NCBI RefSeq assembly: GCF_027359395.1
Contig: NZ_CP114778.1
Coordinates: 1,364,001 to 1,428,000 of the forward strand
Reading direction: 5' to 3'
DNA length: 64,000 bases
Source: Prochlorococcus marinus str. MIT 1013
GTDB taxonomy: Bacteria > Cyanobacteriota > Cyanobacteriia > PCC-6307 > Cyanobiaceae
The notes beneath the pieces are model-generated. The model saw nothing but the letters and a program-made list of their open reading frames with translations. It made no database searches and had not been told where the DNA came from. Numbering within the stretch: the first letter of the stretch is position 1; every line of letters starts with the position of its first letter. Position numbers and translations under genes: made by a program. This document shows, piece by piece, positions 1-64,000 of this stretch.

Positions 1-767
1 TTGGAACAATGGGGGTTTATGGATATGGGTCTCATAGAGGTGCGACCATTCCAGAAGGTTACTTAAAGGTGGAAGTGCCTCAACCGGATGGCAGTCGTTT
101 TGAAGAAGAAATCCTTCATCCAGCAAGTCCTGGAAGCGTTTATCACATGACAAAGACGCTTGATCAATTGCTCTTTCTTTACTACAACAAAAACGACCAG
201 ATAAGAATCACTGATCTTCATCAAGGAATTGTATGGGGAACAAATACTGATGTCACAAGCCGTGATCCAAGACTGACTAATCGATTTGACTATGATGGTG
301 ATTACGGAACAGTATTAAATCGATTTTTAATGCAGGCTGCTATTGGATATCCACTAACAGTTCATGGTACTGGTGGTCAAACGAGAGCTTTTATTCATAT
401 TCAAGATTCAGTAAAATGTGTTCAACTGGCACTGGAAAACCCTCCAGAAAAAGGTGAAAGGGTAAAAATTTTCAACCAAATGACTGAAAGTCACCAAGTC
501 GGAGAATTAGCTAAAAAAGTAGCCTCTCTCACTGGAGCAAAAATTAATTATCTTCCAAACCCAAGAAACGAAGCAGTAGAAAATGATCTAATAGTAGATA
601 ATCGATGTTTTATTGAACTTGGATTAGATCCCACAACTCTCGATAATGGACTTTTAGAAGAAGTTGTTAATGTCGCAAAAAAATTCTCCAATAGATGTGA
701 TTTAAACCGAATACCTTGTGTATCTGCATGGACATCAACCCAAGCAAAAGCAATCAATAAAACCTAA
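1..767 (+). CDS. sqdB: UDP-sulfoquinovose synthase, C-terminal part (cut by window start)
   Basis: Makes UDP-sulfoquinovose from UDP-glucose and sulfite, the first committed step of sulfolipid (SQDG) synthesis. The frame is open through base 1, so the true start lies upstream and roughly the first third, with the Rossmann NAD-binding motif, is missing. Visible is the SDR/epimerase YxxxK pair (YHMTK, about residue 45 of the visible part), followed by the DLHQGIVWGTNT stretch typical of SqdB. The next gene is the sulfolipid glycosyltransferase sqdX, 36 bp downstream on the same strand, which supports the assignment. The first ATG in view (base 9) is internal. Confidence 0.95.
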   Translation, partial: GTMGVYGYGSHRGATIPEGYLKVEVPQPDGSRFEEEILHPASPGSVYHMTKTLDQLLFLYYNKNDQIRITDLHQGIVWGTNTDVTSRDPRLTNRFDYDGDYGTVLNRFLMQAAIGYPLTVHGTGGQTRAFIHIQDSVKCVQLALENPPEKGERVKIFNQMTESHQVGELAKKVASLTGAKINYLPNPRNEAVENDLIVDNRCFIELGLDPTTLDNGLLEEVVNVAKKFSNRCDLNRIPCVSAWTSTQAKAINKT

Positions 768-803
768 ACCTAACTAGTACAAAATCTTGAAAATACACGC
801 TCA

Positions 804-1949
804 GTGAAAATAGCTTTCTTTACAGAAACTTTCCTACCCAAAGTCGATGGGATAGTCACTCGTCTAACTAAAACAATTCAGAATTTAGTTGAATCAGGCG
901 ATGACGTTACTGTTTTTTGTCCAGAAGGCTGTCCATCAAGCTATCTGGGTGCAAAAGTTATAGGTGTCCCAGCGATGCCATTACCCTTATATCCAGAACT
1001 CAAATTAGGGCTGCCTGGTCCAGGCGTTTCAGATGAATTAGAAAAGTTTAAACCTGATCTAATACATGTAGTTAATCCTGCTGTACTTGGATTAGGTGGT
1101 ATTTGGCTAGCTAAAACGAACAATATTCCCCTTATAGCCAGTTACCACACTCACTTACCTAAGTATCTAGAACACTATGGAATGGGGATGTTAGAGCCTC
1201 TTTTATGGGAGTTGTTAAAAGCTGCTCATAATCAAGCAACTCTTAATCTATGTACTTCCACTGCAATGGTGCAAGAACTTTCAGAAAAAGGAATTCAAAA
1301 TACCGCCTTATGGCAAAGAGGAGTTGATACAGATATTTTCAAGCCAGAACTAAGAGACGAACAAATGAGAAAGCGTCTTTTAGGAAAATATAGCGATAAA
1401 GGCTCTTTATTGATTTACGTTGGAAGACTCTCAGCAGAAAAACAAATTGAAAGAATTAAACCTGTACTTGAAGCACTGCCAAACACTCGACTAGCTCTTG
1501 TTGGAGATGGTCCATATAGACAACAATTAGAAAAAATTTTTCAAGGAACCTCAACTACCTTTGTGGGATATTTAAGTGGAAATGAATTAGCAAGTGCTTA
1601 TGCCTCTGGTGATGCTTTCCTTTTTCCCTCAAGTACAGAAACTTTGGGATTAGTTCTTTTAGAAGCAATGGCTGCTGGATGCCCAGTCGTAGGAGCAAAT
1701 AAAGGTGGAATACCAGATATCATTTCAGATGGAGAAAATGGATGTTTGTACAATCCTGATGGAGAAAATGATGGGGCTTTAAGTTTAATTCAAGCTACAA
1801 AAAAATTATTGGGCAACGAAGTAGAACGCATAGCGATGAGAAAAGCTGCTCGTTCAGAAGCTGAGAGATGGGGGTGGGCAGGTGCTACAAAACAATTAAA
1901 AAGTTATTACGAAGAAGTTCTAGACAAAAAACAAAATGTTGCTGCTTAG
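804..1949 (+). CDS. sqdX: SQDG synthase, family GT4 glycosyltransferase
   Basis: Transfers sulfoquinovose from UDP-sulfoquinovose to diacylglycerol, finishing sulfolipid SQDG for thylakoid membranes. The 381-residue protein has the two-domain GT-B layout. The N-terminal domain opens with KIAFFTETFLPKVDG, and the C-terminal donor domain carries the EX7E retaining-GT4 motif (E279 and E287, in ETLGLVLLE). The start is GTG at 804, because no ATG precedes the conserved opening. It follows sqdB with 36 bp between, almost certainly as an operon. The family also contains MgtA-type glucosyl/mannosyl transferases, but the sqdB neighbour makes SqdX the best call. Confidence 0.94.
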   Translation: MKIAFFTETFLPKVDGIVTRLTKTIQNLVESGDDVTVFCPEGCPSSYLGAKVIGVPAMPLPLYPELKLGLPGPGVSDELEKFKPDLIHVVNPAVLGLGGIWLAKTNNIPLIASYHTHLPKYLEHYGMGMLEPLLWELLKAAHNQATLNLCTSTAMVQELSEKGIQNTALWQRGVDTDIFKPELRDEQMRKRLLGKYSDKGSLLIYVGRLSAEKQIERIKPVLEALPNTRLALVGDGPYRQQLEKIFQGTSTTFVGYLSGNELASAYASGDAFLFPSSTETLGLVLLEAMAAGCPVVGANKGGIPDIISDGENGCLYNPDGENDGALSLIQATKKLLGNEVERIAMRKAARSEAERWGWAGATKQLKSYYEEVLDKKQNVAA

Positions 1950-1952
1950 TTT

Positions 1953-2213
1953 TTATGCCGCATGAGGCGGCGGAGTTGGGGAATCAAATGATTGCAAAGG
2001 TAATACCAAAGTTGCCCATCGAGAAAGTTTGGCTGGCCTTTGTTTCTTAGGCTGACGAACCCCAAATGGGACTCTAACTACATTAGTTCCAGCAACTTGT
2101 AAAAGTTCTCCTTTATTTAAAACAGATTCAAAGTAATTAGAAAAAGAAGGCAAGGATAAATCATCCTTTTTTTTCATTTGATCTAAAAGATCAAAAGATG
2201 TCTTTTTATTCAT
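1953..2213 (-). CDS. Hypothetical protein, small, cyanobacterial type
   Basis: An 86-residue protein starting MNKKTSFDLLDQMKKKDDLS. The frame stays open 21 codons further upstream, but those codons look like read-through, and the ATG at 2213 begins a sensible charged N-terminus. The middle (VLNKGELLQVAGTNVVRVPF) is reminiscent of a small beta-rich conserved segment. The tail is basic, then proline-rich (PTPPPHAA). It is convergent with sqdX, with only 3 bp between the stops. I do not recognise a family. Confidence 0.6.
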   Translation of the reverse strand: MNKKTSFDLLDQMKKKDDLSLPSFSNYFESVLNKGELLQVAGTNVVRVPFGVRQPKKQRPAKLSRWATLVLPLQSFDSPTPPPHAA

Positions 2214-2338
2214 TTGGTCCCCATAGAATTTAAAGCTACAGCAAAGATTAATAGAAAAAATTGCAAAGCAGCCCAAAGAAAACCAATAATTTAGTTTTCG
2301 CTTGAAATTTAACTAATAAAACAAGTTTTAACCAGTCT

Positions 2339-5245
2339 TCAAATAGAATTAATATCTTCTAAATCTTCAACTGAAGGACAAGTACATATCAAATTCCTGT
2401 CTCCGTAAGCATTATTAATACGTGAAACTGATGGCCAAAATTTATATTTTTCTTGATCAGGCAATGGATAAGCTGCTTCTTTACGAGAATAAGGTCTATC
2501 CCAATCATCTGATGTAACTGTTTTTAAAGTATGTGGAGATTGTTTTAAAGGATTATTAATAGGATCAATCTTTCCTAATTTTATTTGTTCAATTTCTTCG
2601 CGAATTCCAATCATAGCCTCACAAAAACGATCTAATTCAGACAAACTTTCACTTTCTGTTGGTTCAACCATCAAAGTTCCAGCAACAGGCCAACTAATTG
2701 TTGGTGCATGAAATCCATAATCCATCAATCTCTTGGCAACATCCTCAACTTCTATGCCTACCTGACTCTTTAAAGGTCGTAAATCTAATATGCATTCATG
2801 AGCTACCAAGCCATTGGGATCTTTAAATAAAACGGGAAAATAAGGATCAAGTCGTTTTGCTAAATAATTAGCAGAGAGGATTGCGATTGAACTTGCCTTG
2901 CGTAAACCATCTTTCCCCATCATTCGAATGTACATCCAACTGATCGGCAATATTCCAGCACTGCCAAATGGAGCTGCAGAGACTGCCGAAATAGCCTTTT
3001 CGCCTCCACACTTAACAATTGAATGTCCAGGAAGATAAGGAACCAAATGGCTGGCAACAGCTATGGGGCCTACGCCTGGGCCTCCACCTCCATGAGGAAT
3101 GGAAAAAGTTTTATGAAGATTCAAATGGCACACATCTATCCCATAAGATCCAGGCCTGCAAATACCTACTTGAGCATTCAGATTTGCACCATCCAAATAG
3201 ACTTGACCGCCCTCTTGATGAATGACTTGGCAAATTTCACGAATATTCGGCTCAAATACTCCATGAGTTGAAGGATAGGTAACCATCAATGCAGCCAAAT
3301 TCTTTGAATGAATCTTTGATTTATCTCTTAAATCTTCCAAATCAACATTGCCGTATTCATCACATTTGACAGAAACAACTTTAAAACCAGACATGACCGC
3401 GCTAGCTGGATTGGTACCGTGGGCACTTGTTGGAATCAAGCAAATATTTCTATGCCCTTCTCCAAGAGATTGATGCCACGAACGTATTACAAGCAAACCA
3501 GCAAATTCTCCTTGGGAACCTGCATTTGGCTGAAGGGAAACTCCCTGAAAACCAGTTAAAGCTGACAGCCAACTTTCAAGATCATTAATTATTTCATTGA
3601 ATCCAGCTAATTGAACATTTGGAGTAAAGGGATGAATAGAGGAAAACTCGCTCCATTCAATAGGCAAAAGTTCCGCAGCTGCATTCAATTTCATAGTGCA
3701 GCTGCCAAGAGGAATCATTCCTTGAACTAAAGAAAAATCTTTCGAAACTAAAAAATTTATGTATCTCATTAAATCAGTCTCACTCTGATATTTGTTAAAT
3801 ACCAATTGTTCAAGCCAAGGTTGATCTCGAAGTGGGATTCCTGTTAGTGAATAATTTTCATCCAGAAAAGTAGAAAGATTATTAACTTTTTTTCCTTTCA
3901 CTTTTGCAAGTATTTTATGTAATTTATCAATTTCTTCATCACAAGTTAATTCATCAAAAGTTACTCCAAAACCCTTGATATTTTGATTGTCTGAACCAAT
4001 AGGGAGAACTCTCAGGTTGTATCCTTCCTTAGAAGCAACCTTAATTACTTCTTTTGCTTCTGGACAATAAATATCAAGACTATCAAAACCTGAATATTTT
4101 TCTAAAGGATAATTTAAATGCGTGATAATAGATTCAAAACATGATCTGTATTTAACAATCTTTTTAGCGATTTCTTTAAGACCATTTGGACCATGATGTA
4201 CTGCATAAAAAGAAGAAAGAACAGCTAATAATACTTGAGCAGTGCAAATGTTACTTGTTGCTTTATCTCTTCGAATGTGTTGCTCTCTAGTCTGAAGGGC
4301 AAGCCTCAAAGCCTGATTACCTTCTACGTCAACTGATTGACCCACTATCCTTCCTGGTATTTGTCTTTTATATATTTCTTTAGTTGCAAAAAAAGCAGCA
4401 TGTGGTCCACCAAAAGCAATAGGAACACCAAATCTTTGCGCACTTCCAACTACAATATCTGCCCCAAATTCTCCCATAGGTTTAATCAAAACTTGAGCTA
4501 AGGGATCAATTGCAATAGTGACAATTGCATCAAATTTGTGTGCCTGATCGATTATTGAGGTTGGATCCCAAATGCGACCATTTTTTCCGGGTAACTGAAT
4601 AAGTATTCCGAAGACATGATTATCAATTTCAAAATTATTGTTATCAAAGATCTCAATTACAATTCCTAATGGTTCACATCGAGTTTTTAATACATCAAAA
4701 GTTTGAGGGAGAATTTCTTTATCTACTAAAAATTTATTAGCATTTTTATTTTTTCTAACAGCCAAACTTAAACTTATTGCCTCAGCTGCCGCAGTCGCTT
4801 CATCAAGTAAAGACGCATTTGATATGGGCAAACCTGTTAACTCACTGATTAAAGTCTGAAAATTAAATAAGGCTTCTAATCTGCCTTGAGATATTTCTGC
4901 TTGATAAGGAGTATAAGCTGTGTACCAATTGGGATTTTCTAGAACATTTCTTTGTACAACTGGTGGTATCTGAGTCGAATGATAACCCAGCCCAATCAGC
5001 GAACGATTTTCAATATTTTTCTTTGAGATTATTTTGATTTCTTTTAAGGCTTGATTTTGATCACATCCATCAGGTATAGATGCAACAAAATTTTCAGAAT
5101 CAAAAATTTCATTAGGAATTACAGAAGATATGAATTCTTCCGAAGTGTCAAAACCAAGATGTTTAAGCATTAAAGCTTCATCTTCGTTAGTTGGACCTAT
5201 ATGGCGAGACTTAAAAGTTAAATCCTTTAATTCTGCTTTTGACAT
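2339..5245 (-). CDS. gcvP: Glycine dehydrogenase (decarboxylating), glycine cleavage P-protein
   Basis: PLP enzyme that decarboxylates glycine and passes the aminomethyl group to the lipoyl arm of GcvH. In cyanobacteria it helps clear photorespiratory glycine and feeds one-carbon folate pools. It is the long single-chain form, about 968 residues from the ATG at 5245; an in-frame TTG 8 codons upstream is less likely. The PLP lysine lies in [18 protein letters not shown] (about K712 counted from that ATG). The N-terminal half opens with the typical [20 protein letters not shown]. It is transcribed after gcvH with a gap of about 100 bp. GcvT is encoded separately at 25203. Confidence 0.97.
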
Positions 5246-5346
5246 GAGCTTGTTCTCAAGCACAAGCAAATTAAATTATTGTAAGGAAGGCTAGTGTAGA
5301 GAAAAATTTCCAAATTTGTTGTAAGAAAAAATTATTCAGTTAAATT

Positions 5347-5733
5347 TTATGCAGCAATTTTCTTGGAATAAGTTTCAGAATCCATAAGCTCTTGTAATTG
5401 ATCGGGGTTATCAGGACGAATTATTAATAACCACCCCTCGCCATGAGGATCATTTTGAAGTTCCTCTGGGCTGGCCAAAATAGAATTGTTTCTATGGACA
5501 ATTTCTCCACTAACTGGAGCATACATATCCTCAACAGCCTTTACTGATTCTACTGAGCCAAAGCTCTCTCCTTTGACTATGGCAGTCCCCTCTTCTGGTA
5601 GATCAACAAAAACGATATCTCCTAACTGATCTACCGCAAATTCACTAATGCCAATTCGAACTAAAGCATCATCAGCAAACGCATATTCATGACTGTCAGC
5701 AAAACGAAAATGATCTGGGAAGGAAAAAGCCAT
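5347..5733 (-). CDS. gcvH: Glycine cleavage system H protein
   Basis: Lipoyl carrier protein that shuttles the aminomethyl intermediate between GcvP, GcvT and lipoamide dehydrogenase. It has 128 residues, the usual length. The lipoylation site is K65 in ESVKAVEDMYAPVSG. It sits between the upstream methionine gamma-lyase-family gene (21 bp away) and downstream gcvP, all on the minus strand, suggesting one transcript. Confidence 0.97.
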   Translation of the reverse strand: MAFSFPDHFRFADSHEYAFADDALVRIGISEFAVDQLGDIVFVDLPEEGTAIVKGESFGSVESVKAVEDMYAPVSGEIVHRNNSILASPEELQNDPHGEGWLLIIRPDNPDQLQELMDSETYSKKIAA

Positions 5734-5754
5734 TGCGTCAAAACGAAAAAACGC

Positions 5755-7020
5755 TTAACCATTCTGGGGCAATTTGATCAATCCTGCCTGAAATAAATTA
5801 GATAATGCATGAATTAAAGCAATTTTGACATGAGAGCGATGGGATCCTCCTTGAATAAATAGATCAAATGGAGACTTCATGGGGGCATCAGCTGAAAATT
5901 CACTAGTACTACCATCAACGAAAGTTCCTCCAGCCATTACCAAGTTATTTTCATACCCTGGCATTTGTGCAGGTACTGGATCGAGAAAAGATCCAATAGG
6001 TGATTTCTCCTGAAAAGACCTACAAATAATTTGTAAAATTTCTGGGTCGCCTATTCTTACTACTTGAATCAAATCAGTTCTAATAGAACCTGGGGTTGGC
6101 AACACTTGAAAGCCCAATTCGCTGAACGTTTTGGAAATAATTTCAGCACCAATCAAGGCCTCTGCAACCATTTGAGGCGCCAGAAAAAGTCCTTGTAAAA
6201 TAGTTCTATTCAAATCAAAAGTAATACCACCCTCAGATCCAATGCCTGGCGCAGTCAAGCGACAACATGCTTTGTCAACTAAACCAGCTTTTCCCGCAAT
6301 ATATCCACCAGTTGGAACGATAGTTCCACCTAAATTTTTTATTAAAGAACCTGCAATCAAATCTGCACCTACTGACGTTGGTTCCTTAGTTTCGACGAAT
6401 TCTCCATAGCAATTATCAACAAAACAAATACAATTAGGTTGAATCTTATGACATAAATAACAAATCTCTTGAATAACATCAATACTCAAAGATGGACGCC
6501 ATGTATAACCACAACTACGTTGTATAAAAATTAATTTCCTAGGTATATTTAAAGCTTTTTCTAAAGCTATAAAATCTATATTTCCATCATTTTTTAAAGA
6601 TACTTCTTCATAATTAATACCAAAATCAATCAAAGATCCTTGACCATTACCCCTTAATCCAATAACTTCTTCAAGAGATTCATAGGGCTTTCCAGTAACA
6701 GATAATAAATTATCCCCTGGTCTTAAGACTCCAAATAAAGATGATGTAATAGCATGCGTTCCACTTACAATTTGAAGCCTGACTGCTGCTTTTTCTGCTT
6801 CTAAAACATCTGCAAAAATTTTATCAATTACATCTCTCCCTAAATCCCCATGACCATATCCTGTTAAAGAGGAAAAATGTTGTACATTAAGATGAGAATC
6901 AGAAAAAGCTTTTAATACTTTTTCTAATTTATATGTTATACTATCAGTCTTTTCTTTAATAGTTAAACCTAATTTTTTTTCTATCTTATCAACAAAATTT
7001 TTTGCAGGATTTATGAACAT
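5755..7020 (-). CDS. Methionine gamma-lyase family protein (aluminium-resistance-like PLP enzyme)
   Basis: A 421-residue fold-type I PLP enzyme of the family often annotated as aluminium resistance protein or methionine gamma-lyase-like. Supporting stretches are the N-terminal SLTGYGHGDLGRDVIDKIFA, RLQIVSGTHAITSSLFGVLRPGD in the cofactor domain, and FVDNCYGEFVE followed by LIAGSLIKNLGGTIVPTGGY, where the lysine of LIKN is the expected Schiff-base residue. The substrate in cyanobacteria is not established. It is first in a minus-strand run with gcvH and gcvP, so a role in amino-acid or one-carbon metabolism is plausible but inferred. Confidence 0.85.
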   Translation of the reverse strand: MFINPAKNFVDKIEKKLGLTIKEKTDSITYKLEKVLKAFSDSHLNVQHFSSLTGYGHGDLGRDVIDKIFADVLEAEKAAVRLQIVSGTHAITSSLFGVLRPGDNLLSVTGKPYESLEEVIGLRGNGQGSLIDFGINYEEVSLKNDGNIDFIALEKALNIPRKLIFIQRSCGYTWRPSLSIDVIQEICYLCHKIQPNCICFVDNCYGEFVETKEPTSVGADLIAGSLIKNLGGTIVPTGGYIAGKAGLVDKACCRLTAPGIGSEGGITFDLNRTILQGLFLAPQMVAEALIGAEIISKTFSELGFQVLPTPGSIRTDLIQVVRIGDPEILQIICRSFQEKSPIGSFLDPVPAQMPGYENNLVMAGGTFVDGSTSEFSADAPMKSPFDLFIQGGSHRSHVKIALIHALSNLFQAGLIKLPQNG

Positions 7021-7057
7021 ATTAGTTTTTAATTAAGTATAAATAAGTTTCATAAGA

Positions 7058-7792
7058 TTAATCAGAAAAAATAATTTCTAATTTTTCTTGATCTTTAAGT
7101 AATAAACCTCTTTGGCGAAGATTTTCCAAAAAGTCATCTGCACCTTGCAAATTGTTTGTATTTAACAATTTATTTGTTGCGTGCAAATCTAACAATTCAC
7201 CATCAAGTTCCTCTGCTGTGTAATCTTTTAACCCAGCCATAACCGCTTCAAATCTGTCTCTTCGTTGTTTTTTACTTACGGGATAGGCTGACATGACTTG
7301 TTCTCTACAAATTCTCCATGACCTCCCTTTACATAAATAATCAGCCAAAGCAGCACTGAGAACAGGTGCCTCAGATTCCTCGATAAACCAATCAAAGGAG
7401 GCAGGTAAAGAAGCTAAACCAACAAAAATCTCAAAAAAGTCACCCGCAGAAAGTGGATGATTGTCATTTCCTTCAACAGCAATAGCTGATTCTTGAAGTG
7501 ATCTATGTAACTCAGGATGAACGCTCAGTATTTGACTTTCTATATTTTCTAACCCACGAGAAAGAACTTGATTGACTTTCCCTAAAGCAAAAAATACTTC
7601 AGGACTTGGAGATACAAGTTTTCCATTTCGTAGATTTGAGATTTGAGAGCTATGAACTCTACCTAGATCCAAACATTCTGCCAAAGCAGGAAGAACTTTA
7701 TGAGACCAGCCATTGCGCTCATGCCATACATGCACTAGATGAGCCATCGCCCTTCTACCTGCAGTCAGTTGGTCTCGAAAACTAGAGGTCAC
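7058..7792 (-). CDS. Hypothetical protein with HTH-like N-terminus
   Basis: A 244-residue protein that I do not recognise by name. Residues about 15-75 resemble a Cro/C1-type helix-turn-helix: after the LAECLDLGRVHSSQIS stretch comes SNLRNGKLVSPSPEVFFALGKVN, like a recognition helix followed by an age-of-repressor motif. The remainder is helical and acidic with no catalytic motif that I can see. It is divergent from desC over a 79-bp spacer that holds two palindromes, so it may be a transcription regulator acting there. That is inference. It lies 37 bp upstream of the methionine gamma-lyase-family gene, in the same direction. Confidence 0.75.
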   Translation of the reverse strand: MTSSFRDQLTAGRRAMAHLVHVWHERNGWSHKVLPALAECLDLGRVHSSQISNLRNGKLVSPSPEVFFALGKVNQVLSRGLENIESQILSVHPELHRSLQESAIAVEGNDNHPLSAGDFFEIFVGLASLPASFDWFIEESEAPVLSAALADYLCKGRSWRICREQVMSAYPVSKKQRRDRFEAVMAGLKDYTAEELDGELLDLHATNKLLNTNNLQGADDFLENLRQRGLLLKDQEKLEIIFSD

Positions 7793-7822
7793 AAATCACA
7801 TTCAAGATTAACAGATAGGCCT

Positions 7823-7838
7823 GATAAGGATCCTTATC
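7823..7838. promoter_or_regulatory. 16-bp perfect palindrome in divergent promoter, putative operator
   Basis: GATAAGGATCCTTATC is a perfect 8+8 inverted repeat in the 79-bp spacer between the HTH-like gene and desC. Its outer GATAA/TTATC arms resemble half of an iron-regulator (Fur) box, but the centre does not match. A second dyad abuts it directly. Operator function is inferred from symmetry and position. Confidence 0.5.
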
Positions 7839-7851
7839 GTATATTATATAC
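7839..7851. promoter_or_regulatory. 13-bp dyad (6-1-6) abutting the first palindrome; overlaps a likely -10
   Basis: GTATATTATATAC has perfect arms GTATAT/ATATAC around a single T. It has the form GTA-N7-TAC, one base shorter than the NtcA consensus GTA-N8-TAC, so I do not call it NtcA. The inner TATATT or TATTAT could serve as the desC -10 element, about 25 bp before the ATG at 7872. A protein bound to either palindrome would block or steer that promoter. Confidence 0.45.
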
Positions 7852-7871
7852 ATCATGTAAACGGATCACTA

Positions 7872-8801
7872 ATGGTTTCAAGTTTAATCGAGGCTTCGGC
7901 TCCATTAAAAAAACCAGTTGCTGCCGATAAAGCTATGGCTGCATCGAAGAAGCTCCAAGGGCATGTACCAAGACGGATTCATAACCAAAGGAAAAGAAAA
8001 AGATGGGGAACAGTTATATTCATGCTAACAATACATGCTCTGACTATATATACATTGCAAGCTCAATTTTGGAGCTGGATAGCATTTTCTGGATTTATTT
8101 TCCTGTATTGGGTAACTGCTTGCTTGGGAGTAACCACAGGATATCATCGCCTTCTTTCACATCGATCTTTTCAAGTTCCAAAATGGCTGGAAAGATTTTT
8201 TGCAACTTGTGGAGCATTAAGTTGCCAACATGGACCAATAGATTGGGTTGGTCTTCATAGGCATCATCATACTTTTTCCGATACTGAAGCTGATCATCAT
8301 GACAGCAACAAAGGATTTTGGTGGAGTCACATGGGATGGATGTTTGAAGACGTACCTGCCATGAAAGCAGTTCCAAGACTGTCTGGAGATCTAATCAAAG
8401 ATCCTTACTATCGCTTCTTAAATAAAAATTTTTTACTTTTGCAAATACCTTTAGGTGCAACTCTTTATTTAATTGGCCAATCAGCTGGTGTTGGAGGATG
8501 GGCAATGGTTCTATGGGGGATTCCTCTAAGACTGGTTTTTGTTTATCACATAACTTGGCTAGTTAATTCAGCAACTCATTGTTGGGGTACAACTGCATAT
8601 GAGAGTGGGGATAATTCAAAAAATAATAAATGGGTAGCTGCACTTACATTTGGTGAGGGGTGGCACAATAATCATCACGCTTTCCCTAATTCAGCTAAGC
8701 ATGGCCTTCAACGAAAACAAATAGATTTAACTTGGCAACACATACGTTTTTTAAAAGCAATTGGGCTAGCAAAAAAAATTAGACTCCCTATCGCATCGTA
8801 A
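7872..8801 (+). CDS. desC: Acyl-lipid delta-9 desaturase
   Basis: Membrane di-iron enzyme that puts the first double bond into lipid-bound acyl chains, controlling thylakoid fluidity in the cold. All three histidine boxes are present: HRLLSH at 92-97, HRHHH at 129-133 and HNNHH at 265-269. Hydrophobic pairs flank the boxes (about 48-90 and 185-225). The protein has 309 residues, normal for the family, with an extra basic N-terminus of about 40 residues before the first membrane segment. DesC is the best family member, though regiospecificity cannot be read from sequence alone. It is divergent from the HTH-like gene. Confidence 0.9.
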
Positions 8802-8842
8802 TATTATCAACAAGATTAAAAGTATTAACTCATTTTCGATCC

Positions 8843-9301
8843 ATGGCTAAGAGAGTTCAAGTTGTTCTAAATGAAGACATAAAAAGTCTCGGCAATGATG
8901 GTGATCTTGTTGAGGTCGCTCCTGGTTTTGCAAGAAACTTTTTATTACCCAACAAAAAAGCATTACCAGTAACTCCCACTGTTTTAAAACAAGTGGAACA
9001 CAGAAGAGCAAAACAAGCAGAAAAAGAAGCTGCTAAAAAGCAAGAAGCCATTGACTTCCAAACAGCTCTTACAACAATTGGAAGATTTACTGTCAAAAAG
9101 CAAGTAGGCGAAGATGGAGTCTTATTTGGAACAGTGACAAATGGTGATGTAGCAGAAGCTGTGAAAGAGGCTACTAAAAAAGATATAGATCGTAGAGACA
9201 TCTCTGTCCCTGAGATACATGGTGTTGGCAAATATAAAGTGCAAATCAAGCTTCACAACGAGGTAAATGCTGAGATAAACCTTGAAGTTGCAAGTTACTA
9301 A
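8843..9301 (+). CDS. rplI: 50S ribosomal protein L9
   Basis: Binds 23S rRNA at the base of the L1 stalk. The 152 residues open with [20 protein letters not shown], and the L9 signature follows in [19 protein letters not shown] long basic helix (about 50-75) connects to the C-terminal domain, as in all bacterial L9. dnaB follows 57 bp downstream; the rplI-dnaB pair is a common bacterial arrangement. Confidence 0.98.
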
Positions 9302-9358
9302 TAGTTGCAAATTTGTCTGAACAAGCCAAAGTAGGAGTCCTTGTCCAACAAGTAGTAA

Positions 9359-10777
9359 ATGATAAGTACCCCCTCTGCAAATAACGGGGATTTTTCAAAA
9401 CAAACTAGAGATTTTGGAGCTTTTAATACTTCCAAGATTGAGAAACCTCGTTTTGAAGCTCAACCTGACCAAATACCACCACAAAACCTGGAGGCAGAAG
9501 AATCTGTTCTTGGTGGAATTTTATTGGATCCTGATGCAATAGGAAGAATAGCTGATTTACTACAAGCTGAAGCTTTTTACATTTCTGCTCATCGAGAAAT
9601 TTATAGAACTGCATTAATGCTTCATAGCCAAGGCAAGCCCACAGATTTAACAGCGATGAGTGCTTGGCTAGCCGATACAAATTCTTTAGAAAAAGTTGGA
9701 GGCAATAATCGATTAGTTGAACTAGTTGAGAGGGTTACATCTACAGCTTCAATCGAACAAGTTGCTAAATTAATCAGCGATAAATTTTTGCGCAGACAAT
9801 TAATTAAATCTGGAAATGATGTGATCAAATTAGGCTTTGATCAAAGCCTTCCAATGGAAGAAGCCATAGATCAAGCTGAACAAAAGATCTTTGCTATTAG
9901 TCAAGAGCAACCATCCAAAGGTTTAACACCTACTGCAGAAATTCTGACAAGTACTTTCAATGAAATAGAAAGTAGATCACTTGGTACATCAGTGGCAGGC
10001 ATACCAGTTAATTTTTACGATCTGGATGCAATGACACAAGGACTTCAGAGGAGCGATCTAATAATTGTTGCAGGAAGACCAGCAATGGGAAAAACTTCAA
10101 TTGTTCTTAATTTAGCTAAAAACGTAGCGCAACTTCATGACTTACCTGTTTGTGTATTCAGTCTTGAGATGAGTAAAGAACAACTAACTTACAGACTGCT
10201 ATCAAGCGAGGTAGGCATTGAAAGCAGTCGATTAAGAACAGGACGTTTGCAACAAGATGAATGGCCATTACTCGGTCAAGGTATTAATACACTTGGTCAA
10301 TTACCAATATTCATTGACGACAAACCAAATTCAAGTGTTCTTGAGATGAGGTCCTTATGTCGTCGCCTAATTGCTGAACAAGGCAAAGAGCTGGGACTAA
10401 TTGTGATTGATTATCTACAACTAATGGAAGGTACTTCACCCGATAATCGAGTTCAAGAAATCTCAAGGATTACTAGAGGTCTTAAGGGTATGGCAAGAGA
10501 ACTTAAAGTCCCAGTAATCGCTTTATCTCAATTAAGTAGAGGAGTTGAATCAAGAACCAATAAAAGACCAATGCTTAGCGATCTGCGTGAATCTGGCTCA
10601 ATAGAACAGGATGCGGACTTGGTTCTAATGATTTATAGGGATGAGTATTACAATCCAGAAACGACTGACAGAGGAATTACAGAAGTTATCGTGACAAAAC
10701 ACCGAAATGGACCGGTTGGAACAGTTAAATTACTTTTTGAACCCCAATTCACTAGATTTAGAAATCTTGCGGCTTAA
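9359..10777 (+). CDS. dnaB: Replicative DNA helicase
   Basis: Hexameric helicase that unwinds DNA at the replication fork. The 472 residues comprise an N-terminal primase-interacting domain (about 38-140) and a RecA-like motor with Walker A GRPAMGKT at 239-246 and Walker B LIVIDYLQLM. The C-terminal DLRESGSIEQDAD stretch is typical. The gene is uninterrupted: no intein is present at the Walker A site, a known insertion point in other cyanobacteria. Confidence 0.98.
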   Translation: MISTPSANNGDFSKQTRDFGAFNTSKIEKPRFEAQPDQIPPQNLEAEESVLGGILLDPDAIGRIADLLQAEAFYISAHREIYRTALMLHSQGKPTDLTAMSAWLADTNSLEKVGGNNRLVELVERVTSTASIEQVAKLISDKFLRRQLIKSGNDVIKLGFDQSLPMEEAIDQAEQKIFAISQEQPSKGLTPTAEILTSTFNEIESRSLGTSVAGIPVNFYDLDAMTQGLQRSDLIIVAGRPAMGKTSIVLNLAKNVAQLHDLPVCVFSLEMSKEQLTYRLLSSEVGIESSRLRTGRLQQDEWPLLGQGINTLGQLPIFIDDKPNSSVLEMRSLCRRLIAEQGKELGLIVIDYLQLMEGTSPDNRVQEISRITRGLKGMARELKVPVIALSQLSRGVESRTNKRPMLSDLRESGSIEQDADLVLMIYRDEYYNPETTDRGITEVIVTKHRNGPVGTVKLLFEPQFTRFRNLAA

Positions 10778-10810
10778 TTGTTCGAAAATTAAATTCCTAT
10801 TGCTTAATTG

Positions 10811-12781
10811 ATGGTTACTAAACAATCTTCAAATGAAAGTTTTGACGTAATTGTTGTAGGAGGTGGTCATGCAGGCTGCGAAGCTGCGCTGACTTCAGCA
10901 AGATTAGGATTAAATACAGCTTTATTTACACTCAATTTAGATCGAATCGCATGGCAACCATGTAACCCAGCAGTAGGGGGACCAGCTAAAAGTCAATTAG
11001 TTCATGAAGTTGATGCACTAGGAGGGATCATCGGGAAATTAGCCGATTTAACAGCTCTTCAAAAAAGGGTCCTTAACGCAAGCAGAGGGCCTGCAGTACG
11101 AGCATTGAGAGCACAAACAGATAAGCGGTTATATGCACATGAAATGCTAAAAATCCTTCAAAACACCCCAAATTTAAAGATTAGAGAGGCAATGGTTACT
11201 GGGCTAGAAATTGAACATTATCCCAATCAGATTGAAAAAAAAACACCAGAAATTCAAGAGAGAATTGGATTTATAAAAGGAATTAAAACCTATTTTGGAA
11301 GCGTTTTTCATGCAAAGGCAGTTGTACTTACAACAGGAACCTTTTTAGGAGGCAGAATTTGGATTGGCAATCAATCTATGAGTGCAGGTCGAGCAGGAGA
11401 GCAGGCCTCTGAAGGGTTAACTGAAGAATTACAAAAGTTAGGCTTTACTACTGATCGTTTAAAAACAGGAACCCCTGCACGCGTCGATAGACGAACAATT
11501 GATCTTGACTCCCTAGATGAGCAATTGAGCGATGCTTCAGATAAATTCTTTTCTTTTGATCCTCTTTCATGGAAAAGTGGGGAACAAATGAGTTGTCATA
11601 TAACGCGAACAACAAAAGCAACTCACCAACTTATTAAAAATAATCTTCATTTAACTCCTATTTATGGAGGTTTTATTGATAGTAAAGGTCCAAGATATTG
11701 CCCATCAATTGAAGATAAAATTGTACGTTTTGCTGACAAAGATTCACACCAGATTTTCTTGGAACCCGAAGGTAGAGATACTCCAGAAATGTATGTGCAA
11801 GGTTTCTCAACTGGACTGCCCGAAAACTTACAGTTAGAACTGCTAAGAACTCTTCCAGGCTTGCAAAAATGCGTAATGCTTCGACCTGCTTATGCAGTTG
11901 AATATGACTACATACCAGCCACACAATTAGAAGCAACACTAGAAACAAAAAGAATAAGTGGTTTGTTTAGTGCAGGGCAACTAAATGGAACAACAGGATA
12001 TGAAGAAGCTGCAGCACAAGGTTTAGTAGCAGGTTTAAATGCTGCAAGATTAGTAAACAATCAAGAAGGAATTATTTTTGAAAGAGAGAGTAGTTATATT
12101 GGAACTATGATTGATGATTTAGTCACAAAAGATTTAAAAGAACCATATAGGGTATTAACTAGTAGAAGTGAGTATCGATTAATTTTAAGAAGTGACAATG
12201 CTGATAGGCGTTTAACTCCCCTCGGTTACAAATTAGGATTAATTGATGAAAGAAGGTGGAAAATTTTTAATACTAAGCAACAATTAATCGATCAAGAAAA
12301 AACAAGGTTAGAAAAAGAGCGCATTAAAGAAAGTGATCAATGTGCAAAAAAAATATATTCCTCTACTGGAACAGCTATTAAAGGTTCAATAACACTGGCC
12401 AATTTCCTCAGAAGAACAAATATTCACTATAAAGACCTAATTAATTATAATTTAGCAACTAAGGATATTCCTTTAGATGTTGAAGAAGGAGTTGAAATAG
12501 ATATTAAATATACCGGTTATTTAGAAAGACAAAAAGCTCAAATAAATCAATTAAAACAGCAAAGTAAAAAGTTATTACCAAAAAATTTAAATTACAATGA
12601 TATAGAAACACTATCTAAAGAAGCGAGAGAAAAATTAACAATTTCTCAGCCCAAAAGTCTTGGACATGCTGCTCAACTTCCCGGTGTAAGCAAAGCAGAC
12701 CTCACTGCACTTCTTGTATGGTTAAAAATAGAGCAAATGAAAAAAGCTGAAAGAAAAGATCCACTACAAATAACAAGCTGA
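10811..12781 (+). CDS. mnmG: tRNA uridine-34 carboxymethylaminomethylation enzyme, FAD subunit
   Basis: With MnmE, installs the cmnm5 group on wobble U34 of tRNAs. The FAD-binding [10 protein letters not shown] lies at about residues 17-26, followed by the family signatures [22 protein letters not shown] and RTGTPAR-like [14 protein letters not shown]. About 656 residues, the full length for the family. I chose the ATG at 10811 over the adjacent in-frame TTG at 10808. The next gene follows after 5 bp. Confidence 0.97.
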
Positions 12782-12786
12782 TAACA

Positions 12787-13374
12787 GTGAATTCACATCA
12801 ATCTCAATTACCTTCCCCTGAAGTGATTTGGAAAGCCTCGAAAGAAAATGTTCTCTCAGGGAAAGGAAATCATAAACTCTCTGGAGCATGGCAATTAATG
12901 CTATTGGGTGATGGCAGCCCAACCAGACATCTCAAGCTTTTAACAGGGCATGAGGTTGCCATAAAAGTCATATCCATGGAAATGGAAAATAATGATCAAA
13001 ATGGAGTCCCAGAAGAAGTCAATGAACTAGAGCCTCCTTTGCTACGAAGACAAGTTTGGCTTACATGTGGAAATTTAACCCTGGCATGGGCGGAAAGCTG
13101 GTGGAATTATCAAGAAGCAGAAAAACATCTGCAAAATAAGGATCAACCAATCTGGAAAAGCTTGACCCAAGGACGCTCCGAGCTTTTTAGAGAAGTTGAT
13201 GGCTTGGGATTAGTTAATGCCAATTGGTTGAAAGCAGAATTTCAAGAAGATGGCCCTTTTTGGAGCAGGCATTATCGATTTTTTCGCCATCAAAAAGAAT
13301 TAACTGTAATCAGAGAAGTTTTCAGCCCAAAGTTAGAAAAATGGTTAGGACCAATACCAAGAAAGGCTTTTTAA
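12787..13374 (+). CDS. Chorismate lyase-like (DUF98) protein
   Basis: A 195-residue protein resembling the cyanobacterial chorismate pyruvate-lyase family, which makes 4-hydroxybenzoate, the ring precursor of plastoquinone. Features seen are GDGSPTRHLKLLTGHEV near residues 36-53, RRQVWLTCGNLTLAWAESWW in the middle, and a C-terminal REVFSPKLEKWLGP. The start is GTG at 12787, 5 bp after mnmG. Assignment is from the general pattern of Arg and hydrophobic blocks, so enzymatic activity is probable rather than proven. Confidence 0.75.
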   Translation: MNSHQSQLPSPEVIWKASKENVLSGKGNHKLSGAWQLMLLGDGSPTRHLKLLTGHEVAIKVISMEMENNDQNGVPEEVNELEPPLLRRQVWLTCGNLTLAWAESWWNYQEAEKHLQNKDQPIWKSLTQGRSELFREVDGLGLVNANWLKAEFQEDGPFWSRHYRFFRHQKELTVIREVFSPKLEKWLGPIPRKAF

Positions 13375-13380
13375 CAACAA

Positions 13381-13914
13381 CTAGTATTTTCTCCGACTAG
13401 ATCTTGGTATGTTTTTTCTTCTTTGAGGAGTTCGCTCATCTTGAAAAGAATCGTTTAACTCGGGTACATTTTGCTTAAGTTCACTATCTTTTCTTTCCCA
13501 CTTACTTAATTTAAAAGATTGATCATCTGGCCATTCATCCAATTCGCCTGAATTGCTTCTCCTTCCTTGAATCTGAGGTGGTAAAGCTTTAGGAGCTCTC
13601 AAAGAAATAGCAGTTAAGGGTCTTTTTGTATTGTTTATGCTTTCTCGAAGCGGTTCATCATCTAAATCTTCATTATCCAACCAATCGTCATCATCTTCAA
13701 AAAACCAATCAATTTTCTCTTCCATCCAACGACCAACTTTTTTGAAATTTGCTGAAGTCTCTTTATCTTGCCATCCTCCCCTTCTTTGACCAGGTCGATT
13801 ACCTGCAACACCATCTACAACCTGTTTCCCAGTTTTTATCCATTGATCCATTCTGCGATCAAGAGGTGCTCGAGATCGCTGTCGAATTGGATGACGATTG
13901 TTATTAGAGCTCAT
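13381..13914 (-). CDS. Hypothetical protein, highly charged, probably disordered
   Basis: A 177-residue protein rich in Arg, Asp, Glu and Ser with few hydrophobic blocks. A basic opening (RHPIRQRSRAPLDRRMDQWI) is followed by a short amphipathic part ending in an acidic run FFEDDDDWLDNEDLDDEP (about 71-88). The tail is a basic RRKNIPRSSRRKY. No known domain is visible. Charge segregation of this sort suits an RNA- or protein-binding linker, but that is speculation. It converges on the DUF98 gene with 6 bp between stops. Confidence 0.7.
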   Translation of the reverse strand: MSSNNNRHPIRQRSRAPLDRRMDQWIKTGKQVVDGVAGNRPGQRRGGWQDKETSANFKKVGRWMEEKIDWFFEDDDDWLDNEDLDDEPLRESINNTKRPLTAISLRAPKALPPQIQGRRSNSGELDEWPDDQSFKLSKWERKDSELKQNVPELNDSFQDERTPQRRKNIPRSSRRKY

Positions 13915-14000
13915 CTTTTAAATTTAACGCTTTCAAACCAACAAGTGAATCTCCGTAAAGATGAAATTATTCAAAAATTAAAGCCAATTATAGAAAAAAA

Positions 14001-14552
14001 TTATTTATTACTTTTAGATAAAGGTTCAAATTCAAGTAAGCATTTTTGATCCCATCTACCTCCAAAATAATTGTTACAACAACTTCGACAAGCAGCACCT
14101 CTAACAATACGCCGATAGCTAAAAGTTCTCTTACATGAAGGGCAAGTTGCCACCCATTTTGGGGCTTTTTTTGTTATTGGAAACGAATGACGAACTGTTA
14201 CTTGGAAATCCGTTTGAGCGGAATTGATCTCTGCCATACGTTGATGAAAATTAGGCCCATGTGCTTCCTCAACTTTCAGAACGTGGTCAATCCAGGCATG
14301 AATCATTTCGTGGCACAAGGTGCTCATCAATGCTTTGTGGGGAAGATGTTCCAATATTGGTCTAGACAAAATTATTTCACTAGCTTTAACTCCGAAGAAA
14401 TTCGTTTTACTTCTATAGATCCCAGCCGTAGTGCTCATGCGGCCATCACTCCAACGAAGAGAGACTCTGGGAACTTCATTCTCGAGCAAAGAGTTCTGAA
14501 AATATTGTCTGTTTAATTCAAGAAATAATGGTAAAACAGGTATTAAAGACAT
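14001..14552 (-). CDS. SprT-like zinc metalloprotease
   Basis: A 183-residue SprT-family protein. The zinc-protease motif HEMIHAW is at 81-87 (HExxH 81-85), and the C-terminal zinc ribbon has C137PSC140 and C155RSC158. The N-terminal part (LFLELNRQYFQNSLL) is the usual SprT lead helix. Relatives include eukaryotic SPRTN, which cuts DNA-protein crosslinks; the bacterial role is unclear. The start is the ATG at 14552. It stands alone, divergent from the next plus-strand gene. Confidence 0.85.
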   Translation of the reverse strand: MSLIPVLPLFLELNRQYFQNSLLENEVPRVSLRWSDGRMSTTAGIYRSKTNFFGVKASEIILSRPILEHLPHKALMSTLCHEMIHAWIDHVLKVEEAHGPNFHQRMAEINSAQTDFQVTVRHSFPITKKAPKWVATCPSCKRTFSYRRIVRGAACRSCCNNYFGGRWDQKCLLEFEPLSKSNK

Positions 14553-14670
14553 TGATGCCGAGAACTCGTTAGCATTATTATTCCGATAACATTCTGTCTA
14601 ACTATCAATAACAAACAAGCTAATCTCATGGCTAATAAGTCAGAATCTTTAACTAAAAGGAATTAAAAAA

Positions 14671-15093
14671 ATGGATAGTGCTCTTATCAAAGCAATTGGA
14701 TTAAAAGCTCTCTTGGTTGGAGTTGGCGCACTTCTCCTTTTTTGGACTTTTAACGCAATCAAACTGGTCATAAGTGCTAGAGGTATTAATCCTCTTGTGA
14801 AAAAGTTTTTTGATCAGATTGCAGCTGGCCGAATAGATGGGGCTTATAGACTTACTACAAAAGCTTATAAATCACATGTCAATAGACAAGACTTCATCAA
14901 ATTTTTGGGTAGCTTGCAATTAAATCGATATAGAAACTTGAAGTCAGGGCGGCCAAGAATAGAAGACAATCAAATAATGCTCACACTAAGCTTGAAATCA
15001 GAAGATAAGAAAAATGAAATGCCCCTAGACTTCACTTTTATTAAAATAAACGAAAATTGGCAAATAGATCGTATTGCGAAAGCCAATACATAA
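14671..15093 (+). CDS. Membrane-anchored NTF2-like (DUF4864/4878-type) protein
   Basis: A 140-residue protein with one N-terminal membrane segment (about 9-33: IGLKALLVGVGALLLFWTFN) and a soluble domain. The pattern of the domain (VKKFFDQIAAGRIDGAYRLT, FIKFLGSL, then beta strands ending in ENWQIDRI) matches small NTF2-like domains used as lipid or ligand pockets. AAGGA lies 8 bases before the ATG, a good ribosome-binding site. The function is unknown. ligA follows 18 bp downstream. Confidence 0.75.
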   Translation: MDSALIKAIGLKALLVGVGALLLFWTFNAIKLVISARGINPLVKKFFDQIAAGRIDGAYRLTTKAYKSHVNRQDFIKFLGSLQLNRYRNLKSGRPRIEDNQIMLTLSLKSEDKKNEMPLDFTFIKINENWQIDRIAKANT

Positions 15094-15108
15094 TGAAGCG
15101 AAATGTGA

Positions 15109-17184
<2,076 letters not shown>

Positions 17185-17203
17185 AAATGATTAGAATTTA
17201 AAA

Positions 17204-17362
17204 ATGGATAAGAATCTAATCTTTTCTTTAATCAAAACAGAATGTGGACGCGCAAAATATGAAATGCTTGTTTCTAAAAAAGGTATCTTTAATCGCATAA
17301 GACTTTATTGGTTTATCGTATTTGCAGCGATTGAAGATTGGAATTTAAAAGCTGATGATTAA
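17204..17362 (+). CDS. Small hypothetical ORF, 52 residues, overlapping the TVP38 gene tail
   Basis: ATG at 17204 to TAA at 17360-17362. The protein begins MDKNLIFSLIKTECGRAKYE, has a basic middle (KKGIFNRIRLYWF), and ends FAAIEDWNLKADD. Its last 4 bases overlap the stop of the convergent TVP38 gene. It fills the 174-bp gap after ligA. Codon use looks like the neighbours and the hydrophobic/charged patterning is protein-like, but length alone cannot prove it is translated. No family is recognised. Confidence 0.5.
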   Translation: MDKNLIFSLIKTECGRAKYEMLVSKKGIFNRIRLYWFIVFAAIEDWNLKADD

Positions 17363-17982
17363 TCTAATGATTGAGAATCCTGGTTGAGTTTTTTTGTTGA
17401 ACGTAAAACTAAAATAACAACTAAAATAGTCGATAAAATACTAATTAAGCTCCAAATAAATGAACTAGTATCAGATCTTCCTGAGAGTACTGCACGAAAA
17501 TTTGAAACTTTGAGTGCTAAGGAACCTAAACTGCAATATAAAATTGTGCCAGGTAATATACCAATCATTCCAAGAGTAAAATCACGAACTTTTACCTCAC
17601 TCAAGCCATATGTAAAATTAAGTAAGCCAAATGGAAAAAGTGGAGAAAGTCTTGTGAGAAGAATGACTTTGAGACCCTCACGTTTAACAGCTTTCTCCAT
17701 TATTTGAACTTTTGGAAAATTAGAGACTTTTTTTCGAGCCCATTCTTTTAAAAAAGTTCTCCCTAAATAAAAAGTTAGATGAGCTCCAATAAAAGCTCCC
17801 ACAAAAACCACCGAACTTCCAAGCCAGGTGCCATAAAGAAAGCCAGACAACATGGAAAGCCATGAGCCTGGCAACAAAAAAGACACCCAAAAAACATACA
17901 CCAAAGCAAAAACTAAAATTCCAAAAGGGCTACTTAAAAAAGGAATGAAATTATTAACCAGAATTTCTAAGTTGTCAGACAT
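17359..17982 (-). CDS. TVP38/TMEM64 (DedA-superfamily) membrane protein
   Basis: A 207-residue integral membrane protein with about five hydrophobic segments. The family core is clear: LPGSWLSMLSGFLYGTWLGS (about 37-56), GAFIGAHLTFYLGRTF (about 62-77), and the conserved LLTRLSPLFPFGLLNFTYGL loop (about 108-127). DedA-superfamily proteins are linked to lipid scrambling and proton-dependent transport; the role here is undetermined. It follows valS on the minus strand, 12 bp after the valS start-proximal gene end, and probably shares its transcript. Confidence 0.88.
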   Translation of the reverse strand: MSDNLEILVNNFIPFLSSPFGILVFALVYVFWVSFLLPGSWLSMLSGFLYGTWLGSSVVFVGAFIGAHLTFYLGRTFLKEWARKKVSNFPKVQIMEKAVKREGLKVILLTRLSPLFPFGLLNFTYGLSEVKVRDFTLGMIGILPGTILYCSLGSLALKVSNFRAVLSGRSDTSSFIWSLISILSTILVVILVLRSTKKLNQDSQSLD

Positions 17983-17994
17983 AGTTAAGAGAGT

Positions 17995-20796
17995 TCAATC
18001 CAATCCCATTAGACGCTCTTTGACTAGACGGACTTGCGCTTCTGACTCCGTTAAGTTTGCTCTGCATTCCTCAACAACCTCTTTAGGTGCTTTATCAACA
18101 AAATTTTTATTTGCTAGACGTCCAGAGAAACTTTCTATTTCCTTTTGTGCTTTATTTAAATCTTTTTCAAGCCTTGATCGTAAAGAAGCTATATCTATCA
18201 ATCCTTCAATAGGAAGAACCACCTCTAGCTCTCCACTTACGCCGGCTAAAGCTTTCATAGAAGGTAATGATTTTGCTTCTTCTGGAGATAATATTTGGAC
18301 TTCCTTAGCCTTAGTCAAAACAGCAATATCATTGATTGATGTTTTTAGAGTGTTTTGCAAGACTTCCTTGCCAGAGACCAACATGACAGGAACTTTTTGA
18401 GAGGGTTTCAACCCAGCAACTGCTCTTAGATTGCGAATCAATCTGATAGATGCAAATAAATCAGAAAAAGAAATCTCTAAATCAATATTCAAGTCTTGTT
18501 CATTTAATTTTGGCCAAGGCTGCAAAGCTAGGAATTGATCCTCAGCTAAACCAGTTAATCCATGCCAAAGCTCCTCTGTTAAATGAGGCATTAGAGGATG
18601 AAGCATAATCAAAAGATCACTTAAAACTTTGTATAAGATACTTTTCGCTATTTTTTGATCTAGTAATTCATCAGGAGAAAAATTTTCTGAAGTATTCAAT
18701 CGACGTTTGATTAGTTCTAAATACCAATCACAAAAATCATTCCAAGCAAATTCATATAATCCCTTAGCTGCCTCTCCTAAAGCATAATTTTCATATCGAT
18801 TAACAGTCTCACGATTGACTCGAGCAAGTCTTGATAAAATCCACTTATCTGATAATTGCAACTTCGATAAATCATATTTCTCCAAATTTTCAAAATCTTG
18901 ACCCTCAAGATTGATAAGAGCAAATCTAGTTGCATTCCAAAGCTTATTAGCAAAATTTCTAGAGGCCTCAACCGTTACTGAAGTTTGATTTTGACGATCA
19001 AAGTCAAGACGTATATCTTGTCCAGCACCGGCAACTTCACGAACAAGAGCAAACCTCAAAGCATCTGTTCCATATCTTTCTATTAGTAATAAAGGATCAA
19101 TACCATTTCCTGCACTCTTACTCATCTTTCGATTCTGCTCATCTCTAACAAGTCCATGAATATAAACGTCAGAAAATGGCATCCTCTCCGTAAAGACTCC
19201 AGCCATCATTGTCATTCTTGCTACCCAAAAGAAAATAATGTCAAAGCCAGTAACTAGGGTATTGGTGGGATACCAACGTTGAAAATCAGGATGAGTTTCA
19301 TCAGGCCATCCTAATGTGGAGAAAGGCCATAATCCGCTAGAAAACCATGTATCTAGAACATCTTCATCTTGCTCAATTTTGACTGAATCTCCATATTGTT
19401 CACGTGCTAATTTCTTCGCTTCATCTTCTGTTCTAGCGACAATATACGGTGTTTCATTAACAACTTTATTATCTGTTTCACTAATCACAAACCAAGCCGG
19501 AATGCGATGTCCCCACCATAATTGTCTACTAATACACCAATCTCTGATATCAGTTAACCAATCTCGATAAACTTTTGACCATCTATTAGGAATAAATTTA
19601 GGTTGTCCTTTCTCAAAAAATTCAGAACAACTTTTTGCTAAAGGATCCATTTTGACAAACCACTGAGTTGACAACAATGGCTCTACTGGTACTTTCCCTC
19701 TGTCAGAAAAAGGGACACTATGTTTATAAGCTTCTATTTTGGTTAAAAGACCAATCTCCTTTAAAGAATCAATAACAGCTTCACGAGCATCAAAACGATC
19801 CAAGCCTTCAAATTGACCTGCATTGTGATTCATTGTTCCTTTTTTAGTCATGACTGTTATTTGAGGTAAGTCATGTCTCTGACCTATCTCAAAATCATTA
19901 GGATCATGAGCTGGAGTAACTTTGACACATCCAGTTCCAAAATCTTTATCTACATGAGGGTCTCCAATAATGGGAATAGTTCTGCCAACTAGAGGCAAAG
20001 TAAGTTGCTCACCTATGAGATCTTTATACCTTTCATCTGATGGGTTCACAGCAACTGCGACATCACCAAGCATCGTCTCAGGACGTGTAGTCGCTACTTC
20101 TAAGTAACTAATTTGTTTCGCACTTGATACAGATGATGTGACTAACGGATATCGAAAATGCCATAGATGTCCATCTACTTCTTTCATTTCAACTTCTAAA
20201 TCACTCACAGCCGAACCAGAGGCAGGGCACCAATTCACTAAATATTCTCCTCTATATATCAATCCTTTTTCATATAAACGAACAAATGCCTCGGAAACAG
20301 CTTTACTCAGGCCCTCATCCAATGTAAATCTCTCTCTACTCCAGTCTACGGAATATCCTAAACGCTTTAATTGATCAACAATTCTTCCACCACTTTTTTC
20401 TTTCCACTCCCAAGCTTTTTCCAAAAAAGAAGCTCTCCCAAGATCACGACGATTTTTGCCTTCTTCCTTTAGCTGTCTCTCCAGAATAGTTTGAACCGCA
20501 ATTGAGGCATGGTCTGTTCCTGGAAGACAAAGAACATTCTTTCCTTTTAATCTCTTATATCTGACAACTGTATCAATTAAGGCGGTATTAAAAGCATGCC
20601 CCATATGCAGACTACCTGTGACATTTGGGGGAGGAATAACTACGGAGAACGGTTCTCCAGGGGCTGATGGATCAGGTTTAAAAGCTCCTTTTTCTTCCCA
20701 AGCTTTCTGCCAGCGATTTTCAGTACCAACTGGATCATATGTTTTAGGAAGCCCTGAGGCTTCAGATAATTTTGTAGTTTTTGCCCGCTCGATCAC
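17995..20796 (-). CDS. valS: Valyl-tRNA synthetase
   Basis: Class I aminoacyl-tRNA synthetase charging tRNA-Val. HMGH (the HIGH motif) is at 64-67 and KMSKS at 557-561. The CP1 editing region lies between them. A C-terminal coiled-coil arm ([20 protein letters not shown] onward) is characteristic of ValS. 933 residues, full length. The TVP38 gene starts 12 bp after its stop. Confidence 0.98.
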
Positions 20797-20869
20797 AGAA
20801 AAAAAAAGTGTTTAATTTAATTTACTCATTCCCGACAAAAGTTTTACATCATTCTTGCTTTTCCTAAAT

Positions 20870-21334
20870 TCAAATGTCACTTTTCACGTTCCAAGGAATC
20901 GCAACTATTGAGTCATGCCTTTCCCATGCAGCCGAAGATAAAGAAACCTTTTCACTTAAACCAATCGTTTGTAAGGCTTGAACTATATCTTTATCATCAA
21001 TCTCCTTATCTATAGTTATGGGCATTATCAAAACTTGCGCTTCTGCAGGGTCAGCCATCACATGTAATGACAAATCTTCTAAAGCTCTTTCAAAAAATAT
21101 GTTTCTCATTCGACTTGTTAAGGGAGAACCCATAGCTTGCGCAAACAATTCCAAGCTTTCTTTCTCTCCAGAAAGCCCACAATTTAAACTTAACCAGATT
21201 AAAAATTTAACCCAGCTATCCACGCTCCACAGTGGCTGAAAGCTATCTCGCTTACTATAAATTAATTCCATCAATGCAAATTCAAATGCTTTTGCTTGAA
21301 TAGAAGTACGAGATATTTGTTCCATAGAAGACAT
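20870..21334 (-). CDS. Hypothetical protein
   Basis: About 154 residues from the ATG at 21334; TTG at 21343 and ATG at 21325 are alternatives. A GGAG motif lies just upstream. The N-terminal two thirds is helical (TSIQAKAFEFALMELIYSKR; WSVDSWVKFLIWLSLNCGL). The last part, VLIMPITIDKEIDDKDIVQA, looks like a beta-strand followed by a helix. No catalytic motif or named family is recognised. It is divergent from the short gene at 21389. Confidence 0.7.
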   Translation of the reverse strand: MSSMEQISRTSIQAKAFEFALMELIYSKRDSFQPLWSVDSWVKFLIWLSLNCGLSGEKESLELFAQAMGSPLTSRMRNIFFERALEDLSLHVMADPAEAQVLIMPITIDKEIDDKDIVQALQTIGLSEKVSLSSAAWERHDSIVAIPWNVKSDI

Positions 21335-21388
21335 TTTCTCCAACTACAGCCAAACTAGTGTTTATTGTTCATTATCTGTTTATTTGTC

Positions 21389-21640
21389 ATGGATCTGAAC
21401 GACCCTGAACTTGAGTTCTCCGATCTTGTCTACGCATATCAAAGCTGGATAATTGCTGTAATCAACGATGAAAAATTAAATAGTAAGGAAAAGTTGCTTA
21501 CAGAAGAAATATCGGACGAGGCTTTAAATGCTATGAGATTCTTACCGGGCGAAGTAACTAGTGCCATTGAAACAAGTTTAGCTCGCGTCTATGAAGTTGA
21601 TCCTGAGGAACTCTCGTCAATCTTGTTTCCAGAAGAATAA
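21389..21640 (+). CDS. Small acidic hypothetical protein
   Basis: An 83-residue acidic protein starting MDLNDPELEFSDLVYAYQSW. The frame is open 8 codons further upstream, but this ATG begins the conserved-looking part. It is predicted all-helical (KLLTEEISDEALNAMRFLPG, AIETSLARVYEVDPEEL) with a highly acidic end. It looks like a small picocyanobacterial conserved protein of unknown role. It is divergent from the gene ending at 20870. Confidence 0.7.
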   Translation: MDLNDPELEFSDLVYAYQSWIIAVINDEKLNSKEKLLTEEISDEALNAMRFLPGEVTSAIETSLARVYEVDPEELSSILFPEE

Positions 21641-21667
21641 AGTCAATTCTCTAACTGTTTGAAGAAA

Positions 21668-22018
21668 TTATTGAGCTTTTGAAAGTTTTCTAAAGCCTGA
21701 TCCACATGGAGAAGCTTCTGCCCCTTTTGGCGTGCTAATTAGAAATCCACCTCCACTTAAATCACCAAAATAATTCAGCTTTAGACCTTGAAAAAATAGG
21801 ACTTGATCTTGGCGAGCATACAAAGTAATCCCATCAGCTCTAGCAAGGGGAACACCATCATTTTTCCCTGGCCTAATTCTTATAAATTTCCATCCCTCTC
21901 CACACTTATCATCCAGTAGATCAATATGCATAACTCCTGGTGTTCCAGTAAAAGCAGCTTGCCTATTTAACTCTGCTACTGCTGTTGCTGAAATTTTTAA
22001 TCCGGGGCCATTTTGCAT
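21668..22018 (-). CDS. HesB/IscA-like A-type iron-sulfur carrier, atypical cysteines
   Basis: A 116-residue HesB-fold protein: LKISATAVAELNRQAAFTGT at the start, GITLYARQDQVLFFQGLKLN in the middle and SPCGSGFR near the end. Canonical IscA/SufA carriers have one Cys in the centre and CxC at the end. Here there is C39 (DDKCGEGW) and a single Cys in CGSGF, so one ligand of the usual three is replaced by Ser. It may therefore bind a cluster differently or act in another role. The tRNA-Val gene lies 19 bp upstream on the same strand. Confidence 0.8.
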   Translation of the reverse strand: MQNGPGLKISATAVAELNRQAAFTGTPGVMHIDLLDDKCGEGWKFIRIRPGKNDGVPLARADGITLYARQDQVLFFQGLKLNYFGDLSGGGFLISTPKGAEASPCGSGFRKLSKAQ

Positions 22019-22037
22019 AAATCAAGAATTGTTTAGA

Positions 22038-22109
<72 letters not shown>

Positions 22110-22251
22110 ATACAACTTTTAGTCGTTAGACTAATTCATGTACTTTATACCTCAAGCTGCTCTGTTGTTGAGAATTAATCATAATTAGATCAACTATTCA
22201 AAAAAAATCGTTTTCTGGGCGTAGTAACAAGCTCTCTCAAGACAACTAGAA

Positions 22252-23064
22252 ATGACAAACACAAGCGAAATAAATTCAGAAGAAAAAATCGATAAGCTCC
22301 TTGGAGTGGTTTCAAAACTACGAGATCCAATCAATGGTTGTCCTTGGGATCTCAAGCAAACTCATCTCTCTTTGATCCCATATGTTCTAGAGGAAGCATA
22401 TGAAGTTGCTCAGGCAATAAGAGACGATAATCCGAATTCATTAAAAGAAGAGCTTGGAGATCTCTTATTACAAATAATTTTGCACGCTCAAATAGCAAAA
22501 GAAAAAAACTTATTTGATTTGACAGACATCATTGACGTGATTACTGAAAAGCTAATTAGAAGACATCCACATGTATTTCAAAATAATGCAAAAGTTAGTA
22601 TCAAAGAAGTGGAAGACTCTTGGGAAAAAATCAAGAATAATGAAAAGCCATTAAATAACTCAAAAAGCCCAATTAGTGACAGATTAAAATTAAAGATAAG
22701 GCCACAACCTTCTACAAAAGCAGCACTAATTATCTCCAAAAAAGCTGCAAAAAATGGATTCGAATGGGAAAAAAGTGATCAAATCTGGGATAAATTATAT
22801 GAAGAATTAGAAGAATTAAAATGTGCATTAAAAGCAGAAAAATTGTCCGAAGCCGAGGCTGAAATAGGAGATGTATTATTTACATTGATAAATATTGCAA
22901 GATGGAATAAAATATCTATAGAAGAAGGGTTAGCAAAAACTAATCAAAGATTCCTAGAGCGATTAGCTTATATTGAAAAACATATAGAGGGGGAATTAAA
23001 TTCCCAATCAAAAAAGAAATTAGAGAAATATTGGAAATTAGCAAAGATTAATCTCATGCATTAA
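22252..23064 (+). CDS. mazG: Nucleoside triphosphate pyrophosphohydrolase MazG
   Basis: House-cleaning enzyme hydrolysing (d)NTPs to monophosphates; in E. coli also linked to ppGpp levels. The 270 residues hold two MazG domains. The first has CPWD at 30-33, EEAYE at 47-51 and EELGD at 66-70. The second has ELEELKCAL and EAEIGDVLFTLINIARW near 190-225. It is 10 bp upstream of speE on the same strand. Confidence 0.95.
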   Translation: MTNTSEINSEEKIDKLLGVVSKLRDPINGCPWDLKQTHLSLIPYVLEEAYEVAQAIRDDNPNSLKEELGDLLLQIILHAQIAKEKNLFDLTDIIDVITEKLIRRHPHVFQNNAKVSIKEVEDSWEKIKNNEKPLNNSKSPISDRLKLKIRPQPSTKAALIISKKAAKNGFEWEKSDQIWDKLYEELEELKCALKAEKLSEAEAEIGDVLFTLINIARWNKISIEEGLAKTNQRFLERLAYIEKHIEGELNSQSKKKLEKYWKLAKINLMH

Positions 23065-23074
23065 TATTACAATT

Positions 23075-23941
23075 ATGAATCACAAACTAAATACAAGATC
23101 CGATTGGCTTGACGAGTATCATCAAGGCGTTAGATATGGACTCCAGGGAAAAATAATATTAGAAGAGTCTAGTCCTTTTCAAAAAATTACCATATATGAA
23201 AGCAAAAGATATGGCAAAGCACTATTACTTGATGATTGTTGGATGACAGCAGAAAAGTCTGAAAAATATTATCACGAATGTCTTATTCATCCTGCCTTGT
23301 GCTGTTCTACGCAAATAGATAATATTTTAATTATTGGGGGAGGTGATGGAGGTAGTGCAAGAGAATGTTTAAAATATAAAGAGGTTAAGTCTATCGATTT
23401 AATCGAAATCGATCTAAGAGTTATTGAATTAAGTAAACAGTATTTACCTACTATCGGAGAAAATGCATGGTCTGACTCAAGATTGAATTTACAAATCAAG
23501 AATGGAATTGATTGGGTAAAAAATACAAAACAGAATTCATATGATGTGATTATTATTGATGGTGCAGATCCTATTGGACCTTCTAAAGAATTGTACAGCA
23601 ATTCTTTTCTTAAAGATTGCAAACGAATACTTAAACCAGGGGGGATTTTGGCAACACAAAGTGAATCGCCAGAATCTTTTCAGCAAATTCACATAAATAT
23701 TGTCAAAGTTCTTCGTGAAATTTTTGACTACGCAGATCCAATTTATGGATCTGTATCCATATACCCAAGCGGTTTATGGAGCTGGACATTTGCATCTATG
23801 GAGAATCCAAAATACATGAATCCCAAAAAAAGTCGCGTGAAAGAGATCTCTGAAAATTGTCAGATTTGGAGTGAGCGATGGCAAAAAGGTGCATTTAATA
23901 CAATTCCTGCATTCATAGAAAGAGAGCTAGCAAAAATATGA
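23075..23941 (+). CDS. speE: Spermidine synthase (polyamine aminopropyltransferase)
   Basis: Transfers aminopropyl from decarboxylated S-adenosylmethionine to putrescine. The dcSAM-binding GGGDGGSARE is at 88-97; the catalytic region IIIDGADPIGPSKELY follows at about 159-174. 288 residues. It overlaps the start of speB by 4 bp (ATGA), a translational-coupling arrangement that places both in polyamine metabolism. Confidence 0.96.
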   Translation: MNHKLNTRSDWLDEYHQGVRYGLQGKIILEESSPFQKITIYESKRYGKALLLDDCWMTAEKSEKYYHECLIHPALCCSTQIDNILIIGGGDGGSARECLKYKEVKSIDLIEIDLRVIELSKQYLPTIGENAWSDSRLNLQIKNGIDWVKNTKQNSYDVIIIDGADPIGPSKELYSNSFLKDCKRILKPGGILATQSESPESFQQIHINIVKVLREIFDYADPIYGSVSIYPSGLWSWTFASMENPKYMNPKKSRVKEISENCQIWSERWQKGAFNTIPAFIERELAKI

Positions 23942-24830
23942 CCAAATACAACCTAAAAGATCTATCACTATTTAATAACGATGATGCAATATTTATGGGA
24001 GCACAAAGGAGCATCGATCAGTGCAAAGTATCGCTGTTAGGAGTTCCTTATGATGGAACTTGTTGCTTTAGACCTGGCGCACGATTCGGTCCTTCTGCTG
24101 TTAGGGAAGATAGTTATGGAATTGAAACATATTGTCCGCAATTAAATTTAGATTTAGAAGATATAAACTTTGCTGATTTAGGCTCTTTAGATGTTCCCCT
24201 TGGAGATGCAAAGTTAACAATTGATTATATACAAGATGCGATAGGTATTTTACTTAAAAATAATTTAAAACCTCTTGTTATTGGTGGAGAACATTCAATA
24301 ACGAGTGGAATTATTAAATCAATAATTACTAATTATCCTGAATTGATTATGATTCAATTAGATGCTCATGCAGACCTTAGAGATGAATGGTTAGGTAGTA
24401 AGTTTAGTCATGCTTGTACCATGAAAAGATGCATAGAAATACTGCCAAGTAAAAAGATCTTTCAAATAGGAATCAGAAGTGGGACAAAATCAGAATTTCA
24501 TGAAATGAGCAATACTAAAAGATTAATTCAACATACTTTGGGAGAGAATGCAAAATATTTAGAAGAAGCTCTAAAAAGTTTTAAAGGGACACCAATCTAT
24601 TTAACTTTTGATTTAGATTGGTTTGATCCTTCAATAATGCCGGGAACAGGCACTCCTGAACCCGGAGGCTATTTCTGGGGGATTTTGCAGCAATCGTAGA
24701 TGTTATCAAGTCTCATAACTTAATTGGTGCTGATGTAGTCGAATTATCTCCCAAATTAGATAACTCTGGTATTAGTAGTATCCTTGCTGCAAAAGTTATA
24801 CGTTCATTAATTATGTTACTGGACAAATAA
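23938..24830 (+). pseudogene. speB: Agmatinase/arginase-family ureohydrolase, interrupted by a -1 frameshift
   Basis: Would convert agmatine to putrescine plus urea, or a related guanidino substrate. All binuclear manganese ligand motifs lie in the first frame: GGEHS at 116-120, DAHAD at 142-146, DLDWFD at 225-230, then E241. After TPEPGGYFWG the frame runs into a TAG at 24697-24699. Inserting one G in the run of five at 24677-24681 restores a continuous family-like end (residues beginning DFAAIVDVIKSHNLIGADVV) to the TAA at 24828-24830. About 50 C-terminal residues are thus lost or displaced. Either a recent mutation or a homopolymer sequencing error. ATG at 23938 overlaps the speE stop. Confidence 0.9.
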
Positions 24831-24847
24831 TCGTAAAAATTTTGCGT

Positions 24848-25072
24848 TTAATTCTCATTTATAACTAATATCTTTCCAAAATCGAGTTGTTGATGAACAA
24901 ATTTTTCAGAAATTTTTGGGGAATTAGGTTCTTTTTTTATCCAATGACCACAAGCAACAACTGAAGCTATCTCAGAATGTATTTTTATCTTTCTAAGTTT
25001 ACACCATGAAAATGAATCAAAATGACTTGAAACACACTGATTGCAGCTCATACAAGAACTTTTTGGAATCAT
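24848..25072 (-). CDS. Small cysteine-cluster hypothetical protein
   Basis: A 74-residue protein with C7, C10 and C13 (CMSCNQC), C24 (WCKLRKIKIHSEI) and C41 (ACGHW). The spacing suggests a bound zinc ion or iron-sulfur cluster. The WC-LRxxxxHxE...CxHW pattern looks like a genuine small conserved protein rather than chance, but I cannot name it. Without it the gap 24831-25202 would hold no gene. It converges on the speB stop with 17 bp between. Confidence 0.6.
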   Translation of the reverse strand: MIPKSSCMSCNQCVSSHFDSFSWCKLRKIKIHSEIASVVACGHWIKKEPNSPKISEKFVHQQLDFGKILVINEN

Positions 25073-25202
25073 TAAGTCTTAACCCAAGACTCATAGATTA
25101 GTAAAACTTTCCGGATCGAGCCACAAAGCATTAAATTTAGTTTTAGAAATTCTTATAGGTTCACGTTATTACTAGTGAATTTCTTTTACCGTTCAACAAA
25201 AA

Positions 25203-26321
25203 ATGAAATTACTGCAAACTCCTCTTTACCAAGAATGCAAAAAGTTAGGCGGTAAAATGGTCCCTTTTGCCAATTGGGAAATGCCTGTTAGTTTTTCTGG
25301 GTTAATAGAAGAACACAATGCAGTAAGAAAAAATGTTGGAATGTTCGACATCTCTCACATGGGTGTTGTCCAATTAAAAGGTAAAAATATCAAGAGCGCA
25401 TTACAAAATTTAGTTCCCTCAGACGTGTTTCGAATAGGACCGGGTGAAGCGTGTTATACAGTTTTTTTAAAAGAAAATGGAGGAATTCAAGACGATCTAA
25501 TCATTTATGATCAAGGGATTTTAGATACAAAAGAAGAAAGTATAGTTCTAGTCATTAATGCCTCAAGAAAAGAATCTGACATTGAATGGTTGAGTTTAAA
25601 TCTTTCTAAAAAGGAAATCACAATATCCGAATTCATGCCAGAGGGTGCATTAATTGCCATCCAAGGTCCAGAATCAATTCATACGTTTGAGAAAATTCTT
25701 CAAGAGCCTTTATCGGATTTGCCACGTTTTGGTCACAGAACTATTACTGCTAATCCGAATATAACTAACTCACAAGAATCAATTTTTATTGCACGAACTG
25801 GTTATACAGGAGAGGAAGGGTTCGAATTTTTATCATCGCCAGAAACAGCTAAGTCCATCTGGAAGAGTCTAATTACATCGGGAGTTACTCCATGCGGGCT
25901 TGGAGCACGAGATACGCTGCGATTAGAAGCTTCTATGCATTTATATGGCAACGATATTAACTTAGATACAACTCCCTTTGAAGCTGGCTTGGGTTGGTTA
26001 GTTCATTTAGAAATGCCTAATGATTTTATAGGTAGGAAAGCTCTAGAAAAACAGACCGAAGTTGGAACGAGAAAAAAACTTGTTGGTATCAAGGTGCAAG
26101 ATAAAGGAATAGCAAGAAAAGGATATCCAGTTTTATATAACAGCAAGACTGTTGGGCAAATAACTAGCGGAACTTGGTCTCCAACATTGAAAGAACCTAT
26201 CGCTCTTGCTTATGTGCCTAGCGAAATTGCAAAAATAAATACTCAATTGGAAGTAGAAATTCGAGGGAAAAATCATCCTGCAATAATCGTAAAAAGACCT
26301 TTCTACAGAAAAGGTTTTTGA
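25203..26321 (+). CDS. gcvT: Aminomethyltransferase, glycine cleavage T-protein
   Basis: Takes the aminomethyl group from GcvH and, with tetrahydrofolate, releases ammonia and 5,10-methylene-THF. 372 residues. Features are the opening TPLYQECKKLGGKMVPFANW, the folate-binding FDISHMG, and GLGARDTLRLEASMHLYGND with the conserved acidic pocket. It is encoded about 20 kb from gcvP/gcvH. I see no glycine riboswitch in the 130 bp before it. Confidence 0.96.
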   Translation: MKLLQTPLYQECKKLGGKMVPFANWEMPVSFSGLIEEHNAVRKNVGMFDISHMGVVQLKGKNIKSALQNLVPSDVFRIGPGEACYTVFLKENGGIQDDLIIYDQGILDTKEESIVLVINASRKESDIEWLSLNLSKKEITISEFMPEGALIAIQGPESIHTFEKILQEPLSDLPRFGHRTITANPNITNSQESIFIARTGYTGEEGFEFLSSPETAKSIWKSLITSGVTPCGLGARDTLRLEASMHLYGNDINLDTTPFEAGLGWLVHLEMPNDFIGRKALEKQTEVGTRKKLVGIKVQDKGIARKGYPVLYNSKTVGQITSGTWSPTLKEPIALAYVPSEIAKINTQLEVEIRGKNHPAIIVKRPFYRKGF

Positions 26322-26395
26322 GCAAGTAGAAACTGTGTTGTGCATAAAAGCCGGTCTTTGTGGGAAACTCATTATTCATGATGATTGAGAATTTC

Positions 26396-28216
26396 ATGCG
26401 CACTAAGACTTGTGGAGAACTACGAGCTTCCGCAATTGGCGCAAATGTTCAACTATGTGGTTGGGTTGATCGCAGGAGGGATCATGGCGGAGTAATTTTT
26501 ATTGATCTAAGAGACCGCTCTGGAACAATTCAAATAACAGTTGATCCAGATCAAGGTCAAAATCTTTTTAGCATCGCTGAAAGTCTAAGAAACGAGACTG
26601 TTCTTCAAATCAATGGATTAGTAAGAGCAAGACCTGATGAAGCTATTAATAGAAAAATCCCAACCGGTGAAGTAGAAGTCTTAGCTGAAAATATAAAAAT
26701 TCTGAATGGTGTTACTACTACTCTACCCTTCTCAGTTTCAATTCATGATGAAGAGAGTGTTAAAGAAGAAATCAGGCTGAGGCATAGATATTTGGATCTA
26801 AGAAGAGAGAGAATGAATAAAAATCTTCGATTGAGACATAACACAATCAAAGCGGCTAGAAATTTTCTTGAAAACGAAGGATTTATAGAAGTTGAAACAC
26901 CTATTTTGACTCGATCAACTCCTGAAGGCGCAAGAGATTACTTAGTCCCCTCACGTGTATGCGGTGGCGAATTTTTTGCATTGCCGCAATCACCACAATT
27001 ATTCAAACAATTATTGATGGTTGGTGGCATTGAACGTTACTACCAAGTTGCACGCTGTTTTCGTGATGAAGATTTACGCGCAGACAGGCAACCAGAATTT
27101 ACTCAATTAGATATTGAAATGAGTTTTATGGAGGAAAAAGAAATCATTGAGTTAAATGAGAAGTTAATCAAACACATCTGGGAAAAAATTAAAGGGATTG
27201 ATCTACCAAATTCATTTCCAAGGATGACTTGGCAAGAGGCTATGGATCGGTTTGGAACTGACAGACCTGATACTCGATATGGAATGGAACTTGTTAACAC
27301 AAGTGATTTATTTTCTAAAAGTGGATTTAAAGTTTTTTCAAATGCTATTTCTTCTGGTGGATGCGTCAAATGCATCACCATTGAGGATGGAAATAATTTA
27401 ATTAGTAATGTAAGAATAAAACCAGGTGGAGATATTTTTAGCGAAGCCCAAAAGGCTGGCGCGGGCGGGCTAGCATTTATTAGAGTTAGAGATAATGAAG
27501 AAGTCGATACTATTGGAGCCATAAAAGATAATTTAACTACCTCACAAATAAAAGAACTCCTATCAAAAACCCAAGCAAAAGCTGGTGATCTGATCCTTTT
27601 TGGTGCAGGACCCACAAATATTGTTCATAGAACCTTAGATAGAGTTCGTCAATTTATAGCTCAAGATCTAAAAATCATTTCCGACAACGGACTAAAAACA
27701 CAATGGAATTTTCTTTGGGTCACTGATTTTCCTATGTTTGAATTTAATTCTGATGAAAATCGTCTTGAAGCAATTCATCATCCCTTCTGCGCTCCTAAGC
27801 CTGAAGATATTGGTGAATCAGAGAGCTTATGGAAAGACAAATTACCCAAGTCAAATGCTCAAGCTTATGATCTAGTGCTAAATGGACTAGAAATTGGTGG
27901 AGGATCTCTAAGAATTCACAACTCAGAACTTCAAAAAACTGTACTTGAAGTAATTGGTCTATCTAGAAATAAAGCAGAAGAGCAATTTGGGTTTTTAATT
28001 GATGCACTTTCAATGGGTGCTCCTCCACATGGTGGAATTGCATTTGGACTTGACAGAATAGTTATGCTTTTAGCCAATGAAGATTCAATTAGAGATACTA
28101 TTGCTTTCCCAAAAACACAACAAGCTCGTTGTTCCATGGCTAAAGCCCCTGCAAACGTGGAAAATCAACAATTAGAAGACCTCCACATAGCCTCAACTTG
28201 GATCGAACCTGATTAA
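26396..28216 (+). CDS. aspS: Aspartyl-tRNA synthetase (bacterial type)
   Basis: Class II synthetase charging tRNA-Asp. I start it at the ATG giving [15 protein letters not shown], the standard bacterial opening; in-frame codons from 26360 are probably untranslated. The parts are an OB-fold anticodon domain (about 1-105), motif 1/2 region with [18 protein letters not shown], a GAD insertion (about 300-410), and motif 3 [12 protein letters not shown]. About 606 residues. Without GatCAB context, discriminating versus non-discriminating cannot be settled here. Confidence 0.97.
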
Positions 28217-28319
28217 ATTGATAGAAATTAGGGGAAAAAACATTATCCTAAAGAGAAAATATGTAAATTTCTTGGCGTTTAGCTGGATCAAGGTAGCTTA
28301 AAGAATGATTGAAAAGTAA

Positions 28320-29987
<1,668 letters not shown>

Positions 29988-30629
29988 ATGGAACCATCTC
30001 TACCAGTAGTGGAATGTTTTCATTCTCTACAAGGAGAAGGAGAACATGCTGGTAGAAGCGCTTACTTCATCAGATTAGCTAGTTGTACAGTTGGATGTCC
30101 TTGGTGTGATACGAAAAATTCATGGAATTCCGAACTTCATCCACAACAAAGTTTGATAGATTTATCAATTAGCACAGCCAAAGCCCAAAAAGAAGGTGCA
30201 GCTTTTGTTGTAATCACTGGAGGTGAGCCATTACATCATAATTTGGATCATCTCTGTAAAGAAATTAGAAAATCTACACTCAATCTAGAGAAAAAATCTA
30301 TTCCAATTCATCTCGAAACCAGTGGCATAGATAAACTCAGTGGTAACCCAGATTGGATAACATTATCTCCTAAACGTCATTCTCCTCCACGCATTGATAA
30401 TCTGTTATCTTGCCAAGAATTAAAAGTTGTTATACAAAACGCTGAAGATTTACTTTTTGCTAAAAAAATGGCTGATTTAATAAAAAACAATGGAAAGATT
30501 AAACCTCAATTATTTTTGCAAGCAGGATGGGAAAATAAAGAGGGACAAACACTCGCAATCAAATTTGTAAAAAACAATCCTGATTGGAAATTAAGTATGC
30601 AAACTCACAAATGGCTAGGTGTACTCTAA
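29988..30629 (+). CDS. queE: 7-carboxy-7-deazaguanine synthase (radical SAM)
   Basis: Radical SAM enzyme that contracts 6-carboxytetrahydropterin to CDG in the preQ0/queuosine pathway. The cluster motif is CX3CX2C at C33, C37, C40 (SCTVGCPWCDTK), with the substrate opening FHSLQGEGEHAGRSAYFIRL. 213 residues. The ATG directly follows the pyrG stop, and queC comes next after a 46-bp gap, so the two queuosine genes are paired. Confidence 0.95.
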   Translation: MEPSLPVVECFHSLQGEGEHAGRSAYFIRLASCTVGCPWCDTKNSWNSELHPQQSLIDLSISTAKAQKEGAAFVVITGGEPLHHNLDHLCKEIRKSTLNLEKKSIPIHLETSGIDKLSGNPDWITLSPKRHSPPRIDNLLSCQELKVVIQNAEDLLFAKKMADLIKNNGKIKPQLFLQAGWENKEGQTLAIKFVKNNPDWKLSMQTHKWLGVL

Positions 30630-30675
30630 CCATCTAGATAAATGAGATTTTGCTTCATTAGATTTAAAAAAAATA

Positions 30676-31353
30676 ATGATTGAACAGACAACAATTGCAT
30701 TACTTTCCGGAGGAATTGATTCAGCTACAGCTGCTTGTATAGCTATGGAAGCTGAGCAAAAAGTGATTGGATTATCCTTTGATTATGGTCAACGACATCT
30801 TAAGGAGTTACAAGCAGCCGCAGATTTAGCAAAAGATTTAAATCTTGAGGATCACATAACAATCAAGATTGATTTATCTTCTTGGGGTGGATCCTCCTTG
30901 ACAGACACGTCACAAATAATTCCAACTAAAGGAATAGAAAAAAATACTATTCCTAATACTTACGTTCCAGGTAGAAACACTATCTTTGTTGCTATTGGGT
31001 TAAGTCTTGCTGAAGCTCGTGGAGCCAATCGAATAGCATTAGGCATCAATGCAATGGATTATTCTGGATATCCAGACTGTAGACCGGATTATTTAGAGAC
31101 ATATCAAGAATTAGCTAACTTATCCAGCAGAGTAGGACGCGAGGGGAAAGGTATAAAACTCTGGGCTCCACTACTAGATTGGGAAAAAGCAAAAATCTTT
31201 AAAGAGGCATTACGCTTAAAAATTCCTATAGAAAAAACCTGGAGTTGCTATCAAGGTGAAAGTAAACCGTGTGGTAGATGTGATAGTTGTCGTATTAGAG
31301 ATAAAGCATTAAAAGAAATAGGTCGTGAAGATCTATGTAGTCAAAATATCTAG
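30676..31353 (+). CDS. queC: 7-cyano-7-deazaguanine synthase
   Basis: ATP-dependent enzyme turning CDG into preQ0, precursor of queuosine in tRNA. The PP-loop SGGIDS is at 11-16. Four zinc cysteines are C191, C199, C202 and C205. [11 protein letters not shown] is the family substrate motif. 225 residues. The terminal TAG shares its G with the GTG start of pabB. Confidence 0.96.
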
Positions 31354-32693
31354 TGAATAAAATTAAACGAATACTAATTCAGTGGGAATCACCTGAACTA
31401 GTAGCTCACAAATTGATTAAAGAATGGGGAGAGGCAGGATTTGTATGGCTTGATGGCGATGGGAGTGATTTAGGTCGATGGGTTACCTTAGGAATTAATC
31501 CCTTAGAGCAGTTTTGTTCTAGAGAATTAGAAATTTCAAAAAAGAACTCAAATCCTTTTAAGATTTTACATGAATTGCCGCCAGGGCATTGGACTGGTTG
31601 GCTGAGTTATGAAGCTGGATTTTGGACAGAGCCACAAAATCCATGGCAAACAAGTTCTATGGCTACTTTATGGATAGCCTCGCATGACCCTATATTAAAA
31701 TTTGACCTTCAAAATAAAGAGCTATGGCTAGAAGGCAAAGATGAAAAGCGCATCTCAATTATGGAAAATTTTCTAAAAAGTACTTTTCATCAAAAGCTTT
31801 CCAAAGCTCACTCTGAAACGACAAAACAAACAGAACGCAAACATAGTATTCCCCTAGAATCTTGGGACTGGAAGTTAACAAGTCAAGAATATTCTGAAAA
31901 AGTTGATGAAATCAAAGAATGGATTGCGAAAGGTGATATTTTCCAGGCTAATCTAACTACATCATGCAAAGCCCCATTGCCAGAATCCATGCGTCCAATA
32001 GACGTATATTCAAAACTTAAAAAATGCTCCCCTGCTCCATTTGCTGGAGTAATTATCGGCGATCAGATGGCAAAAGGAGAGGCTATTATATCAACTTCAC
32101 CAGAAAGATTTTTAAAAGCGTTACCCAGTGGTGAAGTGGAAACGAGACCAATCAAAGGAACTAGACCCAGAGATAGAGATCCAGAAAAAGATGCTGATTG
32201 GGCAGCAGAGCTTATTTGTAGTCCAAAAGATCATGCTGAGAATGTAATGATTGTAGATCTACTAAGAAATGATCTTGGAAGAGTATGCCAACCTGGTTCA
32301 ATCAAAGTCCCTCATCTACTAGTTTTAGAAAGCTATTCCCAAGTTCATCATCTCACTTCAGTAGTTAAAGGTAGACTCAATACAAATAAAACTTGGGTTG
32401 ACTTGCTTGAAGCGTGTTGGCCAGGTGGTTCCGTAACAGGAGCACCCAAGCTTAGGGCATGTAAAAGATTGTATGAGCTTGAACCAACAGCGAGAGGTCC
32501 ATATTGTGGATCAATATTAAATATAAATTGGGATGGGGTCCTTGATAGCAATATTCTCATTCGATCTTTAATGATTAAAGAATCCTCTATTACTGCTAAT
32601 GCTGGATGTGGAATTGTTGCAGATTCAGATAGTCAAAAAGAAGCTGAGGAAATGAATTGGAAATTAATGCCACTTTTAAAAGCATTAACATGA
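31353..32693 (+). CDS. pabB: Aminodeoxychorismate synthase component I
   Basis: Makes 4-amino-4-deoxychorismate for p-aminobenzoate and folate. 446 residues of the chorismate-binding (anthranilate synthase I) fold. The core motifs are FQANLTTSCKAPL, SPERFLKALPSGEVETRPIKGTRPR and the C-terminal GGSVTGAPK(L)RA and GSILNINWDG. The start is GTG at 31353, overlapping queC by 1 base. It overlaps pabC at its end, which favours PabB over TrpE. Confidence 0.92.
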   Translation: MNKIKRILIQWESPELVAHKLIKEWGEAGFVWLDGDGSDLGRWVTLGINPLEQFCSRELEISKKNSNPFKILHELPPGHWTGWLSYEAGFWTEPQNPWQTSSMATLWIASHDPILKFDLQNKELWLEGKDEKRISIMENFLKSTFHQKLSKAHSETTKQTERKHSIPLESWDWKLTSQEYSEKVDEIKEWIAKGDIFQANLTTSCKAPLPESMRPIDVYSKLKKCSPAPFAGVIIGDQMAKGEAIISTSPERFLKALPSGEVETRPIKGTRPRDRDPEKDADWAAELICSPKDHAENVMIVDLLRNDLGRVCQPGSIKVPHLLVLESYSQVHHLTSVVKGRLNTNKTWVDLLEACWPGGSVTGAPKLRACKRLYELEPTARGPYCGSILNINWDGVLDSNILIRSLMIKESSITANAGCGIVADSDSQKEAEEMNWKLMPLLKALT

Positions 32694-33517
32694 CTGAAAA
32701 TAAGACCGAAAAATTAGGCTGGATTAATGGTCACTGGGGAATCTTCAAAGATTTAAAAGTACCAATTAATGATCGAGGTCTCAACTTTGCAGATGGAATC
32801 TTTGAAACGATTTTCATTTTGAATGGAGTTCCGCAGCTTCTTAATGAGCATTTAAATAGATGGGAAAAGAGTGCAAGTATTTTAGAAATGAGTCCTCCAC
32901 CATCAAAAGAATGGTTGATTTCACTCGTTGAAGATGGCATTAACCGATCACAATTAAATAATGTCAATGGAGTAATTCGTATTAATTGGACTCGAGGAGC
33001 ATCAAAACAACGTGGAATTGATATCAGCAATACAAGCCATCATAGTTTTTGGTTGGAGATAGATTCTTGTCAACCAAATTTTGAATCTATATCTACAATA
33101 ATTAGTCAAACTGAAAGAAGAAATTCTTTTAGTCGATTAAGTTATTGCAAAACATTTTCCTATAACCAAGGGATTCAAGCGCGCATAGAAGCAAAGAATG
33201 CAGGCTTTAGTGATGCAATATTATTAAATAGTCAAGGTGAAATATGTTGCGCCACTACAGCAAATATATTAGTAAAAAGAGAAAATAATTGGTTAACTCC
33301 ACCATCTACTAGTGGTTGTCTACCAGGTATCATGCGTCAACGAGCAATTGATTTAAATATAGTAAAGGAGACACTTATTGAAGCCACACCAAAAGATAAT
33401 GATGAATGGTTTTTAATCAATAGCTTAAGTTGTCGTCCAATTCAAAAAATAAACAAAAAAGAATTAAAAATATCAACTAACCCCAAAGAATTTTGGCTAA
33501 GTTTATTAAAAATCTAA
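32690..33517 (+). CDS. pabC: Aminodeoxychorismate lyase-like class IV aminotransferase
   Basis: Class IV PLP protein of 275 residues, expected to release p-aminobenzoate from aminodeoxychorismate. It opens with INGHWGIFKDLKVPINDRGLNFADGIFETI; the PLP lysine is the one in YCKTFSYNQGIQAR, and SCLPGIMRQRAI-type GCLPGIMRQ follows. The ATG at 32690 overlaps the pabB TGA (ATGA). Branched-chain and D-amino-acid aminotransferases share the fold, but the pabB coupling points to PabC. Confidence 0.88.
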   Translation: MTENKTEKLGWINGHWGIFKDLKVPINDRGLNFADGIFETIFILNGVPQLLNEHLNRWEKSASILEMSPPPSKEWLISLVEDGINRSQLNNVNGVIRINWTRGASKQRGIDISNTSHHSFWLEIDSCQPNFESISTIISQTERRNSFSRLSYCKTFSYNQGIQARIEAKNAGFSDAILLNSQGEICCATTANILVKRENNWLTPPSTSGCLPGIMRQRAIDLNIVKETLIEATPKDNDEWFLINSLSCRPIQKINKKELKISTNPKEFWLSLLKI

Positions 33518-33539
33518 AAAATAATAACTTAAAAACTGT

Positions 33540-34325
33540 CTATATAGGAATTGGGAATGTCACTTCAGCTGGCTTTGGAGAGCAAGCTTCTACTTGAAAA
33601 TCCACAACTGAACCTATTACAACAATCGCAGGAGACCTTAAATTTTCTTCTTGAACTCGCTCAAAAAGCCTAACCAAAGGGCTCTTAATATAACGTTGAC
33701 CAATTACAGTCCCCTGCTCAATAACTGCCGCAGAAGTCTCAGGATTCATACCACCAGCAATCAACTCTGCTGAGATAAATTTTAAATTATGAACACCCAT
33801 ATATATAACGATTCCATCACTGGATTTCGCTAAAGACCGCCAATTTACAGCTGGGCGTTTTTTATCAATCCCCTCATGTCCAGTCACAAAAGTAACTGAA
33901 GATCCAGCAAGTCTATGAGTAACAGGTATCCCAACATAAGCAGGAGCAGCTATACCAGATGTAACCCCAGGTACGACTTGTACTGGAACCCCTTTTTTAT
34001 GAAGATAAGAAGCTTCTTCCGCACCTCTACCAAACAAAAATGGATCACCACCTTTTAATCTAACGATACAAGAATAACTCTTTGCTAAATCAAACAAAAT
34101 ATCATTCGTTGTCCTCTGAGGTACCGAATGATGACCACGCCTCTTGCCTACTGAATGGAGTTGACAATTTGAGGAAACTAATTCAAGTAGCTCTAAAGGA
34201 ACTAAAGAGTCGTATACAAGCGCATCACATTTACTAATTAGTTTTTGCGCTTTAACTGTTAATAAATCGGGATCACCAGGACCGGCTCCGACAAGATGTA
34301 CAGTGCCAAACTGATTTGTATTCAT
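33540..34325 (-). CDS. cobA: Uroporphyrinogen-III C-methyltransferase
   Basis: Methylates uroporphyrinogen III twice to precorrin-2, the branch point to siroheme and cobalamin. 261 residues. The SAM motif VGAGPGDPDLLTVKAQ is at about 12-27; LKGGDPFLFGRGAEEA and VVPGVTSGIAAPAYVGIPVTHR follow. It overlaps the CbiX-like gene upstream by 4 bp. Lying opposite nirA, its likely job is siroheme for nitrite reductase, though it also feeds cobalamin. Confidence 0.96.
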   Translation of the reverse strand: MNTNQFGTVHLVGAGPGDPDLLTVKAQKLISKCDALVYDSLVPLELLELVSSNCQLHSVGKRRGHHSVPQRTTNDILFDLAKSYSCIVRLKGGDPFLFGRGAEEASYLHKKGVPVQVVPGVTSGIAAPAYVGIPVTHRLAGSSVTFVTGHEGIDKKRPAVNWRSLAKSSDGIVIYMGVHNLKFISAELIAGGMNPETSAAVIEQGTVIGQRYIKSPLVRLFERVQEENLRSPAIVVIGSVVDFQVEACSPKPAEVTFPIPI

Positions 34326-35215
34326 GGCAAGTTACCCAAAATATTAACAAGACCACGATGAATGATATCAATCTCAAGCAAAGATTTCAGCTGCTCTCCT
34401 TTACTATCAATTTCTACATTTTTGTTGGGAGTCAAAAGATAGGGAATAGGAAGATAATTCTTCTCCTTTTTAAAAGTATATTGATTCCATATAGACCATG
34501 AATAAAGAGGAATATTGAGTAATTTTTCTAAGGACTTAAGAAAAACACTTGAAATATCTGAAGAGACAGGGTGATGAATCAATGCAGGTTTAACAAAAGG
34601 TCTCTGACTAGTTATCAGATCATCTATTAATGATAGCCATGGCATAAAAGAACCTAGGAAAGGAAACAATTTTATATTTTGTCCCTCTTCTTGCAAACGT
34701 TTAAATATTTTTGGTACATCAATACAAACATGACTTCCAGGTAACAGAAAAAGAGGAACTAAAACCACTGATCTATTACCGATGTCAATTTGCTCTGGAT
34801 TATCATCAGTTAAAGCCTCTATTGAAACAGAGCGATTTTTAAGCCGTTTTAATTGGTCAACCAAAGAAAGAAGAGATGGATGTATCTCACCACCTCGAGA
34901 ACCATGAACTAATAAATGTAAATGGTGAGGAGGCTCACAATTAATTCTATTTGGTAACAAAGACAACTTTTGATGGACATCTGAAGATGTATTAGTACTT
35001 TCAACTAATTTATTAAAATTCAAATGATGAGAAGTTTTAGATACTCGGGAACAAATAATTTCAGACGAGGAGAAGGCGTTGATCGAAGAAACACTCAATA
35101 CAGAGGAAGAAGAAGATTCAAAAGTACGTTTCATAGAGACCTTTTTGCTATGAAAGAGGTTTGGGAAATGCTCAAAAGTGGAGCGATTAGAAGCCTCGGA
35201 GAAATTGGACGCCAA
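34322..35215 (-). CDS. CbiX-like sirohydrochlorin chelatase with long Ser-rich N-terminus
   Basis: The core from about residue 100 (HLHLLVHGSRGGEIHPSLLS) is the CbiX/SirB class II chelatase signature, with H104 and R107. VVLVPLFLLPGSHVCIDVPK has the second conserved His. Expected to put Fe(II) into sirohydrochlorin, giving siroheme. The 100 residues before it are Ser-rich (ESSSSSVLSVSSINAFSSSE) and lack family resemblance, so the start could lie further in. ATG 35215 and MKRTF at 35134 are the available ATGs. The stop overlaps the cobA start by 4 bp (ATGA). It is divergent from nirA. Confidence 0.82.
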   Translation of the reverse strand: MASNFSEASNRSTFEHFPNLFHSKKVSMKRTFESSSSSVLSVSSINAFSSSEIICSRVSKTSHHLNFNKLVESTNTSSDVHQKLSLLPNRINCEPPHHLHLLVHGSRGGEIHPSLLSLVDQLKRLKNRSVSIEALTDDNPEQIDIGNRSVVLVPLFLLPGSHVCIDVPKIFKRLQEEGQNIKLFPFLGSFMPWLSLIDDLITSQRPFVKPALIHHPVSSDISSVFLKSLEKLLNIPLYSWSIWNQYTFKKEKNYLPIPYLLTPNKNVEIDSKGEQLKSLLEIDIIHRGLVNILGNLP

Positions 35216-35268
35216 TACTAAATGAGAAACTTTGAAACCAATTAATCAATTAAATGGATAAATATGGT

Positions 35269-35282
35269 GTATTGAATGATAC
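35269..35282. promoter_or_regulatory. NtcA-binding site 1 (GTA-N8-TAC) between cbiX and nirA
   Basis: GTATTGAATGATAC is a perfect match to the consensus GTA-N8-TAC of NtcA, the cyanobacterial nitrogen regulator. It is centred at 35275.5, 100 bp before the nirA ATG and 54 bp before the longest cbiX start. A perfect TATAAT (35293-35298) follows 10 bp after. As the site is symmetric it could serve either gene. Confidence 0.75.
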
Positions 35283-35302
35283 CAAAAAAAATTATAATTT
35301 TG

Positions 35303-35316
35303 GTAAAAACTGATAC
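35303..35316. promoter_or_regulatory. NtcA-binding site 2 (GTA-N8-TAC), nirA-proximal
   Basis: GTAAAAACTGATAC is a second perfect consensus match, 34 bp centre-to-centre from site 1. A TAATAATAT stretch starts 24 bp further at 35341 and could be the -10. This spacing (20-24 bp is usual for NtcA-activated promoters) places the transcription start near 35353-35357, which fits the nirA ATG at 35369 and argues against the upstream in-frame start at 35333. Confidence 0.75.
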
Positions 35317-35368
35317 ATACAAGCCTTAGATTTTGACGGTTAATAATATATGTCATTTCTCAATACTA

Positions 35369-37030
35369 ATGGTTCAATATTATCTAGAAGGCAAAAAACT
35401 AAATCAAGTCGAGAAAAATAAAGCTGCTAAAGATGGACTTGAAATAGGAAAGGATATAGATAAATTTGCTGAAATGGGATGGGAGGAAATGGATAAAACA
35501 GATTTAGAATTAAGATTGAAATGGTACGGGATGTTTTGGAGACCAAAAACACCTGGAAAGTTTATGTTAAGGCTAAGAATACCTAATGGAATAATCAATG
35601 CAGAACAATTAAATGTAATTGCGTCAATTGTTGCAAGATATGGAGAGAATGGAAGTTGTGACATAACAACTAGGCAAAATATACAACTTAGAGGTGTTTT
35701 AATTAGTGATTTACCTGAGATATTAAATAGATTAAAAAAAGTAAACATATCAACAACTCAATCTGGATTTGATAATCCAAGAAATGTTACTGGAAATCCA
35801 ATTGCTGGAGTTGATCCAGAAGAAATTATAGACACAAGAAAATATACATCAAAAATGCAAGATCATTTAATTAAAGAGGGCAAAGGAAATTCAGAATTTT
35901 CAAATCTTCCAAGAAAATGGAACACAGCTATAGCTGGCTCTAAAGATAATTTTCTTTTACATAACGATTTAATTTTCCATCCAGTTAAAATTAATGATGT
36001 TTTAGGTTTTAGTGTTTGGGTTGGAGGTGTACTTTCATCAGTAATGAATGAATATGCAGTTCCATTAAATGCCTGGGTTGAAGAAGAAAAAATTTATGAA
36101 TTAACATCAATTATTTTATCCCTCTGGAGAGATAATGGGGAACGCAATATAAGACCTAAAGGTAGGTTTAGATTTTATTTAAATAAAATTGGTATTGAAA
36201 CATTTAGAGATCTTGTAGAAAAGCAATATGGAGAATTAAAAGAAGATCCAGGTTCAATCTTTGCAGATAAACCAAGATCATTTTTTGGAATTCATCCTCA
36301 AAAACAAGAACATAAATTTTTTGCAGGAATTCATGTTCCAGTAGGTCGCCTTTTAGCTGAAGATTTACAAGATCTAGCAAATATATGCGAAGCTTTTGGT
36401 GATAGTGAAATAAGACTAACCGAAGATCAAAATATTATTTTTACTAATATAGATACAAATCTAATTGAAGAATTTAAGGGGCAATCTCTCTTACAAAAGT
36501 TTCCATTAGAACCAGAAACTATTGCAGCAGGTACTGTTTCTTGTACTGGAAATACCTATTGTGGATTCGCTCTAACAAATACAAAAGATCAAGCTTTAAA
36601 AATCTCGCATGAATTAGACACAGAATTAGATTTGAAAGACGAATTAAAGATTCATTGGACCGGATGTCCTAATAGTTGTGGGCAAGCCTACATGGGAGGA
36701 ATTGGTTTAACAGGTAAAAAAGCTAAAAACAAAGAAGGAAAAACCGTTGAAGCTTACGATATAAGCATTGGTGGATCACAAGGACCTAATTATAAATTAG
36801 GAGAATTAATAAAAAAATCTGTCCCTCAAGATGAATTAAAAGATGTACTAAAAGATTTACTTATCTCAAATTTTGAGGCAAAAGAAAAAATATTTTTAAG
36901 TAAAAAATCTGGTTCATTATCTCGATTTATGAATTGGTTTAGTCCTCTTGGCAAAGATAAACCGCTGATTAATCGAGCTAATGGCAGCCCAGACTTCTTT
37001 TCCAAATTTATGAATCGAATTAGTAATTAA
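35369..37030 (+). CDS. nirA: Ferredoxin-nitrite reductase with C-terminal tail
   Basis: Reduces nitrite to ammonium with six electrons from ferredoxin. The siroheme-[4Fe-4S] cysteines are C392, C398 (CTGNTYC) and C433, C437 (CPNSC), counted from the ATG at 35369. MFWRPKTPGKFMLRLRIPNG and DITTRQNIQLRGV are conserved substrate motifs. 553 residues. Cyanobacterial NirA usually ends nearer 510-520, and the last 38 residues (from SRFMNWFSPLGKDKPLINRA) look like an appended tail whose 3' end is tandemly duplicated downstream. I chose 35369 over 35333 because of the NtcA promoter geometry. Confidence 0.96.
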   Translation: MVQYYLEGKKLNQVEKNKAAKDGLEIGKDIDKFAEMGWEEMDKTDLELRLKWYGMFWRPKTPGKFMLRLRIPNGIINAEQLNVIASIVARYGENGSCDITTRQNIQLRGVLISDLPEILNRLKKVNISTTQSGFDNPRNVTGNPIAGVDPEEIIDTRKYTSKMQDHLIKEGKGNSEFSNLPRKWNTAIAGSKDNFLLHNDLIFHPVKINDVLGFSVWVGGVLSSVMNEYAVPLNAWVEEEKIYELTSIILSLWRDNGERNIRPKGRFRFYLNKIGIETFRDLVEKQYGELKEDPGSIFADKPRSFFGIHPQKQEHKFFAGIHVPVGRLLAEDLQDLANICEAFGDSEIRLTEDQNIIFTNIDTNLIEEFKGQSLLQKFPLEPETIAAGTVSCTGNTYCGFALTNTKDQALKISHELDTELDLKDELKIHWTGCPNSCGQAYMGGIGLTGKKAKNKEGKTVEAYDISIGGSQGPNYKLGELIKKSVPQDELKDVLKDLLISNFEAKEKIFLSKKSGSLSRFMNWFSPLGKDKPLINRANGSPDFFSKFMNRISN

Positions 37031-37113
37031 TTCGATTTTATAAAAAATTATTTTTCTTACTTTTTAAATTTATGACTCAAAGTACTTCTCAAATGAACTA
37101 CGTCTTACCTAAA
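36911..37113 (+). repeat. 203-bp tandem duplication, copy 1
   Basis: Copy 1 holds the last ~36 codons of nirA, the 41-bp intergenic spacer and the first ~14 codons of a transporter-like N-terminus. The exact period is 203 bp: the nirA stop (37030 vs 37233), the downstream ATG (37072 vs 37275) and the MNWF codon (36929 vs 37132) all shift by 203. The copies diverge at the ends, so the boundaries are approximate. Confidence 0.95.
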
Positions 37114-37233
37114 GATTCTATTTCTCGTTTCATGAATTGGTTTAGTCCTCTTGGCAAAGATAAACCGCTGATTAATCGAGCTAATGGCAGCCCCGACATC
37201 TTTTCCAAATTTATGAATCGAATTAGTAATTAA
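37072..37233 (+). CDS. Chimeric 53-residue ORF: transporter N-terminus fused to NirA tail
   Basis: ATG 37072 to TAA 37231-37233, created by the tandem duplication. Residues 1-15 (MTQSTSQMNYVLPKD) match the transporter start (MTSSASQMDYVLPNE). Residues 16-53 (SISRFMNWFSPLGKDKPLIN onward) match the NirA C-terminal tail. Between the two tail copies most base changes are synonymous, and the others are conservative (L/I, F/I), which hints at selection on the protein, but the sample is small. It has its own identical upstream spacer, so it should be translated if the transporter is. Real gene or duplication debris: undecided. Confidence 0.5.
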   Translation: MTQSTSQMNYVLPKDSISRFMNWFSPLGKDKPLINRANGSPDIFSKFMNRISN

Positions 37234-37316
37234 TTCGATTTTATAAAAAATTATTTTTCTTACTTTTTAAATTTATGACTTCAAGTGCTTCTCAAATGGA
37301 CTACGTTCTACCAAAT
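37114..37316 (+). repeat. 203-bp tandem duplication, copy 2
   Basis: The second copy spans the tail of the chimeric ORF, an identical 41-bp spacer and the real start of the transporter gene. About 82 bp around the stop codon and spacer are identical to copy 1, while the coding ends differ by scattered changes. Such a pattern fits an older duplication partly re-homogenised by gene conversion, or constraint on the spacer. Confidence 0.95.
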
Positions 37317-38186
37317 GAATTGGTAGATGGAATGATTGCTGCAGGTGGAAAGAAATCATCTGTAAGCGTAAAAAACTTGCTAATAAGAGGCTTCTATTCA
37401 GGAGCAATTTTAGGTTTAGCGACATGTCTTGCAATTACTATAGGTATTCAATCTGGGATGCCTTGGTTAGGTTCTTTTATATTTCCTTTTGGTTTTGCAA
37501 GTATCGTCCTTTTCGGTATGGAGCTTGTTACTGGTAATTTTGCGTTACTACCAATGGCCGTATGGGCTGGAAAGAGTTCTTGGTCTGCAACTGTAAGGAA
37601 TTGGCTATGGGTTTGGATCGGTAATTTTCTAGGTACAGCATTTGTTGCAGTTCTACTATCCATAAGCTTGTCCAGTGCTGGAAATGTTGATCCATTAACT
37701 GCTGCTGAAGGTGGAAAGGGATGGGCAGTTGTTGCAGCAAAAATAATAGCTATACATAAAGCAAACACAGTTGTTAAATATGAAGCACTTGGCAGTACTG
37801 GTTTTTTCCTTGCATTTTTACGTGGAGTAATTGCAAACTGGCTGGTTTGTTTAGGTGTAACAATGGCACTTGTAAGTAAAAGTGTTCCAGGAAAGATACT
37901 TGCTTGCTGGCTACCTATAACTGCATTCCAAACAATGGGAATGGAGCACATAGTAGTTAATATGTTTTTGCATACAACTGGTCCTCTACTTGGTTCTGGT
38001 ATTCCTTTTACAAAAGTAATTTTTTGGAATTTCTTACCAGTGACGATTGGAAATATTGTTGGAGGAATGGTATTTATTGGAATGCTTTTCTATAGCACTC
38101 ACAAAACTCCAATCTCTAACGTTTTACCTGCCGTCAAAGATGAAAAACTAGAAAGAGAGGTAGCAGCACAACTTGGTGCAAGATAA
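37275..38186 (+). CDS. focA: Formate/nitrite transporter family protein, probable nitrite channel
   Basis: A 303-residue FNT-family membrane protein with six expected helices. The first is at about 39-60 (SGAILGLATCLAITIGIQSG); GMELVTGNFALLPMAVWAGK is the FNT signature, and GMEHIVVNMFLHT carries the pore region with His. Being directly downstream of nirA, the likely cargo is nitrite. The FNT family also moves formate, lactate or hydrosulfide. The gene reads through to a strong terminator at 38215. Confidence 0.93.
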   Translation: MTSSASQMDYVLPNELVDGMIAAGGKKSSVSVKNLLIRGFYSGAILGLATCLAITIGIQSGMPWLGSFIFPFGFASIVLFGMELVTGNFALLPMAVWAGKSSWSATVRNWLWVWIGNFLGTAFVAVLLSISLSSAGNVDPLTAAEGGKGWAVVAAKIIAIHKANTVVKYEALGSTGFFLAFLRGVIANWLVCLGVTMALVSKSVPGKILACWLPITAFQTMGMEHIVVNMFLHTTGPLLGSGIPFTKVIFWNFLPVTIGNIVGGMVFIGMLFYSTHKTPISNVLPAVKDEKLEREVAAQLGAR

Positions 38187-38214
38187 AATTAAAAAAATTA
38201 AATTTTAAACTAAA

Positions 38215-38253
38215 TTAAGAAAGCCTAGAAAGTTGTATTCTAGGCTTTCTTAA
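38215..38253 (+). terminator. Rho-independent-type hairpin after focA
   Basis: A 16-bp perfect stem (TTAAGAAAGCCTAGAA with TTCTAGGCTTTCTTAA) around a 7-base loop, 28 bp after the focA stop. The 3' arm is U-rich in RNA (CUUUCUU) but there is no long separate U tract. It is the most perfect hairpin that I see in the window and ends the nirA-focA unit. Confidence 0.85.
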
Positions 38254-38404
38254 TATGTCTACTATTCAATAGTTATTAATAGAGTTTTAAAAGATTTTCA
38301 ATTAATCTCTAAACAAATCAGATACTTGACTTGATTAATAAACAAATAGTAAATTAAAAAATTATTCTGATTAATTATTTTCTAATCCACTCAATTTAAA
38401 TTCT

Positions 38405-39115
38405 ATGATTATTGAAGAAAGCAATATATGGGATACCATTAATAACGCGAAAAAAAAGAAGCCAAGCGCTGAGTGGCTTAAGACTGCATACAATCCAAAT
38501 ATTAACTTTGAACTTAGACAAGAAATCGCTATTCGCTTGGGACAATTATCAAAAGTAGGATGGATAAAAATAAAAGATCTACTTAAGACGTATGGAAATA
38601 AAGACGAACTAATCCTTGCTGCAGGACTGACTTATCAAGATGATGCCAAAGAATGGCTCTTAAACCATCTTTATAGTGATGACACAATGAACATCAAAGT
38701 CGTAGAAGCTTTGGCTTGCTTTGGAGGAACCTTACCGATTGAGCTTATTAAAAAAACATTAGAAGAAAAAAGTGAACAAATGAAAATAGCTGGTTTAGAA
38801 TTATTAAAATTCAAAGCTCATTTACTTTCTGATTGTGATTTACTTGACATAGCAAAATCTCCTTTAAATGATTTCAGAGAAGAGATAGTGATCAAAACAC
38901 TGACAATAATTCAAAGACGTGAAAGCCTAGATATCTGTAAAGCCATCCGCGATGTAATACAAAAAGGCTCGGATAAATCTGCATACTATGGACTAATGGC
39001 TCTTGGTTCAATCGGTACTGAAATTAGTAAAAAAATCCTATTAGATTTAGTTAAAAATTTAAAGAATGCTGAGCGCAAAGAACTTGCAAAAAAACAACTT
39101 AACTTTGAAATATAA
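38405..39115 (+). CDS. HEAT-repeat protein next to the nitrite genes
   Basis: A 236-residue all-helical protein with repeats of about 30 residues: LRQEIAIRLGQLSKVGWIKI, VVEALACFGGTLPIELIKKT, EEIVIKTLTIIQRRESLDIC, YYGLMALGSIGTEISKKIL. These resemble HEAT/PBS-lyase-type repeats. In other cyanobacteria a HEAT-type protein encoded beside nirA (NirB-like) supports nitrite reductase; by position this may be its counterpart, but that is inference. It is 6 bp before the trpD2-like gene, so the two form a pair. Confidence 0.75.
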   Translation: MIIEESNIWDTINNAKKKKPSAEWLKTAYNPNINFELRQEIAIRLGQLSKVGWIKIKDLLKTYGNKDELILAAGLTYQDDAKEWLLNHLYSDDTMNIKVVEALACFGGTLPIELIKKTLEEKSEQMKIAGLELLKFKAHLLSDCDLLDIAKSPLNDFREEIVIKTLTIIQRRESLDICKAIRDVIQKGSDKSAYYGLMALGSIGTEISKKILLDLVKNLKNAERKELAKKQLNFEI

Positions 39116-39121
39116 ACCCCA

Positions 39122-40180
39122 ATGACAAATAAATATGAAGAATTTAAAACCTATTTAAAAAAAATAGGTAGTGGTGAGTTTACAGGAAAAAGTCTTACTC
39201 GCGAAGAAACTAAATCAGCTCTCAAACTGATGCTGAATGAAGAAGCAAGTGCAGCACAAATTGGTGGCTTCATGATTGCACATAGAATTAGACGTCCTAT
39301 CCCTGAAGAATTAGCCGGGATGATTGATGCCTATATAGAACTTGGACCAAAAATTCAATCACCCAGTAATCAACGTCAACCTATATTTTTTGGAATGCCT
39401 TTTGATGGTCGAAAAAAAACTGCACCTATATATCCTCTAACATCTTTACTATTACTAACGCAGAAACAACCTGTTATTTTGCATGGTGGTTCTCGTATGC
39501 CTGTGAAATACGGCGTTACTCATAACGAACTTTTTCAAGCCTTAGGATTAAATTTAACCGGTCTATCAATTACTCAACTGCAAAGTTTTTTCAACCATAA
39601 CGAACTTGCTTTAATCCATCAGCCAGATCATTTTCCACTAGCTGAAAATTTAATACCTTATAGAGATCAAATAGGTAAACGACCACCGCTAGCCAGTATG
39701 GAATTAATCTGGACATGTCATCAAGGAAAGCATCTACATATAAGTGGCTATGTTCATTCTCCTACTGAAGAAAGACACTGGAAAACACTTGAGCTTATGG
39801 ATGAAGAAAACGTAATTACTGTTAAAGGACTTGAAGGTGGAATAGATCTGTCAATAAGTCGTGCATCAACAATTGGTCAGTATAAAAATCAAAATGGAAC
39901 TAGAGCAGTTTTTCATCCCAAAGACTTTGAATATTCAGGACAAGATCTTGAATGGACCAACATCGAAGACTGGCAGAGATTTGCTTTCCAAGCTCTTAAT
40001 GGCGAGGGCCCATTAATTAAAGCACTAGAATGGAATGCTGGTATTTACTTTTTTTATGCAGGCTTAAGTTCTGATATTAAAGTTGGAATCAATAAAGCAA
40101 AAGAAGTAATCAATTCAGGATTTGCTTTAAAGCAATTAGAAAAATTAATTAATTGGAGACAAGCAAATATTGATTCATAA
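39122..40180 (+). CDS. Anthranilate phosphoribosyltransferase-like protein (TrpD2/YbiB type)
   Basis: A 352-residue member of the TrpD/nucleoside phosphorylase class III fold. The N-terminal helical part reads LTREETKSALKLMLNEEASAAQIGGFMIAHRIR. In the catalytic part HGGSRMPVKYGVTHNELFQA replaces the TrpD HGN/GS loop, so it is probably not the tryptophan enzyme but the YbiB/TrpD2 branch, whose proteins bind nucleic acid. In picocyanobacteria it is often found near nitrogen-assimilation genes (recollection). It ends before the convergent GNAT gene. Confidence 0.85.
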   Translation: MTNKYEEFKTYLKKIGSGEFTGKSLTREETKSALKLMLNEEASAAQIGGFMIAHRIRRPIPEELAGMIDAYIELGPKIQSPSNQRQPIFFGMPFDGRKKTAPIYPLTSLLLLTQKQPVILHGGSRMPVKYGVTHNELFQALGLNLTGLSITQLQSFFNHNELALIHQPDHFPLAENLIPYRDQIGKRPPLASMELIWTCHQGKHLHISGYVHSPTEERHWKTLELMDEENVITVKGLEGGIDLSISRASTIGQYKNQNGTRAVFHPKDFEYSGQDLEWTNIEDWQRFAFQALNGEGPLIKALEWNAGIYFFYAGLSSDIKVGINKAKEVINSGFALKQLEKLINWRQANIDS

Positions 40181-40201
40181 GAAGACTTTTAAAAAAGATA
40201 T

Positions 40202-40696
40202 TCAATGCAAAGTTTTTGCCATTAAATAGCGTAAAAAATGAACACCTCCTATTTGAATCTCCTCAGGAGCAATAATTGTCCATCCATGACGTAAAAGCAA
40301 TTGATAGCTACATAAACTTGCCTCTGTTTTTAAATTGAAAGGTCTATCTTTGAGAGTGTCTTCCTCAATTTGATGTAATAAAGCTGTAGCGTGACCCTGT
40401 CGTGACGAACGCCCTCGGCAATAAAGTAATGCTAAACGATTAGTTGGATATCTCAAAGCAAATGCTTCAATCGTCTTATTAACACAACTCACCCAACCAA
40501 CTCCTTCCCTAAGAGGTTTATCTAAAATCCCAGGGAGATAAGCCAAGGAAGTCCAAGCATCAATCTGCTTCTGGCTGTATAAGGATTTATCACAAGTTCG
40601 AATAGCATCTTCATAAACTTCTCTTAGAGCCATTTCATCAGAACTCTCACAAGGTCGCAAATATCGATTTAGACTGTTTTTACTAAATGAAGCCAA
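40202..40696 (-). CDS. GNAT-family N-acetyltransferase
   Basis: A 164-residue acetyltransferase. RLALLYCRGRSSRQGHATALLHQIEED (about 97-123) includes the acetyl-CoA pyrophosphate loop (RxxGxA, here SRQGHA). The opening YLRPCESSDEMALREVYEDAI is typical, and the SQKQIDAW stretch occurs in YjbC/ElaA-like GNATs. The substrate cannot be told. Divergent from the MFS gene. Confidence 0.85.
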   Translation of the reverse strand: MASFSKNSLNRYLRPCESSDEMALREVYEDAIRTCDKSLYSQKQIDAWTSLAYLPGILDKPLREGVGWVSCVNKTIEAFALRYPTNRLALLYCRGRSSRQGHATALLHQIEEDTLKDRPFNLKTEASLCSYQLLLRHGWTIIAPEEIQIGGVHFLRYLMAKTLH

Positions 40697-40742
40697 GTTC
40701 TCTGACAGTATGAGAAGGTGAATAAATTATGAGCTATTTGCA

Positions 40743-41987
40743 TTGAGAAGGCTAAAAATTCCCACCCTTTTAGGAGCTTTCATAACACTTCTAGATGATC
40801 GATTAGGCGAAACCATTGTTTTGCCTTTATTACCTTTTTTATTAGAACAATTCACGACAAGCGCGACTACTCTTGGTTTTTTAACTGGAACTTATGCAAT
40901 ATCTCAGTTTGCTGCAGCCCCACTAATTGGAGCTATGAGTGATCGTTTCGGTCGTAAGCCAATCATGATCACATGTGTATCTGGTTCAGTAATAGGAATA
41001 TGTCTATTTGCATTAACTGTAAGCCTGAATTGGGATAATTATTTACCTTTATGGGCCTCAACTTTACCTTTATCTTTACTATTTTTAGCCAGAATAATTG
41101 ATGGTATAAGTGGTGGTACCGCATCTACTGCTACTACAATACTTGCAGATATATCAACTCCCGAAAATCGCGCAAAAACCTTTGGATTAATTGGAGTAGC
41201 GTTTGGTTTAGGTTTTATTCTTGGGCCAGGATTAGGAACAGCTCTTGCTAAATTTAGTGTTACTTTACCTGTATGGGTGGCAAGCGGATTTGCAATATTT
41301 AATCTTATTTTTGTAATTTGGTTTCTACCGGAAACACTGCCCAAAAACAAAAGAAATTTACTACCAAGAAAAAGAGATTTGAATCCAATTAGTCAGCTAT
41401 TAATTGTATTTAAAAACCCCTTAGCTAGAAGACTTTGCTTATCATTTTTTGTTTTCTTTATGGCATTTAATGGCTTTACAGCTGTTTTAGTCCTTTATTT
41501 AAAAGAAAAATTTGGATGGAGTCCTGAATTATGTAGTGCTGCTTTTATTGTCGTTGGAGTTATTGCGATGATTGTTCAAGGAGGCCTAATTGGTCCTCTT
41601 GTAAAAAGATTTGGGGAGTCGAGATTAACTTTTGCTGGTATTGGCTTTGTAATGACAGGATGCATTCTTTTAACGCTGGCAAATATAGACACGTCAATTC
41701 CACTTGTATTTTCTGGCGTCGCAATACTTGCAATGGGAACTGGACTAGTAACTCCTAGTTTAAGAGCACTAATTTCAAGAAGACTAAGTTCCATAGGTCA
41801 AGGAGCAGTATTAGGAAATCTGCAGGGTTTACAAAGTCTGGGAACTTTTCTTGGAGCCATAGCAGCGGGACGCTCATATGATCTTTTGGGTCCAAGAAGT
41901 CCATTCTTTGGGACAATATTGCTTCTACTATTTGTTATGTTTTTAATTTCAGGGAAAAGTCCTACTAAGCAAAAAGTAATTTCCTAG
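40743..41987 (+). CDS. MFS transporter, DHA1/TetA-like exporter
   Basis: A 414-residue transporter with about 12 hydrophobic segments. Motif A between TM2 and TM3 is GAMSDRFGRKPIM (about 66-78), and the proline/glycine-rich GLGFILGPGLG motif C of antiporters lies in TM5 (about 152-162). The opening LLGAFITLLDDRLGETIVLPLLPFLL is TetA-like. The substrate is unknown. The start is TTG at 40743, in agreement with the opening block. Confidence 0.88.
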   Translation: MRRLKIPTLLGAFITLLDDRLGETIVLPLLPFLLEQFTTSATTLGFLTGTYAISQFAAAPLIGAMSDRFGRKPIMITCVSGSVIGICLFALTVSLNWDNYLPLWASTLPLSLLFLARIIDGISGGTASTATTILADISTPENRAKTFGLIGVAFGLGFILGPGLGTALAKFSVTLPVWVASGFAIFNLIFVIWFLPETLPKNKRNLLPRKRDLNPISQLLIVFKNPLARRLCLSFFVFFMAFNGFTAVLVLYLKEKFGWSPELCSAAFIVVGVIAMIVQGGLIGPLVKRFGESRLTFAGIGFVMTGCILLTLANIDTSIPLVFSGVAILAMGTGLVTPSLRALISRRLSSIGQGAVLGNLQGLQSLGTFLGAIAAGRSYDLLGPRSPFFGTILLLLFVMFLISGKSPTKQKVIS

Positions 41988-42047
41988 ACTAATAGATGAT
42001 CAAAATATTAAAATAATAATTAGAAATTGAATAAATTGGTTGTAGAT

Positions 42048-44177
42048 ATGACAAATCCAAAAATCAATAATGAAACTTATATTAATCGTGAACTCAGTTG
42101 GATAGATTTTAACAAACGTGTTTTAGAACTTGCTATAGAAGAGGAAACGCCACTACTAGAAAAAATTAAATTCAGTTCAATCTTTAGCAATAATTTAGAC
42201 GAGTTTTTTATGGTTAGAGTTGCTTCTTTAAAATCACAAGTAGAAGGTGGAATCTCAAAAAGAAGCCAAGATGGAAAATCACCTGAAGAACAACTTATTG
42301 AAATTCGAAATTATTTAGACCCTATTTTAAAGACTCAGCAATATAAAACAATACAATATATAGAAGAAGATTTTAAAAAAGAAAATATATATATTCTTGA
42401 ATATAAAGAATTAAATCAAAAACAAAAGGTTTGGATAGATAATTATTTTATAACTGCAATTTTCCCTATACTAACCCCCTTAGCAGTTGACCCTTCTCAT
42501 CCATTCCCGTTTATAAGTAATCTTAGTTTAAATTTAGCTGCAATTATCGTCGATAGTGAATCAGATAAAGAACAATTTACCCGCATAAAAATTCCTGGGG
42601 AGAGTATTTCCAGATTTATAAGTATTCCAGCTGAACTACATGGTAATGAATCAATAAAATACACAGGTATTGCGATAGAGCAAATCATTGCAAATAATCT
42701 ATCCATGCTTTTCCCTGGAATGAGTGTTAAAGAATATTCGTTCTTTCGCGTTACAAGAGATGCTGATCTAGAGCTTCGAGACATTGAAGCTGATGATTTA
42801 ATGAGTGCACTAGAAGAAGGTTTACGCAAGCGTCGCAAAGGAGGTGAAGTAGTCAGGCTAGAAGTCTCTACAAATACGCCAAAAGTAATTCTTGATCTTT
42901 TACAAGAAGGGATGAATATTGACAAAGAAAATTTATATCAAATTGAGGGATTATTAGCATTAGATGAATTAATAGAATTAACAACTTTCAATCTTCCTAA
43001 ATTAAAATTTAAAGAGCATCAAGGCGTTACTCATAATTCACTCAAAAATAGTCAATTGCGTGAACAAGAAGAATTAGATATTAGAAATAAAAGCAATTTT
43101 AAAAGTATATTCTCTATTATTCGCCGTAATGATTTACTAGTCCATCACCCATACAACCTTTTCTCGACATCAGTCGAGGAGTTTATTAATCAAGCTGCGG
43201 AAGATAAGCAAGTAATGGGAATAAAAATGACTTTATATAGAATTTCCAAAGACTCTTTAATTATTGATGCATTAATAAGAGCTGCTGAGAAAGGAAAGCA
43301 AGTTATGGCTCTAGTTGAGCTAAAAGCAAGATTTGATGAAGATAATAATATCCAATGGGCAAAACAATTAGAGCAAGCTGGAGTTCATGTTGTCTATGGA
43401 GTCATTGGACTAAAAACTCATACAAAAATCGCTTTGATTATAAGAAAAGAAAAAAACAGATTAAGAACATACTTTCATATTGGGACTGGTAATTATAATT
43501 CGAAAACTTCTAAAACATATACAGATTTTGGCTTGCTATCTTGTCAACCTGAACTTGGTCAAGATCTTATTGAGCTATTTAATTATCTGACGGGATTTGC
43601 TAAACAAAAATCCTACAGAAAATTATTAGTTGCACCGGTAACTCTTAGAAGTGGTATAGAAAAACTAATAAAAAGAGAGATCAATTATGCAAAAAATGGC
43701 TTACCAGCCAAGATAATAGCCAAAATGAACTCCTTAGTTGATCCAGAAATCATAAAATTACTTTATGTAGCATCACAGGAAGGAGTAAAAATTGAACTTA
43801 TAATTAGAGGAATGTGCTGCCTATATCCTCAGAAAAAAGGCTTAAGCGAAAATATAAAAGTAACAAGCATTATTGGTAGGTTTTTAGAGCATTCAAGAAT
43901 CTTTTGGTTTAATAACGATGGAGATGCAGAAGTATTTATTGGTAGTGCAGATTGGATGAGGCGTAATTTAGATAGAAGAGTTGAAGCAGTTACTCCTATT
44001 GAAGACAATAAGATTAAAAAAGAAATTAAACATTTATTAGATTCTTATTTAGAAGCAAATAAAGACTCTTGGAACATGCAAAGTGATGGAAGCTACACCA
44101 AAAATCAAATTTTGAATGATAAGAAAAAATTTATTCAAGAAAAAATTATTAAGCTATATAAAAAAGAAGAAACTTAA
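42048..44177 (+). CDS. ppk: Polyphosphate kinase 1
   Basis: Reversibly transfers the gamma phosphate of ATP to polyphosphate. About 709 residues. It opens with INRELSWIDFNKRVLELAIE (N domain); the autophosphorylated histidine lies in GLKTHTKIALIIRKE, and the C-terminal part has FIGSADWMRRNLDRRVEAV with the second conserved Arg/His region. An in-frame TTG 7 codons upstream is the alternative start. Confidence 0.97.
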   Translation: MTNPKINNETYINRELSWIDFNKRVLELAIEEETPLLEKIKFSSIFSNNLDEFFMVRVASLKSQVEGGISKRSQDGKSPEEQLIEIRNYLDPILKTQQYKTIQYIEEDFKKENIYILEYKELNQKQKVWIDNYFITAIFPILTPLAVDPSHPFPFISNLSLNLAAIIVDSESDKEQFTRIKIPGESISRFISIPAELHGNESIKYTGIAIEQIIANNLSMLFPGMSVKEYSFFRVTRDADLELRDIEADDLMSALEEGLRKRRKGGEVVRLEVSTNTPKVILDLLQEGMNIDKENLYQIEGLLALDELIELTTFNLPKLKFKEHQGVTHNSLKNSQLREQEELDIRNKSNFKSIFSIIRRNDLLVHHPYNLFSTSVEEFINQAAEDKQVMGIKMTLYRISKDSLIIDALIRAAEKGKQVMALVELKARFDEDNNIQWAKQLEQAGVHVVYGVIGLKTHTKIALIIRKEKNRLRTYFHIGTGNYNSKTSKTYTDFGLLSCQPELGQDLIELFNYLTGFAKQKSYRKLLVAPVTLRSGIEKLIKREINYAKNGLPAKIIAKMNSLVDPEIIKLLYVASQEGVKIELIIRGMCCLYPQKKGLSENIKVTSIIGRFLEHSRIFWFNNDGDAEVFIGSADWMRRNLDRRVEAVTPIEDNKIKKEIKHLLDSYLEANKDSWNMQSDGSYTKNQILNDKKKFIQEKIIKLYKKEET

Positions 44178-44332
44178 AAAATTTCATAGCTTTTTTCAAA
44201 ACATTTAATCTGTTTTTTTGATGCGCTTTATACCTAATTAGGCAAAAAATCATAAATTTTTCGTTTCAATTAGTCAACTTCTCCTTATAAGTGCTAACTT
44301 CTTAATAAATCTAATTTCAAGAGGCCAGGGTG

Positions 44333-45355
44333 ATGGGGATCCCGCTGGAATCTGCCAAAGAAATTTCTGATGTTTCATCAGGGAAGTCTAATTCGGCAAG
44401 CACAAGTCAAAAACTATCTGCATCAACTGTAAGCAGTCAAAAATCTCGAAGTTCTAGAAGACAAAGTAATCGTCTAGCTACTGATTCGATAGGTTTCTAT
44501 CTCACAAGTATAGGAAGAGTCCCACTTCTGACTCCTGCAGAAGAAATTGAGCTTGCTCATCATGTTCAACAAATGAAAGATTTGTTAAGCCTTCCTCTTG
44601 AACAACGCTCTACCCGTCAGAAACACAAAATAAAAATGGGTAAGCGGGCAAGAGATCGCATGATGGCTGCAAATCTGAGACTTGTTGTAAGTGTTGCAAA
44701 AAAATATCAAAACCAAGGTCTCGAATTACTTGATTTAGTTCAAGAAGGAGCAATTGGATTAGAAAGAGCTGTTGATAAATTTGATCCTGCAATGGGTTAT
44801 AAATTCTCAACCTATGCGTACTGGTGGATAAGACAAGGGATGACTCGTGCCATTGATAACAGTGCTAGAACTATTCGACTGCCAATACATATCAGCGAAA
44901 AACTTTCAAAAATGCGCCGCATATCGCGGGAATTATCGCATCGATTTGGTAGGCAGCCAAATCGACTGGAGTTGGCAAATGCAATGGGTATTGAACCTCA
45001 AGATCTAGAAGATCTAGTCTCGCAAAGCGCGCCATGTGCGTCTCTTGATGCTCATGCAAGAGGCGAAGAAGATCGTAGTACTCTTGGAGAATTAATTCCA
45101 GACCCAAATTCTGATGAACCCATGGAAGGGATGGATAGAAGTATTCAAAAGGAACACCTTGGAGGATGGTTATCTCAATTAAATGAGAGAGAGCAAAAAA
45201 TCATGAGACTTCGCTTTGGCCTCGATGGAGAAGAACCACTTACTCTTGCTGAAATTGGAAGACAAATAAATGTTTCTAGAGAGCGTGTAAGACAACTTGA
45301 GGCAAAAGCAATTTTAAAATTGAGGGTAATGACTACTCATCAAAACGCTGCTTAA
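44333..45355 (+). CDS. RNA polymerase sigma factor, RpoD-like (group 2)
   Basis: About 340 residues. A Ser-rich N-terminus without region 1.1 comes first, then region 1.2/2 (DSIGFYLTSIGRVPLLTPAEE; LLDLVQEGAIGLERAVDKFD; TYAYWWIRQGMTRAIDN), region 3, and region 4 with the helix-turn-helix LTLAEIGRQINVSRERVRQLEAKA. The length and lack of region 1.1 match non-essential group 2 sigmas rather than the housekeeping factor. The start is ATG 44333 or the overlapping GTG 44330. Confidence 0.9.
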   Translation: MGIPLESAKEISDVSSGKSNSASTSQKLSASTVSSQKSRSSRRQSNRLATDSIGFYLTSIGRVPLLTPAEEIELAHHVQQMKDLLSLPLEQRSTRQKHKIKMGKRARDRMMAANLRLVVSVAKKYQNQGLELLDLVQEGAIGLERAVDKFDPAMGYKFSTYAYWWIRQGMTRAIDNSARTIRLPIHISEKLSKMRRISRELSHRFGRQPNRLELANAMGIEPQDLEDLVSQSAPCASLDAHARGEEDRSTLGELIPDPNSDEPMEGMDRSIQKEHLGGWLSQLNEREQKIMRLRFGLDGEEPLTLAEIGRQINVSRERVRQLEAKAILKLRVMTTHQNAA

Positions 45356-45358
45356 ACA

Positions 45359-46012
45359 TTGGCTATTCAAATAGCTATTTTTGTTATTACGTTATGGATA
45401 ATTATAATTTTATTAATTGCATTTTTATGTAAAAGATATTTTCCTCAGAAAGAAGAGTTAAGTAGAAAAATTATTCATATTGGAACAGGGCCTGTAATTC
45501 TTTTAGCGTGGTTATTTGATATTCCAAAAAATATAGCTTTTTTAACTGCATTATTGATCACCATAGCCTTAGGTGTTAATTATCAATATCGTTTATTACC
45601 TGCCATTGAGGATATCGAGAGAAAAAGTTTTGGAACAATTGCATATGGTATCAGTATCACAGTTTTACTTTTACTTTTCTGGCCTCGCTATGCGTCATCT
45701 ATTTCCATAGGAGTACTATCAATGGCTTTTGGTGATGGATTAGCAGGTTTGATCGGAAGGTCTATTAACTCTCCAAAATGGTCAATACTTGGTCAAACGA
45801 AATCAATTGTTGGAACATTAACAATGGGGTCAGTAGTAGCTATAACAACTTCAATTATCTCTTCAACTAATAATTTAGGCATACAGCCTCTAGAAATTAT
45901 AGTCATCTCGCTAATAGCAACTGTTTTAGAACAAATAAGTCCTTGGGGTATTGACAATTTAACTGTTCCTATTGGAGTAACTTGTATAGGGATATGGTTA
46001 GTAGGAATATAA
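45359..46012 (+). CDS. Phytol/dolichol kinase-like membrane protein
   Basis: A 217-residue polytopic membrane protein of the CDP-alcohol/dolichol-kinase-like family. Conserved elements are ELSRKIIHIGTGPVILLAW (about 34-52) and SMAFGDGLAGLIGRSINSPKW with GQTKSIVGTLTMG (about 121-156). Relatives phosphorylate phytol from chlorophyll breakdown for tocopherol or chlorophyll recycling; that role is inferred. The start is TTG, 3 bp after the sigma factor stop, suggesting joint transcription. Confidence 0.82.
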   Translation: MAIQIAIFVITLWIIIILLIAFLCKRYFPQKEELSRKIIHIGTGPVILLAWLFDIPKNIAFLTALLITIALGVNYQYRLLPAIEDIERKSFGTIAYGISITVLLLLFWPRYASSISIGVLSMAFGDGLAGLIGRSINSPKWSILGQTKSIVGTLTMGSVVAITTSIISSTNNLGIQPLEIIVISLIATVLEQISPWGIDNLTVPIGVTCIGIWLVGI

Positions 46013-46026
46013 AAAACCAACTAAAT

Positions 46027-47097
46027 TTATTTGACTGATTCAGCTAATTCCTCTAATAAAACTTCAGTTGTAGAAAAGTTTATGCATGCATCCGTAACAC
46101 TTTGCCCATAGGTAAGTTTTGACAAGTCTGAACTTAACTTCTGATTACCCTCAACAAGATGGCTTTCAATCATTACGCCCATTACATTCTTTGATCCACC
46201 TTTTAATTGTGATGCAACATCCCGTAAAACTTCAGATTGTCTACGAAAATCTTTATTTGAGTTGCCATGACTACAATCAACCATGACTTTTCCAGGCATC
46301 TTAAATTGTGCCAATTCATCTGTAATTAAATTAATTGCATCAAAATGATAATTAGTTCCATTCTTACCACCTCTTAGAACAAGATGACCATCTGGATTAC
46401 CTGTAGTACTCACTATCGAAGCGTGACCATCGTTATTAATTCCTAAAAAATGATGAGGTTTTGAAGCCGCTTGCATTGCATTAATCGCTATCGTTGCTGT
46501 CCCATCAGTACCATTCTTATAACCAACAGGCATTGACAATCCAGACGCCATTTCACGATGAGTCTGACTCTCTGTCGTTCTTGCTCCAATAGCAGTCCAA
46601 CTAATCAAATCAGCAATATATTGAGGAACAACTGGATCAAGCAATTCAGTAGCAGCAGGCATTCCTTTTTTAGCTAAATCAAGCAATAAACCTCTTGCTT
46701 TTCTTAAGCCAGTATTAATATCGTAAGAATCATCAAGATGAGGGTCATTAATAAGTCCTTTCCAACCAACAGTTGTACGAGGTTTCTCAAAATAAACACG
46801 CATAACAATTTCTAGCTGCTGACTATATTTATTTCTCAATGGAGCTAAACGATTTGCATATTCAATAGCAGCATCAACATCATGAACCGAACATGGTCCA
46901 ACAATCACCAAAATTCGTGGATCAATACCATGAAGAATGGATTGAATCTTTTTTCGAGTAGTAGAGACAACTTCTGAGGTTCCCTTATCTAAAGGCAAAT
47001 CTCTATGAAGTAATGCTGGTGACATTAATGGACGAGTCTCAACTACATGAAGGTCAGAGGTGCTATCCACCATTGAAAAATATGATGAGGTGGACAT
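46027..47097 (-). CDS. aroG: 3-deoxy-7-phosphoheptulonate synthase (class I DAHP synthase)
   Basis: Condenses phosphoenolpyruvate with erythrose-4-phosphate, the entry step of the shikimate pathway. 356 residues of the AroF/G/H type. Visible are ILVIVGPCSVHDVDAAIEYA, MRVYFEKPRTTVGWKGLIND, AIGARTTESQTHREMASGLS and VDCSHGNSNKDF, with the metal-binding Cys, His and Glu. The isozyme cannot be told, so the symbol is a general label. aroE, later in the pathway, is at 56602. Confidence 0.95.
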   Translation of the reverse strand: MSTSSYFSMVDSTSDLHVVETRPLMSPALLHRDLPLDKGTSEVVSTTRKKIQSILHGIDPRILVIVGPCSVHDVDAAIEYANRLAPLRNKYSQQLEIVMRVYFEKPRTTVGWKGLINDPHLDDSYDINTGLRKARGLLLDLAKKGMPAATELLDPVVPQYIADLISWTAIGARTTESQTHREMASGLSMPVGYKNGTDGTATIAINAMQAASKPHHFLGINNDGHASIVSTTGNPDGHLVLRGGKNGTNYHFDAINLITDELAQFKMPGKVMVDCSHGNSNKDFRRQSEVLRDVASQLKGGSKNVMGVMIESHLVEGNQKLSSDLSKLTYGQSVTDACINFSTTEVLLEELAESVK

Positions 47098-47250
47098 TTA
47101 AAGCGTGATCATAGATATAAGATTAGAGAAGTATCAGTCATAGGGGGGTAATAAATTGCATTATCTGAATGATTATTCAAAAAACATGCAGTTGTAAACA
47201 ATGAAAACAAAAGACTCTCACTCAAATACCTTCTCTATTGAGATTTAAAA

Positions 47251-49851
47251 ATGCTAAAAAGCTACTTATCACATGTTGCAGAAAGAGAAGCATTAGGAGT
47301 CCCTCCGCTTCCTTTAGATGCAAAACAGACTCAAGCTTTAACAGAATTATTAGAAAAACCAGATAAAGAAATCGATCAAAACTTTTTACTTGATCTTCTT
47401 ATCAATCGAATTCCTCCTGGGGTTGATCAAGCCTCTTATATCAAAGCCACTTGGCTTAGCTCAATTGCTCTAGAAGAATCAAAAAGTCCATTAGTGAGTC
47501 CTTTAAAAGCAACTGAACTTTTAGGTACAATGATTGGCGGATATAATGTATCAGCATTAATTGAAATACTAAAATCTAAAGATAAAGAATTAGCAGCATC
47601 AGCCTCCAAAGCATTAAGTAATACTCTTTTAGTTTATGATGCTGTAAACGACATTTTAGAATTAGCAAAAAATAATATTTATGCAGAAAAAGTTATAAAT
47701 AGCTGGTCCGATGGAGAATGGTTTACTAATAAACAACCCTTAGCACAGGAAATAACAGTAACGGTATTTAAAGTTGAAGGAGAAACAAATACAGACGACC
47801 TTTCTCCCGCAACTCATGCAACAACAAGACCAGATATTCCTTTACATGCTTTAGCAATGCTAGAGACTCGAGATCCAGAGGGTTTAAGCACTATTGAAGA
47901 ATTAAAAAAGAAAGGACATCCAATAGCATATGTTGGAGATGTCGTTGGAACAGGAAGCTCTAGAAAGTCAGCAATAAACTCTGTCCTTTGGCATACAGGA
48001 CAAGACATACCTTACGTGCCAAATAAAAGAGGGAGTGGTGTTGTAATAGGAGGCAAAATTGCTCCTATTTTTTTTAATACTGCTGAAGATTCAGGTGCTC
48101 TTCCAATTGAATGTGATGTAAGCAATCTCAAAACAGGAGATGTAATTACTATTTTCCCTTACAAAGGAGAAGTTAGAAGAAGTGAAAATAAGATAAAGAG
48201 TGGAGAACTTCTTTCAAAATTTGACTTAAAACCACAAACTATTACTGATGAAGTAAGAGCAGGTGGGCGAATCCCTTTAATGATTGGAAGAGCTTTAACA
48301 GACAAAGTTAGAGCAAAATTAAAACTTCCTGCCTCTACTCTTTTTATCCGTCCTGGTCAGCCACCTGCATCAAAGCATGGGTTTACACAAGCTCAAAAAA
48401 TGGTTGGGAAAGCTTGCGGTTTAGAAGGCGTACTCCCTGGTGCAAGTTGTGAACCAATAATGACAACAGTTGGTAGTCAAGATACTACTGGTCCGATGAC
48501 TAGAGATGAAATGAAAGAATTAGCTTGTTTAGGGTTTTCTGCTGATTTAGTTATGCAGAGTTTCTGCCATACGGCGGCATATCCCAAGCCCGTTGATATC
48601 AAAACCCAAAAAGAACTTCCTGATTTTTTTGCTGAAAGAGGGGGCGTAGCATTAAAACCTGGTGATGGAATTATTCACAGTTGGTTAAATAGAATGCTTT
48701 TACCAGACACTGTCGGGACTGGTGGCGACAGTCATACACGATTCCCCTTGGGCATCTCATTTCCAGGAGGTTCGGGAGTTGTGGCATTTGCTGCAGCCAT
48801 TGGTTCCATGCCTTTAGATATGCCAGAGTCAGTTCTTGTACGTTTTAAAGGATCTTTACAGACTGGCGTCACTTTAAGAGATGTAGTTAATGCCATTCCT
48901 TGGATGGCTATACAACAAGGTCTTCTGACAGTCGCAAAAGAGAACAAAGTTAATGTGTTTAATGGAAAGATATTAGAAATAGAGGGTCTACCAAATTTAA
49001 AATTAGAGCAAGCCTTTGAACTAACTGATGCAAGTGCAGAAAGATCATGTGCGGGATGCTCTATTCAACTCTCAGAAGAAACAATCAGTGAATATTTAGA
49101 AAGCAATATTGTTTTACTTAAAAATATGATTGCTAGGGGATATAAAGACGCAAGAACAATAAATAGAAGAATTAAAGAAATGAAAGATTGGCTAAAAAAG
49201 CCAGATTTACTAAAAGCTGATTCAGATGCTCAATACTCAGAAATTTTAGAAATAGACTTGAATGAACTTAAAGAACCTGTTTTAGCTTGTCCTAATGATC
49301 CTGATAACGTCAAACTTTTAAGCGAAGTAGCAGGTACTCCTATTCAAGAGGTTTTTATTGGTTCTTGCATGACAAATATTGGACATTATCGAGCCGCTGC
49401 GAAGATCCTCGAAGGAGAAGAAGAAAATGCCGCACGATTATGGGTCAGTCCGCCAACAAGAATGGACGAAGAAATTCTGAAGAAAGAAGGATACTACGAA
49501 ATCTTTGAAAAAGCTGGTAGCCGAATGGAAATGCCTGGTTGTTCTCTATGCATGGGCAATCAAGCTCGTGTAGAAGATAATTCAACTGTTTTCTCAACCA
49601 GTACAAGGAATTTCAACAACAGATTAGGAAAAGGAGCTCAGGTGTTCTTAGGAAGTGCAGAACTAGCCGCTGTTTGCGCTTTGTTGGGTCATATACCTAC
49701 AACTGACGAATATCTTGCAATAGCTTCCAAAAAAGTTTCCCCTTTAACTCACGAAATATACAGATACTTAAACTTTGATGAAATACCAAACTTTATCGAA
49801 GATGGCCGTGTAATAACAAAAGAAGAAGAGGCCTCTATTTTACAAACCTAA
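47251..49851 (+). CDS. acnB: Aconitate hydratase B
   Basis: Interconverts citrate and isocitrate via a [4Fe-4S] cluster. 866 residues in the AcnB order: HEAT-like N-terminal domain, then the swivel domain (NTDDLSPATHATTRPDIPLH), then the three-domain core. Cluster cysteines lie in IGSCMTNIGHYRAA and in MPGCSLCMGNQARV (a CxxC). The C-terminal SRNFNNRLGKGAQVFLGSAEL-like block is the substrate loop. Confidence 0.97.
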   Translation: MLKSYLSHVAEREALGVPPLPLDAKQTQALTELLEKPDKEIDQNFLLDLLINRIPPGVDQASYIKATWLSSIALEESKSPLVSPLKATELLGTMIGGYNVSALIEILKSKDKELAASASKALSNTLLVYDAVNDILELAKNNIYAEKVINSWSDGEWFTNKQPLAQEITVTVFKVEGETNTDDLSPATHATTRPDIPLHALAMLETRDPEGLSTIEELKKKGHPIAYVGDVVGTGSSRKSAINSVLWHTGQDIPYVPNKRGSGVVIGGKIAPIFFNTAEDSGALPIECDVSNLKTGDVITIFPYKGEVRRSENKIKSGELLSKFDLKPQTITDEVRAGGRIPLMIGRALTDKVRAKLKLPASTLFIRPGQPPASKHGFTQAQKMVGKACGLEGVLPGASCEPIMTTVGSQDTTGPMTRDEMKELACLGFSADLVMQSFCHTAAYPKPVDIKTQKELPDFFAERGGVALKPGDGIIHSWLNRMLLPDTVGTGGDSHTRFPLGISFPGGSGVVAFAAAIGSMPLDMPESVLVRFKGSLQTGVTLRDVVNAIPWMAIQQGLLTVAKENKVNVFNGKILEIEGLPNLKLEQAFELTDASAERSCAGCSIQLSEETISEYLESNIVLLKNMIARGYKDARTINRRIKEMKDWLKKPDLLKADSDAQYSEILEIDLNELKEPVLACPNDPDNVKLLSEVAGTPIQEVFIGSCMTNIGHYRAAAKILEGEEENAARLWVSPPTRMDEEILKKEGYYEIFEKAGSRMEMPGCSLCMGNQARVEDNSTVFSTSTRNFNNRLGKGAQVFLGSAELAAVCALLGHIPTTDEYLAIASKKVSPLTHEIYRYLNFDEIPNFIEDGRVITKEEEASILQT

Positions 49852-49861
49852 ATTGAATTAA

Positions 49862-51220
49862 ATGATCAAAAGTCAAAGTCAAAATCCCGTTCAAAAGAAA
49901 TCAAGTCAAAGCATAAAAAAACTTCTTCAAAGAAAATGGTTAAACGTAATTCTTGCTCTCATACTCACAGGTTTAGGAGCAGCATTAACGGGAATATTAT
50001 TTAAAACTGGAATTCATGCTTTAGAAGATTATCGATCAACTCTTCTTATATATATGCCTAGATGGATAGTTTTACCAATATTAGGAGCATTAGGAGGCTT
50101 AATTTCAGGATCACTCATTCAAAATTTTGCACCTGCAGCAAAAGGAGCAGGAGTAAGTCACATCATTGCATTTCTTCGCCATAAACGAGTCCCTATGGGA
50201 TTAAGAGTGGGGATTGTAAAACTATTTGCTGGAATAATTGCTATTGGGAGTGGATTTCCACTAGGCCCAGAAGGCCCAGCAGTACAAATGGGAGGATCTG
50301 TTGCCTGGAAAATGGCTAAATGGCTAAAAGCCCCTATTTCATTTCGCAGAGTCATAGTTGCAGCAGGGGGAGGAGCGGGAATTGCAGCAATTTTCAGTGC
50401 ACCTATTGGAGGATTTGTTTATGCAATTGAAGAACTCCTAAATTCAGCAAGGCCAGTAGTTCTCTTACTAGTAGTAATAACAACATTCTGGGCTGATAGT
50501 TGCGCAGATATTTTGCAAGCAATTGGACTAGATCAAAAAGCTGGTGGATTTGTTAATAATTTAGGTTTTCAATTAGAGAGAGCATATACACCAGTAATCG
50601 AATTCTTTCCAATAGATTTTATATACCTAATAGTTTTAGGAATCTTACTTGGATTCTTAGCAGAAATGTATTGCAAATATGTTTTAAAGATGCAAGTTCT
50701 AGGAAACAAATGGTTTAAAAATAAAACTATTCAAAGAATGAGTTTGTCAGGATTATTACTTGGCTCAATGTATTCAATAATTCCAGAAAGTTTTCACAAT
50801 ATCGAAGGATTGCAAAAGATTATTGTTAATGAAAGCAGTAGTTTCACGCTTGCAATAAGTATATTTTTAGTTTTATTTTTTGCTTCTGGTTTAGCAGCCG
50901 CCTCTGGAGCTCCAGGTGGTTTATTTTATCCAATGCTCACCCTAGGAGGGGCAATAGGATTAGCCAGCGGTATCGGAGTAGAAGCACTTACGGGCCATGT
51001 GCCAACAACATATATTTTTGCAGGTATGGGTGGATTTGTAGCTGGTTGTTCAAGGACACCTTTAACAGCAATGTTTTTAGCCTTCGCCTTAACTAAAAAT
51101 CTCTTAATACTAAAACCACTTTTAATTACATGTATAGCTAGCTTTTTAACTGCTAGAATATTTAATGAACATTCAATTTATGAAAGACAAATTACAATTG
51201 AAGAAGGAGAATTAAGATAA
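49862..51220 (+). CDS. ClC-type chloride channel or H+/Cl- antiporter
   Basis: A 452-residue ClC protein. The chloride-binding and gating motifs are GSGFP at 129-133 and GPEGP at 135-139, with the gating glutamate E137 retained. GAPGGLFYPMLTLGGAIG is the third signature (GxFxP). About ten or more hydrophobic helices; no CBS domains. Retained E137 is compatible with exchange rather than pure channel activity. Its 3' end overlaps the convergent O-antigen ligase gene by 9 bp. Confidence 0.92.
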   Translation: MIKSQSQNPVQKKSSQSIKKLLQRKWLNVILALILTGLGAALTGILFKTGIHALEDYRSTLLIYMPRWIVLPILGALGGLISGSLIQNFAPAAKGAGVSHIIAFLRHKRVPMGLRVGIVKLFAGIIAIGSGFPLGPEGPAVQMGGSVAWKMAKWLKAPISFRRVIVAAGGGAGIAAIFSAPIGGFVYAIEELLNSARPVVLLLVVITTFWADSCADILQAIGLDQKAGGFVNNLGFQLERAYTPVIEFFPIDFIYLIVLGILLGFLAEMYCKYVLKMQVLGNKWFKNKTIQRMSLSGLLLGSMYSIIPESFHNIEGLQKIIVNESSSFTLAISIFLVLFFASGLAAASGAPGGLFYPMLTLGGAIGLASGIGVEALTGHVPTTYIFAGMGGFVAGCSRTPLTAMFLAFALTKNLLILKPLLITCIASFLTARIFNEHSIYERQITIEEGELR

Positions 51221-52531
51221 AACTTTTTGAAATTTTTTTAATGAAATTTTATTGCTTGTAGATTCATCAATCATACATTTAAGACCTATCAATAATATCC
51301 AGCCTAAAATATTTATTCTGCTATCAAATAGTGGAATATCTGTCGCATGAAAACAAATCAAAATCAAAGTAGAAGTCCACCAAGCTCGATCAATAATTAT
51401 GTTTTTTTGATGATTTAAATTATTAAATATTCTATAAAAAGAGGAAATCAATAATAAGCCAAACACAAATATATTAATCAAAAAAGAAACTATTATGCCA
51501 TGGCTAACTGCTAATTCTAAAGGCAAATTATGGGAATGGCCGTGAAACAACCCTGTCCTTAAAGGGTAAATAATTGAGAAAGCTGCTGCTCCCCAGCCTA
51601 ACCATGGTTTTTCAAAAATTAATGTAGCTGCTGTTGTCCATTGGCCAATACGTGTTGCTTCAAAAGGTCTAGTATCTATAAACTTCATATCATTCAATCT
51701 CATCCATATAGATTCAGGCACAATACTTCTTGCAAATTGTTGTATGCCAAAATCAAAAATTGGCAAAACCGCAATAAAAACTGGTAACAAACAAATAAAC
51801 ATTAAAGGTATTAACCAACTCCATGATGCTGAACCAATAACTAGCGGCAATCCTAAAAAAATTGCACCCCATGCGTTTCGAGAGTCAGTCAAAATCATTG
51901 CGGAAACAAACGCAATCAAGAGAACAAAAGAAATAACTCGATTTCGTCCAAGAATAAAAGGATACAAAACAGAGGCCAAACAGAATGACCATACGCCTGA
52001 TAACCATGCAGCAGTGATATTCGCGTAATCAAACAATCCAGACAATCTACCTAAAGGCTCTCCACCTGGAGAAATAAACCAAATTATTAAACCATCAAAA
52101 AGCTTCCAAGGCCCCTCCCATCCAAGCCATAACTGACCAAAACCAGTGATCAAAACAGGAAGACTTCCTAAGACAAGCCAAGAAGCACATTTTCTTCTTC
52201 GTTCAGGAGTTATCAAATATGGTTGAAAGCCCCAAAAGCACCAAAAAAATGGCAACCAATTAAAAAGACCAAGCCATGCTAACCAACCCTGATCAGAACG
52301 AATACAACCAAGCAACATCAAAAAAGAAGCGAGAACTAGCGGATAATTCCAATATTCCCTCCAATAAAAATCCCATCTTTTGAAACTTCCTTCAAAAAGA
52401 GCTACAAGCAAAAAAACATAAGAAATCAACGCACTTGAGGGCAAACAAAATACACCTATCTGAAAACAACTCCAGCCAACATTCTCTGAGAAATTATTTT
52501 TTAAATTACAGAAGTAAGCATTATTTATCAT
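51212..52531 (-). CDS. O-antigen ligase-like (Wzy/WaaL family) membrane protein
   Basis: A 439-residue protein with about 10-12 membrane segments and a large loop before the C-terminal helices. GWGAAAFSIIYPLRTGLFHGHSHNLPLELAVSHGI (around 340-375) is the family's periplasmic-loop signature, with the HxHN motif. LTDSRNAWGAIFLGLPLVI is typical of Wzy_C proteins, and IctB-type cyanobacterial proteins share the layout. It probably ligates or polymerises cell-surface glycan. ATGA overlap with the purU stop and a 9-bp overlap with the ClC gene. Confidence 0.82.
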   Translation of the reverse strand: MINNAYFCNLKNNFSENVGWSCFQIGVFCLPSSALISYVFLLVALFEGSFKRWDFYWREYWNYPLVLASFLMLLGCIRSDQGWLAWLGLFNWLPFFWCFWGFQPYLITPERRRKCASWLVLGSLPVLITGFGQLWLGWEGPWKLFDGLIIWFISPGGEPLGRLSGLFDYANITAAWLSGVWSFCLASVLYPFILGRNRVISFVLLIAFVSAMILTDSRNAWGAIFLGLPLVIGSASWSWLIPLMFICLLPVFIAVLPIFDFGIQQFARSIVPESIWMRLNDMKFIDTRPFEATRIGQWTTAATLIFEKPWLGWGAAAFSIIYPLRTGLFHGHSHNLPLELAVSHGIIVSFLINIFVFGLLLISSFYRIFNNLNHQKNIIIDRAWWTSTLILICFHATDIPLFDSRINILGWILLIGLKCMIDESTSNKISLKKFQKVLS

Positions 52532-53382
52532 GTAAACACAGCAGTTCTACCCCTATAAACAATAACTTGTCGCCTTAAATGCAATCTTAAGGCTCTTGCT
52601 AAAGCAACTCGCTCCAGATCTCTACCCTTTCTTATTAAATCTGACACTTCATCACGATGACTAACAGTAGAGATTGTCTGTTCAATTATGGGCCCAGCAT
52701 CAAGATCCTGAGTAACATAATGGGCCGTTGCTCCAATTAATTTCACTCCCCTTTCCCAAGCTTGATGATATGGTTGAGCACCTTTGAAAGCGGGTAAAAA
52801 AGAGTGATGAATATTGATTAAATTAGGAAACTTTTCTAAAAATGAACTACTTAAAATTTGCATATATTTAGCCAAAACCCCTAAATCAATTTCGTACTCT
52901 TTTAATAAAGCTAAAATTTTACTTTCTGAAAACGCTTTATTATTTTTATCTACTTTTATAAGTTTAAAAGGAATAGAAAAACTTGAGCAAATCTCCTCTA
53001 AATCTGAATGATTCGAAATGACTAAAGGAACATTCATACATAATTCGCCTGCCTTAACTCTCCACAAAAGATCAACTAAACAGTGACTCTGCTTGCTAAC
53101 AAATATTGCAACATTAGGAAAATCATCAGAGAAGCTCAATACTGCTTTCCCATTCAATCGCTGCTCAAGTAAACTTACCTCAGTATTTATTTCATTTTTA
53201 TCAAGCAAAAAACCATCTAAATCCCACTCAATACGGCTAAGAAACAATTTTGCATCTGCATCTGTATGGTGATCAGCATGTCTAATATTCCCATTTTTAC
53301 TTGCTATCCAACTTGCTAAATCACTTACAAGCCCTGGCTGATCAGGACAAATGAACTGCAAGATAACTGTTTTGATGCTCAC
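52528..53382 (-). CDS. purU: Formyltetrahydrofolate deformylase
   Basis: Hydrolyses 10-formyl-THF to formate and THF, balancing one-carbon pools and, with the glycine cleavage genes, C1 flow. 284 residues: an N-terminal ACT domain (VILQFICPDQPGLVSDLASW) and a formyltransferase-like domain with NIHHSFLPAFKGAQPY and TQDLDAGPIIEQ, where the His and Asp are catalytic. It starts at 53382 and is coupled by a 4-bp overlap to the O-antigen-ligase-like gene downstream. Confidence 0.95.
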   Translation of the reverse strand: MSIKTVILQFICPDQPGLVSDLASWIASKNGNIRHADHHTDADAKLFLSRIEWDLDGFLLDKNEINTEVSLLEQRLNGKAVLSFSDDFPNVAIFVSKQSHCLVDLLWRVKAGELCMNVPLVISNHSDLEEICSSFSIPFKLIKVDKNNKAFSESKILALLKEYEIDLGVLAKYMQILSSSFLEKFPNLINIHHSFLPAFKGAQPYHQAWERGVKLIGATAHYVTQDLDAGPIIEQTISTVSHRDEVSDLIRKGRDLERVALARALRLHLRRQVIVYRGRTAVFT

Positions 53383-53462
53383 TCCAGCTATATCGTTAAA
53401 CTATTCTCTTTTTTAGACCACCCATAGAAAATTAACAAGCGAATTTAATAGCATTTGTGCAA

Positions 53463-54578
53463 ATGAATAGCCAAAAAGCAAACAAGAATCAAACAGAAAT
53501 CTCAGTCATTGGTGGTGGGATAGCAGGAATTACAACTGCCTTTTATCTAGGAAAAAAAGGTTATAAAGTAAATTTAATCGACCCAAGAGTCAACTCAGAA
53601 ATAAATAATTTAAGTCCTACAAATGGAACACAAGCTGCTCTCGGTGTCCTTATGGGAAATGTCCACAAGAAATCAAAAGGAAGGTCTTTTTTACTACGAA
53701 ATAAAAGTATGAAATTATGGAAAAAATGGCTTATTGAAATTAACTCTTCTGATTCAAATGTCTCTTTCGAGAAACCATTAGTTAAATTAGCAAGTTCTGA
53801 AAAAGAATATCAATCTATGATTGAGCTGAGTAAAAATAAACAGGAATATGGAATTGAACTTTTGGATAAAACCTCTTTAAATTTTTGGAATTCAATCTTT
53901 GAAAAAAAATTAATAGGAGGGTTAATCTCTACTGAAGATGGTCGATTAAATCCTATAAATTTAATAAAATCATTATTGAAAAGTCTTGATCAAATCAAGG
54001 TAAATAAAATTGAAAATAGTGTTATTAAAATAAGAAAAAATCTAACTTCAAATAAAAAAAGATGGAAAATCTATTTAGAAAATAACCAATATATAAATCA
54101 AGATTTTATCGTGATTTGTACTGCATTAAATACTCAAAAATTAGTGAAACCATTAGGTCATGAAATACTTTTAGAGCCGATATTAGGACAAGTTTTTGAA
54201 TTAGAATTAGAAAATATTAATATGAATTGGAATAAATGGCCTGCAATATTAAATTATCAATCTATAAATTTTATACATCATAATAGCAATAATATGATTG
54301 TAGGAGCAACCGTCGAAAATGGCAATATACCAAGTTTATCTGAAAAAAAAGAGATGTTAAATATGAACAACACTGCTCCAAAATGGATGAGACAAGCAAA
54401 AGTATGCCGTGAATGGAACGGTATCAGAGCTAGACCAAAGAATGAGGCTTCTCCATTAATAAAAGAATTAGAACCTGGATTATTAATTAATACAGGTCAA
54501 TACAGAAATGGTATTTTATTGGCTCCTTCATGCGCTGAATGGATTGGACTTAAGATAGATATAGCGAATCAATATTAG
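53463..54578 (+). CDS. FAD-dependent oxidoreductase (ThiO/DadA-like)
   Basis: A 371-residue FAD-dependent amine oxidoreductase. The dinucleotide-binding ISVIGGGIAGITTAFYLGKK is at about 14-33. The C-terminal FAD loop ends in VCREWNGIRARPKNEASPLI and LLINTGQYRNGILLAPSCAEWIGL. ThiO (glycine oxidase) or a D-amino-acid dehydrogenase are the nearest functional classes; the substrate cannot be set. A GTG at 53457 is an alternative start. Confidence 0.85.
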   Translation: MNSQKANKNQTEISVIGGGIAGITTAFYLGKKGYKVNLIDPRVNSEINNLSPTNGTQAALGVLMGNVHKKSKGRSFLLRNKSMKLWKKWLIEINSSDSNVSFEKPLVKLASSEKEYQSMIELSKNKQEYGIELLDKTSLNFWNSIFEKKLIGGLISTEDGRLNPINLIKSLLKSLDQIKVNKIENSVIKIRKNLTSNKKRWKIYLENNQYINQDFIVICTALNTQKLVKPLGHEILLEPILGQVFELELENINMNWNKWPAILNYQSINFIHHNSNNMIVGATVENGNIPSLSEKKEMLNMNNTAPKWMRQAKVCREWNGIRARPKNEASPLIKELEPGLLINTGQYRNGILLAPSCAEWIGLKIDIANQY

Positions 54579-54592
54579 TTGAAAATTTTAAC

Positions 54593-56485
54593 TTATTTTG
54601 ATTCAGTAAATTCAGCGTCAATAACATCGTCACCATCAGTTTTGCTATCAGTATTAGAACCATCAGCAGCTTGTGAAGCAGCATTTGCTTGTTGATATAC
54701 AGAAGCTCCTAATGCATACAATTCTTGTTGAAGCTCTTCAACTAAAGACTTCATAGTTTCATAATCATCTTTTTCAATGGCATCTTTTAACTTAACGCGT
54801 TTCTCTTCGACTTTGGTTTTTGCATCATCATCAACTTTATCGCCAAGTTCTCCTATTTGTTTTTCAGCTTGATAAACAAGTGTTTCAGCTTGATTTTTTA
54901 TATCAATTTTGTCACGCTTTTCTTTATCAGCAGAAGCATTCATTTCTGCATCTTTGACCATTTTATCAACTTCATTATCTGACAAAGTAGATGCACCGGT
55001 AATAGAAATACTTTGCTCTTTACCACTTCCTTTATCTTTTGCGTTGACACTAAGAATTCCATTAGCATCAATATCAAAAGTCACTTCAATTTGAGGAACT
55101 CCTCTGGGAGCAGGAGGGATTCCATCTAAACGAAAGGTCCCCAAGCTTTTGTTATCAGAAGCCATTTCGCGTTCGCCTTGTAAAACATGAATTTCTACAT
55201 TTGTTTGGCCATCAACTGCAGTTGAATAAGTCTCGGCTTTTTTGGTAGGCACAGTAGTATTTCTTGAAATCATTTTCGTCATAACCCCACCCAAAGTTTC
55301 AACTCCAAGAGATAAAGGAGTTACATCAAGTAGCAAAATATCTTTAACTTCACCAGCAAGAACACCACCTTGAATAGCAGCTCCAACAGCAACTACTTCG
55401 TCTGGGTTGACAGTTTGATTTGGATCTTTAGTTGTAACTCTTTTGACTAACTCTTTGACTGCTGGCATTCGGGTAGACCCTCCAACCATAACAATCTCAT
55501 CTATTTCTCCAGTAGATAATTTTGCATCCTTTAAAGCTTGTTCTACAGGAACCCTACAACGGTCAATAAGTTTCGACGCTAACTCCTCGAACTTACCTCT
55601 TGTGAGAGTCAAATCAAGATGCTTTGGTCCTTCAGGCGTAGCTGTAATGAATGGAAGATTTATTTCACTTTGAGTCGCATTAGATAATTCTATCTTGGCT
55701 TTTTCAGCGGCTTCAGTTAAACGTTGTAGTGCTTGTTTGTCTTGGCGTAAATCAATGCCTTCATTCCCTTTGAATGTGGAAGCCAAATGATCAACAATCA
55801 CTCGATCAAAATCATCCCCACCTAGATGAGTGTCTCCAGATGTAGAAAGAACTTCGAATACTCCATCACCTACTTCTAAAACAGATACATCAAAGGTACC
55901 TCCACCCAAATCAAAGACTAAAATTCTTTCATTGCTTTTTTTATCTAAACCATATGCTAGTGCAGCAGCAGTTGGCTCATTAATAATTCTGAGAACTTCT
56001 AAGCCTGCAATCTTTCCTGCATCTTTAGTGGCTTGGCGTTGCGAGTCGTTGAAGTACGCAGGTACTGTAATTACAGCTTGAGTGACTGATTCGCCTAAAT
56101 ATTTTCCAGCATCTTCAGAAAGTTTTCTTAAAACTTGAGCACTTACCTCTTCAGGAGAGAACTGCTTATCAAGTATTGGGCATTTTAATTTAACGTTAGA
56201 ACCTGCCTTTTCAACTCCATAGCTTACTTCTTTAGATTCGTCATTTACCTCATCAACCCGTCGACCAACAAATCTCTTTGATGAATAAAAAGTATTTTCA
56301 GGATTCATCACCGCTTGGCGTTTAGCAATTTGTCCGACTAATTGATCCTGATTCTTTGTATATGCGACCACAGATGGAGTTGTTCTAAATCCTTCAGCAT
56401 TTGCTATTACAGTAGGCTTGCCGCCTTCCATAACAGCAACACAACTATTTGTAGTTCCTAGATCGATTCCTACAACCTTCCCCAT
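54593..56485 (-). CDS. dnaK: Molecular chaperone DnaK (Hsp70)
   Basis: ATP-driven chaperone. The nucleotide-binding domain opens with [20 protein letters not shown] and continues with [20 protein letters not shown] and [18 protein letters not shown]. The substrate-binding domain begins about 395 ([20 protein letters not shown]). The C-terminal lid ends in an acidic DDVIDAEF, the usual EEVD-like tail in bacteria. 630 residues. A full CIRCE element is not visible upstream. Confidence 0.97.
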
Positions 56486-56601
56486 GAGTGAGTAGCTCCT
56501 AAATTCTTTCTTTAAGTAACATCCTCGTCAGTGAAACCTATTTGAGGCGAGGCGTGGTTCCCGAACAGTCTCTTAGCACTTTTGAACCTAACTAAGCATA
56601 A

Positions 56602-57489
56602 ATGAACACTATCACAGGAAAAACTAGTCTGGCAGGACTTCTCGGACAACCAGTAAATCATTCTCTTTCACCGATTATGCATAACGCCGCATATGAAGAA
56701 ATGGGACTTGACTGGTGTTATGTAGCGATGCCCTGCGATGGAGAAAATCTAAAGAAAGTCATAACAGGCTTAAGAAGTATAGATTGCAAAGGATTAAATA
56801 TAACTATTCCCCACAAACAAGAAGTTATAAAAACTTGTAGCAAACTAACTAAAGTTGCAAATGATATCCAAGCCGTTAACACACTAATACCAGAAAAAAA
56901 TAATCAATGGATAGGAGCAAATACTGATATGGAGGGGTTTCTAATGCCATTAAAAAATCAAAATTTAATCAATAAACATGTGGTCTTACTTGGTTGTGGA
57001 GGGAGCGCGAGAGCAGTAGTTATGGGGTTAAGTACTTTAAATATTAAACGAATAACAATAATAGGCCGCAATGAAAATTCATTAAATACTTTCGTAAAAA
57101 GCATGAAAAACTTATTATTAAAGAAAAATATATTAATTGAAGGTATTAATAATATTAAATTCAATATTACACAATATATTGCAGATGCTGATTTAATTGT
57201 TAATACAACTCCAATAGGGATGAATAACAAACAATCTGAACCAGAAAATATTCCACTTGGCCACAAAGTATGGGAAATTTTATCTAATAAAACTATTTTA
57301 TATGACTTGATTTATACTCCAAGACCAACAAACTGGTTAAAGCTTGGAGAACAAAAAAATTGTTTAACAATTGATGGGCTTGATATGCTCGTAGAGCAAG
57401 GTGCTTTATCAATAAAATTATGGAGTGGTTTTAATAACGTTCCTGTTCAGAAAATGAAATCATCTGCAAAAAAACATTTAATGGTTTAA
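56602..57489 (+). CDS. aroE: Shikimate dehydrogenase
   Basis: NADPH-dependent reduction of dehydroshikimate to shikimate. 295 residues: shikimate-binding LGQPVNHSLSPIMHN (about 15-29), the conserved NITIPHKQ with the catalytic Lys (about 75-82), ANTDMEGF, and the NADP Rossmann motif LLGCGGSARAVVMGL (about 129-143). Divergent from dnaK across a 116-bp spacer. Confidence 0.95.
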   Translation: MNTITGKTSLAGLLGQPVNHSLSPIMHNAAYEEMGLDWCYVAMPCDGENLKKVITGLRSIDCKGLNITIPHKQEVIKTCSKLTKVANDIQAVNTLIPEKNNQWIGANTDMEGFLMPLKNQNLINKHVVLLGCGGSARAVVMGLSTLNIKRITIIGRNENSLNTFVKSMKNLLLKKNILIEGINNIKFNITQYIADADLIVNTTPIGMNNKQSEPENIPLGHKVWEILSNKTILYDLIYTPRPTNWLKLGEQKNCLTIDGLDMLVEQGALSIKLWSGFNNVPVQKMKSSAKKHLMV

Positions 57490-57511
57490 TCTAATAAAAA
57501 TCAAATTGCTA

Positions 57512-57970
57512 ATGCCTTCAATAGGAGCAAAATTATTAGGTGTTTTTCTATATATGATTCCATGGGCTGATTGTCTTATTTTTGGTAATCATTTATATAT
57601 TAAATATCCGATTACTCAAATTATTCAAATCCCAGCAATTCCAATCATATTAATAGAAAGATCAATACCTTTTGGAAATTTATTATTATTTTTAGCTATT
57701 TTTATTGGACTAGTAAGAAATAGTAAAGCATCTTATTTTTTACGTTTCAATGCACTCCAATCGTTATTAATCAATATTTGTATAATCATAGTTGGTTTTA
57801 TATTCGAAATTTTCCTCAGTCCTTTTGGAAACTCATTAATTATAAGAACATTCTCAAGTACTTTATTAATAAGTCTTTTTTTCATGATTACTTATTGTGT
57901 TTGGTCTTGCACACAAGGAAATGAACCAAATTTGCCAGGAATCAGCCAAGCAACAAAAATGCAATTGTGA
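57512..57970 (+). CDS. Tic20-family membrane protein
   Basis: About 152 residues and four hydrophobic segments. The family core YFLRFNALQSLLINICIIIVG (around residues 85-105) matches the Tic20/Ycf60 signature with its RFNALQ. Tic20 is the core channel component of plastid protein import in plants; in cyanobacteria the role is unknown. I chose the ATG at 57512 over the TTG two codons earlier. It follows aroE by 22 bp. Confidence 0.82.
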   Translation: MPSIGAKLLGVFLYMIPWADCLIFGNHLYIKYPITQIIQIPAIPIILIERSIPFGNLLLFLAIFIGLVRNSKASYFLRFNALQSLLINICIIIVGFIFEIFLSPFGNSLIIRTFSSTLLISLFFMITYCVWSCTQGNEPNLPGISQATKMQL

Positions 57971-58044
57971 AAAGTTACCACTTCAGTATAAGATTAAAAT
58001 TCCGCCGCTCTTAATGAGCCATAAAGTCCTAGTCGGAAATTTCT

Positions 58045-58506
58045 ATGTCTGATCAACCCTATTACGAAACTATGTACATTCTTCGTCCGGACATACCGGA
58101 GGAAGAAGTTGATAGTCATTTAAAAAAATATAGTGAAATGCTTGAGAAAGCAGGTACAGAAGTATTGGATAGTCAAATGAGAGGCAAAAGAAGACTTGCT
58201 TATCCCATTGCAAAACATAAAGAGGGAATTTACGTTCAATTAAGCCATAAAGGCGATGGACAGCAAATTGCAATTCTAGAAAAAGCTATGAGACTGAGTG
58301 AAGACGTTATTCGTTATCTAACAGTTAAACAATATGGACCTTTACCTACTCCAAAACCCACTTCTAAAGATGGTGATGGTGAACCTAAGATAACTGCAAC
58401 AGATAATGAAAACAAAAAACCTCCAGAAAATAAAACTGAATCTCCCACTCAAGAAACTACTAAATCCACCACTAAAGACGAGACAAAAGAAGAGGCCAAC
58501 GAGTAA
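58045..58506 (+). CDS. rpsF: 30S ribosomal protein S6 with acidic tail
   Basis: Small-subunit protein that pairs with S18 on 16S rRNA. The core (1-110) has [20 protein letters not shown] and [20 protein letters not shown]. From about residue 105 a Lys/Glu/Thr/Pro-rich, low-complexity tail ([20 protein letters not shown] and repeats of TK/EET) extends it to 153 residues; E. coli S6 has about 135 with a different tail. Convergent with argG. Confidence 0.97.
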
Positions 58507-58538
58507 AGATATAGCTTAAAAATCAAAAATTAATTATT

Positions 58539-59741
58539 TTACTTATTTATCCAAGACCAAATTCGACTTGGTAATCCCCATACATAAATAAATCCTTCAG
58601 CAGATTTATGGTTGAACTTATCCTCTCTTCCATAAGTAGACATATCAGAAATATATAAACTATTGTCTTTTGACTGTCGACCAATTACATCAGCGTTACC
58701 CTTAAAAAGCCTTATTTTCACTGAGCCATTGACCTGCTTTTGAGAATAATCTATAAATGCATCCAAAGCTTCTTTTAAGGGACTAAACCAGAAACCTTGA
58801 TACACCAAATTAGCCCATTGTCTTTCCAGTCTGAATTTAGTATTTAATAAGTCAGCGGGTAAAGTTAAACTTTCAATTTCTTGATGAGCTTTAATTAATA
58901 AAAGCAAACCTGGTGTTTCATAAATTTCTCGACTTTTAATTCCCACTACTCTGTCTTCAATAATATCCAAACGTCCAAACCCATGTTTTCCTGCCAAGCT
59001 ATTAGCCTTCTTGATAAGAGATACTGGCTCCATTGGGGCACCATCAATAGCAACTGGATTACCATTTTCAAAAAAGATTTCAACTATCTCAGGTTCATCA
59101 GGTGAATCAGCAATAGAAGAAGTAATTCCAAAAACTTCATCTGATGGCATCTCAAATGGATCTTCAAGAGGACCAGCTTCAATACTTCTACCTAAAAGAT
59201 TCAAATCAATAGAATAAGGATTTTTTTTACTTACAGGAGGAACTATTCCATATTTTTCTCCATAAGCAATTGTTTCTTCACGACTCATACCCCATTCTCG
59301 TGCTGGTGTAATCAATTTCAAATCAGGAGCTAAAGCTCCAATAGTGACGTCAAAACGAACTTGATCATTACCTTTACCAGTACACCCATGAGCAACTCCA
59401 TCAGCATTTAATTCCCTTGCAATTTGAACTAGTTTTTTTGCAATTAATGGCCTTGCTAAAGCAGTTGAAAGTGGATATTTACCTTGATACAAAGCATTAG
59501 ACCTAATTGCTGGAAAAGCAAAATCTTCAATAAAAGGCTTTACTAAATTGCCAACAAGTGATTCAGAAGCACCAGCAGAAATAGCCTTTTTTTTAATTTC
59601 ATCAAGTTCATCACCCTGACCAAGATCTGCTGCAAAAGCAATTACATGCTCAACTCCATACTCGTTTTTCAAATAAGGAATACAAACACTCGTATCGACT
59701 CCTCCTGAATAAGCCAAAACAACTTTTTTAGCTCTTCCCAT
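58539..59741 (-). CDS. argG: Argininosuccinate synthase
   Basis: Condenses citrulline and aspartate with ATP to argininosuccinate in arginine synthesis. The PP-loop is [10 protein letters not shown] (about 9-18 from the ATG used). About 400 residues, full length. I chose ATG 59741, because a strong AAGGAG lies 7 bases upstream; the open frame begins 9 codons earlier. Confidence 0.96.
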
Positions 59742-59873
59742 ATGTTTATCTCCTTGAAGGAAATTCAATTTTCACTAGTAAATATAGAGAACTATTGGAC
59801 AATTTTCTGATTTAGATAATCAATGCTGATTAAAATATTTTTAAGGTCAAATGACTTTAGAAAAAACGAAAAT

Positions 59874-60083
59874 TTATTCCCATGGCTGTTTAATCGATTT
59901 TCCTGATTTCCTTTCACCTAAAAACCCTAGGAACCATACAAAAACAAAACCGATAGAAGTTAATCCAAAAAAAATAAGTACATAAATTAACCAAGTATCA
60001 ATGTTATGACCAAAAATCAATAAATCTTGAACATCATTATTTGACGTAAAAATTAAATAATGATATGAAAGCTTAAAAGTCAC
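59874..60083 (-). CDS. Small membrane protein, hypothetical
   Basis: A 69-residue ORF with one clear hydrophobic segment (about 31-56, TWLIYVLIFFGLTSIGFVFV onward) and a basic end (GERKSGKSIKQPWE). The start is GTG at 60083. It sits 11 bp after the next minus-strand small membrane gene, as a pair. No family recognised. Confidence 0.55.
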   Translation of the reverse strand: MTFKLSYHYLIFTSNNDVQDLLIFGHNIDTWLIYVLIFFGLTSIGFVFVWFLGFLGERKSGKSIKQPWE

Positions 60084-60094
60084 TTCAACATAAA

Positions 60095-60301
60095 TTAAAT
60101 AGAGGTATTTAGAGAAACAGTTCTCCTAACCAAAAAATAAATTAAAAGGAAAAATGAAGGAGTAAAAACCAAAAACCACACTAAAAAATGGTTTATGAAA
60201 AAGGGTTCAAGATGAATAATACCCGCTATGCGAAGACAAATACTCACTAAAAAAGCCATGCCCCAAGTAAAAGTCATCAAAATCAGCTTTGAACTCAGCA
60301 T
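60095..60301 (-). CDS. Small two-helix membrane protein, hypothetical
   Basis: A 68-residue protein with two hydrophobic segments (about 8-28 and 38-58) separated by a short loop (HLEPFFINH). ATG at 60301. It comes just before the other small membrane ORF on the same strand and is divergent from the DUF3134 gene. Pair layout and hydrophobicity look real, but no homology can be asserted from sequence alone. Confidence 0.55.
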   Translation of the reverse strand: MLSSKLILMTFTWGMAFLVSICLRIAGIIHLEPFFINHFLVWFLVFTPSFFLLIYFLVRRTVSLNTSI

Positions 60302-60359
60302 AAAGATTAGAAAATCAATCCATAATGGACTATGTTAATTCATGGACTAAATTTTTGAT

Positions 60360-60635
60360 ATGAGCGATCTAGAACAAATCGAATTATCTGATTTAGACGG
60401 CATTAATCCTGCGCTAACTCGCTATGGCAGGCAAGAGCTCGCTCCTGTTCTCCCACTGCGAGAAGAACCCGATTTATTGTCATGGTTAGAAACCAGTGGA
60501 AGATTAGTTTCTGACGAAGATTCCAATGATCAAGAAATAAGTACCGTTGAAGAAGAAGAGCTTTCCGCTTTAATGGGAGAAAAAGAAGATTATAAAGCTG
60601 AAGAAGAATCAACAGATGAAGAATGGGAAGATTAA
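60360..60635 (+). CDS. DUF3134 family protein
   Basis: A 91-residue acidic protein restricted to cyanobacteria. NPALTRYGRQELAPVLPLRE (about 16-35) and the following DLLSWLETSGRLV are the DUF3134 signature. After residue 50 it is almost all Asp/Glu (EVEEEELSALMGE-like), probably disordered. Its function is unknown. mraY follows 16 bp later. Confidence 0.8.
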   Translation: MSDLEQIELSDLDGINPALTRYGRQELAPVLPLREEPDLLSWLETSGRLVSDEDSNDQEISTVEEEELSALMGEKEDYKAEEESTDEEWED

Positions 60636-60651
60636 TCTACTAGCTTAAATT

Positions 60652-61767
60652 TTGACAAAATCTACAAAGGTTCTAAATAAAAAAAAAATATCATTTTTAA
60701 ACAAAATTAATCAGCAAATATTTATCCTCTTTGGATTAATAACAATAGTTTGTGTATTTTCTGATTTTTATTTTGAAAATAGCAATTTAACTGTTCCGTT
60801 TATAATTACAGCTCTAATCTCATTTATTATTACTTTTTTCAGTATACCTATATTAAAAAAAATCAAAATCAAACAAATTATTAGAAAAGAGGGACCAAAA
60901 AAACATTTGCTTAAAGAAGGGACTCCAACTATGGGTGGAGTTTTTTTTATTCCTACAGGAATAATAATAAGCAATATTATATATATTAATAACGAAAATT
61001 ATAAAATTATTCTAACTTTAAGCTTACTTATTGTGTTTTTTATGTTAATAGGTTTAATTGATGACTTAATTAGTTTGAAAAAGAAATTAAATACTGGTTT
61101 AACTTCGAATGAAAAATTAATTTTACAATTTTTTATCAGTCTTATTTTTATTATTATTTGTGCGTTCAATAATTTTATACCTAATAACATTCAAATCGGA
61201 AATCAAAGTATTAATATAGGTAATCTAATTTATCCTTTAGGGATATTTGTACTACTTTCAGAAAGTAATTCAAGTAATTTAACTGATGGTTTAGATGGTT
61301 TATTAAGTGGCTGTAGTGCATTAATTTTTACGGGTTTAGCTATAAGTATTTCAATTGAAAATCAAAGTATTGGTGAAACTCTAGCTCCTTTTTGCATCGT
61401 AATGTCTGGATGCTGTATGGGATTTCTTTTCTTAAATAAATATCCTGCAAAATTATTTATGGGAGATTCAGGGTCTTTAGCTATAGGAGCATCTCTTGGT
61501 GGTATAGCTTTGATATCAAATAATCTTTGGTCTCTATTAATTATGGGAGGAATACTTGCAGCAGAGTCTATTTCTGTAATAGTTCAAGTAAGTATTTTTA
61601 AAATTTCTAAAAGAATAAAAGGTAAAGGTCATAAATTATTTTTAATGACTCCTATACATCACCATTTTGAACTTCAAGGTAACAAAGAGAGTCAAATAGT
61701 AGGTGGTTTTTGGTTCATTACATTATTATTAGTAATAATAAATCTAATATTTTTCATTAAACCTTAG
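60652..61767 (+). CDS. mraY: Phospho-N-acetylmuramoyl-pentapeptide transferase
   Basis: Membrane enzyme making lipid I, the first membrane step of peptidoglycan. 371 residues, about ten hydrophobic helices. Catalytic/Mg2+ motifs: LIGLIDDLISLKKK (about 135-147), SNLTDGLDGLLSG (about 208-220) and PIHHHFELQG near 340. The first helices lie at 15-35 and 45-65. The start is TTG at 60652, the only start codon in the right place; the DUF3134 gene is 16 bp upstream. Confidence 0.94.
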   Translation: MTKSTKVLNKKKISFLNKINQQIFILFGLITIVCVFSDFYFENSNLTVPFIITALISFIITFFSIPILKKIKIKQIIRKEGPKKHLLKEGTPTMGGVFFIPTGIIISNIIYINNENYKIILTLSLLIVFFMLIGLIDDLISLKKKLNTGLTSNEKLILQFFISLIFIIICAFNNFIPNNIQIGNQSINIGNLIYPLGIFVLLSESNSSNLTDGLDGLLSGCSALIFTGLAISISIENQSIGETLAPFCIVMSGCCMGFLFLNKYPAKLFMGDSGSLAIGASLGGIALISNNLWSLLIMGGILAAESISVIVQVSIFKISKRIKGKGHKLFLMTPIHHHFELQGNKESQIVGGFWFITLLLVIINLIFFIKP

Positions 61768-61784
61768 ATCTTCAAATTCAACTG

Positions 61785-62036
61785 ATGACTTATTTTACTT
61801 GGAAAGAAGAAGGATTAACTAAAGACTGTGAAACTCTAGATTCTATGGCGGCTCGATTTGAAGAGTCTGCAAGACTTATGAGAACAATGTCAACAGAGGG
61901 TTTTAAATTAGAAAATAGAAATAAACGTCAAATAATCACTCATATAGACTCAAAGATTTTCAATGATTGGGGTTTTATAAGTGAAGAGCCACCATATCAA
62001 CAACTTACATTAATACTTGAAGAAGAAATAAAGTAA
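61785..62036 (+). CDS. Small hypothetical protein
   Basis: An 83-residue protein, MTYFTWKEEGLTKDCETLDS onward. The first half is a long charged helix (MAARFEESARLMRTMSTEGF), then a short basic stretch and an acidic tail (QLTLILEEEIK). 17 bp after mraY. It looks like a conserved picocyanobacterial small protein, with no known domain. Confidence 0.7.
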   Translation: MTYFTWKEEGLTKDCETLDSMAARFEESARLMRTMSTEGFKLENRNKRQIITHIDSKIFNDWGFISEEPPYQQLTLILEEEIK

Positions 62037-62080
62037 TCAATTGAATTTTTGAAGTACAACAAGTAAGGAAAATTTAAATA

Positions 62081-64000
62081 TTAATTACTTTTAAAAAGTC
62101 GAAAATGCTTTAAACCATCAACAACTCCCTCTTGAGCATCAGAAAAGAAAACCCTTTGTTGGGATCTTAATCCATCTAATGATGAATCATGATCAAAAGG
62201 AATAACACTATTAGTCAATCCCTTGATTAACTCTGCATCACCTTGTTTACTCGCAACAATAAAAACTTTTTCTAGAGATAAACCCCAACGTAAAGTCAAA
62301 AATCTAATAGCTTCTGCTCTTGATGCTCGCAAAGGAACAATATCCAAGTACCAATGACATTTCAGATGTGGAGATGCCGCAAGTCCAGACTGCCTTAATC
62401 TTTTACGAACTAAAGGTAAAATGGCATCACTAGGTTCTTTCAATAAATAGCTAATCTTAAAAATACCTTGCTGATCTGTTGATTGAAGCTCTAAATAATC
62501 TTTTAAATCAAACAAAACTTTTTCTACCCCTGTTCGATTCCAATCAACGCTTATGGAATCTTGCCAAAAAATATCCGATTTATTTTCATCAGCATAATAA
62601 ATTTCTGTACCAGCTTGGCATATCCAAACTGCTGGTGTAGGTAATTGTGTTTCTGGATATCTTTGCCGAGCAGCTTTAACTGATCTTCCAGTTAATATTC
62701 CTAACTTAATATCAAGGTCAAATGAATGTTTTTTTAACTGATTTCTCAACTTTGATGAGGCTTGGGGTTGCTCAAGATAGTTATCTAAATCAAGAAGTAA
62801 TAATTTCTTACCAATAGGGCTTGTGTCCTTAGCATTCCCCAATGTCCAGTGTCGAGGTGCAAGAAATTTCAAACGCTTCTGCATCAATGCAATGTAATTA
62901 CAAATATGAGCGTCCCAACTGAAGTGCCTGCTTACTCCCTCAATTCCATTGTTACTCCACGTTTTCCATAAAGAAGGGTTTGAACCAGCAGTCTCTAAAC
63001 CATCTCGTAACGCTTCTAAGTCAGTTACATCAACGAGTAGTCCATTTTCACAACGAGACAGAATATCCCTTGGGCCACCATCATCAGTAGCTACCATAGG
63101 CAATCCACATGAAGCAGCTTCCAATAATGTTAAACCGAATGGCTCAGTTAAAGCAGGGTTAACAAATAGTCCCTTTTTATGGGCAACCCAACGATAAATT
63201 AAGGGGATTTGGTCTCTTTTATGTTGTTTGGGATAAGCAACTTTTCCGTATAAATTATATTTATCAACCAATTCAAAAACCTGCTGAAATACTTCTCTTT
63301 GTTGTTTATCAAGCTGACGTGAATCATCTCGACTACCTAAAATTAAAATAAGATTATGTCTTTGCTGCAAAATTGGCGAACGTCCATAAGTCTCAATCAA
63401 AGCAGGAATATTTTTTCTCCTTACTGCTCTTGATATAGCTAAGAGAGGAGGAAGATTTATATCTCTCAAAAAAGGTTTAAAAAGTTTGTGTAATTCTTTT
63501 TCTTCTTCCTTCAAATTAGAATCTATTGAATGAAAACGATTTAAATCAACACCAGGTGGAATTATTTCTACGTTCTTTGAACTAAATCGCCCATAACGCG
63601 CGTACTGTTCAACTGATTCCTGCTTAGTACTTGTTATAAGTAAGTTTGAATGCGCTAAAGCCAATTCTTCTGCATCTATTCTTTTACTAATTGAATAAGT
63701 TTGCTCTATTTGATCATGATCTATACCAGCAGCCAATAATCTTCTAAGTTTTTCCCGGCCTAGTGAGTGACCAGTAAAAACCAATGGCAATCCTAATCTT
63801 CTACTTACCAATGCGCCAACATATCCAGCATCTGCATAATGAGCATGAATCCAATCAGGAAAATTATTTTCTTTCTGTAATCTTTGAACTATTTGATCGG
63901 CTAAATCATCTAAATAAGGCCACAATAATTCTTTCCTAATATAACGCTTAGGACCAAAAGATAACCGAATAATTTCCGCACTATTTGATATCTTTTCAAC
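62081..64000 (-). CDS. sps: Sucrose-phosphate synthase with phosphatase-like C-terminal domain (5' end off the window)
   Basis: Makes sucrose-6-phosphate from UDP-glucose and fructose-6-phosphate, giving sucrose as compatible solute. The frame is open to base 64000 on the minus strand; before the first Met-type codon in view the translation reads SFGPKRYIRKELLWPYLDDL, the SPS glucose-phosphate loop, so the gene begins outside. FGLTLLEAASCGLPMVATDDGGPRDI holds the EX7E motif. From about residue 372 of the visible part (KLLLLDLDNYLEQ) a HAD phosphatase-like domain follows; its motif is DLDNY, with the usual Thr replaced, so phosphatase activity is uncertain. Confidence 0.93.
   Translation of the reverse strand, partial: VEKISNSAEIIRLSFGPKRYIRKELLWPYLDDLADQIVQRLQKENNFPDWIHAHYADAGYVGALVSRRLGLPLVFTGHSLGREKLRRLLAAGIDHDQIEQTYSISKRIDAEELALAHSNLLITSTKQESVEQYARYGRFSSKNVEIIPPGVDLNRFHSIDSNLKEEEKELHKLFKPFLRDINLPPLLAISRAVRRKNIPALIETYGRSPILQQRHNLILILGSRDDSRQLDKQQREVFQQVFELVDKYNLYGKVAYPKQHKRDQIPLIYRWVAHKKGLFVNPALTEPFGLTLLEAASCGLPMVATDDGGPRDILSRCENGLLVDVTDLEALRDGLETAGSNPSLWKTWSNNGIEGVSRHFSWDAHICNYIALMQKRLKFLAPRHWTLGNAKDTSPIGKKLLLLDLDNYLEQPQASSKLRNQLKKHSFDLDIKLGILTGRSVKAARQRYPETQLPTPAVWICQAGTEIYYADENKSDIFWQDSISVDWNRTGVEKVLFDLKDYLELQSTDQQGIFKISYLLKEPSDAILPLVRKRLRQSGLAASPHLKCHWYLDIVPLRASRAEAIRFLTLRWGLSLEKVFIVASKQGDAELIKGLTNSVIPFDHDSSLDGLRSQQRVFFSDAQEGVVDGLKHFRLFKSN

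Follow-up and report, generated by a model that had tools for sequence, protein, structure and literature searches.

The window analyzed here is the whole stretch of 64,000 nucleotides from Prochlorococcus marinus str. MIT 1013, and positions refer to it throughout. In it, nirA is followed on the same strand by a 41-bp spacer, a 53-aa ORF, an identical 41-bp spacer, and focA. The features of the locus are given below with coordinates, strand, and description.

35269-35282, +, match to GTAN8TAC upstream of nirA (pattern search)
35303-35316, +, second match to GTAN8TAC upstream of nirA (pattern search)
35369-37030, +, nirA, ferredoxin-nitrite reductase of 553 aa with a fused C-terminal module (NCBIfam PRK09566 equivalog, E 9e-260)
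36913-37115, +, repeat unit, copy 1 (repeat search, TRF, direct comparison)
36920-37030, +, fused small-protein module (SRFMNWF...FMNRISN), the last 36 NirA residues, homologous to separate picocyanobacterial ORFs of 41-49 aa
37012-37038, +, predicted stem-loop covering the stop codon of nirA (RNA fold at -9.5 kcal/mol, with z near -4 relative to base-composition shuffles)
37031-37071, +, spacer 1, 41 bp, same sequence as spacer 2 (sequence)
37072-37233, +, free small ORF of 53 aa, made of 17 FocA-derived residues and the 36-residue module (open in 17 of 17 repeat carriers)
37116-37318, +, repeat unit, copy 2 (repeat search, TRF, direct comparison)
37215-37241, +, the same predicted stem-loop over the stop codon of the free ORF (RNA fold)
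37234-37274, +, spacer 2, 41 bp (sequence)
37275-38186, +, focA (nitM), nitrite channel of the formate/nitrite transporter family, 303 aa (homology; transport function from the accessible text of PMC4390861)
38124-38183, +, charged C-terminal segment of FocA, last 20 residues (sequence comparison; inhibitory role from the same text of PMC4390861)

The original prediction held that a 203-bp tandem repeat crosses the nirA-focA junction and that a 53-codon ORF between its copies joins a transporter N-terminus to the NirA tail. A repeat search of the window recovered the two copies with a period of exactly 203 and 93% identity, direct comparison gave 188 of 203 identical positions, and the ORF is present and intact, with stops at 37030 and 37233 and ATGs at 37072 and 37275 where they had been placed. 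The TRF score of this array is 718, the remaining four arrays in the window scoring 50-58, and chance cannot account for a 203-bp tandem repeat at 93% identity. The identity of about 82 bp foreseen around the spacer corresponds to the longest identical stretch between the copies, 82 bp starting at 36996. From SRFMNWF to the stop, the copies differ by the same four changes that had been listed, three synonymous (R CGA/CGT, F TTT/TTC, and P CCA/CCC) and the fourth F/I. The PRK09566 match spans residues 2-506 of the 552-aa query (35372-37027), and the NirA tail falls outside it. In the window’s own genome, a profile of the module finds the fused copy (E 9.8e-21) and the free ORF (E 3.4e-21); a third, weak match at 63259-63306 on the minus strand (E 0.048) lies within a long same-strand ORF and was taken as chance rather than as a real module copy.

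Outside this lineage, the NirA tail is a protein of its own. The chimeric protein was searched (tblastn) against the FocA loci of public genomes, of which the best 80 of 96 were kept, and there the tail sequence forms an ORF of its own immediately before focA. A stop-anchored motif search of these best 80 of 96 loci found the module, whole or partial, in 75, and none in L079, L086, L095, L096, and L099. Fifteen of the 80 loci are of the window’s type; 58 of the 65 from other lineages encode the module as an independent ORF of 41-49 aa, 12 to 101 bases before focA, with start codons that are our choice among candidates, and L091 and L105 have merely a half-motif, on NirA. Four columns (D, S, N, and S) are invariant across an alignment of forty module sequences, the window’s and 39 others, and the consensus comprises two helices similar to each other, xDxFSRFVNWxS and xDFFSKLMNRIS. 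The window ORF fits the two-motif pattern xDxFSRFVNWxS...GxxDxFSKLMNRIS, reading DSISRFMNW for the consensus DxFSRFVNW. When modeled alone with AlphaFold2, it shows helices at residues 14-27 and 43-52 with modest confidence (mean pLDDT 64.7), and the module helices are amphipathic (hydrophobic moment 0.59-0.68 for six motif peptides). Searches with three module proteins against Pfam and NCBIfam recovered 0 families at E up to 5, which set aside a known family, and the best PDB match of the module profile (E 0.17) was not accepted as a solved relative. Further module copies were observed away from the nitrite cluster at L155 (1861-2133) and L156 (about 1696-1797), as was a decayed copy with two stops (G069, contig C26, 16681-16794).

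The pooled dN/dS of the separate ORFs is 0.15 over 78 close pairs (38 of the 58 ORFs in 11 groups), a figure to which one group of ten supplies 45 pairs, with group values of 0.04-0.43 and one group without differences. No second copy that could serve for conversion was seen at these loci, and the separate small protein is under purifying selection. Because the module is already separate in 58 of the 65 other-lineage loci, the duplication re-created rather than invented a free protein. The idea that the duplication creates a chimeric ORF thus stands as far as the junction is concerned, since a FocA start was joined to the tail, but not as to origin: a free copy of an existing small protein was restored, now with a borrowed FocA start.

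The duplication had also been proposed to be old, kept open, and possibly subject to gene conversion, and its relatives bear this out. Repeat DNA of the window’s type was matched in 22 of the 41 genomes of the genus, the window’s own included, at the same place in the relatives; one of them, G035, is a 41-bp stray and was set aside, leaving 21. Together with the window, 35 loci of its type yielded 21 distinct sequences, outside of which are L001, L002, and L024, which repeat the sequence of the window or that of G005, and the strays L023 and L025. At least two repeat copies are present in 17 of the 21, the window among them, and L012 (G005) has two free copies of the small ORF; the other four (L019-L022) have a single unit, with the NirA tail directly before focA. 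In all 17 repeat carriers, the free ORF is unbroken by stops and 53 codons long, and length changes are confined to the spacers (one base more in spacer 2 of L017, one base fewer in both spacers of L018). Five genomes of the genus are single contigs that encode FocA (G000, G002, G003, G005, and G006), and every one of them has the free copy. The single-copy genomes (G012, G026, G028, and G030) are drafts, in which assemblies may have collapsed, and they fall in two places among the double-copy genomes in a midpoint-rooted tree of NirA and FocA, so the duplication is probably older than this Prochlorococcus group.

Lineage-specific changes recur in both spacers, which match each other exactly in 14 of the 17 genomes. 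The mean distance between copies is 0.0498 within and 0.0893 between genomes, with none of 20,000 permutations as low. As the within-genome distance is the lower one, yet a copy’s own partner is its nearest in only 8 of the 17 genomes (ties counted), gene conversion between the copies is recurrent but incomplete. Pooled over the 17 genomes, dN/dS values are 0.12 (free ORF), 0.11 (NirA tail), and 0.04 (FocA); because conversion can import the constraint of NirA, the low figure for the free ORF proves less than it seems to. Its 17 N-terminal codons, which on average have not been converted with focA (pS 0.403 within and 0.405 between genomes), give 0.30 on their own, from few changes. Synonymous variation is low in this FocA-derived start (pS 0.036 for 37072-37122 and the same 51 nt of 16 relatives), compared with 0.264 in the first FocA codons and 0.249 in the module, and this may reflect a constraint on translation initiation. 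We infer that the free copy is translated in this lineage.

In the RNA, each of the two stop codons is predicted to lie in a stem-loop of 11-12 bp, with z from -3.9 to -5.3 in all eight distinct 40-mers of the lineage; at the same position in other lineages, z is above -2.5 in 14 of 19 loci. The two GTAN8TAC matches upstream of nirA are presumably NtcA-type boxes, and two such boxes are as expected for NtcA control. In WH7803, nirA, the small ORF, and nitM are co-transcribed, the small ORF is strongly upregulated, with values of +193.92 and +238.82 that we take as fold changes, and RNA processing has been suggested for the operon (accessible text of PMC9430850).

Two rival readings concern selection on the free ORF and the RNA. 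In one of them, selection acts on the NirA tail only and conversion keeps a functionless free ORF open, as would fit the homogenized repeat copies, the unique N-terminal codons too few to prove selection, and the four sequences with a single copy. However, 17 of the 21 sequences keep the free ORF, including all five single-contig genomes, the changes in length spare it, the separate form is usual in other lineages, and the single-copy cases, being drafts at two places in the tree, are losses or assembly collapse. We consider this reading quite improbable, and random debris, already doubted in the original prediction, is ruled out by the same retention of the ORF. In the other, the second stem-loop tunes mRNA processing or focA expression. 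Its presence over both stops throughout the lineage and the processing suggested in WH7803 agree with this, but the structure is weak in most of the other loci, whereas the ORF is conserved there, which makes an RNA-level role very unlikely. The anatomy and history of the locus, that is, the repeat, its age, its open frame, its concerted evolution, the protein family, and the fusion, are in our judgment well supported, and we hold them with high confidence.

The distribution of the module was examined in 400 genomes of the window’s family, drafts included, with one threshold per gene. The module profile matched in 134 of them, FocA in 154, and NirA in 170. The module was found in 133 of the 154 genomes with FocA against 1 of the 246 without it, the exception being the draft G159, and among NirA-bearing genomes in 127 of 145 with FocA against 1 of 25 without; none of the 221 genomes lacking both NirA and FocA had it. 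The Fisher p is 8e-17, a value that ignores kinship, and genera g1, g5, and g18 each include NirA-bearing genomes with FocA and others without it. Of the nine FocA-bearing genomes below the NirA threshold, six keep the module, one of these, G195, being a 64%-complete draft. FocA occurs without the module in 21 genomes, ten of them in genus g9; 18 genomes with both NirA and FocA have no module match, ten belonging to g9 and one, G019, being scored module-negative at a contig break. Five NirA-bearing genomes of the window’s genus without FocA gave no profile match, and one of them, G004, encodes a divergent NirA without a tail, FocA and the module being absent. In the G004 locus (L153, 613-2896), nirA is followed directly by what appears by eye to be a relative of the window gene at 38405-39115. 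L104 resembles the loci of the genomes below the NirA threshold, with a 44%-identical NirA about 1.8 kb before the module and another ORF between them. Among 292 genomes of the phylum, all 16 strong module matches lie inside the window’s family, two weak matches outside it (E 4e-4 and 7e-3) being left uncounted. In the 400 family genomes, the module tracks FocA, not NirA, and FocA is on this ground the likelier partner of the small protein, in partial agreement with the idea in the original prediction that it could link NirA and the transporter.

The tails of NirA vary among 50 aligned sequences. The full module is present in the window’s lineage, the second motif only in L085, L091, and L105 and also in L092, a single helix like the first motif in many Prochlorococcus, and no tail motif in most marine Synechococcus. 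Judging from this alignment, the fusion point would lie between a motif native to NirA and the small ORF’s first motif. An AlphaFold2 model of the fused NirA (50 sequences; pTM 0.80) leaves the tail undocked, with pLDDT below 50 for residues 510-553.

The FocA segment at 38124-38183 is presumed to be the counterpart of the segment that inhibits picocyanobacterial NitM. Three genomes, G110, G251, and G245, which we take to be MIT9313, CC9311, and CC9605, are informative here. G110 and G251 have the small ORF, and their FocA matches extend to the last residue; G245 and its congener G299 have neither the small ORF nor the C-terminal segment, and since these two segment-less FocA proteins come from one genus, they probably represent one event. 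In the accessible text of PMC4390861, NitM of MIT9313 and of CC9311, expressed alone in S. elongatus, was inactive until its conserved charged C-terminus was removed, NitM of CC9605, from which this segment is naturally missing, was active, and an activating mechanism acting on the C-terminus was postulated in 2015. In the later literature accessible to us, we found no answer as to how picocyanobacterial NitM is switched on. As genomes of the MIT9313 and CC9311 types carry the small ORF, the published assay lacked a neighbor of the same operon. Of the 21 genomes with FocA and no module, 11 loci were examined; nine keep the C-terminal segment, two of these nine, from g9, in altered form, and four of the nine are in 88-99% complete genomes outside g9 (G063, G094, G115, and G325).

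The module is also found in phage DNA. Two IMG/VR contigs, L136 and L137, identical over 10,138 bp and probably one phage, encode a 48-aa module ORF at 5001-5147, with psbA 1.6 kb upstream and neither nirA nor focA within the 10,138-bp stretch. This ORF weakly matches phrog_1986 (PHROG, function unknown; E 0.0073), and a comparison of two module proteins with 50,697 phage records found nothing at E up to 1. On another phage contig, L138, focA comes first and nirA second, with an ORF unrelated to the module between them; its FocA keeps the C-terminal segment, and no module was found in the 9 kb around the two genes. By eye, the short intervening ORF (L138, 4252-4440) is AbrB-like.

Because it is the operon neighbor left out of the NitM assay and is co-transcribed and upregulated, we propose the small protein as a partner of FocA and its likeliest activator. 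Direct partnership with FocA is, in our estimate, evenly balanced, and activation of FocA/NitM by the small protein is a more tentative suggestion on which we lean toward doubt. In favor of the activator proposal are the separate ORF upstream of focA in most other-lineage loci, the low dN/dS of separate and free forms, the association with FocA, which extends to the six genomes below the NirA threshold and to the genomes without FocA that lack the module, the tail-less NirA of G004, the presence of the ORF in the presumed strains whose NitM is inactive alone and its joint absence with the segment in G245, the WH7803 transcription data, and the psbA-bearing phage contig. Against it stand the 18 genomes with NirA and FocA and no module match, the nine module-less loci that keep the segment, the phage FocA of L138 with its segment, the undocked tail in the model, the single-copy sequences, the gene conversion with NirA that confounds any sign of selection on the free copy, and the merely presumed identities of the three strains. 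Two other roles share part of this evidence. The small protein could bind NirA and tune its activity, as a picocyanobacterial analog of NirP1. Whole or partial modules form NirA tails in several lineages, and NirP1 is reported absent from Prochlorococcus, where nitrite release is said to work without it (accessible text of PMC10907346), but 24 of the 25 NirA-bearing genomes without FocA have no module and the modeled tail does not dock on NirA, so we regard this as unlikely. Alternatively, in line with the link between NirA and the transporter raised in the original prediction, the helices could be a structural tether holding NirA at the membrane or at FocA for nitrite handover, without gating. 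The amphipathic helices, the flexible NirA tail of the model, the link of the module to FocA, and the fusion to NirA all suit a tether. It is harder to reconcile with a module that is mostly a separate ORF and that a phage carries without focA or nirA within a 10-kb locus, and we find it improbable.

A two-helix protein of 41-49 aa directly precedes focA at most picocyanobacterial FocA loci. In this Prochlorococcus lineage, its ORF was joined to the C-terminus of NirA, after which the 203-bp tandem duplication across nirA, spacer, and focA yielded a free copy again, beginning with the duplicated focA start region; both forms are kept and homogenized by gene conversion. Under the activator proposal, the small protein would act in trans on FocA/NitM, likeliest by relieving the block by the charged C-terminus, such that nitrite may enter only when the assimilation machinery is present. 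The NirA fusion could couple channel opening to the reductase, with the free copy as an extra or diffusible supply of activator. Taken as a whole, from relief of the C-terminal block to the NirA fusion and the re-freed copy, the proposal is possible, although we give it somewhat less than an even chance. A bolder version, which we consider rather unlikely, is that the small protein is the missing activator, that LLI-type Prochlorococcus wired it onto NirA and made channel opening proportional to reducing capacity, that the duplication keeps a free pool, and that a cyanophage carries the activator alone, raising nitrite uptake by its host. The primary nitrite maximum of the ocean may owe its form to how Prochlorococcus takes up and releases nitrite (accessible text of PMC10470740), and the locus offers a candidate for the NitM switch and a natural fusion that points to its pathway.

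Several known systems invite comparison. According to the accessible text of PMC10470740, MIT0917, an LLI strain that releases nitrite, encodes a distinct NirA but is without FocA, and WH8102 is also without FocA and does not release nitrite; G004 resembles the MIT0917 kind, and in G004 the module is absent too. PirN is a DUF1830 protein reported absent from Prochlorococcus (accessible text of PMC13205821) and was discarded as a candidate. NirP1 is, like the module, a small protein linked to cyanobacterial nitrite reduction, and it binds nitrite reductase; according to the accessible text of PMC10907346, however, most NirP1 proteins measure 76-86 aa and share an absolutely conserved Cys and three Trp, and none turned up in Prochlorococcus. 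By contrast, 41-53 aa, a single conserved Trp, and no Cys characterize the module proteins (40 aligned), and homology is thus ruled out. We also rejected nirX as a name for the small ORF; it presumably denotes the divergent ORF at 34322-35215, and the literature accessible to us lists it with nirA, undefined. The autoinhibited NitM/FocA of alpha-cyanobacteria is closer, as the same transporter adjoins the module and the window FocA has a similar charged C-terminus, but the activating mechanism was merely postulated there and no partner is named in the accessible text of PMC4390861. The viral scaffold described in the accessible text of PMC8115048 has focA before nirA; locus L138 is similar to it, and its intervening ORF is unrelated to the module.

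Two published genes are the nearest counterparts. G110, our presumed MIT9313, has the module between nirA and focA, and the uncharacterized gene cited as co-expressed at that place in MIT9313 (accessible text of PMC8115048) is very likely the same small ORF. SynWH7803_RS12335, a 44-aa ORF in the nirA-nitM gap, is like the window module in place and strand, length, sequence family, and its two predicted helices, and its likeness to the NirA proteins of CB0101 and Prochlorococcus NATL2A had already been pointed out (accessible text of PMC9430850); our record of WH7803, L097, has a 44-aa module ORF at that place. Among the literature accessible to us, with subscription papers mostly outside its scope, we found nothing on the fusion, the duplication, or a regulatory link between module and FocA. 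The separate ORF with its likeness to NirA and the MIT9313 counterpart were thus already in print, and new here is the identity of the NirA tail. SynWH7803_RS12335 is a separate gene of unknown function, whereas its relative in the window has become part of NirA and exists once more as a free copy, which owes its FocA-derived N-terminus to the tandem duplication: a single small protein stands alone in most lineages, was joined to NirA in one, and there regained a free form under concerted evolution.
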